In this document: in pieces, positions 1 through 64,000 of the stretch
Layout: the number at the start of each line of letters is the position of its first letter
How positions within the stretch are numbered: the stretch's first letter is position 1
Assembly (NCBI RefSeq): GCF_000024845.1
Contig: NC_013501.1
Location: forward strand, 3,080,874-3,144,873
Direction: 5' to 3'
Length of the DNA stretch: 64,000 nucleotides
From: Rhodothermus marinus DSM 4252
Lineage (GTDB): Bacteria; Bacteroidota; Rhodothermia; Rhodothermales; Rhodothermaceae
Program-made: the position numbers and the translations under genes
The notes under the pieces: model-generated
Told to the model about the DNA's origin: nothing
Seen by the model: only the letters and a program-made list of their open reading frames with translations
Database searches by the model: none

Positions 1-90
1 CCGAAACAGGTGTTTTCCATCGAACAGGCGGTCCGGCAATTGATCGACGCGCTGCGTAACGGCGCAACCGGTTCGGACACCCAACCGTAG
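1..90 (+). CDS. C-terminal end of an unidentified protein (partial)
   Basis: The window opens inside a reading frame that runs 29 codons to a TAG at 88-90. The visible tail (…FSIEQAVRQLIDALRNG…) looks like a short amphipathic helix followed by a polar end. Too little is present to assign a family. The next gene is on the same strand about 100 bases later. Confidence 0.5.
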   Translation, partial: PKQVFSIEQAVRQLIDALRNGATGSDTQP

Positions 91-195
91 ACGTTGTCAG
101 ACACCGGGCACGCTCGGAAGCCTGATGGATTTTCGGCCCGAATTTTGTTCAGAGTTCATGAAGAACGAAAGGAAGAACCCAACCGGTTGCAAGCC

Positions 196-450
196 ATGCG
201 CGCCACGAAACAACGTCTTGCCGGTTCGGCACTGGCCCGCCTGTTCGCCTACTACCTGACCGGTCGCATTGCCGAAACCCAGTGGCGACAGCTTTCGCGC
301 CTGCTGGACGCCCGTACGGCCACACCGGAAGAACGTGAGGCGATGGCCGCCTTCTTCAGCGATCTGCTGCAGGAGCGCGGGGCTGAAGTCCGCATCCCGC
401 GCCTGAAAGAATTTCGCGATCTGCTGGCGACCGCGCGCATGGCCGTATAG
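196..450 (+). CDS. Small hypothetical protein, 84 aa
   Basis: Unrecognised small, Arg- and Ala-rich, helical, soluble protein with no signal peptide or membrane segment. The frame stays open upstream to a TTG at 94, but I chose the ATG at 196 because the residues before it are low-complexity and look untranslated. It contains the segment FAYYLTGRIAETQWRQLSRLL followed by an acidic helix, which could be a small protein-interaction fold. It ends just before a clear intrinsic terminator at 478-510, which supports a real transcription unit. No function is proposed. Confidence 0.55.
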   Translation: MRATKQRLAGSALARLFAYYLTGRIAETQWRQLSRLLDARTATPEEREAMAAFFSDLLQERGAEVRIPRLKEFRDLLATARMAV

Positions 451-477
451 ATTTTCCGCCGCGTGGCTTATTTTTCC

Positions 478-510
478 GCCGAACCCCCTGCAGGGTTCGG
501 CTTTTTATTT
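478..510 (+). terminator. Intrinsic terminator
   Basis: GCCGAACCC, a six-base loop and GGGTTCGGC form a perfect 9-bp GC-rich stem, followed by TTTTTATTT. It closes the short transcription unit before the HMG-CoA lyase gene. Confidence 0.85.
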
Positions 511-542
511 CCCGAAAAGCCTGCACGAATCCGAAACGGACC

Positions 543-1484
543 ATGCCCATGCAGCTTCCCGAAAGCGCTTCGATCTGTGAGGTAGGACCACGCGACGGCT
601 TCCAGTATGAAACGACCTTCATCCCCACCGAACGCAAGGTGGCCGTCATCGAGCGGCTCGTTGAGGCCGGTGTGCGCCGTATTCAGGTGACCTCTTTCGT
701 ACACCCGAAGTGGGTTCCCCAGATGGCCGACGCCGAGGAGGTCTGCCGCCGCCTGCCCGACCGGGACGACGTGATTTTTTCCGGGCTGGCCCTGAACGTG
801 AAGGGCGTCGAGCGGGCCCATGCAGCCGGACTTCGCTACGTGGACCTTTCGATCGCCACGCACGACGAGCACAGCCTGGCCAACGCAAACATGACCGTGG
901 CCGAGGCCGTCCGCCAGGCCGAGGCCATGATCCGCCTGGCCCATCATTACGACATGCAGCCGCAGCTCGGACTCCAGACCGTCTTCGGCTACAAACAGCC
1001 CGGCGACACGCCACTACAGCGCATCCGGGAGCTGGCCCGCCGATTCGTGGACCTGGGCCTCGAGTCGTTCTCGCTGGCCGACACGACCGGCATGGCTCAT
1101 CCCGTTCAGATTCAGGAGTACGTGGAGGCCGTGCGCGAAGAGATCGGCGACACGCCGCTCGTGCTGCACCTGCACGACACGCGCGGCATGGGGCTGGCCA
1201 ATGTGCTGGCGGCCCTGCAGTGCGGCGTTACGCGCTTCGACACCTCGCTGGGCGGGCTGGGCGGCTGTCCCTTCATCCCCGGCGCCACGGGCAACATCGC
1301 CACCGAAGACACGGTCTACATGCTCGAGGCCATGGGCGTGCGCACGGGGATCGACTACCGCCGCGTGGCCGAGCTGGCGCTCGAACTCGAAGCGTTCCTG
1401 GGGAAGGAACTGCCCGGCCGCCAGACGCGCCTGCTGGCCCGCCAGCGGGCGCTGGCCGCTTCCGAATCGCGTCCCTGCTCCTGA
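543..1484 (+). CDS. Hydroxymethylglutaryl-CoA lyase
   Basis: Cleaves 3-hydroxy-3-methylglutaryl-CoA to acetyl-CoA and acetoacetate, the last step of leucine degradation; cytosolic. At 313 aa it has the family length and a DRE-TIM metallolyase fold. The N-terminal EVGPRDGFQ motif carries Arg17 and the metal ligand Asp18. HLHDTRGMG supplies His209 and His211. GGLGGCPF near residue 242 is the signature loop with the catalytic Cys. The related 2-isopropylmalate and homocitrate synthases lack this Cys loop, so the lyase call is firm. The start could be ATG 543 or ATG 549. It converges on gcvP with a 6-bp gap. Confidence 0.9.
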   Translation: MPMQLPESASICEVGPRDGFQYETTFIPTERKVAVIERLVEAGVRRIQVTSFVHPKWVPQMADAEEVCRRLPDRDDVIFSGLALNVKGVERAHAAGLRYVDLSIATHDEHSLANANMTVAEAVRQAEAMIRLAHHYDMQPQLGLQTVFGYKQPGDTPLQRIRELARRFVDLGLESFSLADTTGMAHPVQIQEYVEAVREEIGDTPLVLHLHDTRGMGLANVLAALQCGVTRFDTSLGGLGGCPFIPGATGNIATEDTVYMLEAMGVRTGIDYRRVAELALELEAFLGKELPGRQTRLLARQRALAASESRPCS

Positions 1485-1490
1485 GCCCGC

Positions 1491-4361
<2,871 letters not shown>

Positions 4362-4504
4362 AGCGTTGTGCTCCACTTCATCAAAACCCGGTCGGTAAAT
4401 GTCTGAACGCCTGTTCGAGTTCAGGTTTGGCGGATTCTTCAGAAGTATTCCGGCACCTGACCGAAAAACTACGGGTAAAGTATGCCTCCAGAAAATTTCA
4501 ATCA

Positions 4505-5728
4505 ATGTGGGTGCGCATGAACGTAACCGTTGTCGTTCCGTCGCCGTTGCGGGGTACCGATCCGGACTCGTTTGCCGAACGCACGGTTCGAGAGCGCTGG
4601 CCGCGCATTGTGGCCCAGACGATTCGCGAAAACGACTTTCCCGAAGCGGTCAACGAGCGGCTGTGGGCACTGCACCGGGAGCTGCCGGACGGCCCCATCC
4701 GTCCGATTCAGGATCCGGGCGCCCCGGATCTGCCGCTCTGGGATGAGTGGGTGGCCCCATATCTGGGTGAAACCTGGGCCTCGGCACCCTGGCTTTTTAC
4801 CGAACACTACCTGTACCGGCGCATCCTCGAAGCGACCGGCTATTTCCAGCCCGGTCCTACCTATCTACATGATCCATTTCGGAAGCAGAAAACGGAAGCA
4901 CTGGATCCGGCCGCCGAGGCCGTGATCGTGCTGGCCCGTGCCGCCAACGAGCGGGCCACGCAGCCGGAGCTGGCCCGCGCCCAGTTGCCCCTGCTGGTAC
5001 GTACGGCGCTCTGGGGCAATCAGATCGACCTGAGCATGTGGTCGGCCGGCGAAGCGCCCCGTCACCTGGGCACCGATCGGGAAACGGCCCACCTGCTGGC
5101 CGACGACACCGACGCGCTGCTGGCCCACCTCGAAGCGGTGGCACCGGCCCGCATCGACCTGCTGGCCGACAACGCCGGCTTCGAGCTGCTGTGCGACCTG
5201 GTGCTCGTCGATGGCCTGCTGGCGGCCGGCTACGCCCACACCGTCGTACTGCACCTGAAGGCGCACCCCACGTTCGTCTCCGACGCGATGATCGCAGACG
5301 TGCTGGAGACGCTCGACGTGCTGGCCGCCGCTCCGGATCCCGCTCCCCGCGCTCTGACCGAACGCCTGCGTGGCTATCTGGCGGCGGGACGTCTTCGCCT
5401 TTCGGACAGCTTCATCTGGAACTGTCCGCTGCCCATGCGGGCCTTCCCGAAGCTTCCGCTGGCCGATCTGGCCCGCTCCAACCTGGTCATCGCCAAAGGC
5501 GACGCCAACTACCGCCGCCTGGTGGACGACGCCCACTGGCCCTTTACGACGCCTTTTGCCGAAGTGGTGGGTTACTTTCCGGCCCCCCTATTGGCGCTGC
5601 GCACGCTCAAAGCTGAAGTGGTGGTGGGGCTCGACGAAGCGCGCATCCGCGAAGTCGCCGCGCAGGACCCGGAGTGGATGACAAATGGTCACTGGGGCGT
5701 GATTCAGTTCTACCGCCCTGCCCGCTGA
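4505..5728 (+). CDS. DUF89 / ARMT1-like metal-dependent phosphatase
   Basis: Member of the DUF89 damage-control phosphatase family, which hydrolyses phosphate from damaged sugar-phosphate metabolites with Mn2+ or Co2+; the eukaryotic relative ARMT1 prefers fructose-1-phosphate. The 407-aa protein has the metal-site pattern of the family: Asp222-Asn223 in [11 protein letters not shown], Asp260 in HPTFVSDAM, and the phosphate-binding [11 protein letters not shown] around residues 329-339. The frame extends upstream to a TTG at 4427, but ATG 4505 (or 4517) fits better. The true substrate cannot be read from sequence. Convergent with rnc, 3-bp gap. Confidence 0.85.
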
Positions 5729-5731
5729 ACC

Positions 5732-6514
5732 TCAGGTGCCGTCTTCCTCGACCGTTTCGGTCGCCTGCAGACGGGCGAGCGCCTCCCGGGCAGCCTGCTG
5801 CTCGGCCTGTTTCTTACTGCCGGCCGTGCCTCGACCCAGCCGTCGGTTGCCGATCCAGGCCTCCACGGTGAACGTCCGGGCATGGCTGGGTCCCTCTTCG
5901 GCCACCACGCGATAGCGCGGCTGCGGCCACCCCCGCGCCTGGGCGAATTCAAGCAACAGGCTCTTGTAGTTGTCCGGCCGCCGGGCCAGCGCCTCCAGAT
6001 CGAGCGGCGCCAGCAGCGCACGCTCCACGAACGCGCGCGCGGCCTCCAGCCCCAGATCCAGATAGATCGCCCCGACAAGCGCCTCGAACGCATCCGACAG
6101 AATCGAATCGTTGTCCCGTCCGCCGGCCCGCTCCATGTTTTCACTCAGCCGCACGTGCGCCCCCAGTCCCAGCCGACGGGCGGCCTGTGCCAGCGCCTCG
6201 CGATTGACCAGCTTGGCCCGAAGCCGGGTCAGGAAGCCCTCGTTGCGATCCGGGAAGTGCTCGTACAGATAGGCCGCCACAACGAAGCCCAGCACGGCGT
6301 CACCCAGAAACTCCAGCCGCTCGTTCGAATGCAGATGACTGTCGGGCTGCCCGCGCAGCACGCTGCGGTGCGTCAGCGCCTGTTCATAGAGCGCGGCATT
6401 ACGGACCGGAAGGTCCGTCAGGCGTCGCACGATTTCCAGCGTCTCGGTTGTCTCCGGCGCCGTCGTTTCGGCCGGTCGCAGCCACCTCTGCAGTCGCTCC
6501 AGCAATCCTCTCAT
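5732..6514 (-). CDS. rnc: Ribonuclease III
   Basis: Double-strand-specific endoribonuclease for rRNA precursors and structured mRNAs. The 260-aa protein has the RNase III signature NERLEFLGDAVL (residues 64-75, with Glu68 and Asp72) and the second acidic pair Asp141/Glu144 in LSDAFEALVGAIYLD, so the catalytic metal site is complete. A double-stranded RNA-binding domain follows (about 185-252, ending in GSKKQAEQQAAREAL). In many bacteria rnc follows acpP-fabF; here those genes are about 30 kb away. Confidence 0.95.
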   Translation of the reverse strand: MRGLLERLQRWLRPAETTAPETTETLEIVRRLTDLPVRNAALYEQALTHRSVLRGQPDSHLHSNERLEFLGDAVLGFVVAAYLYEHFPDRNEGFLTRLRAKLVNREALAQAARRLGLGAHVRLSENMERAGGRDNDSILSDAFEALVGAIYLDLGLEAARAFVERALLAPLDLEALARRPDNYKSLLLEFAQARGWPQPRYRVVAEEGPSHARTFTVEAWIGNRRLGRGTAGSKKQAEQQAAREALARLQATETVEEDGT

Positions 6515-6656
6515 GTCGGTTCACCAGAAACTTCTTTTCAAAGATACGGGACCCGGCGAAAAGATCCTGTAATGCTTCGCCACACGGTGAAACTTCTAAC
6601 CGGCTGAACTTTTGCTTCTGATGGTACTTCTCTGGCGCGAAAAATTCGTGCAGCTT

Positions 6657-7970
6657 ATGGCGCAGGATCGTCCCCGGGTGGTGATCGTGGGCGCCGGCTT
6701 TGGCGGGCTGACACTGGCACGGGCGCTGCGCCGTGACCCCGTCGAAGTGGTGCTGATCGACCGCCAGAACTACCACACCTTCCAGCCGCTGCTCTACCAG
6801 GTGGCTACGGCGGGCCTGGAGCCGGAAGAAATCGCCCACGCCGTGCGCGGCATCTTTCAGGGACGCCGCAATTTCCGCTTCGTCATGGGCACGGTGGTGG
6901 GCGTCGACTGGGACGCACAGGCCGTGCTGCTGGAAGACGGCGACCGCATCGACTTCGACTATCTGGTGCTGGCGGCCGGAGCCACAACGAACTACTTCGG
7001 CATCGAAGGCGCTGCCGAATATTCCTTCTCTCTCAAGACACTCGAGGACGCGATCGCCCTGCGCAGCCACATCATCCGTCAGTTCGAAGAAGCTGACCGT
7101 CATCCGGAGCGCATCCGGGAGGGCCTGCTCAACATCGTGGTGGTGGGCGGCGGCCCGACCGGCATCGAGATGGCCGGGGCGCTGGTGGAATGGTTCGAAC
7201 TGGTCTTTCGCAAGGATTACCCGCACCTGCCCATGAACCGGGCGCGGGTGCTGCTCGTCGAAGCGCTCGACACGGTGCTGGCCACCTACGACGAGCGGCT
7301 GCAGCAGTATGCCCGCCGGCAACTTCGCCGCCGGGGCGTAGAGCTGCACCTGGGCGATCCGGTGGCCCGCGTCACGCCGGACGCGGTCTATCTGCAGAGC
7401 GGCGAGCGCATTCCCACACGGACGGTCATCTGGGCGGCCGGCGTGCGCGCCTGCCCGCTGGCCGACCGGCTGGGGCTGCCGCAGACGCGCGGCGGACGCA
7501 TCGAAGTAGAAGCAGACCTGCGCGTGCCCGGCCACCCGAACGTGTTCGTCATCGGCGACCTGGCCGCCAGCCGCGACGAAAACGGCCGCCTGCACCCCCA
7601 GATGGCGCCCGTGGCCATTCAGGGCGCCCGACACGTGGCCCGACAGATCCGGCGTCTGCTGCAGGGTCAGGAAACCGAGCCGTTCCACTACCGACATCGC
7701 GGCACGATGGCCACGATCGGCCGCCATGCCGCCGTAGCCGAACTGAAAGGCGGCCTTCGCCTGACGGGTCCGCTGGCCTGGTTCGCCTGGCTGGCGCTGC
7801 ACCTGGTGCAGCTCATCGGCTTCCGCAACCGGCTGCAGGTGCTCATCAACTGGGCCTGGAACTACTTCACCTACGACCGCAGCGCCCGCCTCATCTTCCA
7901 CATCCAGCCCGTCCCGGCCGACTATCTGCCGGCGTACGCCCCACCCCAACAGACCACAACCGAGGCTTAG
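6657..7970 (+). CDS. ndh: Type II NADH dehydrogenase (NDH-2)
   Basis: Single-subunit, non-proton-pumping NADH:quinone oxidoreductase with FAD, a peripheral membrane protein. Two dinucleotide folds are visible: VVIVGAGFGG at the N terminus for FAD and VVVGGGPTGIEMAGAL mid-protein for NADH. NYHTFQPLLYQVATAGL is the NDH-2 signature, and the late hydrophobic segment WFAWLALHLVQLIGF is the usual membrane-contact region. I chose ATG 6657 (MAQDRPRVVIVGAG, 437 aa); a TTG at 6612 and an ATG at 6621 add only a non-conserved extension. Its last 4 bases overlap the end of the convergent antiporter gene. Confidence 0.93.
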   Translation: MAQDRPRVVIVGAGFGGLTLARALRRDPVEVVLIDRQNYHTFQPLLYQVATAGLEPEEIAHAVRGIFQGRRNFRFVMGTVVGVDWDAQAVLLEDGDRIDFDYLVLAAGATTNYFGIEGAAEYSFSLKTLEDAIALRSHIIRQFEEADRHPERIREGLLNIVVVGGGPTGIEMAGALVEWFELVFRKDYPHLPMNRARVLLVEALDTVLATYDERLQQYARRQLRRRGVELHLGDPVARVTPDAVYLQSGERIPTRTVIWAAGVRACPLADRLGLPQTRGGRIEVEADLRVPGHPNVFVIGDLAASRDENGRLHPQMAPVAIQGARHVARQIRRLLQGQETEPFHYRHRGTMATIGRHAAVAELKGGLRLTGPLAWFAWLALHLVQLIGFRNRLQVLINWAWNYFTYDRSARLIFHIQPVPADYLPAYAPPQQTTTEA

Positions 7971-9973
7971 GCCTCGTCCACCGGCGGCCGCGGGGGGCGG
8001 AAAAGATCGGCGCAGCGGGCGAACTGATCGGCCAGCCCGATGAGCACGAGCCGATCACCGGGTTCGATGCGAAAGTCGCCGGCGGGACTGCCGATCGTCC
8101 GGTTGCCCCGACGCACGGCCAGTACGGTCAGCCCGTAGCGCTGGCGCAGGTTCAGTTCGGCCAGCGTCTTGCCTGCCACCGGTGCGCCTTCGCGCACCAC
8201 GACGGCCCGCGTGTGGAGGCCCTCTTCGTCGAGCCCCTGCAGCACCATCAGGTGAGCTTCCTGAATGCTGCCCCGGAAGATCCGGTAGTCGCCCGAGCGG
8301 ATGGCCGCCACCTGCCGCTGAATCTCATCCTCCGGCACGAAGTAGGCCTGCAGCACCTGTGTGAAGATCCGCACGGACGTTTCCAGCTCCTCGGGCACCA
8401 CGATGTCGGCACCGGCCCGCTGAAGCGGCTCCACATCCCGCAGAAAGCGCGTGCGCACGATGATCTGAAGCGTCGGGTTCAGAAAGCGCGCCAGTTCCAC
8501 GATGCGCCGCGTGGCGGCCTCGTCGTTGATCGCCACCACGCACACCTTGGCTCGATCGATGGCCGCATGCTCCAGGATATGTCGGCGGCTGGCATCGCCG
8601 TACAGGATGGGAATGCCCTCCGCTCGGGCGGCCCGGACCGTGTGCGGGTTCAACTCGATGACAATGAACGGAATGCCCGTCTCCCGGAGCACACGCACCA
8701 GACGCTGCCCGGCCGGTCCGTAGCCCACCACGATCACATGGTCCTCGAGCGCGGCTTTTTCCGGAGGCGCTTCGGGCGCGGCGCCTTCGCGTCGGAGCAG
8801 TTGCACGTTCAGCCGTCGTCCGAGCGCCATCAGAAACGGCGTGGCGGCCATGAGCAGCACTGTCGCGGCCAGCAGACCCTGCGTGCCGGCCTCCCCCATC
8901 CCGGCCGGCGTGAGTCCCACGTCGCGTCCGGCCTGCGCCAGCACGAACGAAAACTCTCCGATCTGCGCCAGCGTCAACCCGAGCGCCAGCGCCACCCGCA
9001 TCGGGTAGCCCAGCAGACGTGTGGCGGCCGCCGTCGCCAGCACCTTCACCAGGAGCACGCCCAGCACGATCCCCACCACCAGCAACGGCCGTGCGAGCAC
9101 GAACGACACGTCGAGCAAAAGTCCCACCGACACGAAGAAGACAGCATTGAACAGCGCCTTGAGCGGGAGAATCTCACTCAGGGCGTACTCGCTGTAGGTG
9201 CTTTCGCTGACGACCAGCCCCGCCAGAAAGGCTCCCAGCGCCAGGCTGACGCCGAACAGACTGGTCACCCAGGCCGTCCCGAAGCAGATGGCCACCACCG
9301 ACAGCAGAAACAGCTCGTGGCGGCGCGTGTGGGCGATGCGTTCCAGCAGCCAGGGAACGAGCCGGCGGGCCAGCACGAGCACGCCGCCCACGACCAGCAG
9401 CGCCTCGCCGAGTGCCCGGAGCGTCTCGAGCGCAGAGCCGTGCCCGCCGCCCAGCACGGGCACCAGCAGCACCATGGCCACGATGGCCAGATCCTGAAAG
9501 ATCAGCATGGCCACGGCCAGGCGCCCGACCACCGTGTCGGTCTCCTGCCGATCGCTGAGCACGCTCAGCACGATCGCCGTGCTGCTGAGTGCCACCAGAA
9601 AGCCCGTAAAAATCGCCGCACGCACGTCGATGCCCAGCGCCAGCGACAACCCGAGTACGACCAGCGTGGTCAGCCCCACCTGCAACCCGCCCCCCAGGAG
9701 CAGTTCGCGCCAGATGCGCCGGAGCTGGTCCAGCTTGAACTCGATGCCGATCGTGAACAGCAGCAGGATGACGCCGATCTCGGCCGTGTTCTGGATGAGC
9801 GTCTCGTTGCGGACCAGCCCCAGCACGCCCGGTCCGATCAGCACGCCGGCCAGCAGAAACCCCACGATCGGCACCAGCCGGATCTGATAGCACAGATAGG
9901 CGATCAGGACGCTCGTCACCACGAGCGCCACCAGCTCCCCCAGGAATGGCAAGGCAACGCCGGCCAGCAGCAT
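7967..9973 (-). CDS. CPA2-family cation:proton antiporter with RCK domains (KefB/KefC-like)
   Basis: Probable K+(or Na+)/H+ antiporter of the inner membrane, 668 aa. Residues 1-390 are hydrophobic, about 12 membrane helices, with the KefC-type LIFQDLAIV motif (Gln-Asp near 160-161). Residues 411-530 form an RCK_N (TrkA-N) nucleotide-binding domain starting VIVVGYGPAGQRLV. Residues 585-655 form an RCK_C (TrkA-C) domain ending EPGDRLVLIG, a fold known in other proteins to bind small ligands such as c-di-AMP. Last gene of the five-gene transporter operon, starting 4 bp after sbtB. Ion specificity cannot be decided from sequence. Confidence 0.9.
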   Translation of the reverse strand: MLLAGVALPFLGELVALVVTSVLIAYLCYQIRLVPIVGFLLAGVLIGPGVLGLVRNETLIQNTAEIGVILLLFTIGIEFKLDQLRRIWRELLLGGGLQVGLTTLVVLGLSLALGIDVRAAIFTGFLVALSSTAIVLSVLSDRQETDTVVGRLAVAMLIFQDLAIVAMVLLVPVLGGGHGSALETLRALGEALLVVGGVLVLARRLVPWLLERIAHTRRHELFLLSVVAICFGTAWVTSLFGVSLALGAFLAGLVVSESTYSEYALSEILPLKALFNAVFFVSVGLLLDVSFVLARPLLVVGIVLGVLLVKVLATAAATRLLGYPMRVALALGLTLAQIGEFSFVLAQAGRDVGLTPAGMGEAGTQGLLAATVLLMAATPFLMALGRRLNVQLLRREGAAPEAPPEKAALEDHVIVVGYGPAGQRLVRVLRETGIPFIVIELNPHTVRAARAEGIPILYGDASRRHILEHAAIDRAKVCVVAINDEAATRRIVELARFLNPTLQIIVRTRFLRDVEPLQRAGADIVVPEELETSVRIFTQVLQAYFVPEDEIQRQVAAIRSGDYRIFRGSIQEAHLMVLQGLDEEGLHTRAVVVREGAPVAGKTLAELNLRQRYGLTVLAVRRGNRTIGSPAGDFRIEPGDRLVLIGLADQFARCADLFRPPRPPVDEA

Positions 9974-9977
9974 TCGC

Positions 9978-10280
9978 TCAGACGTATTTGTCGCCCCGCA
10001 CGACCTCGACCGGCTGGGCGTATACGATCACCGCATAGTACTGAAAATAATGCTCGGCAATGTGCTCGATGATCCGATCGGCCACCTCGGGACTGACGAT
10101 CGTTTCGATTTTCACGTTGTGGCCCTCCCATTCGCTGGCCCGCACGCCGCGCGACCCTTCGCCGGACACCTCGGTCAGCGTGTAGCCACGGGCGCCCAGC
10201 TCTTTCAGTTCGCGCAGCAGCCGCTCCTGCAGCACGCGTTCGGCCACAATGGTTACCAGCTTGAGCGTTACCGTCAGCAT
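9978..10280 (-). CDS. sbtB: SbtB-like PII-family regulator of bicarbonate transport
   Basis: Small (100 aa) PII-like trimer-forming protein. In cyanobacteria SbtB binds adenine nucleotides (AMP, cAMP, ATP, c-di-AMP) and gates the SbtA bicarbonate transporter. It has the ferredoxin-like layout with the SbtB-type flexible T-loop region GEGSRGVRASEWEGHN, and it lies 4 bp after sbtA, which makes the assignment strong. Start ATG 10280 has a good GGAGGA ribosome site 9-10 bases upstream, inside the end of sbtA. Oddity: the protein stops at VVRGDKYV and lacks the C-terminal CGPxGC redox loop of many cyanobacterial SbtB proteins. Confidence 0.85.
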   Translation of the reverse strand: MLTVTLKLVTIVAERVLQERLLRELKELGARGYTLTEVSGEGSRGVRASEWEGHNVKIETIVSPEVADRIIEHIAEHYFQYYAVIVYAQPVEVVRGDKYV

Positions 10281-10284
10281 GGGC

Positions 10285-11244
10285 TTATCCTCCGATCCAT
10301 TGTGCCAGGGCAAAATACAGCGGGATTCCCAGCGTCAGGTTGAACGGGAAGGTGATGCCCAGCGAAGCCGTCAGGTAGAACGTTGGATTGGCTTCGGGAA
10401 GCGAGATGCGCACGGCGGCCGGCGCTGCAATGTAGGACGCGCTGGCCACCATGGCGCCCAGCACGGCACTTCCTCCCACCGACAGCCCGGCCCAGTGGCC
10501 CAGCACGACGGCCAGTGAGCCGTGCAGGATGGGCATCACAATGCCGAATCCCACCAGAAACGCCCCCACTTTCTTCAGATCGCGCAGGCGCCGGGCAGCC
10601 ACCAGCCCCATCTCGAGCAGGAAGAGCGTGAGCGCCCCCTTGAAGCCGTTCACAAAAAAGGGCTCCACCTGCTTGAGCCCTTCCATACCCGATAGATACC
10701 CGATGACCAGTCCACCCACGAGCAGCACCACACTCCGACCGGCCAGCACTTCGTGCAGCCCCTCGCGCCAGGAGCCGTGATGGTTCGAGCGTGTGAAGGC
10801 GATCATCAGCGCCACGACGATGGCCGGCACCTCGAGCATGGCCACCAGCGCCGGCATGAACCCTTCGGCCGGATTGCCCTGAAGCTGCCCGAAGGCCTGC
10901 GCCGCGATAAACGTCACGGCCGAGACCGAGCCGTAGTGCGCCGCGATGGCCGCCGCGTTGATCCGGTCCATGCGGCCGATCTTGCGCAGCACCACGTACG
11001 ACGTGATCGGCGTCAGCATGCCCAGCGCCAGCGTCACCAGCGCCGGCCAGATCACCACGGCCCAGGGTGTGTGGCTCAGCTCGGCCCCGCCCTTGAGCCC
11101 GATAGCCAGCAGCAGGTAGATCGAAAGCGCCTGGTAAAGCGGCTCGGGAAACGAAAGATCGCTGCGAATCAGCTGGGCAATGATACCAAGGGCAAAGGCC
11201 AGAACGATGGGCGAGAGCAGGTTCGTCAGCAGGATCTCCAGCAT
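10285..11244 (-). CDS. sbtA: SbtA-type sodium-dependent bicarbonate transporter
   Basis: Inner-membrane Na+/HCO3- symporter family, 319 aa with about ten hydrophobic helices in two inverted halves. Family features include the N-terminal NLLSPIVLAFALGIIAQLIRSD, the glycine/serine-rich half-helix AAHYGSVSAVTF and its repeat ASASYIAAPAAVR, and the end GITFPFNLTLGIPLY. The gene sits between nhaA (61 bp upstream) and sbtB (4 bp downstream). In a presumed heterotroph it would supply bicarbonate for carboxylases (fatty acid, pyrimidine or anaplerotic) rather than for CO2 fixation; that is inference. Confidence 0.9.
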   Translation of the reverse strand: MLEILLTNLLSPIVLAFALGIIAQLIRSDLSFPEPLYQALSIYLLLAIGLKGGAELSHTPWAVVIWPALVTLALGMLTPITSYVVLRKIGRMDRINAAAIAAHYGSVSAVTFIAAQAFGQLQGNPAEGFMPALVAMLEVPAIVVALMIAFTRSNHHGSWREGLHEVLAGRSVVLLVGGLVIGYLSGMEGLKQVEPFFVNGFKGALTLFLLEMGLVAARRLRDLKKVGAFLVGFGIVMPILHGSLAVVLGHWAGLSVGGSAVLGAMVASASYIAAPAAVRISLPEANPTFYLTASLGITFPFNLTLGIPLYFALAQWIGG

Positions 11245-11305
11245 AGAACGGTTCCGGCTGGTTCACAGTAGCCGGCCGCCCAACGGCCCACGCTTTCTTC
11301 ATGTT

Positions 11306-12655
11306 TCACTCCGAAAGGGCTTCGGCCTGTTGAATTTTCCGTGCCCTTGCCAGAAACACCCAGCCGAGCAGCCCGGCCAGTAGCGAGGCGCCCAGAATGC
11401 CCAGCTTGGCCTGATCCAGCAGCAGCGGGGTAGGAAAAGCCAGCCCGGCGATGAACAGCGCCATCGTGAACCCGATGCCGCACAGACATCCCACACCCAG
11501 CAGCTGGCCCCAGGTCACGCCGGCCGGTAGTTCGGCCAGTCGCAGGCGCACCGCCAGCCAGGATGCCAGCAGCACGCCGATCGGCTTGCCAAGCAGCAGC
11601 CCCAGCACCACCCCGAGCGTGACCGGGTGCGTCAGGCTGAGCCCGCTGTCGCCTCCGAGCACCACGCCCGCGTTGGCCAGCGCAAACAGCGGCATGATGC
11701 CGTAGGCGACCAGGCCGTGCAGTCGGTGCTCCATGCGCGTGAGCGGCGCCTCGACCCGCTCGCAGGCCTGCTCCAGCGAGTAGACCGCGTCGCGCTGATC
11801 TTCGCTGAGCAGCCGGCCTGTCCCCGGATTTTTCCGGAACACGTCCAGCAGCCCCTGCACCTCGCGCAGAAACGCCGTGCCGTCGATCTTCCGACGGGCG
11901 GGAATCGTCAGGGCCAGCAGCACGCCGGCCACCGTGGCGTGCACGCCCGACTTGAACACGGCCAGCCAGAGCAGCACCCCCAGCAGACCGTACACCCAGA
12001 GCTGGCGCACGCCCAGCAGGTTGCACGCCCAGAGCAATCCCCAGACGACGGCGGCCGCCAGCAGCGCACCTACCGACAGATCGGCCGTGTAGAACAGCGC
12101 GATCACCAGCACGGCCCCCAGATCGTCCACGATGGCCAGCGCCGCCAGGAATACGCGCAATCCCACGGGCAATCCGCGCCCCAGCAGGGCGAGCACGCCC
12201 AGCGCAAAGGCGATGTCGGTGGCCATCGGAATTCCCCATCCGCGCTCGCCCGCGCCGCCCGCATTGAGCGTCAGGTACAGCAGCGCCGGCACGATCATGC
12301 CCCCGATCGCTCCGGCAATCGCCAGCCCGGCCTTCCGCGGCGACGACAGTTCGCCCACCAGCAGCTCCCGCTTGATCTCCAGCCCCACCAGCAGGAAAAA
12401 CAGCACCATCAACCCGTCGTTGATCCAGTGGAGCAGCGACTTGGAAAGTGCCGCTCCTTCGGGGCCGATCGTCCATTTTGTTTCCCAGAGTGCCCGGTAC
12501 GTCTCGCCCCAGGGCGAATTGGCCCAGACCAGCGCGATCACGGCACTGAGCAACAAAAGAGTGCCGCTGGCCGCCTCGGTGTGAAAGAACTCCTGAAAGG
12601 GACGAAACAGGCGATTCGTAATACGAGAACCACGCTCCTGCATGTTATCCGGCAT
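11306..12655 (-). CDS. nhaA: Na+/H+ antiporter NhaA
   Basis: Electrogenic Na+/H+ antiporter that exports Na+ using the proton gradient. The 449-aa protein has the hallmark [16 protein letters not shown] containing the paired aspartate region of the ion site, the opening helix [18 protein letters not shown], and [13 protein letters not shown]. Start is ATG 12655 or ATG 12643; I keep the first, though neither has a strong ribosome site. It lies 22 bp after the CPA2-EIIA fusion gene and 61 bp before sbtA. In this context it would rebuild the Na+ gradient that SbtA spends. Confidence 0.93.
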
Positions 12656-12677
12656 TTGTGTTCTGGAATTCAGTCGT

Positions 12678-14981
12678 TCACGCTTCCGGTAAGGCTTCGT
12701 CCGGCTCCGAACCGGCCGGCAGGGGCAGGCGGCGCCTTTCGCTTTCGAGCAGGAGCCGACGCAGCGCCTCGGCGTCGGGTGCCATCAGCCAGGCCTGCTC
12801 GAAGTCCTCACGCTGCAGAATCTGCGCGATGGCCGAAAGCGCCTGCAGGTGGAAGGTGCGTTCGTCTTCGGAGCGGGCCAGCACGAACACGGCGTGGACG
12901 CGCTCGGGCTGATCGGGAAAGCGCAGTCCTTCGCGACAGCGGGCCACCACCAGCTCAAAGCGACCGTGGCCTTCGACGATCACATGCGGGATGGCCACGC
13001 CCGGAAACACCACCGTGCTGCTGAGTGCCTCCCGCTCCAGAAAGCGTCGCTGGAGCGCCTCGGCCTCCAGGCCCAGACGGGCCGCCAGCGGCTCGGCCGC
13101 CACCCGGAAGAACTCTTCCAGCGAGAGCTGGCGGCTCAGATCCAGCACCGGCGCCTGCGCCACCAGGTGATCGAACCGATCACGCGGCATCGCCGGCACG
13201 TCCATCGCCTGCAGCACGATCACCTCGTCGCCGGGCTCCAGCGTCAGCCCGCTGTGCACGGGCAGGTATCGATCGCCGCGTAGCAATGCCAGCGGCAGGG
13301 CCGGACGTGGTCCCTGGAGCGCCTGGAAGAAGCGGCTGGCCGGCATGGGCTGCTCGACCGGCACCTTGCTGCGCACGATGCGCTCCTGCTCGATCCGGTA
13401 GTCCCAGGCCACCAGCGAAACGGGCCCGGCAAACAGCGTCGTGGCATGCAGGTGCGCCAGCAGGCTCTGGTGCTCGGCCTCGTCGCCGCCGCTGAAGAGC
13501 ACGTGAATCTCGGGCACGTAGAAGACCGTGCGGGCCAGCTGCGCGGCCAGCGCGTTCACCTCGGCGTTGGCCGTCATGGCGATGAACGTGCGCACGTGCG
13601 CGGCCTGCGCCTCGCCGAGCACCTGTTCGTCCAGCGCATCGCCGCAGATGACCTGCAGCCCGTCGCTTTCGGCCAGAGCGCAGAGCTGCGGGTTGCGGTC
13701 CACCACCCACACCGGTTGCGAGCGGGCCAGCACCCGGCCCAGAGCCCGCGCCGTCGCCCCGGCGCCGATGATCAGCACACCGCGCCGCTCGTGGTCCGAA
13801 CGCACCAGTTCATTCCGCCGCTTGAGCCAGTCCACACCCAGCTTGAGCAGCACCGGCACGGTGGCCGTCGTGAAAATGGCCATGAAGACCAGAATGGAAA
13901 AAATCGTGGCGTCAATGATGCCCATCGACAGGCCGATCTGGGCGATGATGATCTCGACGGCGCCGCGGCCGTTCATGCCCGCCCCGATGACGACCCCCTC
14001 GCGCCAGCCGTATCCGGTGGGCAGGTAGAACAGCGCAGTACCGACGATCTTGGCCACTGTGGCCGCGGCAATCACCCCGGCCAGCAGGATCGGGTGCTGC
14101 TGGAAGACGTCGAAGGTCACCTCGAAGCCGGCCGTCACGAAGAAGATCGGCGCCAGAAAGCCCAGCGACACGTCGCGCACCAGGTCCATCAGGTCTTTCG
14201 AGAGCGTACGGCCCAGCGTGCGCTCGCGCAGGAACAGCCCGGCCAGAAAGGCGCCCAGAATGCCGTGGAGCCCGGCCAGCTCGGCCCCTTCCGCAAACAG
14301 CAGCGCCACGACGACGATCAGCAGAAAGCTGACGGTCCGCCCCGGCGCGTAGCGTTGCAGCCAGACGCCAAAACGCGGGATCAGCTTGAGCCCCACCAGC
14401 GCCGCCACCGCAAAGAAAGCCAGCGCTTTCAAGCCCACCAGCGCCAGGTCCATCACCGACACGCTTCCGAACTGGGCCACGCCGATGATCCCGGCAAAGA
14501 TCAACAGCGACAGCGTATCGGCGATCAGCGCCCCGGCCATCATCACGTGCGCAATGCGCGTGTCGAGCAGCTGCAGATCGACCAGAATGCGCGACTTGGT
14601 GGCCAGCGACGTCACTCCGGCCGCCACGCCCACGAACATCGCCGCGTAGGCGCTCCCCGTCACGTAATAGATGATCAGGTAACAGGCCACAAACGGCGTG
14701 ATGAACCCGCCCAGCGCCGCCAGCACGCCGCCTTTGGACGCGCGCCCCAGTTCCCGGGGATCGATCTCCATCCCGATGTAGAGCATCATGAGCAGCACGC
14801 CCAGCTCGCCCACCACAGCCAGCGCCTCGCTTCCGTGCAGGACGCCCAGCAGCGGCGGCCCCAGCAGCATGCCGGCCAGCAGCTCCCCCAGCACCGACGG
14901 ATACCCCAGCCGCGTGGCCAGCAATCCCCCCAGCCAGGCGGCTACCAGCACCAGGAGCAGATTCAACAGCGAGAGTTCCAT
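12678..14981 (-). CDS. CPA2 cation:proton antiporter fused to RCK and PTS EIIA-type domains
   Basis: First gene of the transporter operon, 767 aa. Residues 1-385 are a CPA2 Na+(K+)/H+ exchanger membrane domain ([16 protein letters not shown] is typical). Residues 400-595 carry a TrkA-N fold ([15 protein letters not shown]) and a TrkA-C-like fold ([10 protein letters not shown]). Residues about 615-745 form a PTS EIIA type-2 (fructose/mannitol or PtsN-like) domain with the conserved phospho-acceptor motif GVAIPHV, His666. Such antiporter-EIIA fusions are known in Bacteroidota and Chlorobi. Phosphorylation could tie ion flux to phosphotransfer state, but no EI or HPr gene is visible here. Confidence 0.88.
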
Positions 14982-15259
14982 AGACCCGTTCGTTGGTTGG
15001 AAGACGATATTCGTGTTGCTTCAGGGGAAAGTACGGCGGGCTAAAAAGCCGACATCACCGGCCGACGTGCACACGCGACGGTCATTCTTGCGGCTTGCAG
15101 CGGCCAAGCCACCGCCGGACGAGGCATCGCCGCAGCGACAACGCCTCGCCTCGCACCGAACGATATGGAAGAAGCAGGTACTTCAACGCGAGACCGGCTT
15201 TCTCTTCAGACGATACGAAGCACGGTCAGAAAAGGCAAGGCTATCCGCACCGTCCGGGT

Positions 15260-15673
15260 TCATCCTTCTTCTGGATGAAACTCGACAGGCATCGTTTCCA
15301 TAATCACCTTCCAGACCGCCTCGGCCGTCTTAAGCGCCGCTCGGGCTTCTTCTCGAGACACTGCAAGTAGATCTCCCGGATAGCGTACCTCGACCGCATA
15401 GGGTGCCAGCGCTTCGATGCGATCCCGTAAGCCGCGCAGCCGATATGAGACCGGCTCGCTGAGATCCAGAAGATACCCCAGACTATGCACCCGACGAAAA
15501 GGAATGTTCTTCCACAGCAACAACGCCTTCAGCGCTTTCTCCACGGCTTGCTGACAGTGGAAGCAGACCATATCGTAAATGGGCAGGCGCTGACGCATCA
15601 ACACGCGAGCGGCCAGTAAATCGTGATAGGCTTTCTGAAGCCAGGCACGTATTTCATCCGATGGGGCGGCCAT
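15260..15673 (-). CDS. HEPN domain protein (partner of MNT nucleotidyltransferase)
   Basis: 137-aa helical HEPN protein: CFHCQQAVEKALKALLL (37-53) is the family core helix, His63 begins the usual H-x-L-x-x-L segment, and YAVEVRYPG (92-100) is the conserved C-terminal strip. I chose ATG 15673; the frame continues ten codons upstream. It overlaps the end of the nucleotidyltransferase gene by 20 bp, so the two are translationally coupled. HEPN/MNT pairs act as toxin-antitoxin modules in several bacteria, the MNT AMPylating the HEPN toxin. This copy lacks an obvious RX4-6H RNase motif, so toxicity is uncertain. Confidence 0.85.
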   Translation of the reverse strand: MAAPSDEIRAWLQKAYHDLLAARVLMRQRLPIYDMVCFHCQQAVEKALKALLLWKNIPFRRVHSLGYLLDLSEPVSYRLRGLRDRIEALAPYAVEVRYPGDLLAVSREEARAALKTAEAVWKVIMETMPVEFHPEEG

Positions 15674-15986
15674 ACAACAACTTGCCCTGTTCCTGAACCA
15701 CACGTTCGATCGAACTTACCCACCGTGCCCGACGCAGGAAGTCCTCACGCGAGACCACCCTGACTTCTACTGGAAGCCCTATGCCCCGCAACGCCCGATA
15801 GGCGGTTACCGTCTGCTGATGCGGCGGTGGATTGTTTCTCGAGACCACCACCAGCAGATCTATGTCGCTATGCGCATGGGGCGTTCCGTAACTGTGAGAG
15901 CCATATAGATAAACTGCCTCCGGCTCCAGCGCTGCGACAATGCGCTGCACAATGGCTTTCAACTGATCCTGCTCCAGAACGGCCAT
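15654..15986 (-). CDS. Minimal nucleotidyltransferase (MNT), probable antitoxin
   Basis: 110-aa nucleotidyltransferase of the polymerase-beta superfamily. The GSX10DXD motif is intact: Gly29-Ser30 then Asp41-Ile-Asp43. The third acidic position is Glu74 (VEVRVV) rather than the commoner Asp, a conservative change. In characterised MntA/HepT pairs this enzyme transfers AMP onto the HEPN toxin and silences it. It is cotranscribed with, and overlaps, the HEPN gene downstream. It starts 89 bp after the histidine kinase gene and may be read from the same transcript or from its own promoter. Confidence 0.88.
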   Translation of the reverse strand: MAVLEQDQLKAIVQRIVAALEPEAVYLYGSHSYGTPHAHSDIDLLVVVSRNNPPPHQQTVTAYRALRGIGLPVEVRVVSREDFLRRARWVSSIERVVQEQGKLLYGRPIG

Positions 15987-16075
15987 AGATCGGTGAAGAC
16001 GTTTTACAGGGCTTCAAGGCTGCATACGAACAAGCCTGAAGCATTGCTCCGGAGATGCTGCAGGTAACTGCACGC

Positions 16076-17134
16076 TCAACTTCTTCCAGCAAGAGCAACC
16101 GGCAGGCGGAAGGCGAACGTGGAGCCTTTGCCCGGGGTGCTCTCGATCTCCAGGCGCGTCTGATGGGCGTTCAGAATGTGCTTGACGATGGCCAGGCCGA
16201 GCCCGGTGCCGCCCTGCTCCCGCGAGCGCGAGCGGTCCACGCGGTAGAACCGCTCGGTCAGCCGGGGAATGTGCTGCGGCGCAATGCCGATGCCGTTGTC
16301 CACCACGGCCACGCGCACGCTCCCGTCCTGCTCCTGCAGGCGCACCTCCACGAAGCCGCCGGGGTTGTTGTACTTGATCGCGTTGTCCACCAGGTTGATC
16401 AGCACCTGGCGCAGCCGCTCCCGGTCGCCCAGCACGTGGGGCAGGTTTTCCGGAACGCAGCACCGCAGTGACACCTGGCGCGTGGCTGCCAGCGGCTCCA
16501 TCGACTCGAGCACCTCGCGCACCAGCGCCGGGAGTTCGAAAGGCACCGGCTGCAACTGCAGCTCGCCGGTCTCCAGCCGTGAGATTTCCGTCAGGTCCCG
16601 CACCAGATTGGCCAGCCGATCGGCGTTGCGCAGAATCTTTTCCAGAAAAGCGCGGCGCGTGGCCTCGTCACCCGGATCGGCTTCGAGCAGCGTTTCGGTA
16701 AAGCCCCGGATCGAAAAGATGGGCGTCTTCAGCTCGTGCGAGACGTTCCCGAGAAACTCACGCCGGTAGTTTTCCATGCGTTTGAGTTCCTCGATTTCTT
16801 TTTCGAGCGTGCGCCCCGTGCGATAGACCTGCCAGATGAGGCTGTTCAGCTCGTCGCCCTGCGGCACATGCGCCAGTTCCAGGTTCTCGAACGAGCGACG
16901 GCGAATCTGACGAAGCAGCTCACGGGCCAGTGCCAGCCGGGGCATGATCAGGTAGGCCGCCGCGACGAACACGCTGGCGCCGAAGATCAGCAGCAGCAGT
17001 CCCAACCGTAGCCAGGGTTGCTCCACGCGCAACCCCACAAGGAGCGCAGGCAGCAGGGCCAGCAGCACGCTGTAGACGGCCAGCTTCCAGGCCAGCCGCC
17101 CCGGACGAAGGCGACGGAGCTGTCGTGCGGGCAT
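16076..17134 (-). CDS. Sensor histidine kinase (PhoR-like)
   Basis: Membrane-bound sensor of a two-component system, 352 aa. Two N-terminal membrane helices (about 17-34 and 42-64) are joined by only a few residues, so there is almost no periplasmic sensor domain. A HAMP-like linker follows, then the HisKA dimerisation domain with SHELKTP (His133) and the HATPase_c domain with NLVDNAIKYN, DNGIGI and GGTGLGLAIVKHI. It starts 6 bp after the response regulator, so the pair is one operon. The missing sensor loop suggests a membrane or intracellular cue. PhoR-type by domain layout; the signal is unknown. Confidence 0.92.
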   Translation of the reverse strand: MPARQLRRLRPGRLAWKLAVYSVLLALLPALLVGLRVEQPWLRLGLLLLIFGASVFVAAAYLIMPRLALARELLRQIRRRSFENLELAHVPQGDELNSLIWQVYRTGRTLEKEIEELKRMENYRREFLGNVSHELKTPIFSIRGFTETLLEADPGDEATRRAFLEKILRNADRLANLVRDLTEISRLETGELQLQPVPFELPALVREVLESMEPLAATRQVSLRCCVPENLPHVLGDRERLRQVLINLVDNAIKYNNPGGFVEVRLQEQDGSVRVAVVDNGIGIAPQHIPRLTERFYRVDRSRSREQGGTGLGLAIVKHILNAHQTRLEIESTPGKGSTFAFRLPVALAGRS

Positions 17135-17140
17135 TACGCG

Positions 17141-17875
17141 CTACTCACGAAACTTGTAGCCCACGCCCTTGACCGTTTCAATATAGTGGCTCCCGAGCTT
17201 CTCCCGGATCTTGCGGATGTGCACGTCCACGGTCCGGTCCACAACGTACACGTCCCGTCCCCACACCTCGTCGAGCAGCTCCTGTCGCGTGAAAACTTTG
17301 CCGGGATGGGCCGCCAGAAAGTAGAGCAGCTCGAATTCTTTGCGGGGCAGGCGCACCGTTTCGCGCCCTTCCGGCCCCTCGCGATAGACCAGGTAACGGT
17401 CGCGATCGATCTCCAGATCGTGGATGCGCAGCAGATCGGGCGGCGTCTCGTAGCGCCGGGCACCCCGCAACAGCGCCCGGGTCTGGCTCAGCAGCACCGG
17501 GACCGACACCGGCTTGCCCACGTACATGTCGGCGCCGATTTCCAGCCCCTGAATCTGATCTTCCTCCTCGGTCCGCGCCGTGAGCATCAGAATGGGCGTG
17601 GTACGCAGCCGGGCGTCGCGCCGAATGCGGCGGCACACCTCGATCCCGTCCATGTTCGGCATCATGATGTCCAGGATGATCACGTCCGGCTGCCACCGGG
17701 CGGCCTTCTCCAGCGCCTCGACGCCGTCACGGGCCAGTTCCACCTCGAAGCCTTCCCGTTTGAAGTTGTAGGCCAGCAGCGCCAGAATATCATCTTCGTC
17801 ATCGACGATGAGCACGCGCGGCGGCCGTTCATCAAAGGCGGGGAGCGACATGGCTCGCGTGGCCGTTTCCATCAT
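17141..17875 (-). CDS. OmpR/PhoB-family response regulator
   Basis: DNA-binding partner of the kinase encoded next to it. Receiver domain: the acidic pair in VLIVDDEDD, phospho-acceptor Asp69 in IILDIMMPNMDG, and the conserved Lys in VGKPVSV. A winged-helix Trans_reg_C domain follows, ending TRQELLDEVWG…DVHIRKIREKLG…VKGVGYKFRE. I chose ATG 17875 because CGGAG sits 5 bases before it; a TTG 39 bases upstream has no ribosome site, and ATG 17872 is also possible. Sequence places it among PhoB-like regulators, but regulon and signal are unknown. Confidence 0.92.
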   Translation of the reverse strand: MMETATRAMSLPAFDERPPRVLIVDDEDDILALLAYNFKREGFEVELARDGVEALEKAARWQPDVIILDIMMPNMDGIEVCRRIRRDARLRTTPILMLTARTEEEDQIQGLEIGADMYVGKPVSVPVLLSQTRALLRGARRYETPPDLLRIHDLEIDRDRYLVYREGPEGRETVRLPRKEFELLYFLAAHPGKVFTRQELLDEVWGRDVYVVDRTVDVHIRKIREKLGSHYIETVKGVGYKFRE

Positions 17876-17935
17876 CAACTCCGGTACGTTTACACGGTTT
17901 TTTAACGCAAACAAAATACAGGGGAAACGGCCGTT

Positions 17936-18676
17936 TTATGTTATCGAAGCGTTATGTGCTGGATTTTCAACGACGGGCAGGCGATCGGTCAGGTCATCCA
18001 GCGGCGGATCGAACGTTTCCTGAAACAGCTCGAAGCAGACCCCCCCGGTCACCGATTCCAGCGGCCGGTGCTTTTCGATGACGCGCCGGTAGGTCCGGTA
18101 GCAGGCCAGCGCCGCCTCGGCCCGCTCGAGATCTTCGACGGTGAACGAAACGCAAGCGTCAATGCGCTCCCGGGGGGAAGTGTGCAGGTGGGCCGGTTTC
18201 TTTTCGAGCCCTTCGGGTAAGGTGAAAAAAGCCAGCCGCCGCGGCACGCCGAGCCGCTCCCGCAGTGCACAGCCGACGCGCTTGACAACGGCGTGCGTGA
18301 CCAGATGGTCCGGGTGCCCGCTGATGCCGTGCACCGGGTAGGTCACCACCACGTCAGGCCGATGGCGCTCGATGGCACGGGCCACGACGTCTTCCAGCAC
18401 GCGGGGGTCCAGTTCGGCCAGCTCACCGTCCGGGAAGTCCAGCACCTCCAGGCTGGACAGCCCAAGCACTTCGGCCACGCACTGCATTTCCTCGAAGCGA
18501 ACCCGGCCCATTTCGGGCTTGCTGTAGCCGTGATGGTGCCGCTGGCGGGTGGCCTCGCCGCGCGTGAGCGTCAGCAGGTGCACGGCATGGCCTTCGCGTC
18601 GCTGGCGGGCGATGGCCGGCGCCGGCCCGAAGCTCTCGTCATCCGGATGGGGAAAGATGTACAGCAGCGTGGCCAC
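17936..18676 (-). CDS. LmbE/PIG-L family deacetylase
   Basis: Zn-dependent de-N-acetylase of the PIG-L superfamily, 246 aa. The N-terminal PHPDDESFG motif gives the metal and catalytic residues; HGISGHPDHL supplies the second metal-binding His cluster. Relatives deacetylate GlcNAc-malate (BshB, bacillithiol synthesis), GlcNAc-inositol (MshB) or GlcNAc-PI. Several Bacteroidota-lineage organisms make bacillithiol, so a BshB-like role is possible, but the substrate cannot be fixed here. It lies 59 bp after the Bfd-like gene on the same strand and may be on the B12-locus transcript. Confidence 0.85.
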   Translation of the reverse strand: MATLLYIFPHPDDESFGPAPAIARQRREGHAVHLLTLTRGEATRQRHHHGYSKPEMGRVRFEEMQCVAEVLGLSSLEVLDFPDGELAELDPRVLEDVVARAIERHRPDVVVTYPVHGISGHPDHLVTHAVVKRVGCALRERLGVPRRLAFFTLPEGLEKKPAHLHTSPRERIDACVSFTVEDLERAEAALACYRTYRRVIEKHRPLESVTGGVCFELFQETFDPPLDDLTDRLPVVENPAHNASIT

Positions 18677-18735
18677 CGAAGCAAACGGGTCTTCTGGCCG
18701 CCCAACGCCGTTGCGCCAGAATTTGTTGCAACAGA

Positions 18736-18945
18736 TTATGAGTCCGACGCTTCCTGAATGATTTCATGAAAGACGGTCTGGCCGGTCTGGAGCATACGGC
18801 GCACGTAGGGCAGACAGAGCCGGCAGCGGAGGCCGAAGCGCACGTGGCGCTGCAGGTCCTCGACGCTGCCGGCTCCGGTCTGCGCGGCCACGGCTTTCAG
18901 TTCCGCGAACGTCCGCTGGAAGCAGAGGCAGCGGTCGATGCGCAT
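18736..18945 (-). CDS. Bfd-like (2Fe-2S)-binding protein
   Basis: 69-aa protein with four cysteines in the spacing of the bacterioferritin-associated ferredoxin fold: Cys6-x-Cys8 in RCLCF and Cys41-x2-Cys44 in RCRLCLPYV. This fold binds one [2Fe-2S] cluster and acts in electron transfer or iron release. Its ATG overlaps the stop of the BtuG-like gene (TGATG), so translation is coupled to the B12-uptake operon. A redox role linked to corrinoid handling is an inference from position; an iron role independent of B12 is equally possible. Confidence 0.8.
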   Translation of the reverse strand: MRIDRCLCFQRTFAELKAVAAQTGAGSVEDLQRHVRFGLRCRLCLPYVRRMLQTGQTVFHEIIQEASDS

Positions 18946-20066
18946 CAGCGCGTCTCCTGCACCAGTTCGATGTGGGACGGCGCCGGGCCGACGGTGAAGC
19001 GGCCCACCTGCCGGCCGTTGCGGTCCAGGATGACCACGGCACCGGCGGCCGTGTAGTCGGGCGCGCCGTTCGGTCCGGCGGCCAGCCGGGCCACGTAGAG
19101 GCGCCGCTGCGCCGCGTCGTAGGCGACGGCCGACAGGGCCGACAGGTCCGCCGCCTCGGGCACGGACAGCGTGGCCGCCAGCGCATTGGCGTCGGTGTCG
19201 ATGCGGAAGATCTGGTTGCTGGCGCTGCTGATGGCGTACAACTCCTCGGCCGCCGGCGCATAGTAAGCCACCTGGGTGCCATTGGCCGAGCCGAGCTGCA
19301 CGTCGAACGTCAGCCGGGCCGTCACCGCCCCGGTCGCCGGATTCATGAACACCACCTGACCGTTCGTCTGCTCGATGATCGCGCTGTAATCCTCGTTATA
19401 GACCGTCTTGCCCTGGCAGACGACCACCAGCTCCTCCTCTTCGTCGATGAAGAGCGCCTTCGGGCCGTCGCAGCCGGGCTCCAGCGTGGCGACCACCTGA
19501 TCCGTCGCGGCGTCGATCACCGAGATCGTCCGCCCGGCCCCCAGCGAGCCGTAGTTGGCCACGTACACGCGCCCCTCATGGGCGACCACGCCCTCGGGAT
19601 AGGGCCCCACCTCGATCGAATCGACCACAATGTTCAGCGCGGCCGGATCGACGGCAAACACGAGTCCGTTGCCGCCGAAGATCATGTTCGTCACGTAGGC
19701 TTTGTTGTCGGCGGCGAAGGCCAGGTAGCGCGGGTTGGGCAGGCCTTCGATGCGCCCGACGAGCTGCTGCGTGGCGACGTCGACCACGGCGACGTGCCCG
19801 ACGCTGAACGTGTTCAGCACCACATAGGCCCGTCCTTCATGCAGCGTCAGGCTCTGCACGAAGGCGTTCAGCGCCAGCGTCGCGGTCTGTCCGTTTGCCG
19901 GGTTGTAGAAGGTCAGCGAGCCGTTCTGGTCGCTGAAGTTTCCACCGTTGCCCACCAGCACGCCGGTGGTTACGAGCTGTTCTCCGTCGTCTTCGCTGCC
20001 CAGCAGGTCACAGCCGCTCAGCACGAGCAGCGGCAGTGCAATCAGCAATAGCAGGCGTCGCATCAT
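18945..20066 (-). CDS. BtuG-like beta-propeller surface lipoprotein
   Basis: 373-aa lipoprotein: signal peptide with lipobox LSGC (Cys19), then an acidic stretch (GSEDDGEQ) like the export signal that sends Bacteroidota lipoproteins to the cell surface. The rest is a YncE-like propeller of repeated blades (VDVATQQLVGRI, IDAATDQVVATL, FMNPATGAVTARL, ILDRNGRQVGRF). In Bacteroides, BtuG proteins of this type bind vitamin B12 and cap the BtuB receptor. The gene is 28 bp after the BtuB-like gene under a cobalamin riboswitch, which makes the BtuG role likely. Ligand residues cannot be judged by eye. Confidence 0.8.
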   Translation of the reverse strand: MMRRLLLLIALPLLVLSGCDLLGSEDDGEQLVTTGVLVGNGGNFSDQNGSLTFYNPANGQTATLALNAFVQSLTLHEGRAYVVLNTFSVGHVAVVDVATQQLVGRIEGLPNPRYLAFAADNKAYVTNMIFGGNGLVFAVDPAALNIVVDSIEVGPYPEGVVAHEGRVYVANYGSLGAGRTISVIDAATDQVVATLEPGCDGPKALFIDEEEELVVVCQGKTVYNEDYSAIIEQTNGQVVFMNPATGAVTARLTFDVQLGSANGTQVAYYAPAAEELYAISSASNQIFRIDTDANALAATLSVPEAADLSALSAVAYDAAQRRLYVARLAAGPNGAPDYTAAGAVVILDRNGRQVGRFTVGPAPSHIELVQETR

Positions 20067-20094
20067 CTGTCGCTCCTTTCGTTTTGTTTGCGGT

Positions 20095-21996
20095 TCAGGG
20101 AAGCAGGTCTATGCGAAGCTGCACGCGCACGTGGCGCGGTGGCATCGGATAGAAGCGCACGACCTCGTAGGCCGTGTCGGTCAGGTTCTCGACGGTCAGG
20201 CCGAAGGACAGCCGGGTCCGGGCGACCGACTGCGTCAGGCGCAGATGGGCGTCGAGCACGGTGAAGGGCGCCAGCGCCTGGGTTTCGTCGGTGGTGAGAT
20301 AGCGGCGGCCGGTGCGGCGGGCGTCGAGTCCCAGCGTGAGCGGGCCGGCCAGCACATCCAGAAAAGCCTTGAGCTGGTGCGGCGGTACGTAGCGAAGCTG
20401 GTGGCCGTAGGCCCGCGTGGACGGATTCGAGCGGTCTTCGGCACGGGTGAACGTGTAGAAAAGGCCACTTTGCAGCCGAAGCGACGCGGCCAGCGGCACC
20501 TCGGCCCGAAGCGAGGCTTCCAGGCCGCGCGTGCGCACGCGCCCGACGTTGATGGGCCGCCAGAGCTGCAACCCCGGCGCCACGAACCCCGGATACCAGA
20601 CGATCTGATCCGTCAGCGTGGTCTGAAAGGCCGTCAGTTCCAGCACGAAAGGCCGAAGCTGAGCATACAGGCCGGCTTCGACGGTCCAGCCGCGCTCGGG
20701 CTTCAGATCGGGGTTGCCGCCGGGCCGGAAGAAGCGCTCGCCCAGCGTGGGCGCCCGAAAGGCACGCCCCACCAGCCCTTTCAGGTGCAGCATCCCTTCC
20801 TTCAGGGCCAGGTTCAGGCCAAGCCGGGGGCTGAGTGCGTGGAAGGTGCGGCCGGCCGTCGCGTACAGATCCAGCCGCAACGCCGGGTAGAGGCGTAACC
20901 GTCCCTGGCGCCCGGACAGGTGGAGCGCCAGCGCGACCGCGCGTTGATCGACACCGCCGCGCAGCGCCGCCCGCTCCCACCGGGCTTCGGCCCGGGCGGT
21001 CAGGGCCCAGTGCGGGTGCAGCGCCCGGTCGAGCGTCGCTTCCAGCGCCAGCCCGCGCGTGCGCGTGGTATCGGCCTCGCCGGCGAACCGGTTGACGTAG
21101 GCCAGCAGCGTGTGCTGGTAGCTACCGCGCAGCGTGAACCGTCCGGCCGGCAACGGCCGCTCGGCCAGCAGCAGCAGGCGGCGCTGGCGGTCGGTCTGGT
21201 GCGCATCGACCGGTGGCGCGTTGCCCGGACCGGGCAGGCTCCGGCGCGCCTCGGTCAGCCACAGCGTCCCTTCGAGCCGCCAGGTGCCCTCGTAGCGCAC
21301 CTTGCCGAACGCCGAGGTCATCGACCGGTCGGCGCCTTCGCGACGGCGCACCGCCGGCGGCGGGAGCGGATTGGAATACGGATAGTCGCCGATGGTGCGG
21401 CTGTGCTCGACGGCCCCCAGCACGGCCACGCGTCCTGCCCCGGCATGCGCGACCACGCCCAGGCTTCGTTCACCGTAGGCGCCCAGCCGCAACGCCACCC
21501 GGCCGCCCGGGCGCACCGCCGGCCGCAGCGTGTAGAGCCGCACCACACCGCCGATGGCGCCCGATCCGTAGGTGGCGGCGGCCGGTCCATGGACCACCTC
21601 GATGGACGACAGCAGCACGGTGGGCAGCAGCGTCAGGTCGATCAGACCCGATTGTGGATCGGCCACGCGGTGCCCGTCGATGAGCAGAAGCGTCTGGGTG
21701 GCGCCGCTCCCACGGAGTGAGAGTGTGGCCAGCCCGCCGCTCCCGTAGCGTTTGACGAAGAGCCCGGTTCGCGCTTCCAGCAACTCGGCCGCCGTGGTGG
21801 CACCGGTGCGTTCCAGCTCGACCGCCTCCAGACGCCACAGGCGCCGCCCGGCTTCGCGGGTCTGCTCGACGCGCTCCCCTTCGACGACGACCGGCGGGAG
21901 CGTCAGCGTGGTATCGGACCGCTCCTGGGCCCGGGCGCCCAGCACACACCCGAGTCCCAGCAACACCAGTCCGCAGCGAACGACAGAAAAGCCCAT
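20095..21996 (-). CDS. btuB: TonB-dependent outer-membrane receptor, probable vitamin B12 (BtuB-like)
   Basis: 633-aa TonB-dependent receptor: signal peptide (ends GARAQ), TonB-box-like TLPPVVVEG, plug domain (LSLRGSGATQTLLLIDGHRV; IEVVHGPAAATYGSGAIGG) and a 22-strand-type barrel. The upstream cobalamin riboswitch indicates that B12 or another corrinoid is the substrate. I chose ATG 21996, which encodes a clean signal peptide; the frame continues to 22098 but that part is the structured leader. The gene leads an operon with the BtuG-like and Bfd-like genes. No btuFCD genes for inner-membrane import are in the window. Confidence 0.87.
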   Translation of the reverse strand: MGFSVVRCGLVLLGLGCVLGARAQERSDTTLTLPPVVVEGERVEQTREAGRRLWRLEAVELERTGATTAAELLEARTGLFVKRYGSGGLATLSLRGSGATQTLLLIDGHRVADPQSGLIDLTLLPTVLLSSIEVVHGPAAATYGSGAIGGVVRLYTLRPAVRPGGRVALRLGAYGERSLGVVAHAGAGRVAVLGAVEHSRTIGDYPYSNPLPPPAVRRREGADRSMTSAFGKVRYEGTWRLEGTLWLTEARRSLPGPGNAPPVDAHQTDRQRRLLLLAERPLPAGRFTLRGSYQHTLLAYVNRFAGEADTTRTRGLALEATLDRALHPHWALTARAEARWERAALRGGVDQRAVALALHLSGRQGRLRLYPALRLDLYATAGRTFHALSPRLGLNLALKEGMLHLKGLVGRAFRAPTLGERFFRPGGNPDLKPERGWTVEAGLYAQLRPFVLELTAFQTTLTDQIVWYPGFVAPGLQLWRPINVGRVRTRGLEASLRAEVPLAASLRLQSGLFYTFTRAEDRSNPSTRAYGHQLRYVPPHQLKAFLDVLAGPLTLGLDARRTGRRYLTTDETQALAPFTVLDAHLRLTQSVARTRLSFGLTVENLTDTAYEVVRFYPMPPRHVRVQLRIDLLP

Positions 21997-22031
21997 AAAA
22001 AAGCCCGCTACCTCAATGCGAGGTCCGGGCC
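21997..22031 (-). terminator. Riboswitch expression-platform terminator touching the start codon
   Basis: On the minus strand a stem built from CCCG/CGGG with an inner CCTC/GAGG pair is followed at once by CTTTTTT, and the next base is the A of the receptor ATG. The right arm contains GAGG, the only plausible ribosome-binding sequence. Folding would therefore both end transcription and hide the ribosome site. It is the natural OFF-state element for the riboswitch upstream. Confidence 0.7.
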
Positions 22032-22139
22032 AGCGCAGCCATGCCAGAACGACAGAACGGCCGGCCTTACGGCCGGCGCGGTCGAACAGCCGGTGCATCA
22101 GGCGCGGACCTCAGTTCCCGGAGGCTTCGGCCTGACGCC

Positions 22140-22364
22140 GCTGGCAGGTCTCCTGGCTCACCGTGGGTTCCGTCGAGACGACGGAACGGACCCGACGCGG
22201 GCTCCACCGCCGGCCTTCCCATCTGCCCGGGGCAGACAGTGACCGTCGGCTTCTTCGCCCGCCGGCCGCAGCCACGGCTCACAGTTGCGGGTACAGCTCC
22301 AGATTCCCCGGCCCGAAGGCCGGGCCACTGGATTCCCTTTTCATCCGCCCGTGGCGGAACCAGC
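22140..22364 (-). promoter_or_regulatory. Cobalamin (B12) riboswitch
   Basis: Read on the minus strand, the leader has the class signature: GCTGG…CCAGC closing helix, AAAAGGGAATCCAGTG near the 5' side, GGAGCTGTACCCGCAACTGT in the core, and the B12 box AGCCAGGAGACCTGCC at 22143-22158. Stable accessory hairpins fill the middle. It ends about 140 bases before the BtuB-like start. The reading is direct from conserved sequence; ligand selectivity (adenosyl- or methyl/aquo-cobalamin) is not resolved. Confidence 0.93.
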
Positions 22365-22459
22365 GGCGCATGTCGAAGAACACAGACGCAATTTAGCAAC
22401 GTGCAGGCCGCCTCGCAAACCTTTTGACTTCCCCTCCTGTTGAAACTTTCTGGAACGCT

Positions 22460-22491
22460 TTGGGGACTTGCCCGTAGGCGCCGAACTTTGT
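22460..22491 (+). promoter_or_regulatory. Possible Bacteroidota-type promoter for the MarR gene
   Basis: TTTG at 22460-22463 and GAACTTTG at 22484-22491 are 20 bases apart, close to the TTTG / TAnnTTTG layout of Bacteroidota housekeeping promoters. They lie about 50 bases before the MarR ATG. The -7 element deviates at its first base, so this is tentative. Confidence 0.35.
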
Positions 22492-22538
22492 AGGTTTAGC
22501 GCCATCATGGTGGTTACGAAAAACTACGTATCTCTCCG

Positions 22539-23033
22539 ATGAAACTCTCGGAGCGCATCAAACAGACCCGTTTCGCTTCGCCCGCTCAGGAAGCGCTGCT
22601 CAACATTCTGGTGACCAGCTCCTGGCTGCTGAACGAACTATCGGCGCTCATGGCGCCCTTTGGCGTCACGCCCACGCAGTACAACGTGCTGCGCATTCTC
22701 CGGGGCAGCCACCCCGGCAAGCTCACCTGCATGGAGATCGGACGCCGGATGCTCGACCGCACGCCGGACGTCACCCGCCTGCTCAACCGTCTGGAACGGG
22801 CCGGTCTGGTCACCCGCAGCCGGGCCAGTCATGACAAGCGGGTGGTCGAGGTGGGCATTACGGAAAAAGGGCTGGAGCTGCTGGCCCGGATGCAGCCGGT
22901 GGTGGACGTGGCCCAGGAGCGTCTGATGAGCCGTCTCTCCCCGGAAGAGCTGCGCCTGCTCAGCGAGCTGCTGGACCGCCTGCGCGTCGACGACGCGTCG
23001 GAAGAAGCGACCGAAGGTGCGACCGGCTCCTGA
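22539..23033 (+). CDS. MarR-family transcriptional regulator
   Basis: 164-aa winged-helix regulator. The MarR fold is recognisable: N-terminal dimerisation helix, FGVTPTQYNVLRILRG, recognition region CMEIGRRMLDRTPDVTRLLNRLERAGLVTRS, the wing basic patch SHDKRVVEVGIT, and a C-terminal helix pair. It precedes the YhhQ-type transporter gene by 9 bp, so it is the first gene of a two-gene operon and may control it. Ligand unknown. Rich in Arg and Glu, without cysteines suited to redox sensing except Cys64. Confidence 0.9.
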   Translation: MKLSERIKQTRFASPAQEALLNILVTSSWLLNELSALMAPFGVTPTQYNVLRILRGSHPGKLTCMEIGRRMLDRTPDVTRLLNRLERAGLVTRSRASHDKRVVEVGITEKGLELLARMQPVVDVAQERLMSRLSPEELRLLSELLDRLRVDDASEEATEGATGS

Positions 23034-23042
23034 GCACGCCGT

Positions 23043-23816
23043 ATGCTGCGCGAGGCTTACGTCCTGAGCCGCCCGCAGAAGGTCTTCGTCGTCTGCACGG
23101 CGATCTTCATCACGGCGCTGGTGCTGGCCGAAGCCACCGCCTCCAAGTTTTTCACGGCCTTTCGGTTGCCCTTCACGCTGCACCTGCTGGGCATGACGTT
23201 CGACGAGGTGGTGATGACGGCCGGCGTCCTGGCCTTTCCCATCACGTTCATCGTCACGGACATCATGAACGAGTACTTCGGCAAGAAGGGGATTCGGTTC
23301 GTGACGATGGTCGGAATGGGGATGGTCGTGTTCGAGTTTGCCCTGCTTCGCCTGGCCATTGCCGTACCGGCGGCCGACATCTCCCCCGTTCCGCAGGAGG
23401 CCTTCGAGACGGTCTTCGGCGCAACCGGACGGGTCATCCTGGGTAGCCTGACGGCCTACCTGCTGGGCCAGCTCGCCGACATTACGCTGTTTCACTGGTT
23501 GCGGCGCCTGACGCGCGGCCGCTGGCTCTGGCTACGGGCGACGGGCTCGACGTTCGGATCCCAGTTCATCGACACGCTGGTGGTGCTGACGGTCGCCTTT
23601 GCCGGCCAGCTTGCCTTTCCGCAGATTCTGGCCATTACGCTGTTCAACTACAGCTACAAGTTCGCCATCGCCGTAGCCATTACGCCGCTCATCTACCTGG
23701 CCCACTGGCTCATCGACGCCTATCTGGGCCGGGAGCTGGCCCACACGCTCATCGAGCAGGCGGCGGCCGGCACCGAAGCCCTGCCCTTCAGCGAAAGATC
23801 CGAAGCAGCAGATTGA
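23043..23816 (+). CDS. Queuosine-precursor transporter (YhhQ/QPTR family)
   Basis: Inner-membrane transporter, 257 aa with six or seven hydrophobic helices. The family signature is visible: ADxxxE-type start replaced by VLAEATASKFF, then FPITFIVTDIMNEYFGKK and TGSTFGSQFIDTLVVLTVAF. YhhQ imports the 7-deazaguanine precursors preQ0/preQ1 for tRNA queuosine modification. A MarR-type gene precedes it. Its last 29 bases overlap the end of the convergent DUF2905 gene. Confidence 0.87.
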   Translation: MLREAYVLSRPQKVFVVCTAIFITALVLAEATASKFFTAFRLPFTLHLLGMTFDEVVMTAGVLAFPITFIVTDIMNEYFGKKGIRFVTMVGMGMVVFEFALLRLAIAVPAADISPVPQEAFETVFGATGRVILGSLTAYLLGQLADITLFHWLRRLTRGRWLWLRATGSTFGSQFIDTLVVLTVAFAGQLAFPQILAITLFNYSYKFAIAVAITPLIYLAHWLIDAYLGRELAHTLIEQAAAGTEALPFSERSEAAD

Positions 23817-24030
23817 GCAGGATCGTCAGCACCAGGCTGACCAGCAGCATCGTGCCCAGCGGAAAGTAGATGCGGAAGTTGCCCTTCTCCCAGCTGAAGT
23901 CGCCGGGCAGGCGGCCGAAGGGCAGCTGGGGTAGCCGCCCCAGCAGGAGCAGCAACCCGCCCAGTACCACCAGCACGACGCCCATCAGCAGGAGCCAGCG
24001 TCCCAGTTCGGTCAGCGGACCCTGGGCCAT
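23788..24030 (-). CDS. DUF2905 family small membrane protein
   Basis: 80-aa protein with two membrane helices (LLLMGVVLVVLGGLLLLLG and FPLGTMLLVSLVLTILLNLLL) separated by a short loop containing LPGDFSWEKGNFRIYFP, the conserved DUF2905 strip. Function unknown. The start lies 3 bp after the ilvE stop, so the two are cotranscribed. Tail-to-tail overlap of 29 bp with the YhhQ gene. Confidence 0.85.
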   Translation of the reverse strand: MAQGPLTELGRWLLLMGVVLVVLGGLLLLLGRLPQLPFGRLPGDFSWEKGNFRIYFPLGTMLLVSLVLTILLNLLLRIFR

Positions 24031-24033
24031 GAC

Positions 24034-24972
24034 TCAGGACGAAACGCTTGCCTCGCGGGGGACTTCGACGAACGTCAGCCAGCCGTAGGGATCCTTGCCC
24101 TCGCGGACGATCTCGAAGAACGCCCGCTGCAGGGCTTCGGTCACCGGGCCACGCCGTCCCTGACCGATCGTGTAGCGATCGACCGACCGGATCGGCGTGA
24201 TCTCGGCGGCCGTGCCCGTGAAGAACAGCTCGTCGGCAATGTAGAGCGCCTCGCGCGGGATGGGCTGCTCGATCACCGTGTAGCCCAGATCACGCGCCAG
24301 CGTGATGACCGCATCGCGCGTGATGCCCGGCAGGATCGACAGCGTCAGCGGCGCCGTGTAGATGACGCCATCCCGCACCAGGAACAGGTTTTCGCCGCTG
24401 CCCTCGGCCACGTAGCCGTCCACCGACAGCATGATGCCCTCGCTGTAGCCGTTCAGCACGGCCTCCATTTTGACCAGCGCCGCGTTCGCGTAGTTGGCCC
24501 CGGCCTTGGCCATGGCGGGCAGCGTGTTGGGCGCCATCCGGTTCCAGGTGCTCACCTGCACATCCACGCCCTGTTCCAGCGCTTCATCGCCCAGATAGGC
24601 GCCCCAGTCCCAGACGGCAATGGCAACCTCGACCGGGTTTTTCAGCGGGTTGACGCCCAGACTTCCCATTCCCCGGAAGACTACCGGCCGGATGTAGCAG
24701 GCCTTCAGGCCGCTGGCGCGGATGGTTTCGAGCGCAGCCGCTTCCAGTTCCTCCAGCGTGTAGGGCACCTCCATGCGATAGATCCGGGCCGAGTCAAGCA
24801 GCCGCCGCATGTGTTCCCGCAGCCGGAAGACGGCCGGCCCCCGCGCCGTGTTGTAGCAGCGGATCCCCTCGAACACTGACGAACCGTAGTGGACCACGTG
24901 CGAGAGCACGTGGATCTTCGCCTCCTCGAACGGCACCAGTTTGCCGTTAAACCAGATCGGATGTCTGTCCAT
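24034..24972 (-). CDS. ilvE: Branched-chain amino acid aminotransferase
   Basis: PLP fold-type IV aminotransferase, 312 aa, last step of valine, leucine and isoleucine synthesis and first step of their breakdown. Motifs: [17 protein letters not shown], the PLP-lysine region [28 protein letters not shown], and the late [12 protein letters not shown]. This is the class-IV BCAT-I pattern. The window also holds HMG-CoA lyase for leucine catabolism, but the two genes are far apart. Confidence 0.93.
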
Positions 24973-25091
24973 GGTCGTTTATTTTCGTTGGGTTCGTGTC
25001 AGAAACTACGGAAATCCCTCTCCGCTTCGAAACCTGCCCGTCCGCTTGACCATTAGCAGGAGCAGGTTTTCACCCACACACGCAGGCGTCT

Positions 25092-25337
25092 ATGCGCTGG
25101 GGTCGCTGGATTCTCGGGCTGATTATCCTGCTGTTCGTGCTGCTGGCCGTGGCCGACGCACTCGATCTGTTCAGCCGGCGCCCCTACTATGAGGTCCCGC
25201 ACGGCAACCACACACACTACGTGCCGCGCGACCGGGACCCCGACGTTCCGATCGAGCGCTTTCCCACGCGTCCGCCGGAGCGGTGCGAGCGCATCGCGCC
25301 CGACGGCCGGCTGGTGCCCATCGAAGGTTGCCAGTAG
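25092..25337 (+). CDS. Small membrane-anchored hypothetical protein, 81 aa
   Basis: One N-terminal membrane helix (WILGLIILLFVLLAVADAL) after a short basic start, then a polar Pro/His/Arg-rich tail with two cysteines (ERCERIAPDG…EGCQ). I recognise no family. The clear signal-anchor and the two spaced Cys, which could form a periplasmic disulfide, suggest a real envelope protein. It ends 2 bp before the convergent GNAT gene and is divergent from ilvE. Confidence 0.6.
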   Translation: MRWGRWILGLIILLFVLLAVADALDLFSRRPYYEVPHGNHTHYVPRDRDPDVPIERFPTRPPERCERIAPDGRLVPIEGCQ

Positions 25338-25339
25338 CC

Positions 25340-25861
25340 TCACACATCCGTTCCATCCCGTCCCAGCCGCTCCAGCGCCTCGCCGCTCAGCCGCATCGTG
25401 ATCCATTCCTGCATCGGACGCGCGCCCAGCTTCCGGTAAAAGCGGAGCGCCGGCTCGTTCCAGTCGAGCACCTGCCACTCCAGCCGCTTCGCGCCGCGCG
25501 CGACGGCAATTTCGGCCACCCGCTTCAGCAATGCAAACCCGATCCCGCGTCCGCGGTAGGCCGGCCGTACGTAAATATCTTCCAGGTGAATGCCCCAGCG
25601 GGTCAGAAAGGTTGAATAGTTCGCAAAGAAAAGGGCAAAGCCCAGCGCCTCGCCGGTCGCCGGATCTTCGGCCAGGAGCGCCTCGCAGCGGGGCGAAGCG
25701 TCCGGGTGCAGGTGCGCCCGAAGCGCCTCGGGATCGGGCCGGGCCTCGTGGCGCAACTTTTCGTAGTCGGCCAGCTCCAGAATCAGTTCGACAAGCGTTT
25801 CGGCGTCGTCCGGCGTCGCCTCGCGAATGCGAAACGCAAGATCCGTCGCAGGGACTTTCAT
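25340..25861 (-). CDS. GNAT-family N-acetyltransferase
   Basis: 173-aa GCN5-related acetyltransferase. The acetyl-CoA motif A is present (IYVRPAYRGRGIGFALLKRVAE), followed by WQVLDWNEPALRFYRKLGA. This arrangement resembles the diamine/thialysine (SSAT-like) subgroup. The ATG at 25861 overlaps the stop of the MoxR-like gene by 4 bases (ATGA); the frame runs far upstream in the antisense-like part of that gene, but those residues are not protein-like. Substrate unknown. Confidence 0.87.
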   Translation of the reverse strand: MKVPATDLAFRIREATPDDAETLVELILELADYEKLRHEARPDPEALRAHLHPDASPRCEALLAEDPATGEALGFALFFANYSTFLTRWGIHLEDIYVRPAYRGRGIGFALLKRVAEIAVARGAKRLEWQVLDWNEPALRFYRKLGARPMQEWITMRLSGEALERLGRDGTDV

Positions 25862-27375
25862 CGGTAGCGGCGGAAGAATTCGTCGTCTTCGTCCTCTTCG
25901 TCGTCGTCCCGGCCCAGCGACGAGAGCATCGAGCCCATGATGTCGCTGTAGCGGGTCTCCTGGTCGAGCAGATCCTTGCCGAGCAGCGAGTGCTGGTGCA
26001 GCGCCTCCAGCACGAATTCCATCATCGACGCCGTCTCGGCCGGGGTGGCCGGACGCGTGTAACGCTGCACAAGGGCGCAGAGCCCCTCCACCGCGTCCAG
26101 CCGGCGGGCGTACTCGTCGAAGGGGAGCTCGGGCGTCAGCTCCACCTGCCCGCCTTTCGCGAACCAGTCCAGAATGGGCTGGTAGACGGCCCGCCCTTCC
26201 CTGCGGTTGGCCGGGTCCGGGAAGTAGCGCGGGAAGATGGCCTTGACGGCGCGCCCGACGAGCATCCGGGCCACGTTCTGCACGCCTTCCTGTTCGCCTT
26301 CGTACACCAGTTCGATCTTGCCGGTGATGGCCGGCTCCACGAAGAGCAGGTCGCTGAGGCGCACGGTGGTTTCCGCCTCGCCGTTCAGCAGGGCCCGCCG
26401 CTCGGCCGCCGAGATCAGGCACTCGAGCGCCGCCCGCGTCATGCGCACCGACACGCCGGACTTCTGGTCTACATACTCGCTCTGGCGCGCCTCGAAGGCG
26501 ATCTGCTCGATGATCTCCCGGAAGAAGTAGGGCACGTGCACGCGCACCTGCCCGTCGCGCTCCTGCCAGGCCTCCTGTTGCGTGATGGCAATGCCGATCT
26601 CGATCGTCTTCGGGTAGTGCGTGATGATCTGGCTGTCGATGCGGTCCTTCAACGGCGTGATGATGTTGCCACGGTTCGTGTAGTCCTCCGGGTTGGCCGT
26701 GAAGACGAGCAGAATGTCGAGCGGAAAGCGAATGTTGAAGCCACGAATCTGAATGTCCTGCTCCTCCAGGATGTTGAGCAGGCCCACCTGAATGCGCGGT
26801 TGCAGGTCGGGCAGTTCGTTGATGGCAAAAATGCCCCGGTTCGTGCGGGGAATCAGGCCAAAGTGGATGACTTCTTCGTCGGCGTAGGTCAGCCGGCGGT
26901 TGGCCGCCTTGATGGGGTCGATGTCGCCGATCAGGTCGGCGATGGTCGTGTCGGGGGTGGCGAGCTTTTCGGCATAGCGCCGGCTTCGGTGGAGCCATTC
27001 GATGGGCGTATCGTCGCCCATGTCGGCCACCATTTCGCGGCCGTACTTGGAGATCGGAGCGAACGGATTGTCGTTGACCTCGCTGCCCTTGATGATCGGG
27101 ATGTATTCGTCGAGCAGCTCGGGTAGCATTCGGATGATGCGCGTTTTGGCCTGGCCGCGCAGCCCGAGCAGGATCATGTCGTGCCGCCCCAGAATGGCGT
27201 TCTGGATCTGGGGAATGACGGTTCGCTCGTAGCCGATGATGCCGGGAAAGATTTCCTCGCCGCGCCGCAGCTTGGCGATCAGGTTCTTGCGCAGCTCGTC
27301 CTTGACCGACAGCGGCCGATAGCCTGCCTCCTTCAGGTCCCCCAGCGTCTTCAGTTCGGTCAGCACCTGTCCCAT
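25858..27375 (-). CDS. MoxR / Mg-chelatase-type AAA+ ATPase
   Basis: 505-aa AAA+ ATPase of the helix-2-insert clade (Mg-chelatase ChlI / MoxR). Walker A is LLGLRGQAKT (71-78); the FAINELPDLQPRIQVGLLNILEEQDIQIRG region is the Walker B and helix-2 insert; VFTANPEDYTNRGNIITPLKDRI holds sensor 1 and the arginine finger. The C-terminus is acidic (GRDDDEEDEDDEFF). Such ATPases usually work with a VWA-domain partner, which would remodel or insert cofactors, but no VWA gene is adjacent. Confidence 0.85.
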   Translation of the reverse strand: MGQVLTELKTLGDLKEAGYRPLSVKDELRKNLIAKLRRGEEIFPGIIGYERTVIPQIQNAILGRHDMILLGLRGQAKTRIIRMLPELLDEYIPIIKGSEVNDNPFAPISKYGREMVADMGDDTPIEWLHRSRRYAEKLATPDTTIADLIGDIDPIKAANRRLTYADEEVIHFGLIPRTNRGIFAINELPDLQPRIQVGLLNILEEQDIQIRGFNIRFPLDILLVFTANPEDYTNRGNIITPLKDRIDSQIITHYPKTIEIGIAITQQEAWQERDGQVRVHVPYFFREIIEQIAFEARQSEYVDQKSGVSVRMTRAALECLISAAERRALLNGEAETTVRLSDLLFVEPAITGKIELVYEGEQEGVQNVARMLVGRAVKAIFPRYFPDPANRREGRAVYQPILDWFAKGGQVELTPELPFDEYARRLDAVEGLCALVQRYTRPATPAETASMMEFVLEALHQHSLLGKDLLDQETRYSDIMGSMLSSLGRDDDEEDEDDEFFRRYR

Positions 27376-27421
27376 GGCTCCCGGTGATCGGTTAAAGCGT
27401 GCAGCAGGTTAGGTAGCACGG

Positions 27422-28459
27422 TCACGGTGCGGCGCTGTTCCCCGGCCGGTCCCAGCGATAGGCCACGATCCGAGGCTCCGGATCGTTCAGCACCACCACC
27501 AGCAGGCACGAAGCGTCCCGGCACGCTACGGCCAGGTCGTGCGGATAGAACCGGCGGTTCAGGCGCTGCTCCGGGGGGATCAGCCGATGGCGCAGCCGGC
27601 CGTCGCGCAGGCCGTACACGTCGATCTGCACCCAGCCGGGCCGCAGGTTGAGCACGAAAAGCAGCGAATCGACGGGCACGGCCGACGATGTGAGCAGCGG
27701 CGCCTCGTGCACCTCGCCCACCAGAAACGCCCGACTACGGGCCAGCATGGGCGAATCGAAGCCCACGAGTGCCAGCGTGTCGAGCCGGCCGTCGGGCCAC
27801 CAGCGGTCGATCACGGGCCGGAAGCCGGCCAGGCTCAGCAGCACCTCGCCGCGGGGGCGCACGAAGCCGGCGTAGCGCCAGTAGGGTTCGGGGAGCTTTT
27901 GCCGACGCACGACGCGCCCCTGTCGGTCGAGCTGCACCAGCACGCCGCCCTGCCCTTCCCGGACGGCCTTGACGAAGTAGCCGTCCGGGGTGGCCGCCGC
28001 GTAGAGCAGCGCCCGATCGGGCAGCTCGTCCGGCAACGGCAGCCGCCTGAGCACGCGGCGTTCGGCGATCAGCACAAGCTGGCGGGCTTCCGGCGCGAGC
28101 ACCACCAGCGTATCGCCCCGGAAGCCGGCCAGGTAGGGGTAGCGCACGCCGGCCGGACGCAGCGTATCGCGCAACGCGCCGGTCGTGTCGAGCACGGCTA
28201 GAAAATGCCGCTCGGCGTCGCTGACGTAGAGCAGGCCGTCGGGGCCAAGCTGCACGGAGCGGGGGCGCTTGAGCGGCAGCGTCTCGGAGGCCGAGGCCAT
28301 CCACAACAGCCGCAGCGTGTCGAAGGGCACGGTGGCCGCCACCCGGCGCGAGAGCGAATCGGACGGGAGCAGCGCCGTGGGCTCTTCGCGGCGGCACGAC
28401 GAGGGAAAGCACCCCGCCAGCAGCAACACCAGCCCCAGCAACAGCGCCGTGTACTTCAT
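27422..28459 (-). CDS. Propeller-like lipoprotein, 6-bladed type
   Basis: 345-aa protein with a lipoprotein signal peptide (LVLLLAGC, Cys17) and a repeat-rich body typical of NHL/6-bladed propeller folds (RSVQLGPDGLLYVSDAERHFLAVLD, VQLDRQGRVVRRQ, IDVYGLRDGRLRHRL). Bacteroidota have many such 6-bladed lipoproteins of unknown role. The ATG at 28459 overlaps the DegP-like stop (ATGA). It might be a periplasmic partner of that protease, which is only an inference from coupling. Confidence 0.75.
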   Translation of the reverse strand: MKYTALLLGLVLLLAGCFPSSCRREEPTALLPSDSLSRRVAATVPFDTLRLLWMASASETLPLKRPRSVQLGPDGLLYVSDAERHFLAVLDTTGALRDTLRPAGVRYPYLAGFRGDTLVVLAPEARQLVLIAERRVLRRLPLPDELPDRALLYAAATPDGYFVKAVREGQGGVLVQLDRQGRVVRRQKLPEPYWRYAGFVRPRGEVLLSLAGFRPVIDRWWPDGRLDTLALVGFDSPMLARSRAFLVGEVHEAPLLTSSAVPVDSLLFVLNLRPGWVQIDVYGLRDGRLRHRLIPPEQRLNRRFYPHDLAVACRDASCLLVVVLNDPEPRIVAYRWDRPGNSAAP

Positions 28460-29631
28460 CGCCGTGACGACTCCTGGCGTCCGATGCGCATTTCCAGCGT
28501 CAGGCGCTTTCCTTCGCGCAGCACCTCCACCTGCACGCGGTCGCCGGGCCGGAAGTCGAACAGTCGGGCCCGCAGGTCGTCGCTGTTGGCGACGGGCGTG
28601 CCGCCAAACGATCTGATCACATCGTAGGGCCGCAGACCGGCTTCGTCGGCGGGCGAGCCGGGATCGACGTCGGTCACAAACACGCCGCGCGTATCGGGCG
28701 CGCCCAGCGCCTGGGCAATCCGCGGCGTCAGATCCCGCACGTACAGGCCCGTGTAGTAGGAGCGGTCCACGTAGCCCTTCTCCTTCAACTCGGCCACAAT
28801 GCGCTGGATTTTGTCGGCCGGAATGGCGAAGCCGATGCCCACCGAGCCGCCCGTTTCCGTATAAATGGCCGCGTTCATGCCGATCACCTCGCCGAGCGCG
28901 TTCACCAGCGGTCCGCCCGAGTTGCCCTGGTTGATGGCCGCGTCGGTCTGGATCATGTCGCGGTAGAGCCGGCCGTTCTGGGCGGGCAGGTTGCGTCCCA
29001 CCGCACTGACCACGCCCACCGTCACCGTCGGCGGGGCCGCCTCGAACAGCCCGTACGGATTGCCCAGCGCGATCACCCATTCGCCCACGATCGGCTCGCT
29101 CCTGCTGAAGCGCAGGTAGGGCAACGGCCGGTCCGGGTTCACCTTCAGCAGCGCAATGTCCGTGACCGGATCGGTGCCCACCAGCTCGGCATCCATGGCC
29201 CGGCCGTCGGGGAACGAGACGGTAATCTTTGTGGCATTCCCCACCACGTGGTCGTTCGTGACGATGTAGCCGTCCGGCGAGATGACGAAGCCCGAGCCGA
29301 TCGCGTGAATCTGGCGTTCGATGATGCGCGAGCGCGGCCCTCCGAAGAAGAACTCCCAGATCGGGTCGTTGAAAAAGTCGGCAAACGGATCGCGATACAG
29401 CACACGCTGCACTTCCAGCACGTTGATGCTGACCACGGCCGGCGAGACCTCGCGCACGGCCCGCGTGATGGCCGTCTCCCGCGAGCGGTAAAGCTGGGTC
29501 TGTACATCCACGGTATCGGCCACCACCTGAGGCGCGGCCGGCTCCGGCCTTTCGGAATGGGCATTCTGTGAACACCCGACTTCGATCAACGGCAGCAGCA
29601 GCAATCCCAGTAGTGGAAGGGCGCGTCGCAT
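28456..29631 (-). CDS. DegP/HtrA-type periplasmic serine protease
   Basis: Trypsin-like protease/chaperone for envelope quality control, 391 aa. The catalytic triad is complete: His128 in VTNDHVVG, Asp158 in VTDIALLKV, Ser238 in GNSGGPLV. One PDZ domain follows (about 295-380; SPADEAGLRPYDVIRSFGG), so it is DegS/HtrA-like rather than two-PDZ DegP. The signal peptide ends near GCSQN, and Cys20 could be lipidated although the lipobox (EVGC) is poor. It is divergent from rluE and coupled to the downstream lipoprotein gene. Confidence 0.92.
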   Translation of the reverse strand: MRRALPLLGLLLLPLIEVGCSQNAHSERPEPAAPQVVADTVDVQTQLYRSRETAITRAVREVSPAVVSINVLEVQRVLYRDPFADFFNDPIWEFFFGGPRSRIIERQIHAIGSGFVISPDGYIVTNDHVVGNATKITVSFPDGRAMDAELVGTDPVTDIALLKVNPDRPLPYLRFSRSEPIVGEWVIALGNPYGLFEAAPPTVTVGVVSAVGRNLPAQNGRLYRDMIQTDAAINQGNSGGPLVNALGEVIGMNAAIYTETGGSVGIGFAIPADKIQRIVAELKEKGYVDRSYYTGLYVRDLTPRIAQALGAPDTRGVFVTDVDPGSPADEAGLRPYDVIRSFGGTPVANSDDLRARLFDFRPGDRVQVEVLREGKRLTLEMRIGRQESSRR

Positions 29632-29758
29632 GGCAAACGGTCGGCTGAATTCGAAAGGATGCAGAGCCAGGCGGCTGATACGAACCAGCCCGTGCCGGGT
29701 TCAACCGATAAGCGCACCGGCCGTTTAAGGTGCGGATAAAAAATGGCGAAGCGGGTTC

Positions 29759-30364
29759 ATGCGCAAACCGGTCCGTCACATTCTGTTCTGGAAGCCCTAC
29801 GGCGTCCTGAGCCAGTTCACCGATCGGGAAGGACGCCCGACGCTCAAGGACTATATCGACGTGCCGGACGTCTATCCGGTCGGGCGGCTGGACATGGACA
29901 GCGAAGGGCTGTTGCTGCTCACCAACGACGGGTTGCTCAAGTACCGGCTGCTGCACCCGCGGTACGGGCACTGGCGCACCTACTGGGCGCAGGTCGAACG
30001 CATTCCCGACGATGAGGCGCTCCGACGCCTGGCCGAGGGCGTGGTGATCGCAGGCGGCTACCGGACCCGTCCGGCCCGTGTGCGCCGCATCGAGCCGCCG
30101 GAGCTGCCGCCACGCCCTGTGCCCATTCGCTACCGCAAGACGGTGCCCACCTACTGGCTGGAGATTTCCATCCGGGAAGGCAAAAACCGGCAGGTACGCC
30201 GCATGACGGCCGCCGTGGGACACCCCACGCTTCGGCTGGTCCGCGTGGCCATCGGGCCGTTGCGCCTCGACGGCCTGGAGCCCGGCCACTGGCGTCCGCT
30301 CACGCCCGACGAAGAGGCCGCCCTCTACCGGCTCTGTCGCCTGAAACCTCCTGTTGACCAATAA
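29759..30364 (+). CDS. rluE: 23S rRNA pseudouridine synthase, RluE type
   Basis: RsuA/RluB-family pseudouridine synthase, 201 aa, without an S4 domain, like RluE. The catalytic Asp lies in [20 protein letters not shown], and the [11 protein letters not shown] motif is the conserved end-strand. RluE modifies U2457 of 23S rRNA in E. coli; the exact site here is inferred from family. The stop codon lies inside the oligo-A tract of the next terminator stem. Confidence 0.9.
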
Positions 30365-30390
30365 AAAAGGGCCATCCATCGGGATGGCCC
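30363..30390 (-). terminator. Intrinsic terminator, read on the minus strand
   Basis: GGGCCATCC-ATCG-GGATGGCCC is a perfect 9-bp stem. On the minus strand it is followed by six T, so it should end ahcY transcripts about 210 bases after the ahcY stop. It overlaps the rluE stop. Confidence 0.85.
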
Positions 30391-30449
30391 TGAAAAGCCG
30401 GTCGGTCTCATACGATTTCCGGGAAATCATAGGGCCTGTGAGAAAGCAC

Positions 30450-30530
30450 GGGCGCACACTATGGTGCGCCCCTACCGGACAAACGACAAGCTTCCTACCA
30501 CGCTGTAGGGGCGGACCCCTGTGTCCGCCC
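30450..30530. repeat. Pair of inverted REP-like palindromic repeats (REPIN-like)
   Basis: Two copies of a 26-base unit GTAGGGGCGnACCnnnGTG…CGCCC face each other: minus strand 30450-30475 and plus strand 30505-30530, with 29 bases between. Each unit is itself a hairpin (GGGCGCACnnnnnGTGCGCCC; GGGCGGACnnnnGTCCGCCC). Paired inverted palindromes are the layout of REPINs, which are moved by RAYT transposases. The unit with the GTAGGGGCG head is the type seen in dispersed intergenic repeats. No RAYT gene is in this window. The flanks 30391-30449 and 30531-30602 show no gene. Confidence 0.7.
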
Positions 30531-30602
30531 GATCATACCCGCCGGATCACGTCCGCCACACGGGGTGTGGGCCCCTCATGCAGGTAAATCAGCGATTTCA
30601 TA

Positions 30603-31880
30603 TCAGGTGCCGGCCGTGTAGTCGGTGGCGTAGGCCCGCTGCTCGTCGGTGAGCGTGTCGATCCGGATGCCCATCGTTTCCAGCTTGATGCGGGCGATCT
30701 CCTGGTCCAGTTCTTCAGGCAGATCGATCACCTGCGGCGGCAGCTTTTCGCCCGCCTTGTGCTTTTCGACGAGCATCAGGTGCGCCATGAACTGGTTGGC
30801 GAAGCTCATGTCCATGACCTCGGACGGATGCCCCTCGGCCGCAGCCAGGTTGACCAGACGGCCGTCGGCCAGCACGTAGATGCGGCGGCCGTTTTCGAGC
30901 AGGTACTCCTTGTTGTTGGGCCGGACCTCACGCACGCGCACGGCCAGCTCGGCCAGTTCCTTCAGGTTCAGTTCCACGTCATAGTGGCCCGTGTTGCACA
31001 CAATGGCCCCGTCCTTCATCTTCCGGAAGTGGCGGCTGCGGATCACGTCCTTCATGCCGGTGGCCGTCACGAAGATGTCGCCGATCTCGGCGGCCTCGTC
31101 CATGGGCATCACGCGGAAGCCGTCGAGCACGGCCTTCAGGGCCGCCGTGGGCTTCACTTCGGTGACAATGACGTTGGCGCCCATGCCACGTGCCCGCATG
31201 GCGACGCCCCGGCCACAGTGACCGTAGCCGGCCACCACGAAGTTCTTACCGGCCAGCAGCACGCTCGTGGCCCGCAGAATGCCGTCGATGGTGGACTGGC
31301 CCGTGCCGTAGACGTTGTCGAAGTCCCACTTCGTCTCGGCGTCGTTGACGGCGAAGACCGGATAGAGCAGCTTGCCGTCGGCGGCCATGGCGCGCAGCCG
31401 CTTGACGCCGGTGGTCGTTTCCTCCGAGCCGCCGATGATATGCTGCGCCAGATCCGGGCGCTTGTGATGGACGGTGAAGATCAGGTCGGCGCCGTCGTCG
31501 AGCGTCAAGTGCGGGGGTCTGTCCAGCGTGCGCTCGATGCTCCAGTAGAATTCTTCGACGGTCTGGCCGTGCCAGGCATAGATCTCGACGCCGGCCACGG
31601 CCAGCGCAGCGGCGATGTCGTCCTGCGTCGAAAGCGGGTTGCAGCCGCTCCAGGCCACCTCGGCGCCGCAGGCTTTGAACGTCTCGATCAGCACGGCCGT
31701 CTCTTTGGTGACGTGCAGACAGCCGGCAATCTTGTAGCCCTTGAACGGTTGCGTCTTGCTGTAACGCTCGCGCAGGTGCATGAGCACGGGCATGCGGCTT
31801 TCGGCCCACTCGATCCGCTTCCGGCCCGCTTCGGCCAGACTCAGATCCCGCACCTTGTAGGCTCCTTCCTTGTAGTCCAT
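30603..31880 (-). CDS. ahcY: Adenosylhomocysteinase
   Basis: NAD-dependent enzyme that reversibly splits S-adenosylhomocysteine into adenosine and homocysteine, 425 aa. Motifs: IAGCLHVTKETAVLIETF, the NAD fold VVAGYGHCGRGVAMRARG, NTGHYDVELN, and the C-terminal ATDY. It lacks the roughly 40-residue insert found in some bacterial and plant forms. It completes the SAM cycle with metK about 3 kb away on the same strand. I looked for a SAH riboswitch in the 82-bp leader and did not see one. Confidence 0.96.
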   Translation of the reverse strand: MDYKEGAYKVRDLSLAEAGRKRIEWAESRMPVLMHLRERYSKTQPFKGYKIAGCLHVTKETAVLIETFKACGAEVAWSGCNPLSTQDDIAAALAVAGVEIYAWHGQTVEEFYWSIERTLDRPPHLTLDDGADLIFTVHHKRPDLAQHIIGGSEETTTGVKRLRAMAADGKLLYPVFAVNDAETKWDFDNVYGTGQSTIDGILRATSVLLAGKNFVVAGYGHCGRGVAMRARGMGANVIVTEVKPTAALKAVLDGFRVMPMDEAAEIGDIFVTATGMKDVIRSRHFRKMKDGAIVCNTGHYDVELNLKELAELAVRVREVRPNNKEYLLENGRRIYVLADGRLVNLAAAEGHPSEVMDMSFANQFMAHLMLVEKHKAGEKLPPQVIDLPEELDQEIARIKLETMGIRIDTLTDEQRAYATDYTAGT

Positions 31881-31962
31881 CGTCCCGAATGCTTTGCGTG
31901 AATTCGTTTTCGGCCAGCCTCTTACGCCTGAGCCGCGGCTTCGGTCGCAATTTGCCTGAACT

Positions 31963-34758
31963 TCACGGGCGCTCCGGAAGAAACAGCACAGAACGCGTCT
32001 GAACCTTTCCGTCCGCCTCCAGCCGGATCAGGTACATGCCGGCCGCCAGTCCTTCCGGACGGAAAATGGCCACGTGGCTGCCTGCCGACAGCGTGGCCTC
32101 CATGAGCCGGGCCACCTCGCGTCCCAGCAGGTCGTAGACGACCAGTCGCACGTGCCGGACGGCGTCCAGCGTGAAGGGAATCGAAACCTGCCGGCGGAAC
32201 GGATTCGGGAAAGGCGCCAGCAGTTGCGTCGCGTGGCGCGTGCGCAGCTCGGGGTCGCGCGTGGCCTGCTCCAGCTCCAGCTTTTCGATCGTCCAGAAGG
32301 CACTTGGATCGGCCGCCGCGCAGCCAAAGGTAAACCGCAGCCACTGCTGGCTACCCGCCGCCTCCGAGAGATCGAACGTGTGCTGCATGCCCTCGGGCGG
32401 ACTCGCCGCGCCAAAGGGACGCTTCGGGGTGCCGCCGCTTTCAGGCAACAGCACCTCCCAGGTGCGACCGCCGTCGGCCGAGCTTTCCAGATAGCCCTCG
32501 CAGCTTGCGCCGAAATTGAACCGGTGTGTCAGGTGCAGCCGCAGTCGATCGGCATTGGTGGCCAGCGACACGGGCAACAGCACCAGCGTCGTGTAGCCTG
32601 TCCGCAGGCCATCCACGGTCCAGGCGGCGCCTCCCTGTCGCCAGCCGGAGCCGGCCCGTGCCACCTGCAGCACGTCGGCCGTCGCCACATGCCCCACGTC
32701 CACCTCGTAGGTCTGCACCGGGGCCTGAAGCGGCTGGCGCAGCACCCAGCCGCCGGCCGTCTCGGCCTCCAGGTAGTACTGGATGCGCCCCGGGATGCCG
32801 TCCCAGGGAATCTGTCCTTCGAAGAGCGTGTCGTTGACAGGTTGAAACAGGGCCGTCGGGACGAATTGCCCGGCCTGCTCGTAGAAGGCCTGTACCCGCA
32901 CTACCGAGTCGCCCCGGGCGACGGCCACCACCTGCAGCATTAGATGGTCGGTCTCAATGCGCACATCCTGGTTCGGATCGTGGCGCACAACCAGCCGAAT
33001 GGCGTCCGGATCGACCAGCCCGCGGGCGCCCAACCGATCAACCAGCACGGCCAGGTGCGCCCCGTCGTAATAGTCCATGTCGGCCTGCAAGAGCGCCTGC
33101 GCCGCATCCCGGAACGTGGCCGGCGGACTCAGATACAGCGCGGCCGCCATCGCCAGCCGGTCGGTGACGGCCTTTCCGAGCACGTTCTGAATCTCCATGA
33201 GCACGGTCGCCCAGAGCAGCCCGTCCTTGTAAATGTTGCAGGACTGGCGGGGCGTGTCCTCCCGATCGCAATTGGTGTCTTCCGGATAGCGGCCGGCGAA
33301 GGCGATGCGTCGTCCTTCCCAGATCGTTCCGTCGCCGCTGTCCCAGCGAAAGACGAAGTCCCAGTCCGTGCGGCGCACCAGACCGGCTTCGACCAATCCG
33401 CGCACATAGGAGGCCGCCCAGTAGTCGGCCCACCCTTCGTGGAGCGCGCGCCCTTCGTTGTCGCCGAGCAAACCCGGCGCTGCGTCCTCCAGCAGCGCGT
33501 GCATGTACTCGTGCCAGATCACCGTGGCGTCCTCGGCATCGTCCACGCCACCATCGCCGAAGACGATCGCGTTCTGCGAGGGATAGAATTGCGAGTTGTC
33601 CTGCTGGCCGAAGCCGTGTGGGTTCACCCGGATCGGCGCAGCCAGCACCGCCGTGCCCAGATCGAGCTGCTGCACATAGCGCTGGCTGCGGTCGATGTGG
33701 TAGTAGGCCATGACGGCCTCGAAGTGGTCGTCAGCGCGGGTGTACCGGAAGGCATCGGGCGTAGCCTCGGCCGGTGGGTCGTAGGGTGTGTCGGCAATGC
33801 CCGGAATGTCGCCGGTGATGCGCACGTAAGGGCCTTCGAGCCGGTAGAGGCCATCCCCGCCCTGCGTGATGTCGGGAAGCGTGACGACCAGGCGCTCGGC
33901 GTTCAGCTCGGGTGTGTCGGCGTCGTCGTTGTCGGCGTAGGCGCCGCCGTAGGGGACGCCTGCCGTCGCCAGCGGATCGGGATCGAACACCATCCCTTCG
34001 CCCGTGACCAGACCCACCGGTAACGGTGCGGTGGACGTCCACGCCGCCGTCGCCTTTGCCCGGGTCGCTTTTGCGGGCCGCTCCTGGACGGCCTGACTTC
34101 GCACATGCAGCAACGCGCCGGTATGGGTGTCGATCAGGACTACCCATTCGTCGGGCCGGTCCTGCGGCCAGAGTACGAAATGCCAGGCCAGGCGTGGCGG
34201 CTCCGAAGGCCACACCACCAGCTCCGGCGTGGTCGTCGGGGCCTCGGGCTGCGCCAGCCGGCGCCGCGCTTCGGCCAGGGCCTCGGTCGCCGAAAGCCGT
34301 GGCGTCGGATCGAAGCGGGCGGCGTAGGCCTCCAGCCGGGGTTCGTAGCCGCTGAGCACCAGCGTGGGCCGGCCCCGGCGGTTCAGGTTGACCTGCACGT
34401 AGCGCCCGTAGACGGGAAGACCGGCCAGCGTCTGCCGGAAGCGCACGTGCATGGCGTAGGGCGTGGTGCGCACGCGGTCCACGGCCAGCGTGCGGTCGGG
34501 CTGCCGCCAGCCGAAATGCGCCGCCTCCCGCCTGAGATAGGCGCGAGCGGTGGCCTCGGCGCTTCCCTGCCAGGCTACCGGCGTGCGCACCCGGTAGCGT
34601 GCCTGCCAGCGCCCCGTGATCGGGTCGATGCGTCCTTCCGGAACCGCCTTCGTGGCCGGGGCCTGCAACACCTCGCGCCAGGGTTGCGCCTGCAGGCCCG
34701 CGACGCCCGTCCCCACCAGCAACGCGATCAGTACAATCGCCCGCAACCGGCCGTTCAT
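31963..34758 (-). CDS. Secreted M36 (fungalysin) metallopeptidase with T9SS sorting domain
   Basis: 931-aa extracellular zinc protease. Order: signal peptide (1-24, ends LQAQ), FTP/PepSY-type propeptide (about 40-240), M36 catalytic domain with HEYMH (416-420) and the third ligand Glu441 in HEGWADYWA, a beta-rich middle region (MAM/jelly-roll-like, about 680-840), and a type IX secretion C-terminal domain beginning PFPNPFRRQVSIPF and ending GMYLIRLEADGKVQTRSVLF. The T9SS domain sends it across the outer membrane. Salt- and heat-stable proteolysis for nutrition is the probable role. Confidence 0.92.
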   Translation of the reverse strand: MNGRLRAIVLIALLVGTGVAGLQAQPWREVLQAPATKAVPEGRIDPITGRWQARYRVRTPVAWQGSAEATARAYLRREAAHFGWRQPDRTLAVDRVRTTPYAMHVRFRQTLAGLPVYGRYVQVNLNRRGRPTLVLSGYEPRLEAYAARFDPTPRLSATEALAEARRRLAQPEAPTTTPELVVWPSEPPRLAWHFVLWPQDRPDEWVVLIDTHTGALLHVRSQAVQERPAKATRAKATAAWTSTAPLPVGLVTGEGMVFDPDPLATAGVPYGGAYADNDDADTPELNAERLVVTLPDITQGGDGLYRLEGPYVRITGDIPGIADTPYDPPAEATPDAFRYTRADDHFEAVMAYYHIDRSQRYVQQLDLGTAVLAAPIRVNPHGFGQQDNSQFYPSQNAIVFGDGGVDDAEDATVIWHEYMHALLEDAAPGLLGDNEGRALHEGWADYWAASYVRGLVEAGLVRRTDWDFVFRWDSGDGTIWEGRRIAFAGRYPEDTNCDREDTPRQSCNIYKDGLLWATVLMEIQNVLGKAVTDRLAMAAALYLSPPATFRDAAQALLQADMDYYDGAHLAVLVDRLGARGLVDPDAIRLVVRHDPNQDVRIETDHLMLQVVAVARGDSVVRVQAFYEQAGQFVPTALFQPVNDTLFEGQIPWDGIPGRIQYYLEAETAGGWVLRQPLQAPVQTYEVDVGHVATADVLQVARAGSGWRQGGAAWTVDGLRTGYTTLVLLPVSLATNADRLRLHLTHRFNFGASCEGYLESSADGGRTWEVLLPESGGTPKRPFGAASPPEGMQHTFDLSEAAGSQQWLRFTFGCAAADPSAFWTIEKLELEQATRDPELRTRHATQLLAPFPNPFRRQVSIPFTLDAVRHVRLVVYDLLGREVARLMEATLSAGSHVAIFRPEGLAAGMYLIRLEADGKVQTRSVLFLPERP

Positions 34759-34796
34759 CGAAAAGCCTGCATTCTTCGGTTCAGGCCAAAGGTAAC

Positions 34797-34824
34797 AAAA
34801 AAAGGGCCGCCCTGCAGCGGCCCT
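34797..34824 (-). terminator. Intrinsic terminator of metK
   Basis: On the minus strand an 8-bp stem AGGGCCGC…GCGGCCCT is followed by seven T. It lies 24 bases after the metK stop and just before the M36 peptidase gene. Confidence 0.85.
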
Positions 34825-34847
34825 TCGAAAAGCCCGTGTCGGCTTCG

Positions 34848-36014
34848 TCAGGCATACCGGGAAACGGCCTGCTTGAGTTCTTCGACGCGGTTGAGCGCCT
34901 CCCAGGGAAATTCCGGGCGCCCGAAGTGGCCGTAGGCAGCCGTGGCCCGATAGCGCGGCTTGAGCAGGTCCAGATCCCGGATAATTGAGGCCGGCCGCAG
35001 ATCGAAGACCTCACGCACAGCCTCTACCAGTACCGCATCGGGCACGACGCCCGTGCCGAACGTGTTCACGTCGATCGAGACCGGCTCGGCCAGCCCGATC
35101 GCGTAGGCAATCTGCACCTCCACCTCGTCGGCCAGTCCGGCTCCCACGATGTTCTTGGCCACGTAGCGGGCGGCGTAGGCGCCCGAACGGTCCACCTTGG
35201 ACGGGTCCTTGCCGCTGAAGGCGCCGCCCCCGTGCGCTCCTTTGCCGCCGTAGGTGTCCACGATGATCTTGCGGCCGGTCAGCCCCGTGTCGCCGTGCGG
35301 CCCGCCGATGACAAAGCGGCCGGTCGGGTTCACATGCAGGATGAGCCGGTCGTCCACCAGCTCGGGCGGGAGCACGCGCGGCAGCAGGATCTCCCGGATG
35401 TCCTCGCGAATGCGCTCCTGCGTGACGTCTTCGGTGTGCTGCGTCGAGACGACCACCGTATGGATGCGCCGGGGCGTACGCCGGTCGTCCTCGTACTCGA
35501 CGGTCACCTGGCTTTTGGCGTCCGGGCGCAGGTAGGGCATCAGGTGCGGCTCTTCCTTGCGGATGCGGGCCAGCTCACGCACGAGCCGATGCGCCAGCAT
35601 GATCGGCAACGGCATCAGCTCGGCCGTCTCGCGGCAGGCGTAACCGAACATCATGCCCTGGTCGCCCGCGCCCTGCTCGCCGGTGGGCGCCCCATCGACA
35701 CCCTGCCGGATGTCCGGGCTCTGCTCGTGGATGCTGGAGAGCACGCCGCAGCTGTCGGCGTCGAAGCGAAGCCGCGGATCCGTGTAGCCGATGTCGCGGA
35801 TGACGTCCCGGGCGATCTGCTGCACGTCGACGTGCGCCCGTGTATAGACTTCTCCGGAAAGCACCACCAGCCCGGTGGTCACCAGCGTCTCCACGGCCAC
35901 GCGGCTGTGCGGGTCCTGCGCCAGCATCGCGTCCAGAATGGCATCCGAGATCTGATCGGCGATCTTGTCCGGATGCCCTTCGGAGACCGACTCGGAAGTA
36001 AACAGGTAGGCCAT
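34848..36014 (-). CDS. metK: S-adenosylmethionine synthetase
   Basis: Makes SAM from methionine and ATP, 388 aa. Motifs: [19 protein letters not shown] at the N terminus, [12 protein letters not shown], and the P-loop-like [20 protein letters not shown]. The start at 36014 has CAGGAG upstream. It works with ahcY in this window. The divergent intergenic region toward acpP is 264 bp and I see no SAM riboswitch in it. Confidence 0.97.
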
Positions 36015-36168
36015 CGAAGCTCCTGTGGTTACGTGAAAGCGGTGATCGTCCGTTTAAGCGCGTCGTTAACGCCCGGTCTGTTTTTGAGATTCAACGCTTT
36101 ATGTGAAGATCGCTTCCCCGGAACCCCTCCGCCGGCTTGCACGTTGGCGGGCACCGTTAATTCCCGCA

Positions 36169-36199
36169 TTGCTCCGAAATACGCGTTGTCGTATTTTGG
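36169..36199 (+). promoter_or_regulatory. Possible promoter of acpP
   Basis: TTG at 36169-36171 and TATTTTGG at 36192-36199 are 20 bases apart, resembling a Bacteroidota -33/-7 pair, about 80 bases before the acpP ATG. The -7 match is imperfect. The acpP start itself has a very strong AAGGAGG ribosome site, as expected for an abundant protein. Confidence 0.35.
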
Positions 36200-36278
36200 G
36201 GTGATTTGCAGGAAAACGACGAGCATCGGCTCGTCCGGATAGAAACAAACCGCGGATCAACCAAGGAGGCGTAGCACT

Positions 36279-36527
36279 ATGGCCACCAACGACATCGAAG
36301 CCAAGGTGAAAGCCATCATTGTGGAGAAGCTCGGCGTCGACGAGGCCGACATCACGCCGGAGGCTTCCTTCACGAACGACCTCGGGGCCGACTCGCTCGA
36401 CACGGTCGAACTCATCATGGAATTTGAAAAAGAATTCGACATCACGATCCCCGACGAAGAGGCGGAGAAGATTGTGACGGTGGGCGACGCGATCAAGTAC
36501 CTGAAGGAAAAGATCGGCCAGGCCTGA
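36279..36527 (+). CDS. acpP: Acyl carrier protein
   Basis: Carries acyl chains in fatty acid synthesis. 82 aa, acidic, with the phosphopantetheine serine in [23 protein letters not shown] precedes the ATG by 8 bases. fabF follows, separated by an internal terminator, which would keep ACP in excess over FabF. Confidence 0.97.
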
Positions 36528-36543
36528 TCGAGCCTCTGTCCCG

Positions 36544-36583
36544 AGCCCGGCAGCACCCGATTGCGCGATGCGCCGGGCTTTTC
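36544..36583 (+). terminator. Attenuating terminator between acpP and fabF
   Basis: An 8-bp stem AGCCCGGC…GCCGGGCT with a 20-base loop region is followed by TTTTCTG. fabF starts 27 bases later without a visible promoter of its own, so this probably acts as a partial terminator that lowers fabF expression relative to acpP. Confidence 0.65.
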
Positions 36584-36609
36584 TGTACCTGTCCGAACCG
36601 GAAACGATC

Positions 36610-37866
36610 ATGGCACAGCGACGACGCGTTGTGGTCACGGGCATGGGCGCCCTGACGCCCATTGGATTGAACGTCCCGGACTTCTGGGAAGCGCTGCTGC
36701 AGGGCAAAAGCGGTGCGGCCCCCATCACCCGTTTCGATCCCACCCCGTTCGACACGCACTTCGCCTGCGAACTGAAGGGGTTCGATCCGCTGGACTACAT
36801 GGACCGCAAAACGGCCCGGCGCCTGGACCCCTTCGCCCAGTACGCGCTGGTGGCCACCGACGAGGCGCTCCGGGATGCCGGACTGGATCCCGAAAAGCTC
36901 GCCGCTTCGGAAAAAGACCGGATCGGGGTGGTCTTCGGCAGCGGGATCGGCGGCATGCAGGTGTTTCAGGAGCAGACCGCCCAGTATCTGCAGCGGGGCG
37001 CGCGCTTCATCTCGCCGCTGTTCATTCCGATGCTCATTCCCGACATCTCGGCCGGTCACCTGGCCATCCGCTACGGCTTCCGCGGCCCCAACTACGCCGT
37101 CGTCTCCGCCTGCGCCACGGCCAACCACAACCTCGGCGACGCTTTTCTGCTCATTCAGCGGGGCATGGCCGACGTGGTGCTCTGCGGTGGCAGCGAGGCG
37201 CCCATCACCGAAATGGCGCTGGGTGGCTTCAACGCGATGAAGGCCCTCTCCACACGCAACGACGACCCGGCCCGGGCCAGCCGGCCCTTCGACGCTACCC
37301 GCGACGGGTTCGTCATGGGCGAAGGCGCCGGGGCGCTGGTGCTCGAAGAGCTGGAGCACGCGCGCCGACGCGGCGCCCGCATCTACGCCGAAGTGCTCGG
37401 CATCGGCATGTCGGCCGACGCCCACCACATCACCGCCCCGGATCCCGAAGGCGAAGGGGCGGCCCTGGCCATGCAGGCCCTGCTGCGCGACGCGAACCTC
37501 CGGCCCGAAGACGTTGACTACATCAATATGCACGGCACGTCCACCCCACTGGGCGACGTGGCCGAAACGAAGGCGATCAAGCGCGTCTTCGGCGAGCACG
37601 CCTACCGGATGAACGTGTCCTCGACGAAGAGCATGACGGGCCACCTGCTGGGTGCGGCCGGTGCCGTCGAGGCCATCGCCACGATCCTGGCCATCGTGCA
37701 CCAGACCGTACCGCCCACCATCAACTTCGAGCACCCCGATCCCGAATGCGACCTGAACTACACGTTCAACGCGCCGCAGCAGCGCCCCGTACGTGTGGCG
37801 ATCAACAACGCCTTCGGTTTCGGCGGGCACAACACGGCCGTGGCCTTCGGCCGCTACGAGGAATAG
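36610..37866 (+). CDS. fabF: 3-oxoacyl-ACP synthase II
   Basis: Condensing enzyme for chain elongation, 418 aa. Catalytic Cys lies in [15 protein letters not shown]; the two His are in [12 protein letters not shown] and [10 protein letters not shown], and the conserved Lys in [15 protein letters not shown] chose ATG 36610 ([13 protein letters not shown]) rather than the frame start at 36568, which lies inside the terminator hairpin. Convergent with the DciA-like gene, 3-bp gap. Confidence 0.95.
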
Positions 37867-37869
37867 CCG

Positions 37870-38157
37870 TCACTTGAAGACGATTTCATCGACCAGCCGG
37901 TCGCCCAGCGCTTCGTTCAGGCGGGCGCACCACTGCTCCCGCTGCAGGTGCAGCGTATGGCGCCAGGCCGCCGAAGTCAGGCGCACGTAGAGCTTGCGAT
38001 CACGCACCCAGGCCGAATCCGTCACCCGGTTGATCTGGGGGCCGGCCAGCGCCGCCCAGGTTTCGATGATGTGCACGGCGTCGATGCGCCCGCGCAGCCC
38101 CCACCGTTTGATGACTTCTTTTAAAATTTGTCCCAGCGGCTGTGGTCCGGATAGCAT
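37870..38157 (-). CDS. DUF721/DciA-like protein
   Basis: 95-aa protein of the DUF721 family; some members (DciA) load the replicative helicase DnaB in bacteria without DnaC. The conserved core is visible: LGQILKEVIKRWGL, ETWAALAGPQI…TDSAWVRDRKLYVRLTSAAWRHTLHLQREQWCARLNEAL in which the W-x-x-H-L-x-x-x-x pattern is typical. I chose ATG 38157 because upstream codons overlap the TolC gene's leader on the other strand. DnaB-loading is inferred from family only. Confidence 0.8.
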   Translation of the reverse strand: MLSGPQPLGQILKEVIKRWGLRGRIDAVHIIETWAALAGPQINRVTDSAWVRDRKLYVRLTSAAWRHTLHLQREQWCARLNEALGDRLVDEIVFK

Positions 38158-38222
38158 AGGCGGGTGCGGGGAAGAGTTTTTGCAATAAGGTAGCCGTCCG
38201 CACGGATTCTGTCCAGTCGAAA

Positions 38223-39656
38223 ATGCAAAAAATGCGAGCTTGCCGTATGCGACCGTTGCTGCTGCTCTGCATGTGGCTGCTGATGCCGGGCTCGGGACTG
38301 CTCGAAGCCCGGGCGCAGTCGGCCGACACGCTCCGCCTGACGCTGATTCAGACGCTGCAACGCGCACTCGAAGTCAGCCCCGACCTGAGGGCCGTCGCGT
38401 CGCGCCTTGACTTCGCCGAAGCCCGTTACGATCAGGCCCGCGCCAGCCGCTTTCTGACCCAGTTTCAGCTCCAGACCGCCCACGCCCTGGGGCCGGGCCT
38501 CAAAATTCCCGAAGACAACACCTTTTCCACCGAAGCGCTGTACCTGAACCCCGAGGTGCGCAACGACTGGCGCAACGTGCGGCCGTTCAACCAGCTCGAA
38601 ATCCAGCTCATCCAGCCGCTGTGGACCTGGGGCGAACTCAGCGGCCAGATCCGGGCTGCCCGCTACGGCACCGAGGTCGAGGCCGCCGGCACGCGCCAGA
38701 AAGCGCTGGAAGTGGCCGCCCGGACCGGCGAGCTGTACTTCAGCCTGCAGCTCACCGAAGCGCTGCTCCGTCTGGCCCGCGAAACCGGCGAGATCCTGGA
38801 CCGCGCCAAGGAAGAGGTGAACCGGCTGCTTCAGGAAGGCGACCCCACGGTGGACGACGCCGACCTGTTCCAGCTCCGCATCACCGAGCAGGAGTACCTG
38901 CAGCGCGTCGTCGAGGCCGAAGAGCGCCATCGGATCGCCCGTTCGGCGCTGGCCCGTCAGCTCCTGCTTCCCGATAGCGTGGTGATCGATCCGGCCGAAG
39001 GGCCGCTGGCACCCCTTTCGTTTACGCTTCAACCGCTGGAAACCTATCTGGAGCTGGCCGAAGCCAACCGCCCGGAGATCCAGCAGGCCCGGGCCGGACT
39101 GGCCGCCCGCGAAGCCCTCGTGGATGTGGCCCGCTCGGACTACTACCCGAAGCTGTTCCTGGGCATCTCCGGCCGCTGGACCTACACGGCCGGCCGCTAC
39201 CGCCAGCCCAATCCGTACATCAGCGATCCCTACCTGGGCGAAAGCCTGCGGGCCGGGCTTGGCTTTCGGCTGAACCTGAACTTCGGCCAGACGCGCGCCC
39301 GCGTCGAGCAGGCCCGCGCCCAGCGCAACGAAGTGGCCTACCAGCTGGAAGCCGCCCGCCAGCTCGTGCGCTTCGAAGTTGAAGAAGCCTACCGCAACGT
39401 CCGGATCGCACAGGCGGCGCTGGAAGCCCGCGATCGGGCCCTGACCATCAGCAAGGAATGGCTGCGCACCGAACAGATCAACTTCGACCTGGACCTCGGC
39501 GACACCGAAAACCTCGTGCGGGCCGTCCGCGAAAACCTCGAACTGCAGGCGCGGTACTACGAAGCTGTCTACAATTACAACCGGGCCGTGCTGCGCCTGC
39601 AACGCGCCGTCGGCGTGCTCGACCTGAACGTGCGGCGCGGCACGCTTGTTGAATAA
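38223..39656 (+). CDS. TolC-family outer-membrane efflux protein
   Basis: 477-aa outer-membrane channel protein: signal peptide ending ARAQS, then two OEP repeats with long helical hairpins (LTLIQTLQRALEVSPDLRAVASRL; LEAARQLVRFEVEEAYRNVRIAQAALEARDRAL). No cysteine suited to lipidation follows the signal peptide. Starts are possible at 38223, 38232 and 38247. The inner-membrane and adaptor subunits are not adjacent. It is followed by an MlaC-type gene on the same strand, 38 bp away. Confidence 0.87.
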   Translation: MQKMRACRMRPLLLLCMWLLMPGSGLLEARAQSADTLRLTLIQTLQRALEVSPDLRAVASRLDFAEARYDQARASRFLTQFQLQTAHALGPGLKIPEDNTFSTEALYLNPEVRNDWRNVRPFNQLEIQLIQPLWTWGELSGQIRAARYGTEVEAAGTRQKALEVAARTGELYFSLQLTEALLRLARETGEILDRAKEEVNRLLQEGDPTVDDADLFQLRITEQEYLQRVVEAEERHRIARSALARQLLLPDSVVIDPAEGPLAPLSFTLQPLETYLELAEANRPEIQQARAGLAAREALVDVARSDYYPKLFLGISGRWTYTAGRYRQPNPYISDPYLGESLRAGLGFRLNLNFGQTRARVEQARAQRNEVAYQLEAARQLVRFEVEEAYRNVRIAQAALEARDRALTISKEWLRTEQINFDLDLGDTENLVRAVRENLELQARYYEAVYNYNRAVLRLQRAVGVLDLNVRRGTLVE

Positions 39657-39694
39657 ATCCGCAACGCCTGATTCGCCAACAACCTGCCGCGATA

Positions 39695-40309
39695 ATGAAC
39701 ACCCCGAAACTTCTCGTGCTGCTGCTGATCGGCCTGCTGCTCGGTAGCTTTTCCGTTGCCCGGGCGCAGTCCAGTCCCGAAGCGCAGAAACTCCGCCAAC
39801 TGCTGGAGTCGCGCGACCGCCAGATCAAAGCGCTGCTCGACGCCGGTCCGCTGACGTCCGAACGCCGCGAGCAGCTCAAAGACCTGATCAACGGCGTCGT
39901 CGACTTCGAGACGATGGGCCGGCTGGCACTGGGTCCCTTCTGGAACGACCTGACCCCCGCGCAGCGACAGGAGTTCGTCGAGGTCTTCAGCGACATCGTG
40001 CGCGAGCAGTCGCTCTCGGACCTGGACATCTACCGTGCCCGCGTGCGCTACGACCGCGTCGAGGTGCAGGGCGACAGCGCCCGTGTCGTCACCACCGTCA
40101 CCTACAAGGAAACGCCCACGCAGGTGGTCTATCTGTTCACGCGCCGCGACGGTCAGTGGAAGGCCTACGACATCATCATCGACGAGGTAAGCACCGTCGA
40201 AGGCTACGCCCGGTCTTTCCAGAGCGTGATCCGCAAGCGTGGCTTCGATGCGCTCATGAACAGCCTCCGGAAAAAGCAGGCCCAGCTGGCCCGCTCCAGC
40301 TCTTCGTAA
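39695..40309 (+). CDS. MlaC/Ttg2D-family periplasmic phospholipid carrier
   Basis: 204-aa periplasmic protein: signal peptide ending ARAQS, then the MlaC core with LINGVVDFETMGRLALGPFWNDLTPAQRQEFVEVF and DIIIDEVSTVEGYARSFQSVI. MlaC shuttles phospholipids between the outer-membrane lipoprotein and the MlaFEDB complex. No mlaE/F/D genes are in the window, so its partners are elsewhere. The neighbouring TolC-like gene suggests joint envelope maintenance, an inference. Confidence 0.87.
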   Translation: MNTPKLLVLLLIGLLLGSFSVARAQSSPEAQKLRQLLESRDRQIKALLDAGPLTSERREQLKDLINGVVDFETMGRLALGPFWNDLTPAQRQEFVEVFSDIVREQSLSDLDIYRARVRYDRVEVQGDSARVVTTVTYKETPTQVVYLFTRRDGQWKAYDIIIDEVSTVEGYARSFQSVIRKRGFDALMNSLRKKQAQLARSSSS

Positions 40310-40390
40310 AACGAAAATTTCAAATCTTTGCCGAAAACCCGGTGCCTTTCGTATCGTTGGGTTGAGACTCCGGGTCTTAACCTTAACGTA

Positions 40391-41443
40391 ATGGCCGGTC
40401 CGCTTCAGGAAGGCTACGTACTGCACACCTATGGCGCCGAGCGCTACGTGCGCCATGCGGTGGCTTCGGTGCTCACGCTGCGGCGGCACGACCCGCGTCG
40501 GCCGGTGGCGCTTTTCTGTCCGGACGAGCACCGGGCGCTGCTGGAACGGCACGGACTGGATCGACTCTTTCAGGTCATTGCCCCGCTGCCTGAAGCCCAT
40601 CGCTCCATCGTCGGCTTCAAGCACCATCTGCATCGGTTCATGCCCTTCGACCGGTGTCTGTTCGTCGATGCCGATATGATCTGGTGCCGCGATCCCGATC
40701 CGCTCTGGCAGCAACTGGCGGCCTTCCCCTTCACGGCCACCGGTCTGGAACGGGCCGATTTCTTCTTCGGGGGGCCCAAGGGCCTCGGTGTGGTGCTCGA
40801 CGTGCTGCTGGACCGCCGTCGTCGGACGCTACGCCGCTTTGGCCTGACCTATCTGCCGCGCGTGCAGGCCGGAATGATCTACGCGCAGGATGCAGCGCTG
40901 ACGCGCACCGTCTGCGAGCTGGCTTCAGAATTTCTCGCACGCCGCCACGAGACGCACTTCCGTAGCCGCCTCCACGAAGGCCGCAGCGAGGAATCCTGTG
41001 AGTGGAGCCTCGCCATGGCCATGAGTCGGCTGAACCTGCCCGTCTTCCCCTGGTTTGCCGGCCAGAACAGCCCGCAACTGGATTACATCGACGACCTGAC
41101 CTCCCACGACCCTGACTTCCACCGGGTAACCTGTCGCTACTATACGGACCGCTTCGCGTATTCGCTCCGCGGAATTCCGTCGCCGTTTCTACGCCGGTTG
41201 CTGCTGAACCTGTTCACGCGCCTGCCGGGACGCGGCGACTACATGGAGGTGACGCCCTTCGCCCTGCACTTCGGCTGGCTGCACCAGAAGCAGCCGTTTT
41301 ATGCCTTTGCCGAAAAAGTCTGGGCAGAGCTGACCCGCGCGTCCGACTCGCGTCCGCTACCGGACGGTGAGCAGGTGCCAGAGCATGATGGTATGGCCGG
41401 TGTAGAGCCCCCGAATCAGCCCGAACAGCACGGCAAGGAGTAG
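40391..41443 (+). CDS. Glycosyltransferase-like protein (GT-A fold, DxD)
   Basis: 350-aa soluble protein of the nucleotide-diphospho-sugar transferase type. N-terminal VLHTYGAERYVRHAVASV and the DxD metal motif FVDADMIWCRDPDPLW around residue 100 resemble GT8-like enzymes. The sugar donor and acceptor are unknown. I placed the start at ATG 40391. Oddity: the last 28 codons (GEQVPEHDGMAG… to GKE) overlap the coding end of the convergent membrane-protein gene, and this tail looks like low-complexity read-through rather than conserved domain. Confidence 0.75.
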   Translation: MAGPLQEGYVLHTYGAERYVRHAVASVLTLRRHDPRRPVALFCPDEHRALLERHGLDRLFQVIAPLPEAHRSIVGFKHHLHRFMPFDRCLFVDADMIWCRDPDPLWQQLAAFPFTATGLERADFFFGGPKGLGVVLDVLLDRRRRTLRRFGLTYLPRVQAGMIYAQDAALTRTVCELASEFLARRHETHFRSRLHEGRSEESCEWSLAMAMSRLNLPVFPWFAGQNSPQLDYIDDLTSHDPDFHRVTCRYYTDRFAYSLRGIPSPFLRRLLLNLFTRLPGRGDYMEVTPFALHFGWLHQKQPFYAFAEKVWAELTRASDSRPLPDGEQVPEHDGMAGVEPPNQPEQHGKE

Positions 41444-43027
41444 CCAGCAGCCGGGATGCAGCACGGCCAGCACCGCACGCAGCCAGCCCGGCCCTTCCAC
41501 TACCTGCGCCACGTCGCGAAGCGTTCGCACCAGCGTCCAGCCTTCCACGAGCAGCCACAGCGCCAGCAGGACGTGCCCGGTTCCGGCGCCCGGCTTCAGG
41601 CTGAGTGCGGCTATCATCAGCAAGAAGAGCGGCCACCGGGGCATGTGCGCCAGCGTCCAGGCCTGCACGAAGCCGGCGCGCCGTCCCCATCGGCTGAGCA
41701 GCCGCACCCCCAGTGCCCAGCTTCCCAGCAACACCGCGCTACCCGCCACCGCAGCGGGGAGCAGCACGAAGGGGGTCCGAACGGCCTCTACAACCGGCAT
41801 CGCCAGCTCCGACGAGAGCAGCCCGACCAGCCAGGCGGCGGCCGGACTTTCCCGGAGCATCGCGGCCGTAGCGGCCAGCGTGACGCCCAGCGCCACCCCT
41901 TCGGCCAGTCCCAGCACGCTCAGCGCCCCCGTCGGAAGATCACGGCCGTACTGCACGGCCTCGGTATAGAAGCCGTGCGCCCGGAAGTAACGCGCTCCCA
42001 GCAACCGAAACAGCGGCGAAAATCGGTAGCTCAGCACCAGCAGCACGATCGGCACCCATCCGGCCAGCACCGCCCAGGGCCAGGGATCGGACGGGGGACG
42101 CCCGGCCGGAAAAGCAAAAACTGTCTGCGTTCCCGTAAATATGCCACGCACCACGTCGAGCGCCGGGCGCGCCCGCCCCTGCCCATCGTGCAGGCCATAG
42201 GCTTCCACAAACGGGCGATCCAGATGCAACGCCGGATGCCGGCGCTCGACGTCCTGCCAGCGGTAGACGAACACCCACTCGTCGAAGGCCCCGCGCAGGC
42301 GGTTCAGGTGATGCTCCAGGTAACGCGCCTGCCATTCGGGCGCGTGCGGCACGCGCAGGCCTCGGAGCGTATCGGCCCGGACCCAGGTGCCCAGCCGTCC
42401 GAGTCCTACAGGCACCGTCGGATGTGCCCGCTGCCAGCGCCGGAGCTGTTGCAGTGGATCTTCGGCGTCACGGGCGTCCAGCAGTACAAAATCCACGGCC
42501 TGTCCACACCGGTCCCCCTCGATGAACCGGGTTTCATAGTAGACCGACAGGTCCGGACGCGCCCGTCGCACCTCATCCCGCAGCGTCTCGAAGTAGGCGC
42601 AGGCTTCCGGATCGGCCGTGTCGGCCCGCCGGGCCAGCCCGACGGCCCGCACCGAGGAGTGCCCGGCCACCTGCGCCAGCAGCCTGCGCAGCATCTCGCG
42701 GGCTTCCGGCAGGCGGTGTCGGAGCTGTCGGGCCGGCGCTTCCGAAATCGGTAGCTCGACGAAAACCGTAACCGCCAGCGAATCGGCCACCGTCAGCAAC
42801 CACGTCGGCACCGAATCCGTCTCCAGCCGCAGCGCTTCGGCGCCCGTCTGTCGGATGTGCTGCCACTGGTGCAGCACCTGCGCCGTGTCGTCCGGCGGCC
42901 GCCACACCAGCCCCCACGTCTGCGCCCTCACGCCTGAAAGCCCGGAGATCCCGAGCAAGATCAGGAGCCCGACCGCAAAAGCTTTAGAAATAATGACAGA
43001 AAAAATGTTTTGCTTCAAGGTTACCAA
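41357..43027 (-). CDS. Two-part envelope protein: periplasmic TIM-barrel-like domain plus membrane domain
   Basis: 556 aa, not confidently assigned. Residues 13-35 are a signal peptide or anchor (ends GVRAQ). Residues 36-320 look like a (beta/alpha) domain with glycoside-hydrolase-like strands (ALRLETDSVPTWLL, VRAVGLARRADT, VDFVLLDARD, DEWVFVYRWQDVE). The remaining 235 residues hold five or six membrane helices. The combination of an extracytoplasmic sugar-hydrolase-like domain and a polytopic membrane tail hints at a role in cell-surface glycans beside the glycosyltransferase next door. This is inference; no catalytic pair is certain. Overlaps the glycosyltransferase by 87 bp tail to tail. 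Confidence 0.65.
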   Translation of the reverse strand: MVTLKQNIFSVIISKAFAVGLLILLGISGLSGVRAQTWGLVWRPPDDTAQVLHQWQHIRQTGAEALRLETDSVPTWLLTVADSLAVTVFVELPISEAPARQLRHRLPEAREMLRRLLAQVAGHSSVRAVGLARRADTADPEACAYFETLRDEVRRARPDLSVYYETRFIEGDRCGQAVDFVLLDARDAEDPLQQLRRWQRAHPTVPVGLGRLGTWVRADTLRGLRVPHAPEWQARYLEHHLNRLRGAFDEWVFVYRWQDVERRHPALHLDRPFVEAYGLHDGQGRARPALDVVRGIFTGTQTVFAFPAGRPPSDPWPWAVLAGWVPIVLLVLSYRFSPLFRLLGARYFRAHGFYTEAVQYGRDLPTGALSVLGLAEGVALGVTLAATAAMLRESPAAAWLVGLLSSELAMPVVEAVRTPFVLLPAAVAGSAVLLGSWALGVRLLSRWGRRAGFVQAWTLAHMPRWPLFLLMIAALSLKPGAGTGHVLLALWLLVEGWTLVRTLRDVAQVVEGPGWLRAVLAVLHPGCWLLLAVLFGLIRGLYTGHTIMLWHLLTVR

Positions 43028-43166
43028 TTCGTTATCCGGGCGCTTGCCGTTTCAACACGTGCATTGTATCTTAAGGCGCATTCAGCGCCGGTCTCAGAAA
43101 ATACGGCACAATTCTTTCTTCTCGAAACAGCGATCCCGTTATCTAAAACCAAACCGTACCATCGCC

Positions 43167-43676
43167 ATGAGACACGCAGCTTTACTGCTGACCGCCCTCT
43201 TTTTTGTGACGGTTGCAAAGGCGCAGGTCCCTTCGCCGGTTACTTTCGAACTGGGTCCCCGCGTCGGTTATGACATCGGGGGAGATGTAGAAGAGGCCTT
43301 TGTGGGCGTCGATGCCCGGCTGGGCGTCATGGCCCTGCCCATCGACTTCCAGGCCACGTTCGACTACTACTTCATGGAAGAAAATGTAACATTCTGGCAA
43401 CTGGGCCTGAATGCCCTGCTGGGCTTCGGGCCGGGCATTGTCTTCACGCCCTATGTGGGGGCCGGCCTGGGTATTGCTCGTACATCCGTCAGTGCCGACC
43501 TGGGTGATTTTGGCGAATTCAGCGCCAGCGATACCGACACCGGAATCAATCTGATCGGCGGTGCCCGTTTCGGGGTTGGTCCGATTCGGCCCTTCGTACA
43601 GGCGCAGGTTACCGTCCTGGGCGATGTCGATCTGGTGACGATCGCCGGCGGGTTGCTGTTCAAATTCGGGCCCTGA
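43167..43676 (+). CDS. Small outer-membrane beta-barrel protein
   Basis: 169-aa protein: signal peptide (ends TVAKAQ) then alternating beta strands of an OmpA/OmpX-like eight-strand barrel (FELGPRVGYDIGG, TPYVGAGLGIARTSV, GINLIGGARFGVG) ending in an aromatic-terminated strand (GGLLFKFGP). I chose ATG 43167 because it encodes a clean signal peptide; the frame upstream runs antisense to the previous gene. A strong terminator follows. Porin or adhesion role is unknown. Confidence 0.8.
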   Translation: MRHAALLLTALFFVTVAKAQVPSPVTFELGPRVGYDIGGDVEEAFVGVDARLGVMALPIDFQATFDYYFMEENVTFWQLGLNALLGFGPGIVFTPYVGAGLGIARTSVSADLGDFGEFSASDTDTGINLIGGARFGVGPIRPFVQAQVTVLGDVDLVTIAGGLLFKFGP

Positions 43677-43707
43677 GCTTAAGCGGGTCGCTTCGTAGCA
43701 AAACCAG

Positions 43708-43741
43708 AAAGGGCCGCGTCCGGCTGGACGCGGCCCTTTTT
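43708..43741 (+). terminator. Strong intrinsic terminator
   Basis: AAAGGGCCGCGTCC…GGACGCGGCCCTTTTT: a stem of at least 11 bp with a four-base loop and T-tract, 31 bases after the barrel gene stop. The A-run on the left side makes it usable in both directions. Confidence 0.9.
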
Positions 43742-43979
43742 GTTGGCAGCCTCATCGGCCGCCCGCTGAACCACAACCCCTGCAGGTCGGGGCAACCTGC
43801 AGTGTACGGACCGTGCTCGTCGGTCCAATGGTGGGGTGCTGCGCACCCGCCACCCGTCGGGCTGGCCGTCCGGGTCCGGCCCGGCCTCGGCCACCGCAAG
43901 GTATGGGCAATCTCGAAAGCGTCGGTGTCATCTGTATGTCACCGGTGTCGCGGGCGAGGCGACCGATCGCGCGGCCGCA
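43742..43979. other. Hairpin-rich intergenic region downstream of ftsZ
   Basis: No gene is apparent in these 238 bases. Several inverted repeats are packed together: CTGCAGGT…ACCTGCAG (8 bp), GGACCG…CGGTCC (6 bp) and GGTGGGGTGC…GCACCCGCCACC (near-perfect). The sequence directly follows the ftsZ stop on the minus strand, so it would be the 3' untranslated region of the dcw transcript. No T-tract terminator was found for ftsZ itself. Confidence 0.5.
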
Positions 43980-45221
43980 TCAGTCCAGCATCTTGCGCAA
44001 AAAAGCCGGCGTGTCCGGATTGTCCTTCCGGATGCGTTCGCCCCGCTCCCGAAGTTCGTCCGCCTGCAACCGACGGATGTTTCCCAGGCGTTCCCCCTCG
44101 GCCGGCGTCGTGCCCGGAATGACGCGCCGCTCGAAAGCCGGCGTGTCGAGCCGCTTCAGGTTTTCCTCGCCTTTGTAGTTGATGTACGGATCTTCGGGCT
44201 CGAGCGGGACGGTCCGGCGGCGTCCCATCGTCTCCGGCCGCTGCTCGCGGTCGAAGCCGGTGGCGATGACCGTCACGCGCAGATCGTCGCCCATGTTGTC
44301 GTCGATCACCGTACCGAAGATGACTTCCACGTCCTCGCCGGCCTCCTGTTGGATGATGCGAACGGCCGTGGTGGCCTCCCGGATACCCAGCGACCGGCCG
44401 GCCGTGATGTTGACCAGCACGTTCCGGGCCCCGGCGATCGAGAGTCCGTCCAGCAGCGGGCTCGAAATGGCTGCAATGGCCGCCTTCTCGGCGCGGTTTT
44501 CGCCCGAAGCCACTGCTGAACCCATGATCGCCGTGCCCCCGTTCTGCATGGTGGTCTTCACGTCGGCGAAGTCCAGGTTGATCAGGCCGTGCACGGTGAT
44601 CAGGTCGCTGATGCCGCGCGTGGCGTTGTAAAGCACCTCGTCGGCCTTGGCAAAAGCCTCCAGCAGCGTGGTGTTTTCGTCGGAGATGTCGAGCAGCCGC
44701 TCGTTCGGGATGACGATCAGCGTATCGACGTTTTCCTTGAGCAGGGCAATGCCGTCGAGGGCGGCCTTCATGCGCTTGGGCCCTTCGCACTCGAACGGCT
44801 TCGTAACGATGGCCACCGTCAGGATGCCCAGTTTCCGGGCAATGGCCGCCACAACAGGCGCCCCACCGGTACCCGTACCGCCGCCCATGCCGGCCGTGAT
44901 AAAGACCATGTCGTAGCCTTTGAGCGCCTGCTCGATCTCCTCACGGCTTTCCTCAACGGCCTGCGCGCCGATGGCAGGCCGGGCGCCGGCACCCAGCCCC
45001 TTGGTCAGATTGCGTCCGACCTGAATCTTCACGGGCGCTTTGTTGGCCGCCAGCGCCTGGGCATCCGTGTTGATCGCGATGAAATCGACCCCCTGGATGC
45101 CCCGCTCCAGCATGTTGTTGATGGCGTTGCCGCCACCGCCGCCGATCCCGACGACACAGATCTTCGCTTCCGGATGCGCCGAGTCGTCGAACGCGAAGCG
45201 CGAGCTGATGGACTGTTCCAT
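43980..45221 (-). CDS. ftsZ: Cell division protein FtsZ
   Basis: Tubulin-like GTPase that forms the division ring, 413 aa. GTP motif GGGTGTG at residues 113-119; NTDAQAL and the T7 loop region NLDFADVKTTMQNGG are typical. The linker is short, and the conserved C-terminal peptide DTPAFLRKMLD, which binds FtsA, is present. GAGGGGAG precedes the ATG. Last gene of the dcw cluster, 84 bp after ftsA. Confidence 0.97.
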   Translation of the reverse strand: MEQSISSRFAFDDSAHPEAKICVVGIGGGGGNAINNMLERGIQGVDFIAINTDAQALAANKAPVKIQVGRNLTKGLGAGARPAIGAQAVEESREEIEQALKGYDMVFITAGMGGGTGTGGAPVVAAIARKLGILTVAIVTKPFECEGPKRMKAALDGIALLKENVDTLIVIPNERLLDISDENTTLLEAFAKADEVLYNATRGISDLITVHGLINLDFADVKTTMQNGGTAIMGSAVASGENRAEKAAIAAISSPLLDGLSIAGARNVLVNITAGRSLGIREATTAVRIIQQEAGEDVEVIFGTVIDDNMGDDLRVTVIATGFDREQRPETMGRRRTVPLEPEDPYINYKGEENLKRLDTPAFERRVIPGTTPAEGERLGNIRRLQADELRERGERIRKDNPDTPAFLRKMLD

Positions 45222-45305
45222 GACTCCCCTCGATTTTTGGTTGTGGTTCAGCTTGTTTATTCCTCAGGCGCCGGGGCGAGCATCCCCGACGCCATTGTGC
45301 CCCGG

Positions 45306-46574
45306 TTACAGTTCGTTGAACCAGGCCTTCATGCGGTTGGCAATCTTGCGCAACAGCATTTCGCCCGGCATCGATTCGCCAACGCTTCGGGCGTGGACCT
45401 CCTGGCTCAGGCCGGGCGCGCCGATCAGTTCGGGCCGCAGGCCGTAGAGGACCAGCCCCACGGCCGTGGAAAACTTCGGATCGCTCACCTCGGCCACCAT
45501 GCCGCCCGAAATCCCCATGGGTGAACCGATCCGGGCTTCCATGCCGAGCACGTCGGCCGCCAGCTCGGCCGTGCCCGGAATGAGCGCGCCCCCGCCGGTC
45601 AGCACCACGCCGGCCGCCAGATGCCGCGCATATCCGCTGCGCTTGATCTCGATGGCCGCAATCTCCAGGATCTCCTCCATGCGCGGCTGAATGATCTGCG
45701 CCAGCGTGCTCCGGCTGATGCGCTTTTCGGGCCGGCCCCCGATACCCGGAATGGTAATCTCCTCGTCCTCCTCGATCAGATCGACCATGGCCACCCCGAA
45801 GCGGCATTTGAGCCGCTCGGCCTGGTCGCGCATGATGCCCAGCCCCTTCCGGATGTCGTCGGTGACCTTGTTGCCGGCCACAGCGATCACGCCGGTGTGC
45901 CGGATCGTGTTGTCCTCGAAGACGGCGATGTCGGTCGTGCCACCGCCGATGTCGATCAGCGCCACGCCGATTTCTTTTTCGTCCGGATGCAGCACGGCAA
46001 ACGACGAGGCCAGCGGCTCGAGCACCAGGTCGGCCACTTCGTAGCCGGCCTTTTCGACGCAGCGGTATACGTTTTTGGCGGCCGAAACCAGCCCCGTGAT
46101 GATGTGGACGTTGGCCTCCAGGCGCACGCCGCTCATGCCCACCGGATCGGCCACGCCGTCCTGCCCATCCACGATGAACTCCTGCGGAATGACGTGCAGA
46201 ATCTCTCGATCGGCGGGCAGCGCCACGTGTGTGGTGTCTTCCAGCAATCGCTCGACATCGCGCCGCGTGATCTCACCGTCGCGGTTCGAGATGGTGATAA
46301 CGCCACGGCTCTGAAAGCTCTGGATGTGATCGCCGGCAATGCCCACGATCACCTGGCGCACCTGGATGCCGGCCGTCCGCTCGGCCTCGTGGAGCGCCGC
46401 CTGCAGCGAGGCCACCGTCTTGTCGATGTTCACCACGACGCCCCGGTTCAGGCCGTCGGACTCGGCCACGCCGACGCCCAGAATGTTTACCCGATTCGCC
46501 TCGTCGGCCGAAGCCACCACGGCACACACTTTCGTGGTGCCGATGTCTACGCCCACAACAATGCGCTCATTCAT
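45306..46574 (-). CDS. ftsA: Cell division protein FtsA
   Basis: Actin-like membrane tether of FtsZ, 422 aa. ATP-site strands VVGVDIGTTKVCAVVA and ALIDIGGGTTDIAVFEDN and the GGGALIPG motif are present; the C-terminal amphipathic tail (LLRKIANRMKAWFNEL) anchors it to the membrane. I chose ATG 46574 (MNERIVVGVDIG); it overlaps the ftsQ stop by 8 bp. Upstream in-frame codons belong to ftsQ. Confidence 0.95.
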   Translation of the reverse strand: MNERIVVGVDIGTTKVCAVVASADEANRVNILGVGVAESDGLNRGVVVNIDKTVASLQAALHEAERTAGIQVRQVIVGIAGDHIQSFQSRGVITISNRDGEITRRDVERLLEDTTHVALPADREILHVIPQEFIVDGQDGVADPVGMSGVRLEANVHIITGLVSAAKNVYRCVEKAGYEVADLVLEPLASSFAVLHPDEKEIGVALIDIGGGTTDIAVFEDNTIRHTGVIAVAGNKVTDDIRKGLGIMRDQAERLKCRFGVAMVDLIEEDEEITIPGIGGRPEKRISRSTLAQIIQPRMEEILEIAAIEIKRSGYARHLAAGVVLTGGGALIPGTAELAADVLGMEARIGSPMGISGGMVAEVSDPKFSTAVGLVLYGLRPELIGAPGLSQEVHARSVGESMPGEMLLRKIANRMKAWFNEL

Positions 46575-47388
46575 GGCCCATCGCAGATTTTTGGGTGGAC
46601 GGATGCGCCTCTTCGCGCACCACGATCTGATTCGCAAAACGCAGGTCGATCAACGAAAACGTCTTGTGCGGTTGCGTCAGCACCGCCTGCTGCCAGAAAG
46701 CCACCAGCCGACGCAGCCGCCGCTCGAAGTCTTCCCGGCCCAGCCGAACCGGAACGCTGCGCTGCCCGGCCGCCGGTGTCGTGTAGAGCCAGAACTCGCC
46801 GTCCGGCGCTCGCACGATCTCCGAGATGAGCGCGCGCGCCGGGTCTTCCAGGGCGGCCAGGGTCGTCAGTAGCGCCCGTACCGGTTCGTCTTCCAGCGGA
46901 CGCATCGGATGCGCCGGTCCGCGCACGCCATAGAGCAGCGGCACGTCGGGGACCGGTCCGCGTCCCGGCGGCATGCCGTAGCCTTCGGCGTCCAGATAGC
47001 GCAGGGGGCGTCCCCCGGCATCCATCTGAAGCACCACCGGCACCCGTTCTTCCACCGCAATGCGCAGCGTACCGGTGGGCCAGCGCGTGACCGAAGCCGC
47101 CTGCACCCACGGATGGCGCGCGACCCGATCGGCAATCAGCGCCGGATCCAGGTCGAACAGCGCCGCGCCGGAATCGACGGCGGCCAGACGCCGCAGCTCT
47201 CCGGGATCGGCCTGACGCGCCCCCACGATCTCAATGCGCGTTAGCCGCACGCTCTCCAGCCACAGCCAGGCCACGCCGCAGAGGGCCAGCACCGGCACCC
47301 CCGTCACCAGCAGCCGGAGCAGCCGGCGGCGGACACCCGACTTCTTCGCCGGAGTCCTGCGGGTCGTATGTGCCTTACGAGGCGGCAT
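46567..47388 (-). CDS. ftsQ: Cell division protein FtsQ/DivIB
   Basis: Bitopic division protein, 273 aa. A basic N-terminal tail is followed by one membrane helix (about 25-43), then a POTRA domain (RIEIVGARQADPGEL…VRRHPWVQAASVTRWPTGTLRI type) and an FtsQ domain. It links FtsB/FtsL to the divisome. Overlaps murC by 14 bp and ftsA by 8 bp. Divergent in sequence, so the call rests on the POTRA signature plus position. Confidence 0.87.
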   Translation of the reverse strand: MPPRKAHTTRRTPAKKSGVRRRLLRLLVTGVPVLALCGVAWLWLESVRLTRIEIVGARQADPGELRRLAAVDSGAALFDLDPALIADRVARHPWVQAASVTRWPTGTLRIAVEERVPVVLQMDAGGRPLRYLDAEGYGMPPGRGPVPDVPLLYGVRGPAHPMRPLEDEPVRALLTTLAALEDPARALISEIVRAPDGEFWLYTTPAAGQRSVPVRLGREDFERRLRRLVAFWQQAVLTQPHKTFSLIDLRFANQIVVREEAHPSTQKSAMGHE

Positions 47389-48814
47389 GCGGCAACGCTT
47401 CGGTCAGTTTCAGGTAGTCCAGCAGCTCGCGGGCGGCCCGCCAGATGTCGCCGGCTCCCATGAACAGCACGGCATCGCCCGGACGAAGCACGTGCTCCAG
47501 CAGGTAGCCCGGAATCTGCCGGCGCTCGGGCACGTAGTGCACGTCGCGGTGACCGAAACGCCGGGCCAGCTCGGCAATGCGCTCGCCGGTAATCCCCGGA
47601 ATCGGCGCCTCGCGGGCGCCGTAGACGTCGGTCACCACCAGCACGTCGGCATCCACGAAAGACCGGGCAAAGTCCTCCTGAAAGTCCCGCGTGCGACTGT
47701 ACAGGTGCGGCTGAAAGACGGCCACCAGCCGCCGATCGGGCATGGCCGTGGCGGCCGCCTCCAGCGTCGCCCGGATTTCTGTGGGATGGTGGGCGTAGTC
47801 GTCGATGACCAGCACGCCGTGCACCTCGCCCAGCCGCTCGAAGCGACGACGGACGCCCGTAAAGCGGGCCAGTCCGGCCTGAATGGCCTCGAACGGAATA
47901 TCCAGCTCCAGCCCCACGGCCACGGCCGCCAGCGCGTTGCGCACGTTGTGCAGGCCCGGCACCTGAAGCTGGATCGTGCCCAGCGGCTCGCCCTGCAGCA
48001 GCACGTCGAAACGGGAGCCGAAGCCTTCGAACTGTACATTTTCAGCGCGAATCTCCGCCTGTCGGGCCAGCCCGTAGGTGCGCACGCGGCGATCCAGCTG
48101 CCCCACCAGCGCCTGCACGTTCGGATCGTCCAGGCACAGGATGGCGGCCCCGAAGAAGGGGACGCTGCTGGCAAACTGGCGAAAGGCGGCCATCAGGTCG
48201 TCCAGGTCGCGGTAGATGTCCAGGTGCTCCGGCTCGATGCTGGTCACCACGGCCAGCGTGGGCGTCAGCCGCAGGAACGTGCGGTCGTATTCGTCCGCCT
48301 CGATCACGATGATGTCGCCCTCGCCGGCCACCGCGTTCGACTCGAAGGCGGCCACCTTGCCGCCCACAATGATCGTCGGGTCGAACCCGCCTTCGGACAC
48401 CACCAGTCCTACCATCGAGGTGGTGGTCGTCTTGCCGTGCGTGCCGGCCACCCCGATGCCGAACTTCATGCGCATCAGTTCGCCGAGCATCTCGGCCCGG
48501 GGAATCAGCGGAATCCGACGGCGGAGCGCCTCCAGCGTCTCTGGATTCTCCTGCGGCCGAACGGCGGACGAATAGACCACCACGTCGGCGTCGCCCACGT
48601 GCTCGGGCCGATGGCCCTCGTAGACGACGGCCCCCAGTCGCTCCAGCCGTTCCGTGATCTCGCTGCGCTTCAGATCGGACCCCGTCACGCGGAAACCGCG
48701 CAGCAGGAGCACCTCGGCGATCGAGCTCATGCCGATGCCGCCGATGCCCACCATGTGCACATGGCGAACCCGCCCGAACAGGGGCGGTCGGCGCCAGTTT
48801 CCGCGGCTTATCAT
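47375..48814 (-). CDS. murC: UDP-N-acetylmuramate--L-alanine ligase
   Basis: Adds L-Ala to UDP-MurNAc, 479 aa. Motifs: MVGIGGIGMSSIAEVLL for UDP binding, the ATP loop GVAGTHGKTTTTSMVG, the catalytic IEADEYDRTFL and the C-terminal DDYAHHPTEI. ATG 48814 shares ATGA with the murG stop, while longer in-frame extensions run through murG in another frame and are not coding. Confidence 0.96.
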   Translation of the reverse strand: MISRGNWRRPPLFGRVRHVHMVGIGGIGMSSIAEVLLLRGFRVTGSDLKRSEITERLERLGAVVYEGHRPEHVGDADVVVYSSAVRPQENPETLEALRRRIPLIPRAEMLGELMRMKFGIGVAGTHGKTTTTSMVGLVVSEGGFDPTIIVGGKVAAFESNAVAGEGDIIVIEADEYDRTFLRLTPTLAVVTSIEPEHLDIYRDLDDLMAAFRQFASSVPFFGAAILCLDDPNVQALVGQLDRRVRTYGLARQAEIRAENVQFEGFGSRFDVLLQGEPLGTIQLQVPGLHNVRNALAAVAVGLELDIPFEAIQAGLARFTGVRRRFERLGEVHGVLVIDDYAHHPTEIRATLEAAATAMPDRRLVAVFQPHLYSRTRDFQEDFARSFVDADVLVVTDVYGAREAPIPGITGERIAELARRFGHRDVHYVPERRQIPGYLLEHVLRPGDAVLFMGAGDIWRAARELLDYLKLTEALPHAAS

Positions 48815-49998
48815 GCGACCTTTCGTTTCCGTCGTTCGGTTGCCAGTTGCAGCACGTCGGCGGCAATCTGCGCGGCAGCTTCCGGGCGCGCCAGGCGCCG
48901 CGCCGCCTCGCTCATGGCCGCACGAAGCTCCGCGTCGGCCAGCAGCGTCCACACCTCCTGCACCAGCCGTTCGGTCAGCACAGCCTCCGGTACGTGCCGG
49001 GCGGCTCCGGCACGCTCCATACTTTCGGCGTTGCGCGTCTGGTGATCGGCCGCCACGCGCGTGGCCGGCACCAGGATGGCCGGCGTGCCGGTCACCATGA
49101 GTTCGCTGCAGGTCAGCGCACCGGCGCGGCACAGCACCAGGTCGGCCGCGGCATAGGCCGCCGCCATGTCTTCGATGTAGGGCAGCAGGCGAATCCGATG
49201 GTGCAGCTGCTTTGCCATCGCGTCCAGCCGCTGCCGCACGGCCATGTAGTGCGCCCGGCCCGTCTGCCAGAGCAGGTGCAAACGCGGCTCCTCGAGCAGC
49301 GTCGGCAGCACCTGCAGCAGCGCGTCGTTGAGCACCATGCTGCCGAGCGAGCCGCCGAAGACGAACAGCACCTGCGCCTCGGCCGGCAGCCCGAAGCGTC
49401 GGCGGGCTTCCAGGCGGGACACGGCCCGGAGCGACGCCCGCACCGGATTGCCGCTGAGCACGCACCGGCCGGCCGGAAAGTAAGCCTGCGCCTCCGGGAA
49501 AGCCACATAGACGCGGGCGGCCCACCGCCCCAGCAGCCGGTTGGTCAGGCCCGGGAAGGCATTCTGCTCCTGTAGCACAAGGGGACGCCCCAGGAGCCGG
49601 GCCGCCACAAGCACCGGTGCCGACACGTAGCCACCGGTACCCACCACAACGTCCGGATCGAACGCCCGAACGAGCTGCAGGCTTTCGGCCAGGCCCTGGG
49701 CCAACTTCCCCGGCACCCGCAGCATGCGAAGCGAAGGCCGGCGTGGCAACGCCGCCGCCGCGATCGGATGGATCGGAAAGCCGGCCGCCGGCACAGCCCG
49801 CCACTCCAGTCGCTCGCGCGTGCCTGCAAAGGCGATCACCGCCTCCGGGCACTGCGCCCGGATCGCCTCGGCAATGGCAATGGCCGGATACACGTGGCCC
49901 CCGGTGCCACCGCCCGCCAGCAGCACGCGCGGCGCCTCGCCGGCAGCCGCCAGCACGGCCGCCGGCACTTCCGGTTCTTGCTGGAGCACTTCGGACAT
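48811..49998 (-). CDS. murG: UDP-GlcNAc:MurNAc-pentapeptide GlcNAc transferase
   Basis: Converts lipid I to lipid II at the inner face of the membrane, 395 aa. LLAGGGTGGHVYPAIAIA is the G-loop; VVGTGGYVSAPVLVAA, LQEQNAFPGLTNRLLG and LVLCRAGALTCSEL are the other family motifs. Has an unusually long N-terminal extension of about 20 residues before the G-loop. Starts 1 bp within the ftsW stop (TGATG). Confidence 0.96.
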   Translation of the reverse strand: MSEVLQQEPEVPAAVLAAAGEAPRVLLAGGGTGGHVYPAIAIAEAIRAQCPEAVIAFAGTRERLEWRAVPAAGFPIHPIAAAALPRRPSLRMLRVPGKLAQGLAESLQLVRAFDPDVVVGTGGYVSAPVLVAARLLGRPLVLQEQNAFPGLTNRLLGRWAARVYVAFPEAQAYFPAGRCVLSGNPVRASLRAVSRLEARRRFGLPAEAQVLFVFGGSLGSMVLNDALLQVLPTLLEEPRLHLLWQTGRAHYMAVRQRLDAMAKQLHHRIRLLPYIEDMAAAYAAADLVLCRAGALTCSELMVTGTPAILVPATRVAADHQTRNAESMERAGAARHVPEAVLTERLVQEVWTLLADAELRAAMSEAARRLARPEAAAQIAADVLQLATERRKRKVA

Positions 49999-51176
49999 CA
50001 GGACCGCTCCGTTTCAGGTGATTGAACACGTCGGGAAACACTCAGCAGCAGCCCCACCAGGATGCCGCTGGTCAGCAGCGACGTGCCGCCGTACGACACG
50101 AACGGGAACGGCAGGCCTGTCACCGGCAGCAGCCCGCAGGTAACCGCCGCATGCACGAAGCCCTGCAGCACCAGCATGGTCGTGGCGCCGAAGGCCAGGA
50201 AAAAGCCTAAAGGGTCGGGCGCACGCCGGGCAATACGAAGATACCCGCGAAACAGCAGCATCAGCAGCGCTCCCAGGAGCAGCAGCGCCCCGATCAGGCC
50301 GTATTCCTCGGCCACGATGGCAAAGATGAAGTCGTTGTAGGGCGCCGGCAGAAAATCGCGCTGGACGCTCTTGCCGGGCCCGACGCCCGTCAGCCCGCCC
50401 ATGGCGAAGGCAATCCGGGCCTGGCGTGCCTGATACCCTTCATTCTGGGGATCGAAAACCGCCTCGGCCTCCGTGTGCGGGAAGATCTTGGTGCCCAGGA
50501 AGGCCTCCACGCGGGCCGCCCGCTGCGGCGAGGTCAGCAGCATCAACGTAGCCAGCAGCAGCCCGAGCAGCCCCGAGCCGGCCAGGTGCAGCACCCGCAC
50601 CCGCCCCACGAAGCACAGCAACAACATGCTGGCCGTCAGCAGCACGGCCGTCGAAAGATTTTCGATGCCGATCAGTACGGCCGTCAGCAGGATCCAGAAC
50701 AGCAGCGGAAGGAAGCCCCGATCGAACGCATGGATATAGCTTTGCTTGCGCGTGAGCAGCACCGAAAGGTGCAGCAGCAGCGCCACGCCGGCCAGATCCG
50801 AGGGCTGGAAGGCCAGCGAGCCGATGCGCAGCCAGCGCGTCGCCCCGCCGAAGGCCACGCCGGCCACCTGCACCAGCAACAGCAGTCCCAGCGATCCCAG
50901 CAGCAGCGGCTTGCTCCAGCGGGCCAGCCGACGGTAGTCCATGCGCGACACCACGACGATGGCGCCGGCCGCCAGCAGCACCCGCACCAGGTGACGCAAC
51001 AGCAGGCGCTCCGGTTCGCCTCCGGCCTTCGTCTCGGCCAGAAACGACACGGCACTGTAGACGGCCACCACGCCGAAAGCCATCAGCGCCACCACCACGA
51101 ACTGCACGTAGCGGTCGGCCGAGGGCTTCGACGCCGCGGTCGTCTTCGATCGGGATGTCGCGCGCAGCCGGTTCAT
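49998..51176 (-). CDS. ftsW: FtsW, SEDS peptidoglycan polymerase
   Basis: Polymerises lipid II glycan strands at the septum with FtsI, 392 aa, about ten membrane helices. Features: FGGATRWLRIGSLAFQPSDLAGVALLL, YQARQARIAFAMGGLTGVGPGKSVQRDFLPAPYNDFIFAIVAEEYG (the family signature, with the functional Asp) and LPFPFVSYGGTSLL. Start ATG 51176 overlaps the murD stop by 4 bp. Placement in dcw argues for FtsW rather than RodA. Confidence 0.94.
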   Translation of the reverse strand: MNRLRATSRSKTTAASKPSADRYVQFVVVALMAFGVVAVYSAVSFLAETKAGGEPERLLLRHLVRVLLAAGAIVVVSRMDYRRLARWSKPLLLGSLGLLLLVQVAGVAFGGATRWLRIGSLAFQPSDLAGVALLLHLSVLLTRKQSYIHAFDRGFLPLLFWILLTAVLIGIENLSTAVLLTASMLLLCFVGRVRVLHLAGSGLLGLLLATLMLLTSPQRAARVEAFLGTKIFPHTEAEAVFDPQNEGYQARQARIAFAMGGLTGVGPGKSVQRDFLPAPYNDFIFAIVAEEYGLIGALLLLGALLMLLFRGYLRIARRAPDPLGFFLAFGATTMLVLQGFVHAAVTCGLLPVTGLPFPFVSYGGTSLLTSGILVGLLLSVSRRVQSPETERS

Positions 51177-52540
51177 TGCAGACTCATCACCAGGCGACGG
51201 AAGGTGTCGCCGCGATCCTCGTAGTTTTCGAACATGTCGAACGATGCACAGGCCGGGCTGAGCAGCACCACGTCGCCCGGCTCGGCAAACACGCGGGCGT
51301 ACTGGATCGCCTCCTCCATGCTCTGCGCCTTGACGGCGTGCGGCACGAGCGGTCCCAGCTCGCGCAGCAGCTTGTCGGCGCTTTCGCCGATGGCCACCAG
51401 CGCCCGCACCTTCTCTTTCACCAGCGGCTTGAGCACCGAGTAGTCGTTGCCCTTGTCCCGCCCGCCGGCGATCAGCACGATCGGGCAGGAGAAGCTCTCC
51501 AGGGCATACCACACGGCGTTCACGTTGGTGGCCTTCGAGTCGTTGACGTAGCGCACGCCGTCAAGCTCGCGCACGAACTCCAGGCGGTGCGGCACGCCCT
51601 CGAAGCTTGCCAGGCTTTCGCGCACCACGTCGTTACGCACCTCCATGACGCGGGCCGCAACGGCCGCCGCCAGCGAGTTGTACAGGTTGTGTCGCCCGCG
51701 CAGGGCCAGCTCATTCGCGTGCATAAGGACTTCCTCCTGCTGTTCGATCCGAAGGATCAGATAGCCGTCACGCACGAAGGCGCCGGCCGGCAATTCCGTC
51801 CGCTGGCTGAAGCCGAGCACCCGCAACCCCCGTTTGCGATGGGCGCGCTCGGCCGCCATGCGGATGAGTTCGTCGTCGTGGTTGTACACCAGCACGTCCT
51901 CGCCCCGCTGGTTGGCGAAAATGCGGAATTTGCTCTGGGCGTATTCATTGAAGTTGTAGTTGTAGCGGTCCAGATGGTCCGGCGTGATGTTCAGCAGCAC
52001 GCTCACACGCGGCCGGAAAGTGGCCACGTGGTCGAGCTGGAAGCTGGAGACTTCCAGCACCACCACATCGTCGGGCGTCGTGTCGAGCACATAGTCGGAA
52101 AACGGATAGCCGATGTTGCCGGCCACGATCGTGCGCCGTCCGGCCCGTCGGAAGATGTAGCCGATCAGGCTGGTGGTGGTCGTCTTGCCGTTGGTGCCCG
52201 TGACGGCCACAATCGGCGCGCGGCAGAACCACGAGGCCACTTCGATTTCGGAGTACACGGGCAATCCGATCCGCCGCGCCTGCTGCACCAGCGGGGCCGT
52301 CGAGGGCACGCCCGGACTGATCACCATCAGGTCGGCCTCCAGCGCCCGGGGCGTGTGCCCGCCGAACTCGTAGCGCACGCCCAGAGCGTCCAGGGTTGCT
52401 TCCAGCCCCGGCGGTGCCGGCTGCTGCTCGGTCAGAAACACTTCGGCACCCGCCTTCCGCAGCAGCCGGGCTACGGCCAGCCCGCTTCGGGCGCCTCCCA
52501 CCACCGTTACCCGTTTTTTTCGCAGCTCCTCCGGTCGCAT
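51173..52540 (-). CDS. murD: UDP-N-acetylmuramoylalanine--D-glutamate ligase
   Basis: Adds D-Glu to UDP-MurNAc-L-Ala, 455 aa. Motifs: VTVVGGARSGLAVARLL, ATP loop VAVTGTNGKTTTTSLIG, EVSSFQLD, NITPDHLDRY and NDSKATNVNAVWYALESF. 7-bp gap after mraY, ATGA overlap with ftsW. Confidence 0.96.
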   Translation of the reverse strand: MRPEELRKKRVTVVGGARSGLAVARLLRKAGAEVFLTEQQPAPPGLEATLDALGVRYEFGGHTPRALEADLMVISPGVPSTAPLVQQARRIGLPVYSEIEVASWFCRAPIVAVTGTNGKTTTTSLIGYIFRRAGRRTIVAGNIGYPFSDYVLDTTPDDVVVLEVSSFQLDHVATFRPRVSVLLNITPDHLDRYNYNFNEYAQSKFRIFANQRGEDVLVYNHDDELIRMAAERAHRKRGLRVLGFSQRTELPAGAFVRDGYLILRIEQQEEVLMHANELALRGRHNLYNSLAAAVAARVMEVRNDVVRESLASFEGVPHRLEFVRELDGVRYVNDSKATNVNAVWYALESFSCPIVLIAGGRDKGNDYSVLKPLVKEKVRALVAIGESADKLLRELGPLVPHAVKAQSMEEAIQYARVFAEPGDVVLLSPACASFDMFENYEDRGDTFRRLVMSLQ

Positions 52541-52547
52541 CGCTCCT

Positions 52548-53693
52548 TTACCGAATCCGCAACGTCAGCAGCGTGGCCAGCACGGTCAGCGCCGTTACGA
52601 TCCAGAACCGGATCACGATCTTCGACTCGTGCAGCCCCATTGCCTCAAAGTGATGATGCAACGGCGCCACCCGAAACACCCGGCGTCCGGTGCCCGTGCG
52701 CCAACGCGTGTATTTGAAATAGGTCGTCTGAATGATCACCGAAAGCGCCTCGACGAAATAGACGGCGCCCAGCAGCGGCAGCAGCAGCTCTTTTTTGACC
52801 ATCAGGGCCAGCGTGCCCACGGCCGCCCCCAGCGCCAACGCGCCCGTATCGCCCATGAAGACCTGGGCCGGATAGCCGTTGTACCAGAGGAAGCCCAGAC
52901 AGGCCGCCGCCATGGCCGCTGCAAACACGGCCAGCTCGCCCACACCCGGCAGGTACAGGTCGTTGAGAAAGTCGGCCAGGATGGCGTTGCCCGAAATGTA
53001 AGCGAACACCATCAGACCACCCGCCACGAAGGCCGTCGTGCCGGCCGCCAGCCCATCGAGTCCGTCGGTGATGTTGACCGCGTTCGACACGGCTGTCACG
53101 ATGAAGACGGCCACCGGCAGGTACACCACCCAGCCGATGTCCACCGGCAGCCCATCGCCAAAGAAGTAGTAGTCGAAAACCTTGTCTTTCAGAAACGGGA
53201 CATAGGTGATCGTGTGGATCTCGGCAAACTGGGGATGAAAGTAGAGCACGCTCCCCACGATCAATCCCAGACTCACCTGGCCGATCAGCTTGACGCGCGG
53301 GGCCAGCCCTCGTTTGTCCCGTAGAATCGTCTTGATGTAATCGTCGGCCAGTCCGAAAGCCCCCATCCAGGCCGTGGCCAGCAGGGCCAGCCAGACGTAC
53401 ACTTCGGCGATCGCCCCCCAGAGCAGTACGGACGTCAGGAGCGAGAGCAGGATGATCAGACCGCCCATGGTCGGCGTGCCGGCCTTGTGGGCGTGGCTGA
53501 CCGGCATGTCGTTGCGCACGTGCTCGCCGAGCTGCTTGCGCTGCAGCCAGCGAATGATGCGGCGGCCCACAAAAAGCGACAGGGCCAGCGCCGTCAGCGC
53601 GGCCAGCACCGCCCGCACCGTGATGAACCGGAACACCTGAAAGCCGGGCGGCTGGTAGGTGGCTTCGAGATATTGCAGCAGGTAGTACAGCAT
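52548..53693 (-). CDS. mraY: Phospho-N-acetylmuramoyl-pentapeptide-transferase
   Basis: Makes lipid I on the inner membrane, 381 aa, ten helices. The family motifs are present: AGTPTMGGLIIL, FGLADDYIK, VNITDGLDGLAAG, FMGDTGALALG and APLHHHFEAMG, including the Asp pair and the HHH loop. It begins 2 bp after murE with no murF between them, the standard Bacteroidota order. Confidence 0.97.
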   Translation of the reverse strand: MLYYLLQYLEATYQPPGFQVFRFITVRAVLAALTALALSLFVGRRIIRWLQRKQLGEHVRNDMPVSHAHKAGTPTMGGLIILLSLLTSVLLWGAIAEVYVWLALLATAWMGAFGLADDYIKTILRDKRGLAPRVKLIGQVSLGLIVGSVLYFHPQFAEIHTITYVPFLKDKVFDYYFFGDGLPVDIGWVVYLPVAVFIVTAVSNAVNITDGLDGLAAGTTAFVAGGLMVFAYISGNAILADFLNDLYLPGVGELAVFAAAMAAACLGFLWYNGYPAQVFMGDTGALALGAAVGTLALMVKKELLLPLLGAVYFVEALSVIIQTTYFKYTRWRTGTGRRVFRVAPLHHHFEAMGLHESKIVIRFWIVTALTVLATLLTLRIR

Positions 53694-53695
53694 CG

Positions 53696-55231
53696 TTACA
53701 GAAACCGGATCGAAGGCGGACGCGCCGGCGTGTGGTAGTGTTCGAAGTATTCCTGCACCAGCTGACGATCGTCCAGTGGAATCTTTTCGGTGCCGATGAT
53801 CTGATAGGCCTCGTGCCCTTTACCGGCCACCAGCACCACATCGCCCGGGCGGCATAGCTTCGCGGCCTGTTCGATGGCCCGGGCCCGGTCCACCTCCCAC
53901 AGCGCCGCTTCGGGGTGCCGCATGCCCTGGCGAATGTCTTCAAAAATCTGGAGCGGATCTTCGGAGCGCGGGTTGTCGCTGGTAACGATTACGCAGTCGG
54001 CCAGGCGCTCGGCCACGGCGCCCATCATGGGCCGCTTGCCCCGATCGCGCTCGCCTCCGCATCCGAAGACGCACCACAGACGCGCTCCTTCGGGCATCAC
54101 CTCGCGGATCGTGCGCAGCACGTTTTCGAGCGCATCGGGCGTGTGCGCATAGTCAACGATAGCCGTGGTGCCGTCTTCGAACGTGAAGCGTTCGAAGCGG
54201 CCGGGAATCTGCGGCACGCGCCCCAGCGCCTCCAGCAGCAGGTCGGGATCCAGTCCCATGGCCCGTCCCACCCCGTAAGCGGCCAACAGGTTGTAGGCGT
54301 TGAAGCAGCCCACCAGCGGAAAGCGCTGAAAGCGTCCGTCAATGTTGAGCGTCAGGCCTTCCAGGCTGTGGCCGACAATGCGCATGCGTATCTGGGCATC
54401 TTCCCGCTGGCCATAGCTGATGCAGCAGGCCTGCGTGTCGGCCACCATGGCGGGGCCGCTGGGATCGTCGATGTTGTAAAGCGCCGTGGCCCGAAACGTC
54501 AGCCCGTCAAAGAGCTTCTTTTTGGCTTTCAGGTAGGCCTCGAACGAGCCGTGATAGTCCAGGTGGTCGCGCGTCAGGTTCGTAAAGACCGCGATGGAGA
54601 ACGACAGGCCGGCCACCCGCTCCTGCTCCAGCGCGTGCGAGGAGACCTCCATCACACAGTTCTTGCAGGGGACGCCCGTCATGCGCCGCAGCAGGTGGTT
54701 CAGCTCGATGGGCCCCGGGGTGGTGTTCGACGCCGGAAGCTCGTGCCGGCCGAACCGGTAGCAGACCGTCCCGATCAGGCCGGTTTCCTGACCGATGGCG
54801 TTCAGCATGTGGTAGACCAGGAAAGCGGTCGTCGTTTTGCCGTTGGTGCCCGTAATGCCGATCAGACGCAGCCGCCGGGCCGGATTCATGTGAAAGATCG
54901 TGGCCAGGATGCCGAGCGCCCGCCGGCTGTTGGACACCTGTACGAAGGAGGCTTTCGGAAAGCGTTCGGCGAACGCCTCCGGCACGAATTCGCCCACCAC
55001 GGCCACGGCACCCCGTTCGATGGCCTGCTCGATGAACCGGTGGCCATCGACGCGCTCGCCCCGCACGGCGACAAACAACCCGCGCGGCTGCACTTCCTGA
55101 CTGTTGTCCGTCAGGTGCGTGAGCTTCCGCGCGGTCGCCGATCCGACGACCGTCTGCAACAGCCCCTCACGCTCCAGTCGCTGGAGCACCCGGGTCAATG
55201 GGATCGGTTGTTTCGGGATAGCTACCGGCAT
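53696..55231 (-). CDS. murE: UDP-MurNAc-tripeptide synthetase
   Basis: Adds the third stem residue to UDP-MurNAc-L-Ala-D-Glu, 511 aa. ATP loop LIGITGTNGKTTTAFLV; EVSSHALEQERVAG; and the substrate motif SDNPRSEDP. DNPR is the meso-diaminopimelate type in characterised MurE enzymes, as opposed to the L-lysine form, so meso-DAP is the predicted third residue. Overlaps ftsI by 10 bp. Confidence 0.95.
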   Translation of the reverse strand: MPVAIPKQPIPLTRVLQRLEREGLLQTVVGSATARKLTHLTDNSQEVQPRGLFVAVRGERVDGHRFIEQAIERGAVAVVGEFVPEAFAERFPKASFVQVSNSRRALGILATIFHMNPARRLRLIGITGTNGKTTTAFLVYHMLNAIGQETGLIGTVCYRFGRHELPASNTTPGPIELNHLLRRMTGVPCKNCVMEVSSHALEQERVAGLSFSIAVFTNLTRDHLDYHGSFEAYLKAKKKLFDGLTFRATALYNIDDPSGPAMVADTQACCISYGQREDAQIRMRIVGHSLEGLTLNIDGRFQRFPLVGCFNAYNLLAAYGVGRAMGLDPDLLLEALGRVPQIPGRFERFTFEDGTTAIVDYAHTPDALENVLRTIREVMPEGARLWCVFGCGGERDRGKRPMMGAVAERLADCVIVTSDNPRSEDPLQIFEDIRQGMRHPEAALWEVDRARAIEQAAKLCRPGDVVLVAGKGHEAYQIIGTEKIPLDDRQLVQEYFEHYHTPARPPSIRFL

Positions 55232-57309
55232 CGCAGATAGACCTCGCTGGGTAAGGGAGCACCCGGTTCAGGCCACTGGGCCACCACCTGTCCATGTCCT
55301 TCAACACGTACCCCCACGCCATAGGTGGCCAGCCAGTAGGTGGCTTGCCGTGCGCTCAGGCCTCGCAGGTCAGGCATCCGGCGCACGAGCGTGTCGGGCG
55401 GCGTTACCTCCAGACGCACGGCATCGCCGGGCGTCACCGGGGTTTCGGGAGCCGGATGCTGATCGGTGACGAAGGCCAGCACTTCGTCCGGACCGGCTAC
55501 CCGCACCCTCAACCCTTCGGCCTGAAGCCGCGCATGCGCGACGGCCAGCGGCTGTCCCTCCAGGATCGGAAGCGGCCGTGCCACCTGCTCCGGCAGCTCC
55601 TCGCGGGGGGCCATGCGCTCGGCAATCTTCGGGAAGGTGCCGATCCAGCGCTCGGCAACGCGTCGGAAGATGGGCGCGGCGACCTGCCCCCCGTAGATGC
55701 TGCGGCGCGGCTCGTCGAGCACCACGATCAGCGCCACCTGCGGATCGTCGGCCGGGAAGAAGCCCACAAACGACGCCCGGTAGGCGCCCGGCTGGTAGCG
55801 TCCGTCCACCACCTTGAAGGCCGTGCCCGTCTTGCCGGCCACGGGTAATCCTTCAACCCGCGCCGCCCTGCCTGTTCCCTCGTTGACCACGCGCTCGAAG
55901 ACGGGGAGCAGCCGCCGGACGGTCTCGCGCCGGAAGGCTCGCCGGATCGAGTCGGGCCGCGCGTGCCAGAGCACCTCCCCCGTAATCGAACGCCGCTCGG
56001 CCACCACGAACGGCCGCACGAGCAGTCCGCCGTTGGCCAGCGCGCAGTAGGCCGTCAGGATCTGGAGTGGCGTGGCATCGACTTCGTAGCCGATGCTCAT
56101 GGAGGTCAGCGTGGTGCCGCTCCAGCGGGACGGACGCTTGAGCGTGCCGCTCACCTCGCCGGGCAAGTCGATCATCGTGGGTTGCCCGAAACCCAGGTTG
56201 CGCGCGTACTGGTAAAGGGCGCCGGGCTTGAGCCGCGTGGCGATTTTGGCGATGCCCACGTTGCTGGAATGCACCAGCGCCTCGGCAAACGAAATACGGC
56301 CGTAGGCATGCACGTCGCGCATGGTGCGTCCGGCGAAGACGGCCCAGCCGGCGCCGGTGTCGATTGTGTCGTCGAGCGCCACCACGCCCTGCTCCAGCGC
56401 GGCAATGGCCGTGATCAGCTTGAACGTGGAGCCGGGCTCCATGCGGTCGGTGATGGCCCGGTTGCGTCGGGCTTCCTCCGAAGCGGCAGCCGGCCGGTTG
56501 GGATCGTAGGTGGGCACGTTCGCCATGGCCAGCACGGCCCCCGTGCGCGGATCCATGGCGATGGCCGTGCCCCAGCGAGCCCCCGCCTCGGCCACACCGC
56601 GTGCCAGCTCCTCTTCCAGAATCGTCTGGCGGATCAGGTCGAGCGTGAGCACCAGCGTCTGCCCGTGCTCGGGCTCGACGACTTCGCCGCCCACCATCGG
56701 CTTGAGCACCCCGCGGCGGTCACGCTGGACCACGCGCCGCCCGGGGCGTCCCTGCAGGTACCGATCATACTGAAGCTCCAGGCCGGCCAGTCCGCGCCCG
56801 TCGGCTCCCACGTAGCCGAGCACGTGCGCCGCCAGCGATCCGTAGGGGTACCAGCGGCTGAAGCGGGGCTCCAGGATGACACCCGGCACCTCCCAGCTCT
56901 CGATGGCCTTTTTCTGGGCTTCGGTCAGTCCTCGCCAGAGCACCACGTAGCGCGGACTCGCGCGCCGGGCCACCCGTTGCCGGAAATACGTTGCCGACCT
57001 TCCGGTCAGGCGCGCCAGTCTTTCAAAGAACGTGGAACCCTGTGCGGCAAAGCCTTCGACTTCAGGATCGAGTGCCAGGTCGTAGCGCACCGTGTTGACG
57101 GCCAGCGCCCGCCCGACCCGATCGAGCATCTCGCCCCGCATGGCGGGGATCTCCACGACGGCCCGCATCTGCCGCCGCCCTTCGGCCCGCAGCGCCGCGC
57201 CCTCGCTCAGATAGATCCAGAGCATGCGCCCCGCGATGGCCAGCGGCCAGAGCGCCATCAGCGTCAGCACCACGTACAGGCGGGTCAGCATGTGATCGCG
57301 GGGCTCCAC
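55222..57309 (-). CDS. ftsI: Division transpeptidase FtsI (PBP3-type) with PASTA domains
   Basis: Septal peptidoglycan transpeptidase, 695 aa. One N-terminal membrane helix (about 9-34), a PBP dimer domain (residues 50-200), then the transpeptidase with STFK (Ser294-Lys297), SSN (348-350) and KTG (493-495), the complete active site. Two PASTA-like repeats follow (about 565-695; PLPILEGQPLAVAHARLQAEGL and MPDLRGLSARQATYWLATYGV), which may bind muropeptide. Start ATG 57309 or 57291. 18 bp after ftsL. Confidence 0.94.
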   Translation of the reverse strand: MEPRDHMLTRLYVVLTLMALWPLAIAGRMLWIYLSEGAALRAEGRRQMRAVVEIPAMRGEMLDRVGRALAVNTVRYDLALDPEVEGFAAQGSTFFERLARLTGRSATYFRQRVARRASPRYVVLWRGLTEAQKKAIESWEVPGVILEPRFSRWYPYGSLAAHVLGYVGADGRGLAGLELQYDRYLQGRPGRRVVQRDRRGVLKPMVGGEVVEPEHGQTLVLTLDLIRQTILEEELARGVAEAGARWGTAIAMDPRTGAVLAMANVPTYDPNRPAAASEEARRNRAITDRMEPGSTFKLITAIAALEQGVVALDDTIDTGAGWAVFAGRTMRDVHAYGRISFAEALVHSSNVGIAKIATRLKPGALYQYARNLGFGQPTMIDLPGEVSGTLKRPSRWSGTTLTSMSIGYEVDATPLQILTAYCALANGGLLVRPFVVAERRSITGEVLWHARPDSIRRAFRRETVRRLLPVFERVVNEGTGRAARVEGLPVAGKTGTAFKVVDGRYQPGAYRASFVGFFPADDPQVALIVVLDEPRRSIYGGQVAAPIFRRVAERWIGTFPKIAERMAPREELPEQVARPLPILEGQPLAVAHARLQAEGLRVRVAGPDEVLAFVTDQHPAPETPVTPGDAVRLEVTPPDTLVRRMPDLRGLSARQATYWLATYGVGVRVEGHGQVVAQWPEPGAPLPSEVYLRCR

Positions 57310-57327
57310 GGCGCAGGCACATAGGCT

Positions 57328-57741
57328 TCAGGGTTGCACATGAATGACCACCGGTCCGTAGGTGAAGCCTTCCTCCAGGCCCAGCGCCCGGGCGCGCTCG
57401 TAGATGACGGCCGGACTCGTGGCCCGGTCGAATTCGCCCTTCAACCGGTTGTATGTGAGCACCAGCTGCAGATGCTCGCGCCGCAGGCGCTGCACTTCCT
57501 GAAGCGCCTCCCGCGTGGCGTACACGTGCCACACGTAGGCGACAAACAGCGCGGCCGCCGCCACCACGTACAGCGTGAGCCGCCGCGCCGAGAAGCGGAC
57601 GGTCCGGGGCTGATCCGCCCGGGCCGACTCCCGGCGTGCCAGCTCACGCCACGACGGCCAGCGTGTCGTCGCACGCGCCGTCGGACGCTTCGGGCGGCCC
57701 TGACGGCCGCTTCGGCGTGTTTTCGTGCGTGTTCTGATCAT
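57328..57741 (-). CDS. ftsL: FtsL-like division protein
   Basis: 137-aa bitopic protein: an Arg/Lys/Thr-rich cytoplasmic tail of about 50 residues, one membrane helix (LTLYVVAAAALFVAYVWHVY) and a short coiled-coil (REALQEVQRLRREHLQLVLTYNRLKGEF) ending in a conserved-looking ERARALGLEEG. The layout and place between rsmH and ftsI identify it as the FtsL equivalent; sequence alone is too divergent. ATGA overlap with rsmH. Confidence 0.82.
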   Translation of the reverse strand: MIRTRTKTRRSGRQGRPKRPTARATTRWPSWRELARRESARADQPRTVRFSARRLTLYVVAAAALFVAYVWHVYATREALQEVQRLRREHLQLVLTYNRLKGEFDRATSPAVIYERARALGLEEGFTYGPVVIHVQP

Positions 57742-58724
57742 GCGTTTTCCGTTTCCGCTACCCGTTCGGCAATGCGCAATCGGGCGCTCCGGGCCCGCGG
57801 GTTGGCGGCCACTTCGTCGTCGGAGGGTCGGATCGCCCGGCGGGTCAGCGGCCGCCAGGGCGCGATCAGGCGCCCGTAAAAGTCGCGCACGGGCTCGCCT
57901 TTCAGGTTACCGTACCGCAGAAAGCGCTTCACGCGGCGGTCCTCCAGTGAATGGTAGCTGAGCACGACCAGCCGTCCACCCGGACGCACCCGGCGCGTGG
58001 CGGCTTCCAGCGCCCGTTCCAGCGCCTGCAACTCGTCGTTGACGGCAATGCGCAGCGCCTGGAAGACGCGCGCCAGTGTCTTGGTCGCCTCCTTTGGCGA
58101 CACCTCGCGCCGCACGACCTCGGCCAGTTCGGCGGTGGTCCGGATCGGCCGGGCCCGACAGATGGCGCGGGCCAGCTTACGCGCGCGCGGCTCCTCGCCG
58201 TAGCGCCGCAGCACCTCGGCCAGCTCGTATTCGCTCCAGCGCTCCAGGAGCTGGGCGGCCGTCGGACCCGGACTCGTCGGGTCCATGCGCATGTCGAGCG
58301 GCCCTTCGGCCTGGAAGCTGAACCCGCGCAGCGCTTCGTCGAGCTGGTGCGAGGAGACGCCCAGGTCCAGCAGCAACCCGTCGATCTGTGCCACCCCGAG
58401 CCGGTCCAGGATCGCCTCCAGGTCGGCAAAATTGCCCTGCACGAGCTGGAGACGTCCGGCCTCGATGGCGTCGCTCAGCCGGCGGCGCACTGCCTCCAGG
58501 GCCTCCGGGTCCCGGTCGATGCCGATCACACGCCCTTCGGGCGCCAGCGCATCGAGCAGGGCGGCCGCGTGCCCGCCGCCGCCGATCGTGGCGTCCACGT
58601 AGCAGCCCGCCGGATCGGTGACCAACCCTTCGACGACAGCCTTCCAAAGAACCGGTACGTGATACGGCGAGCCATAAGGCCCCGCCGCTCCGGTATCTGT
58701 ATGCGCCGACCGCTCGCTCATCAC
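57738..58724 (-). CDS. rsmH: 16S rRNA m4C1402 methyltransferase
   Basis: N4-methylates C1402 of 16S rRNA, 328 aa (MraW). SAM loop YVDATIGGGGHAAALLDAL, HVPVLWKAVVEGL near the start, LLLDLGVSSHQLDEALRGFSF and SYHSLEDRRVKRFL. Overlaps mraZ and ftsL by 4 bp each. Confidence 0.96.
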   Translation of the reverse strand: MMSERSAHTDTGAAGPYGSPYHVPVLWKAVVEGLVTDPAGCYVDATIGGGGHAAALLDALAPEGRVIGIDRDPEALEAVRRRLSDAIEAGRLQLVQGNFADLEAILDRLGVAQIDGLLLDLGVSSHQLDEALRGFSFQAEGPLDMRMDPTSPGPTAAQLLERWSEYELAEVLRRYGEEPRARKLARAICRARPIRTTAELAEVVRREVSPKEATKTLARVFQALRIAVNDELQALERALEAATRRVRPGGRLVVLSYHSLEDRRVKRFLRYGNLKGEPVRDFYGRLIAPWRPLTRRAIRPSDDEVAANPRARSARLRIAERVAETENA

Positions 58725-59164
58725 GCCGCCATCACCCTTTCGGCCAGCGTCTCGTAGCTCTCCATTTCCCTGTTCACGAACTGATCGAACGTGGCCGGAT
58801 CCCAGATCTCAATGTGATCGAGCGCCCCGATGATCAGCGCCCGATCCTTGATGCCCGCAAACTCCATCAGCGGCTTGGGCAACACGATGCGCCCCTGCCG
58901 GTCCAGCGTGACCTCCTCGGCCCAGCGCAGCAGCTGGCGCACGAAGTTGCGCGCCTCGCGCTGATACAGGTTGAGCGACATCATCTGCTCTTCGATCTCC
59001 TCCCAGCGATCGAGCGGATACAGAAAGATGCACTGCTCGAAGCCGCGCGTGGCCGTGAAGGTCCCCTTGGCCTCGGGCTTCAGGACGGCCCGCATTTTGG
59101 CCGGAATGGCCACCCGGCCTTTCTCGTCCACGGAGTACTCGGCCTGTCCCTTGAAGCCCGCCAT
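58721..59164 (-). CDS. mraZ: MraZ transcriptional regulator
   Basis: First gene of the dcw cluster, 147 aa, two SpoVT/AbrB-like MraZ repeats (YSVDEKGRVAIPAKMRAVLK; VTLDRQGRIVLPKPLMEFAG) that form a ring and bind GTGGG-type repeats upstream of their own operon. A GGGGGAGC ribosome site precedes the ATG by 4 bases. Three GTGGG boxes lie 53-77 bases upstream, see the next entry. Confidence 0.96.
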   Translation of the reverse strand: MAGFKGQAEYSVDEKGRVAIPAKMRAVLKPEAKGTFTATRGFEQCIFLYPLDRWEEIEEQMMSLNLYQREARNFVRQLLRWAEEVTLDRQGRIVLPKPLMEFAGIKDRALIIGALDHIEIWDPATFDQFVNREMESYETLAERVMAA

Positions 59165-59216
59165 TGCGCTCCCCCGTGCAGGGTGCCTCGCATTAAACCA
59201 GGGTCGTGGGAAAATT

Positions 59217-59241
59217 CCCCACTTTTCCCCACCACCCCCAC
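59217..59241 (-). promoter_or_regulatory. Candidate MraZ operator: three GTGGG boxes
   Basis: Read on the minus strand, GTGGGG occurs at 59241, 59232 and 59222 (first base), spaced 9 and 10 bases, one helical turn. Known MraZ operators are tandem GTGGG/TGGGN boxes at 10-bp steps, so the match is good. The third box also forms an inverted repeat GTGGG-AA-TTCCCCAC with 59206-59222. Confidence 0.7.
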
Positions 59242-59269
59242 AAGGTACATATTTTTTTCAAAAAGTCAA
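59241..59269 (-). promoter_or_regulatory. Possible promoter of the dcw cluster
   Basis: On the minus strand TTGACT (59269-59264) is followed 16 bases later by TACCTTG (59247-59241), similar to a TTG / TAnnTTTG pair. The first MraZ box begins inside the -7 element, which would suit repression by MraZ. AT-rich sequence surrounds it. Confidence 0.45.
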
Positions 59270-59361
59270 GCTTTTTCGCACGAGATAAGGCATTTTTCCC
59301 GCTTCCACCCACTATGCCAGAACCGCCTGTTTTGCACAAAAAGCGCCATTTTTTTCCGGAT

Positions 59362-59381
59362 TGGTGAAAATATTTTCACCA
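59362..59381. promoter_or_regulatory. Palindromic operator 1 upstream of the LexA-like gene
   Basis: TGGTGAAAATATTTTCACCA is a perfect 20-bp palindrome. It lies 79 bases before the LexA-like ATG and has a second, near-identical copy 32 bases further on. It is unlike the CTGT-N8-ACAG operator of gammaproteobacterial LexA and the GAAC-N4-GTTC operator of Bacillus LexA. Confidence 0.75.
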
Positions 59382-59394
59382 CACAATCTGGACT

Positions 59395-59412
59395 GGTAAA
59401 AATCTTTTCACC
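59395..59412. promoter_or_regulatory. Palindromic operator 2 upstream of the LexA-like gene
   Basis: GGTAAAAATCTTTTCACC matches operator 1 at 16 of 18 positions. Its end is 4 bases from the TATCTTTG promoter element, so a protein bound here would block RNA polymerase. Centre-to-centre distance to operator 1 is 32 bp, about three helical turns, placing both on one face of the DNA. Confidence 0.72.
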
Positions 59413-59416
59413 TGCT

Positions 59417-59424
59417 TATCTTTG
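59417..59424 (+). promoter_or_regulatory. -7 promoter element of the LexA-like gene
   Basis: TATCTTTG matches the Bacteroidota -7 consensus TAnnTTTG exactly, 36 bases before the ATG. A clear -33 TTTG is not visible; operator 2 fills that space. Confidence 0.6.
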
Positions 59425-59459
59425 GGCTCGGCACGCTGTCAACCCATCCCGGCTTTCCC

Positions 59460-60107
59460 ATGAAGGGCCGCCTGACCGCGCGACAGAACGAAGCCTACGA
59501 GTTCATCCGCACCTACCAGCGCCGCCACCACAAACCCCCCACCCTCCAGGAGATCGGCGAAGCGCTGGGCATCCGCTCCACCAATGGCGTCTTCAAGCTG
59601 CTCCGGGCGCTCGAAAAGAAAGGCTATCTCCGCCGGGACCCCGGCGCCGCCCGCGGCCTGCACCTGCTCGACAGCGACGATCCGTTCGCGCTGACCGACG
59701 AGGTGCCCAGCCTGCCGGTCATCAGCCGCACGGCCAGCCACGAGCCCGAACGCCTCCGCGCCCGACCGGCCGGCTTCCTCTCGGTCGATCCGTTCTTTCT
59801 GCCCCGGGGCCTCGACCCCGATGCCTGCCTGATCGGCCGCGCCGGCGACGACGGCATGAGCGGCGAAGGTATCTTCAAAGGCGATCTGCTCCTGATCGAA
59901 GAAGTGCCCTGGCGCACGCTGAACAACCGCGAGCTGGTCGCCTGTCTGGTGGGCGAATTGCTACTGGCCCGCCGCTTCGTCTTCGCCAACAACCGGATCC
60001 ACCTCCAGCCGGCCAACCGGACCTACCTGGAGGAGGTCTTCCCTCCGGACGACCCGGGCTGCTACGTCGTCGGTCGCATCCGGGCCGTCTTCCGACGCCT
60101 TCCATAA
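59460..60107 (+). CDS. LexA-family repressor with a degenerate (inactive) protease domain
   Basis: 215 aa with LexA layout. Residues 1-70 are a LexA winged helix (RLTARQNEAYEFIRTY, KPPTLQEIGEALGIRS, LEKKGYLRRD). Residues 80-215 follow the S24 fold, but the active site is lost. The motif usually GxSM-x3-GI reads GDDGM-x3-GI, so catalytic Ser (E. coli Ser119) is Gly132. The strand usually EVTVKRL reads ELLLARRF, so Lys156 is Ala170. The Ala-Gly cleavage site before E-P is Ala-Ser-His. It therefore should not self-cleave with RecA. It may bind the two operators in front of its own promoter. Confidence 0.88.
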   Translation: MKGRLTARQNEAYEFIRTYQRRHHKPPTLQEIGEALGIRSTNGVFKLLRALEKKGYLRRDPGAARGLHLLDSDDPFALTDEVPSLPVISRTASHEPERLRARPAGFLSVDPFFLPRGLDPDACLIGRAGDDGMSGEGIFKGDLLLIEEVPWRTLNNRELVACLVGELLLARRFVFANNRIHLQPANRTYLEEVFPPDDPGCYVVGRIRAVFRRLP

Positions 60108-60137
60108 AGCCTGGCTTGCCTGAGGCGCGGGCTTTTT
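60106..60137 (+). terminator. Probable terminator of the LexA-like gene
   Basis: AAAGCC…GGCTTTTT: a 6-bp outer stem with an inner GCCTGAGGC hairpin and five T, beginning at the stop codon (TAA 60105-60107). Modest stem, so confidence is moderate. It argues against starting the permease at the TTG inside it. Confidence 0.5.
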
Positions 60138-60180
60138 GCATATTCCGGCGGGTCCCGACCAAAGTTGCACCTTTGTCGCC

Positions 60181-61482
60181 GTGCTGGATCGATACTTTCG
60201 CCTCTCGGAACGGGGCACGACGGTCCTGACCGAGTTACGGGCCGGCGTGGCCACCTTCCTGACCATGGCCTACATCCTGCTGGTCAATCCCCAGATCCTG
60301 GCCGATGCCGGCATGCCCCCCGACGACGTGGCACGGGCCACGGCACTGGCTTCGGCGGCCGCCACGCTGCTCATGGGCCTGTGGGCCAACTATCCGTTCG
60401 CGCTGGCGCCCGGCATGGGGCTGAACGCCTACTTCACCTACGGCGTCGTGCAGGGAATGGGCGTCAGTTACCACGTCGCGCTCGCGGCCGTCTTCGTGGA
60501 AGGGCTGCTGTTTCTGGCGCTGGCGCTCAGCGGCGTGCGCGGGGCCGTGCTCCGGGCCATCCCCGACGCGCTGAAGGTGGCCACCTCCGGCGGCATCGGC
60601 CTGTTTCTGGCGATCATCGGCTTTCAGAACGCCGGACTGGTGGTTGACAGTCCGGCCACGCTGGTCACACTCGGCTCCCTGACGCATCCGACAACGCTCC
60701 TGGCGCTCGGCACGCTCGTGCTCATGGCGCTGCTTCTGGTGCGCCGCGTCCCGGGCGCGCTGCTGCTGGGCATCCTGGCCGGCACGCTCGTGGCCTGGCT
60801 GACCGGCCTGGCGCCATTGCCCGAACGCTGGGTGCAACTTCCCGGACTCCCCCGCGAAACGCTCGCCTCCTTCGACTTCGGCACGCTGCTGCACGCCAAA
60901 CTGGTGAGCGTGGTGCTGGCCTTCCTGTTCGTGGACTTCTTCGACACGGCCGGCACGCTGATGGGCATCGGACGGCTGGGCGGTTTCCTCAACGCCCGCG
61001 GCGAGCTGGAGCGCGCCCGCGCAGCCTTCTCGGCCGATGCCGTGGGCACCACGCTCGGTGCCTTGCTGGGCACCAGCACGGTCACCACCTACATCGAATC
61101 GGCTACCGGCATCGAAGAAGGGGGACGCACCGGCCTGACCGCCGTCGTGGTGGCTCTGCTTTTCCTGCTCTCGCTCTTTCTGGCACCGCTCTTTACGGCC
61201 GTGCCGGCCGCCGCCACCGCCCCGGCGCTGATTCTGGTGGGCGTCTTCATGATGCAGGGGCTGACCGAACTGAACTGGCGCAAATATGACGAAGCGATCC
61301 CGGCCTTCCTGACCATCACGATCATGCCCTTCACCTACTCCATCGCCAACGGAATCGCCTTCGGGCTGATCGCCTACGTGCTGCTGCAGGTGCTCAGCGG
61401 CCGGGCACGCGCCGTGCACCCTATCCTCTACGTGCTGGCCGTTCTGCTGAGCCTCTACTACGCCTTCGAGCTGGGGGCCTGA
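60181..61482 (+). CDS. NCS2/AzgA-type purine permease
   Basis: Inner-membrane purine:H+ symporter, 433 aa, 12-14 helices. Family motifs: ELRAGVATFLTMAYILLVNPQIL at the start, FALAPGMGLNAYFTY, FVDFFDTAGTLMGIG and GTSTVTTYIESATGIEEGGRTGL. These are typical of the adenine/guanine/hypoxanthine (AzgA, GhxP) subgroup. I chose the GTG at 60181 because the in-frame TTG at 60136 lies in the upstream terminator. Its stop abuts the pyrG stop with no gap. Confidence 0.9.
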   Translation: MLDRYFRLSERGTTVLTELRAGVATFLTMAYILLVNPQILADAGMPPDDVARATALASAAATLLMGLWANYPFALAPGMGLNAYFTYGVVQGMGVSYHVALAAVFVEGLLFLALALSGVRGAVLRAIPDALKVATSGGIGLFLAIIGFQNAGLVVDSPATLVTLGSLTHPTTLLALGTLVLMALLLVRRVPGALLLGILAGTLVAWLTGLAPLPERWVQLPGLPRETLASFDFGTLLHAKLVSVVLAFLFVDFFDTAGTLMGIGRLGGFLNARGELERARAAFSADAVGTTLGALLGTSTVTTYIESATGIEEGGRTGLTAVVVALLFLLSLFLAPLFTAVPAAATAPALILVGVFMMQGLTELNWRKYDEAIPAFLTITIMPFTYSIANGIAFGLIAYVLLQVLSGRARAVHPILYVLAVLLSLYYAFELGA

Positions 61483-63222
<1,740 letters not shown>

Positions 63223-63369
63223 TCAGACAGGCCCTACCAAGATACGCCGAAACGCCCGAAGGGATCAACCGCCGCCGTGGATTCTCCGCCAAGGAGACGT
63301 AGAGCGCCGGGAAAGCGCCCCATCCTCTTGCAACTCCGTGGCTGGTAACAGGTAGGAAAATGCAAGATC

Positions 63370-63603
63370 ATGCGTCTGGCTATGCGTCGCCGAACCATTA
63401 CCCTTCGCCGCCTTACGCGCGCGGAAGCCGAAGATTACGAAGAAGCCGTGCGGGACCTGACGCTGGCCGAGCGCATCGCGCTGGTCTGGCCGCTGACCGT
63501 CGAGGCCTGGTCGCTCCGACAACGCGATCCCGAAACGCCCGCCTTTGATGCGCAATCCCGACTACCGCGACATATTGTCCGCCTTTACCGACGCCGGCGC
63601 TAA
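63370..63603 (+). CDS. Small protein, partner of a (lost) nucleotidyltransferase
   Basis: 77 aa, basic, helical: ITLRRLTRAEAEDYEEAVRDLTLAERIALVWPLTVEAWSLR and a C-terminal SRLPRHIVRLYRRRR. The ERxALVWxLTxxAWxL / RLPRHIVR pattern recalls small proteins found just upstream of DUF6036-type nucleotidyltransferases. It keeps an intact frame but its expected partner is cut short (next entry). The ATG could be 63370 or 63382. The 195 bases between pyrG and this gene (63175-63369) show no gene. Confidence 0.55.
   Translation: MRLAMRRRTITLRRLTRAEAEDYEEAVRDLTLAERIALVWPLTVEAWSLRQRDPETPAFDAQSRLPRHIVRLYRRRR
63548..63601 (+). pseudogene. Start of a nucleotidyltransferase gene, truncated
   Basis: ATG 63548 opens MRNPDYRDILSAFTDAGA, which resembles the conserved beginning of DUF6036-like nucleotidyltransferases (NPDFRDLLSALNDAGVxYLVVGG). 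The similarity stops at codon 18, exactly where the neighbouring genes end (63600-63603). The frame continues as non-conserved sequence antisense to the methyltransferase. It overlaps the preceding small gene by 56 bases in another frame. Probably a remnant after deletion or replacement. Confidence 0.5.
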
Positions 63604-64000
63604 CCTTCCGGCTTGCGGGCCACCACGATCAACCCGGTGCCTGTCCGGTTTTCCCGTGCCAGGTCCAGCGCGTTCAGCACCAGTCCCACGGGCAACACGA
63701 CCAGGTAGTACACGGGAAGCAGCAGATAGGTCAGCGCGGTTCGGTTGAGCGCCAGCATGGGATATTTGATGAGCAGTCGCCAGGCCAGCGAGCCGAACGG
63801 GCCGTAGCTGTAGTGGCTTTCGACGGGCTCCAGGCCGGCTTCCCGGAGACGCGCCTCCAGCAGCTCGCGGCTGTAGCCCTCGCGCACATGCTCTTCGATG
63901 AAACTCTGCTGGCCGGGCGCCTGCACGTCGGAGCCGCCCTGGTCCGACGGCGTGTTGATGATCACGTAGCCACCGGGCCGCAACACGCGCGCAAAGTTGC
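63600..64000 (-). CDS. Class I SAM-dependent methyltransferase (partial, runs off the window)
   Basis: C-terminal part of a methyltransferase; the frame is open to the window edge, so the start lies beyond 64000. Motifs seen: FARVLRPGGYVIINTPSDQGGSD (post-II/motif III) and EEHVREGYSRELLEARLREAGL. A hydrophobic stretch near the end (LTYLLLPVYYLVVLPVGLVLNAL) suggests membrane association. Substrate unknown. Its stop codon coincides with the end of the upstream convergent small gene. Confidence 0.85.
   Translation of the reverse strand, partial: NFARVLRPGGYVIINTPSDQGGSDVQAPGQQSFIEEHVREGYSRELLEARLREAGLEPVESHYSYGPFGSLAWRLLIKYPMLALNRTALTYLLLPVYYLVVLPVGLVLNALDLARENRTGTGLIVVARKPEG

Follow-up and report, generated by a model that had tools for sequence, protein, structure and literature searches.

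LexA couples DNA damage to division through self-destruction, and MraZ is a regulator encoded first in the dcw cluster. The LexA of Synechocystis PCC 6803 has neither the cleavage site nor the catalytic Ser, and its role lies outside SOS (PMC7567884, PMC3091678), with Gly-Gly reported at the cleavage site and Asp in place of Ser (PMC3091678). A non-canonical, CI-like LexA of Bacteroidetes has a phage-type HTH and keeps the catalytic residues (PMC8565304). A literature search, with subscription journals mostly outside its scope, returned no published account of the protein described here. In a stretch of 64,000 nucleotides from Rhodothermus marinus DSM 4252 (the whole stretch that was analyzed; hereafter, the window), we found a LexA-like gene for which sequence comparison establishes that the nucleophile, the base, and the scissile bond of self-cleavage are lost, that the replacing residues are conserved, and that divergent synteny with mraZ is kept. 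The gene and its parts are as follows.

59460 to 60107, plus strand: LexA-like gene (215 aa) with a degenerate S24 domain, the sole LexA of the genome
59469 to 59657, plus strand: LexA winged-helix DNA-binding domain, residues 4-66 (PF01726, E 7.8e-19)
59736 to 59741, plus strand: former cleavage site, Ser93-His94 replacing Ala84-Gly85 (phmmer against 1jhf; MAFFT)
59847 to 59858, plus strand: D130-D131-G132-M133 motif, G132 replacing catalytic Ser119 (invariant in a 32-sequence alignment; Gly in 47/47)
59970 to 59972, plus strand: Arg171 replacing catalytic Lys156 (three alignments; Arg in 47/47)

The winged helix named in the preliminary description was recovered by the Pfam LexA_DNA_bind model, and the S24 fold by Peptidase_S24 (PF00717, E 3.6e-8), with a score of 94.9 bits against the LexA equivalog TIGR00498 (NCBIfam) that does not reach its cutoff of 110.95. 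The nearest solved structures by sequence are LexA proteins (phmmer), and these are also the best PDB matches of an AlphaFold (AF2) model (pLDDT 90.5; pTM 0.63, domain arrangement uncertain), in which the LexA C-terminal domain is matched with a TM of 0.78 by target and an rmsd of 2.8. The three features of LexA self-cleavage are absent, as the preliminary description had proposed: Ser119 corresponds to Gly132 and the Ala-Gly bond to Ser93-His94, both by phmmer against 1jhf and by MAFFT, and hhalign likewise places Ser119 on Gly132. Its pairing of Lys156 with Ala170 has to be corrected, since phmmer against 1jhf, MAFFT with the E. coli and Thermotoga maritima proteins, and a profile-profile comparison (hhalign) with cleavable LexAs of the same order concur on Arg171, so that the earlier assignment was one residue out of register and the base changed from Lys to Arg, not to Ala. 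With these features lost, the protein would be independent of RecA-stimulated cleavage, a reading of the preliminary description that the sequence supports well.

LexA-type matches occur in 111 of the 114 genomes of the order (Rhodothermales), mostly one to three in each, and the proteins at the listed loci were sorted into type A and type B by profile score. Type A comprises orthologues of the window gene, with a core of 47 members from 46 genomes among the matches listed; members of family f13, which are more divergent (some with D-D-S-M and Arg), were left out of this core. When the Ser/Lys sites were mapped across the order's LexA proteins, a check suggested by the preliminary description, Gly and Arg occupied the catalytic positions in all 47 core members among the matches listed, which is more than chance, and Ala-Gly was kept in only one of them (absent in 46/47). 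Residues D130, D131, G132, M133, and R171 are invariant in the 32-sequence type-A alignment, and D-D-G-M is nearly invariant in the wider type-A set (one D-A-G-M). Within Rhodothermus, the dN/dS of the C-terminal domain is 0.02-0.08 (some dS values are near saturation), indicating that this domain is under purifying selection; these values and the conservation rule out a pseudogene or decaying LexA. Type B is the ordinary LexA, with AG, Ser, and Lys intact in 85 of 95 proteins among the matches listed. It shares its domain layout with type A (~30% identity by profile alignment) but differs in its intact AG/Ser/Lys, in its upstream repeat (CACAT-N6-CACA), and in having mraZ as a neighbor at none of the type-B loci read. 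In families f9 and f11, the C-terminal domain of type B is decayed (L047, L048, L113, L121, L148), which represents a distinct loss of cleavage features.

Beyond the order, a type-A profile search covered 394 genomes of the phylum, and 20 of the loci were read. Families f40, f34, f36, and f31 contain proteins that combine Arg with DDGM, DDAM, or DDTM, and in the first three of these the uncleavable lexA gene is likewise divergent from mraZ. Two f40 genomes encode the FMO bacteriochlorophyll protein, which marks f40 as green-sulfur-like. In a maximum-likelihood tree with a midpoint root and some long-branched rows, a branch supported at 100/99 split the uncleavable proteins from all canonical LexA, those of E. 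coli and T. maritima included, and this split persisted at 95/87 in a smaller set from which f13 and three active-site regions had been removed. For the E. coli sequence of this tree, PDB 1jhf served to check the residue mapping. The window protein fits this clade by its DDGM-type motif with Arg, its divergent mraZ, and its place in the tree. Judged from these comparisons, the uncleavable mraZ-linked LexA is an old, clade-wide conserved subfamily, not a decaying LexA.

In the R. marinus genome (3.39 Mb, 2 contigs), no gene other than the window gene matches the LexA DNA-binding domain, and no other matches S24 above cutoff; one LexA per genome was found in all seven Rhodothermus genomes (the source genome and six others). 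An intact second lexA, which the preliminary description proposed to look for, was found in none of these seven and is present in many other genera of the order; Salinibacter, for one, carries both types. Uncleavable and intact copies occur together in 29 genomes among the matches listed; type B is absent from Rhodothermus, and its absences from other genomes rest on the matches listed, a few being less certain. RecA was found in all three Rhodothermus genomes searched, and a Y-family polymerase in only one of seven. No CACAT-N6-CACA repeat was found upstream of recA in seven genomes. Since no cleavable LexA was found in Rhodothermus, this genus would be without a LexA-run SOS response.

The features that surround the LexA-like gene, including its predicted regulatory sites, are given below.

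58721 to 59164, minus strand: mraZ, first dcw gene, transcribed away from the lexA-like gene (name based on sequence and position; the neighbor is conserved)
57738 to 58724, minus strand: rsmH (mraW), dcw cluster (named from sequence)
55222 to 57309, minus strand: ftsI-like penicillin-binding protein gene, dcw cluster (named from sequence)
43980 to 45221, minus strand: ftsZ, far end of the dcw cluster (named from sequence)
59242 to 59270, minus strand: predicted mraZ promoter CTTGAC-N17-TACCTT (conserved genus-wide and in further families)
59217 to 59232, minus strand: MraZ-box-like repeats (CCCCACTTTTCCCCAC on the plus strand; in about 50 of 55 upstream regions)
59363 to 59380, no strand assigned: predicted operator 1, perfect palindrome GGTGAAAATATTTTCACC (pattern matches, shuffles)
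59395 to 59412, no strand assigned: predicted operator 2, GGTAAAAATCTTTTCACC, 32 bp from operator 1 (pattern matches, shuffles)
59417 to 59422, plus strand: TATCTT, predicted -10 element for the lexA-like gene, lying 4 bp beyond operator 2 (conserved among the aligned Rhodothermus sequences)

The position beside the dcw cluster noted in the preliminary description is borne out: mraZ, which starts 295 bp upstream of the lexA-like gene on the opposite strand, heads a cluster that runs to ftsZ, and a divergent mraZ neighbor is present at 38 of the 40 type-A loci checked. Between the two genes lie two palindromes of 18 bp (GGTGAAAATNNTTTCACC) whose spacing corresponds to whole helical turns; shuffles gave 0.01 expected operator matches per window. 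The pattern GGTNAAAANNNTTTNACC occurs at two places in the genome, operators 1 and 2, and a pattern search that allowed up to 2 mismatches found no further near-perfect site in the source genome, with a consensus and threshold of our own choosing under which weaker sites elsewhere could be missed. At the near-perfect level that the pattern search covers, sites were seen only upstream of the lexA-like gene and none at recA or repair genes. In ten genomes searched with at most 2 mismatches, most matches away from the locus were at the level of a reversed-pattern control. High-scoring sites are thus confined to the lexA-mraZ locus in R. marinus-type genomes, as far as such pattern searches reach. 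One genome (G020) has one further good match away from its lexA locus (L076, G020:C14:13009).

Of 55 type-A genes, 46 have at least one operator match in the upstream region and 36 have two (shuffles: 0.6%), with pair spacings of 22, 31-33, 41-43, or 54 bp across type-A loci and a Rayleigh R of 0.91 at 10.5 bp (from a hand-compiled genus-level list in which genera were treated as independent). Tandem palindromes about 34 bp apart are also present upstream in f40, yet with a different sequence (read by eye). Where the mraZ promoter is recognized, operator 1 and the predicted -35 are in most cases 90-123 bp apart, and operator 1 is mostly 124-167 bp from the MraZ-box. The latter distance shows weak phasing (R 0.56, simulated p 0.006), which is only suggestive because genera are not independent; no phasing is seen for the control distance between operator 2 and the lexA ATG. 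Operator 2 ends 4 bp before the conserved TATCTT and would thus block the promoter of the lexA-like gene itself. The predicted mraZ promoter is free of operator overlap, and control of dcw can therefore be inferred only indirectly.

Other elements were observed in the same intergenic regions. A DnaA-box-like sequence (TTATCCACA) occurs in 11 of 39 lexA-mraZ intergenic regions, compared to 0.04 expected in shuffles, in families f7, f9, f11, f13, and f14 (e.g., L029, L012, L026, L073, L038). CACATAT elements occur in 19 of 39 (1.6 expected), in f4, f5, f9, f10, f12, and f14 (e.g., L028, L032), are absent in Rhodothermus and f11, and may be sites of the cleavable LexA.

At the other end of the cluster, a palindrome (GGTGTCATCTGTATGTCACC) is located at 43924-43943, just beyond the ftsZ stop, and in Rhodothermus related GGTGACA-N6-TGTCACC palindromes lie close to recA, ssb, and a gyrA/parC-like gene, among other genes, with several copies right at gene ends. 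Repeated TGTGACAATTCCGTGTCACA palindromes are present on a plasmid-sized contig of 125 kb (contig C2 of G000; e.g., 24866-24885, 33223-33242, 48646-48665, 66454-66473), one of them near a Csm5-like gene. The excess of GGTGACA-N6-TGTCACC over the control is clear mainly in the source genome and derives partly from plasmid repeats. The copy near recA resembled another SOS operator, but the position of several copies at gene ends, as for a hairpin, and the limited excess speak against this; the element may be a terminator-like hairpin or an operator.

From these results, we propose that the window protein is probably a LexA-fold regulator that cannot be cleaved, with an old history in the Rhodothermia/green-sulfur part of the phylum, and that it would bind two phased palindromes between its own promoter and that of mraZ. 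In the predicted arrangement, two dimers (probably) would sit on the helically phased operators. Operator 2 covers the -35/spacer of the protein's own promoter, which is a strong indication that it would repress itself, and, with moderate support, the mraZ/dcw promoter would be modulated from ~90-120 bp upstream, alongside MraZ; control of dcw is in this sense plausible. A protein that cannot cleave itself would not be switched by RecA, and its activity could instead depend on how much of it is present, on a ligand or modification, or on proteolysis. The most likely role is that of an autorepressor that is blind to RecA and serves the lexA-mraZ region alone. Because the self-cutting parts are lost and the predicted sites lie only at the division cluster, its probable targets are division genes or its own gene, not the SOS response. 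A wider scenario is tentative, and we hold it with somewhat less than even confidence: a single early origin from LexA in the phylum of a dedicated, RecA-blind cell-division regulator, in which a conserved Asp-Gly/Arg took the place of Ser/Lys and may respond to a different signal, the regulator working at the dcw promoter together with MraZ (in some families also with DnaA).

It is rather unlikely that the protein only represses itself and that adjacency to mraZ is inherited without regulatory effect on the division genes. The placement of operator 2 and its spacing to the -10 suit autorepression, and the distance that separates operator 1 from the predicted mraZ -35 also favors this reading, but a regulator that targets only itself would hardly persist so long, several families within the phylum share the divergent pairing with mraZ, and the distance from operator 1 to the MraZ-box is fairly narrow and weakly phased. 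Improbable, in turn, is a DNA-damage response still run by this protein and relieved in another way, such as proteolysis that depends on RecA or on damage and involves no self-cleavage: RecA is present and this is the sole LexA in Rhodothermus, but the genome has no other near-perfect operator, the Y-family polymerase was found in only one of seven Rhodothermus genomes, and many other genera have a cleavable LexA available for SOS. Self-cleavage by substitute residues, such as Ser134 as nucleophile (a Ser does follow Met133 in Rhodothermus) and Arg171 as base (it retains the positive charge), can be dismissed as highly improbable, because position 134 is S, N, A, I, T, G, or E among orthologues and is not a conserved catalytic residue, Gly is fixed at the nucleophile position, and Ala-Gly is almost always missing.

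If a RecA-blind regulator of the lexA-mraZ region is the correct reading, the LexA fold has been reused for a different job in a long-conserved branch fixed at the division cluster, one cultured thermophile genus lacks a LexA-run SOS response, and a second regulator stands beside MraZ at the head of dcw. A 'LexA' annotation in these groups should not be counted as evidence of SOS. Compared to canonical LexA (E. coli; PF01726 with PF00717; TIGR00498), the protein shares the winged helix, the S24 fold, and (as predicted here) autorepression through palindromic operators, but it is without the Ser, Lys, and Ala-Gly, falls below the TIGR00498 cutoff, and has high-scoring operators at its own locus only. 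MraZ is also a regulator at the dcw head, with MraZ-box-like repeats in the same intergenic region as the LexA-like operators, but it has an unrelated fold and direct-repeat boxes. The CI-like LexA is another departure from the classical protein in the same phylum, and differs from the Rhodothermus protein in that the latter has a LexA winged helix and no catalytic residues. The Synechocystis LexA, which the preliminary description cited as a parallel, is a fair functional likeness, not a shown relative, given the Gly-Gly and the Ser-to-Asp change reported there (PMC3091678); it is reported to control various cellular processes, whereas the Rhodothermus group is a multi-family, mraZ-tied clade with a single-locus operator.
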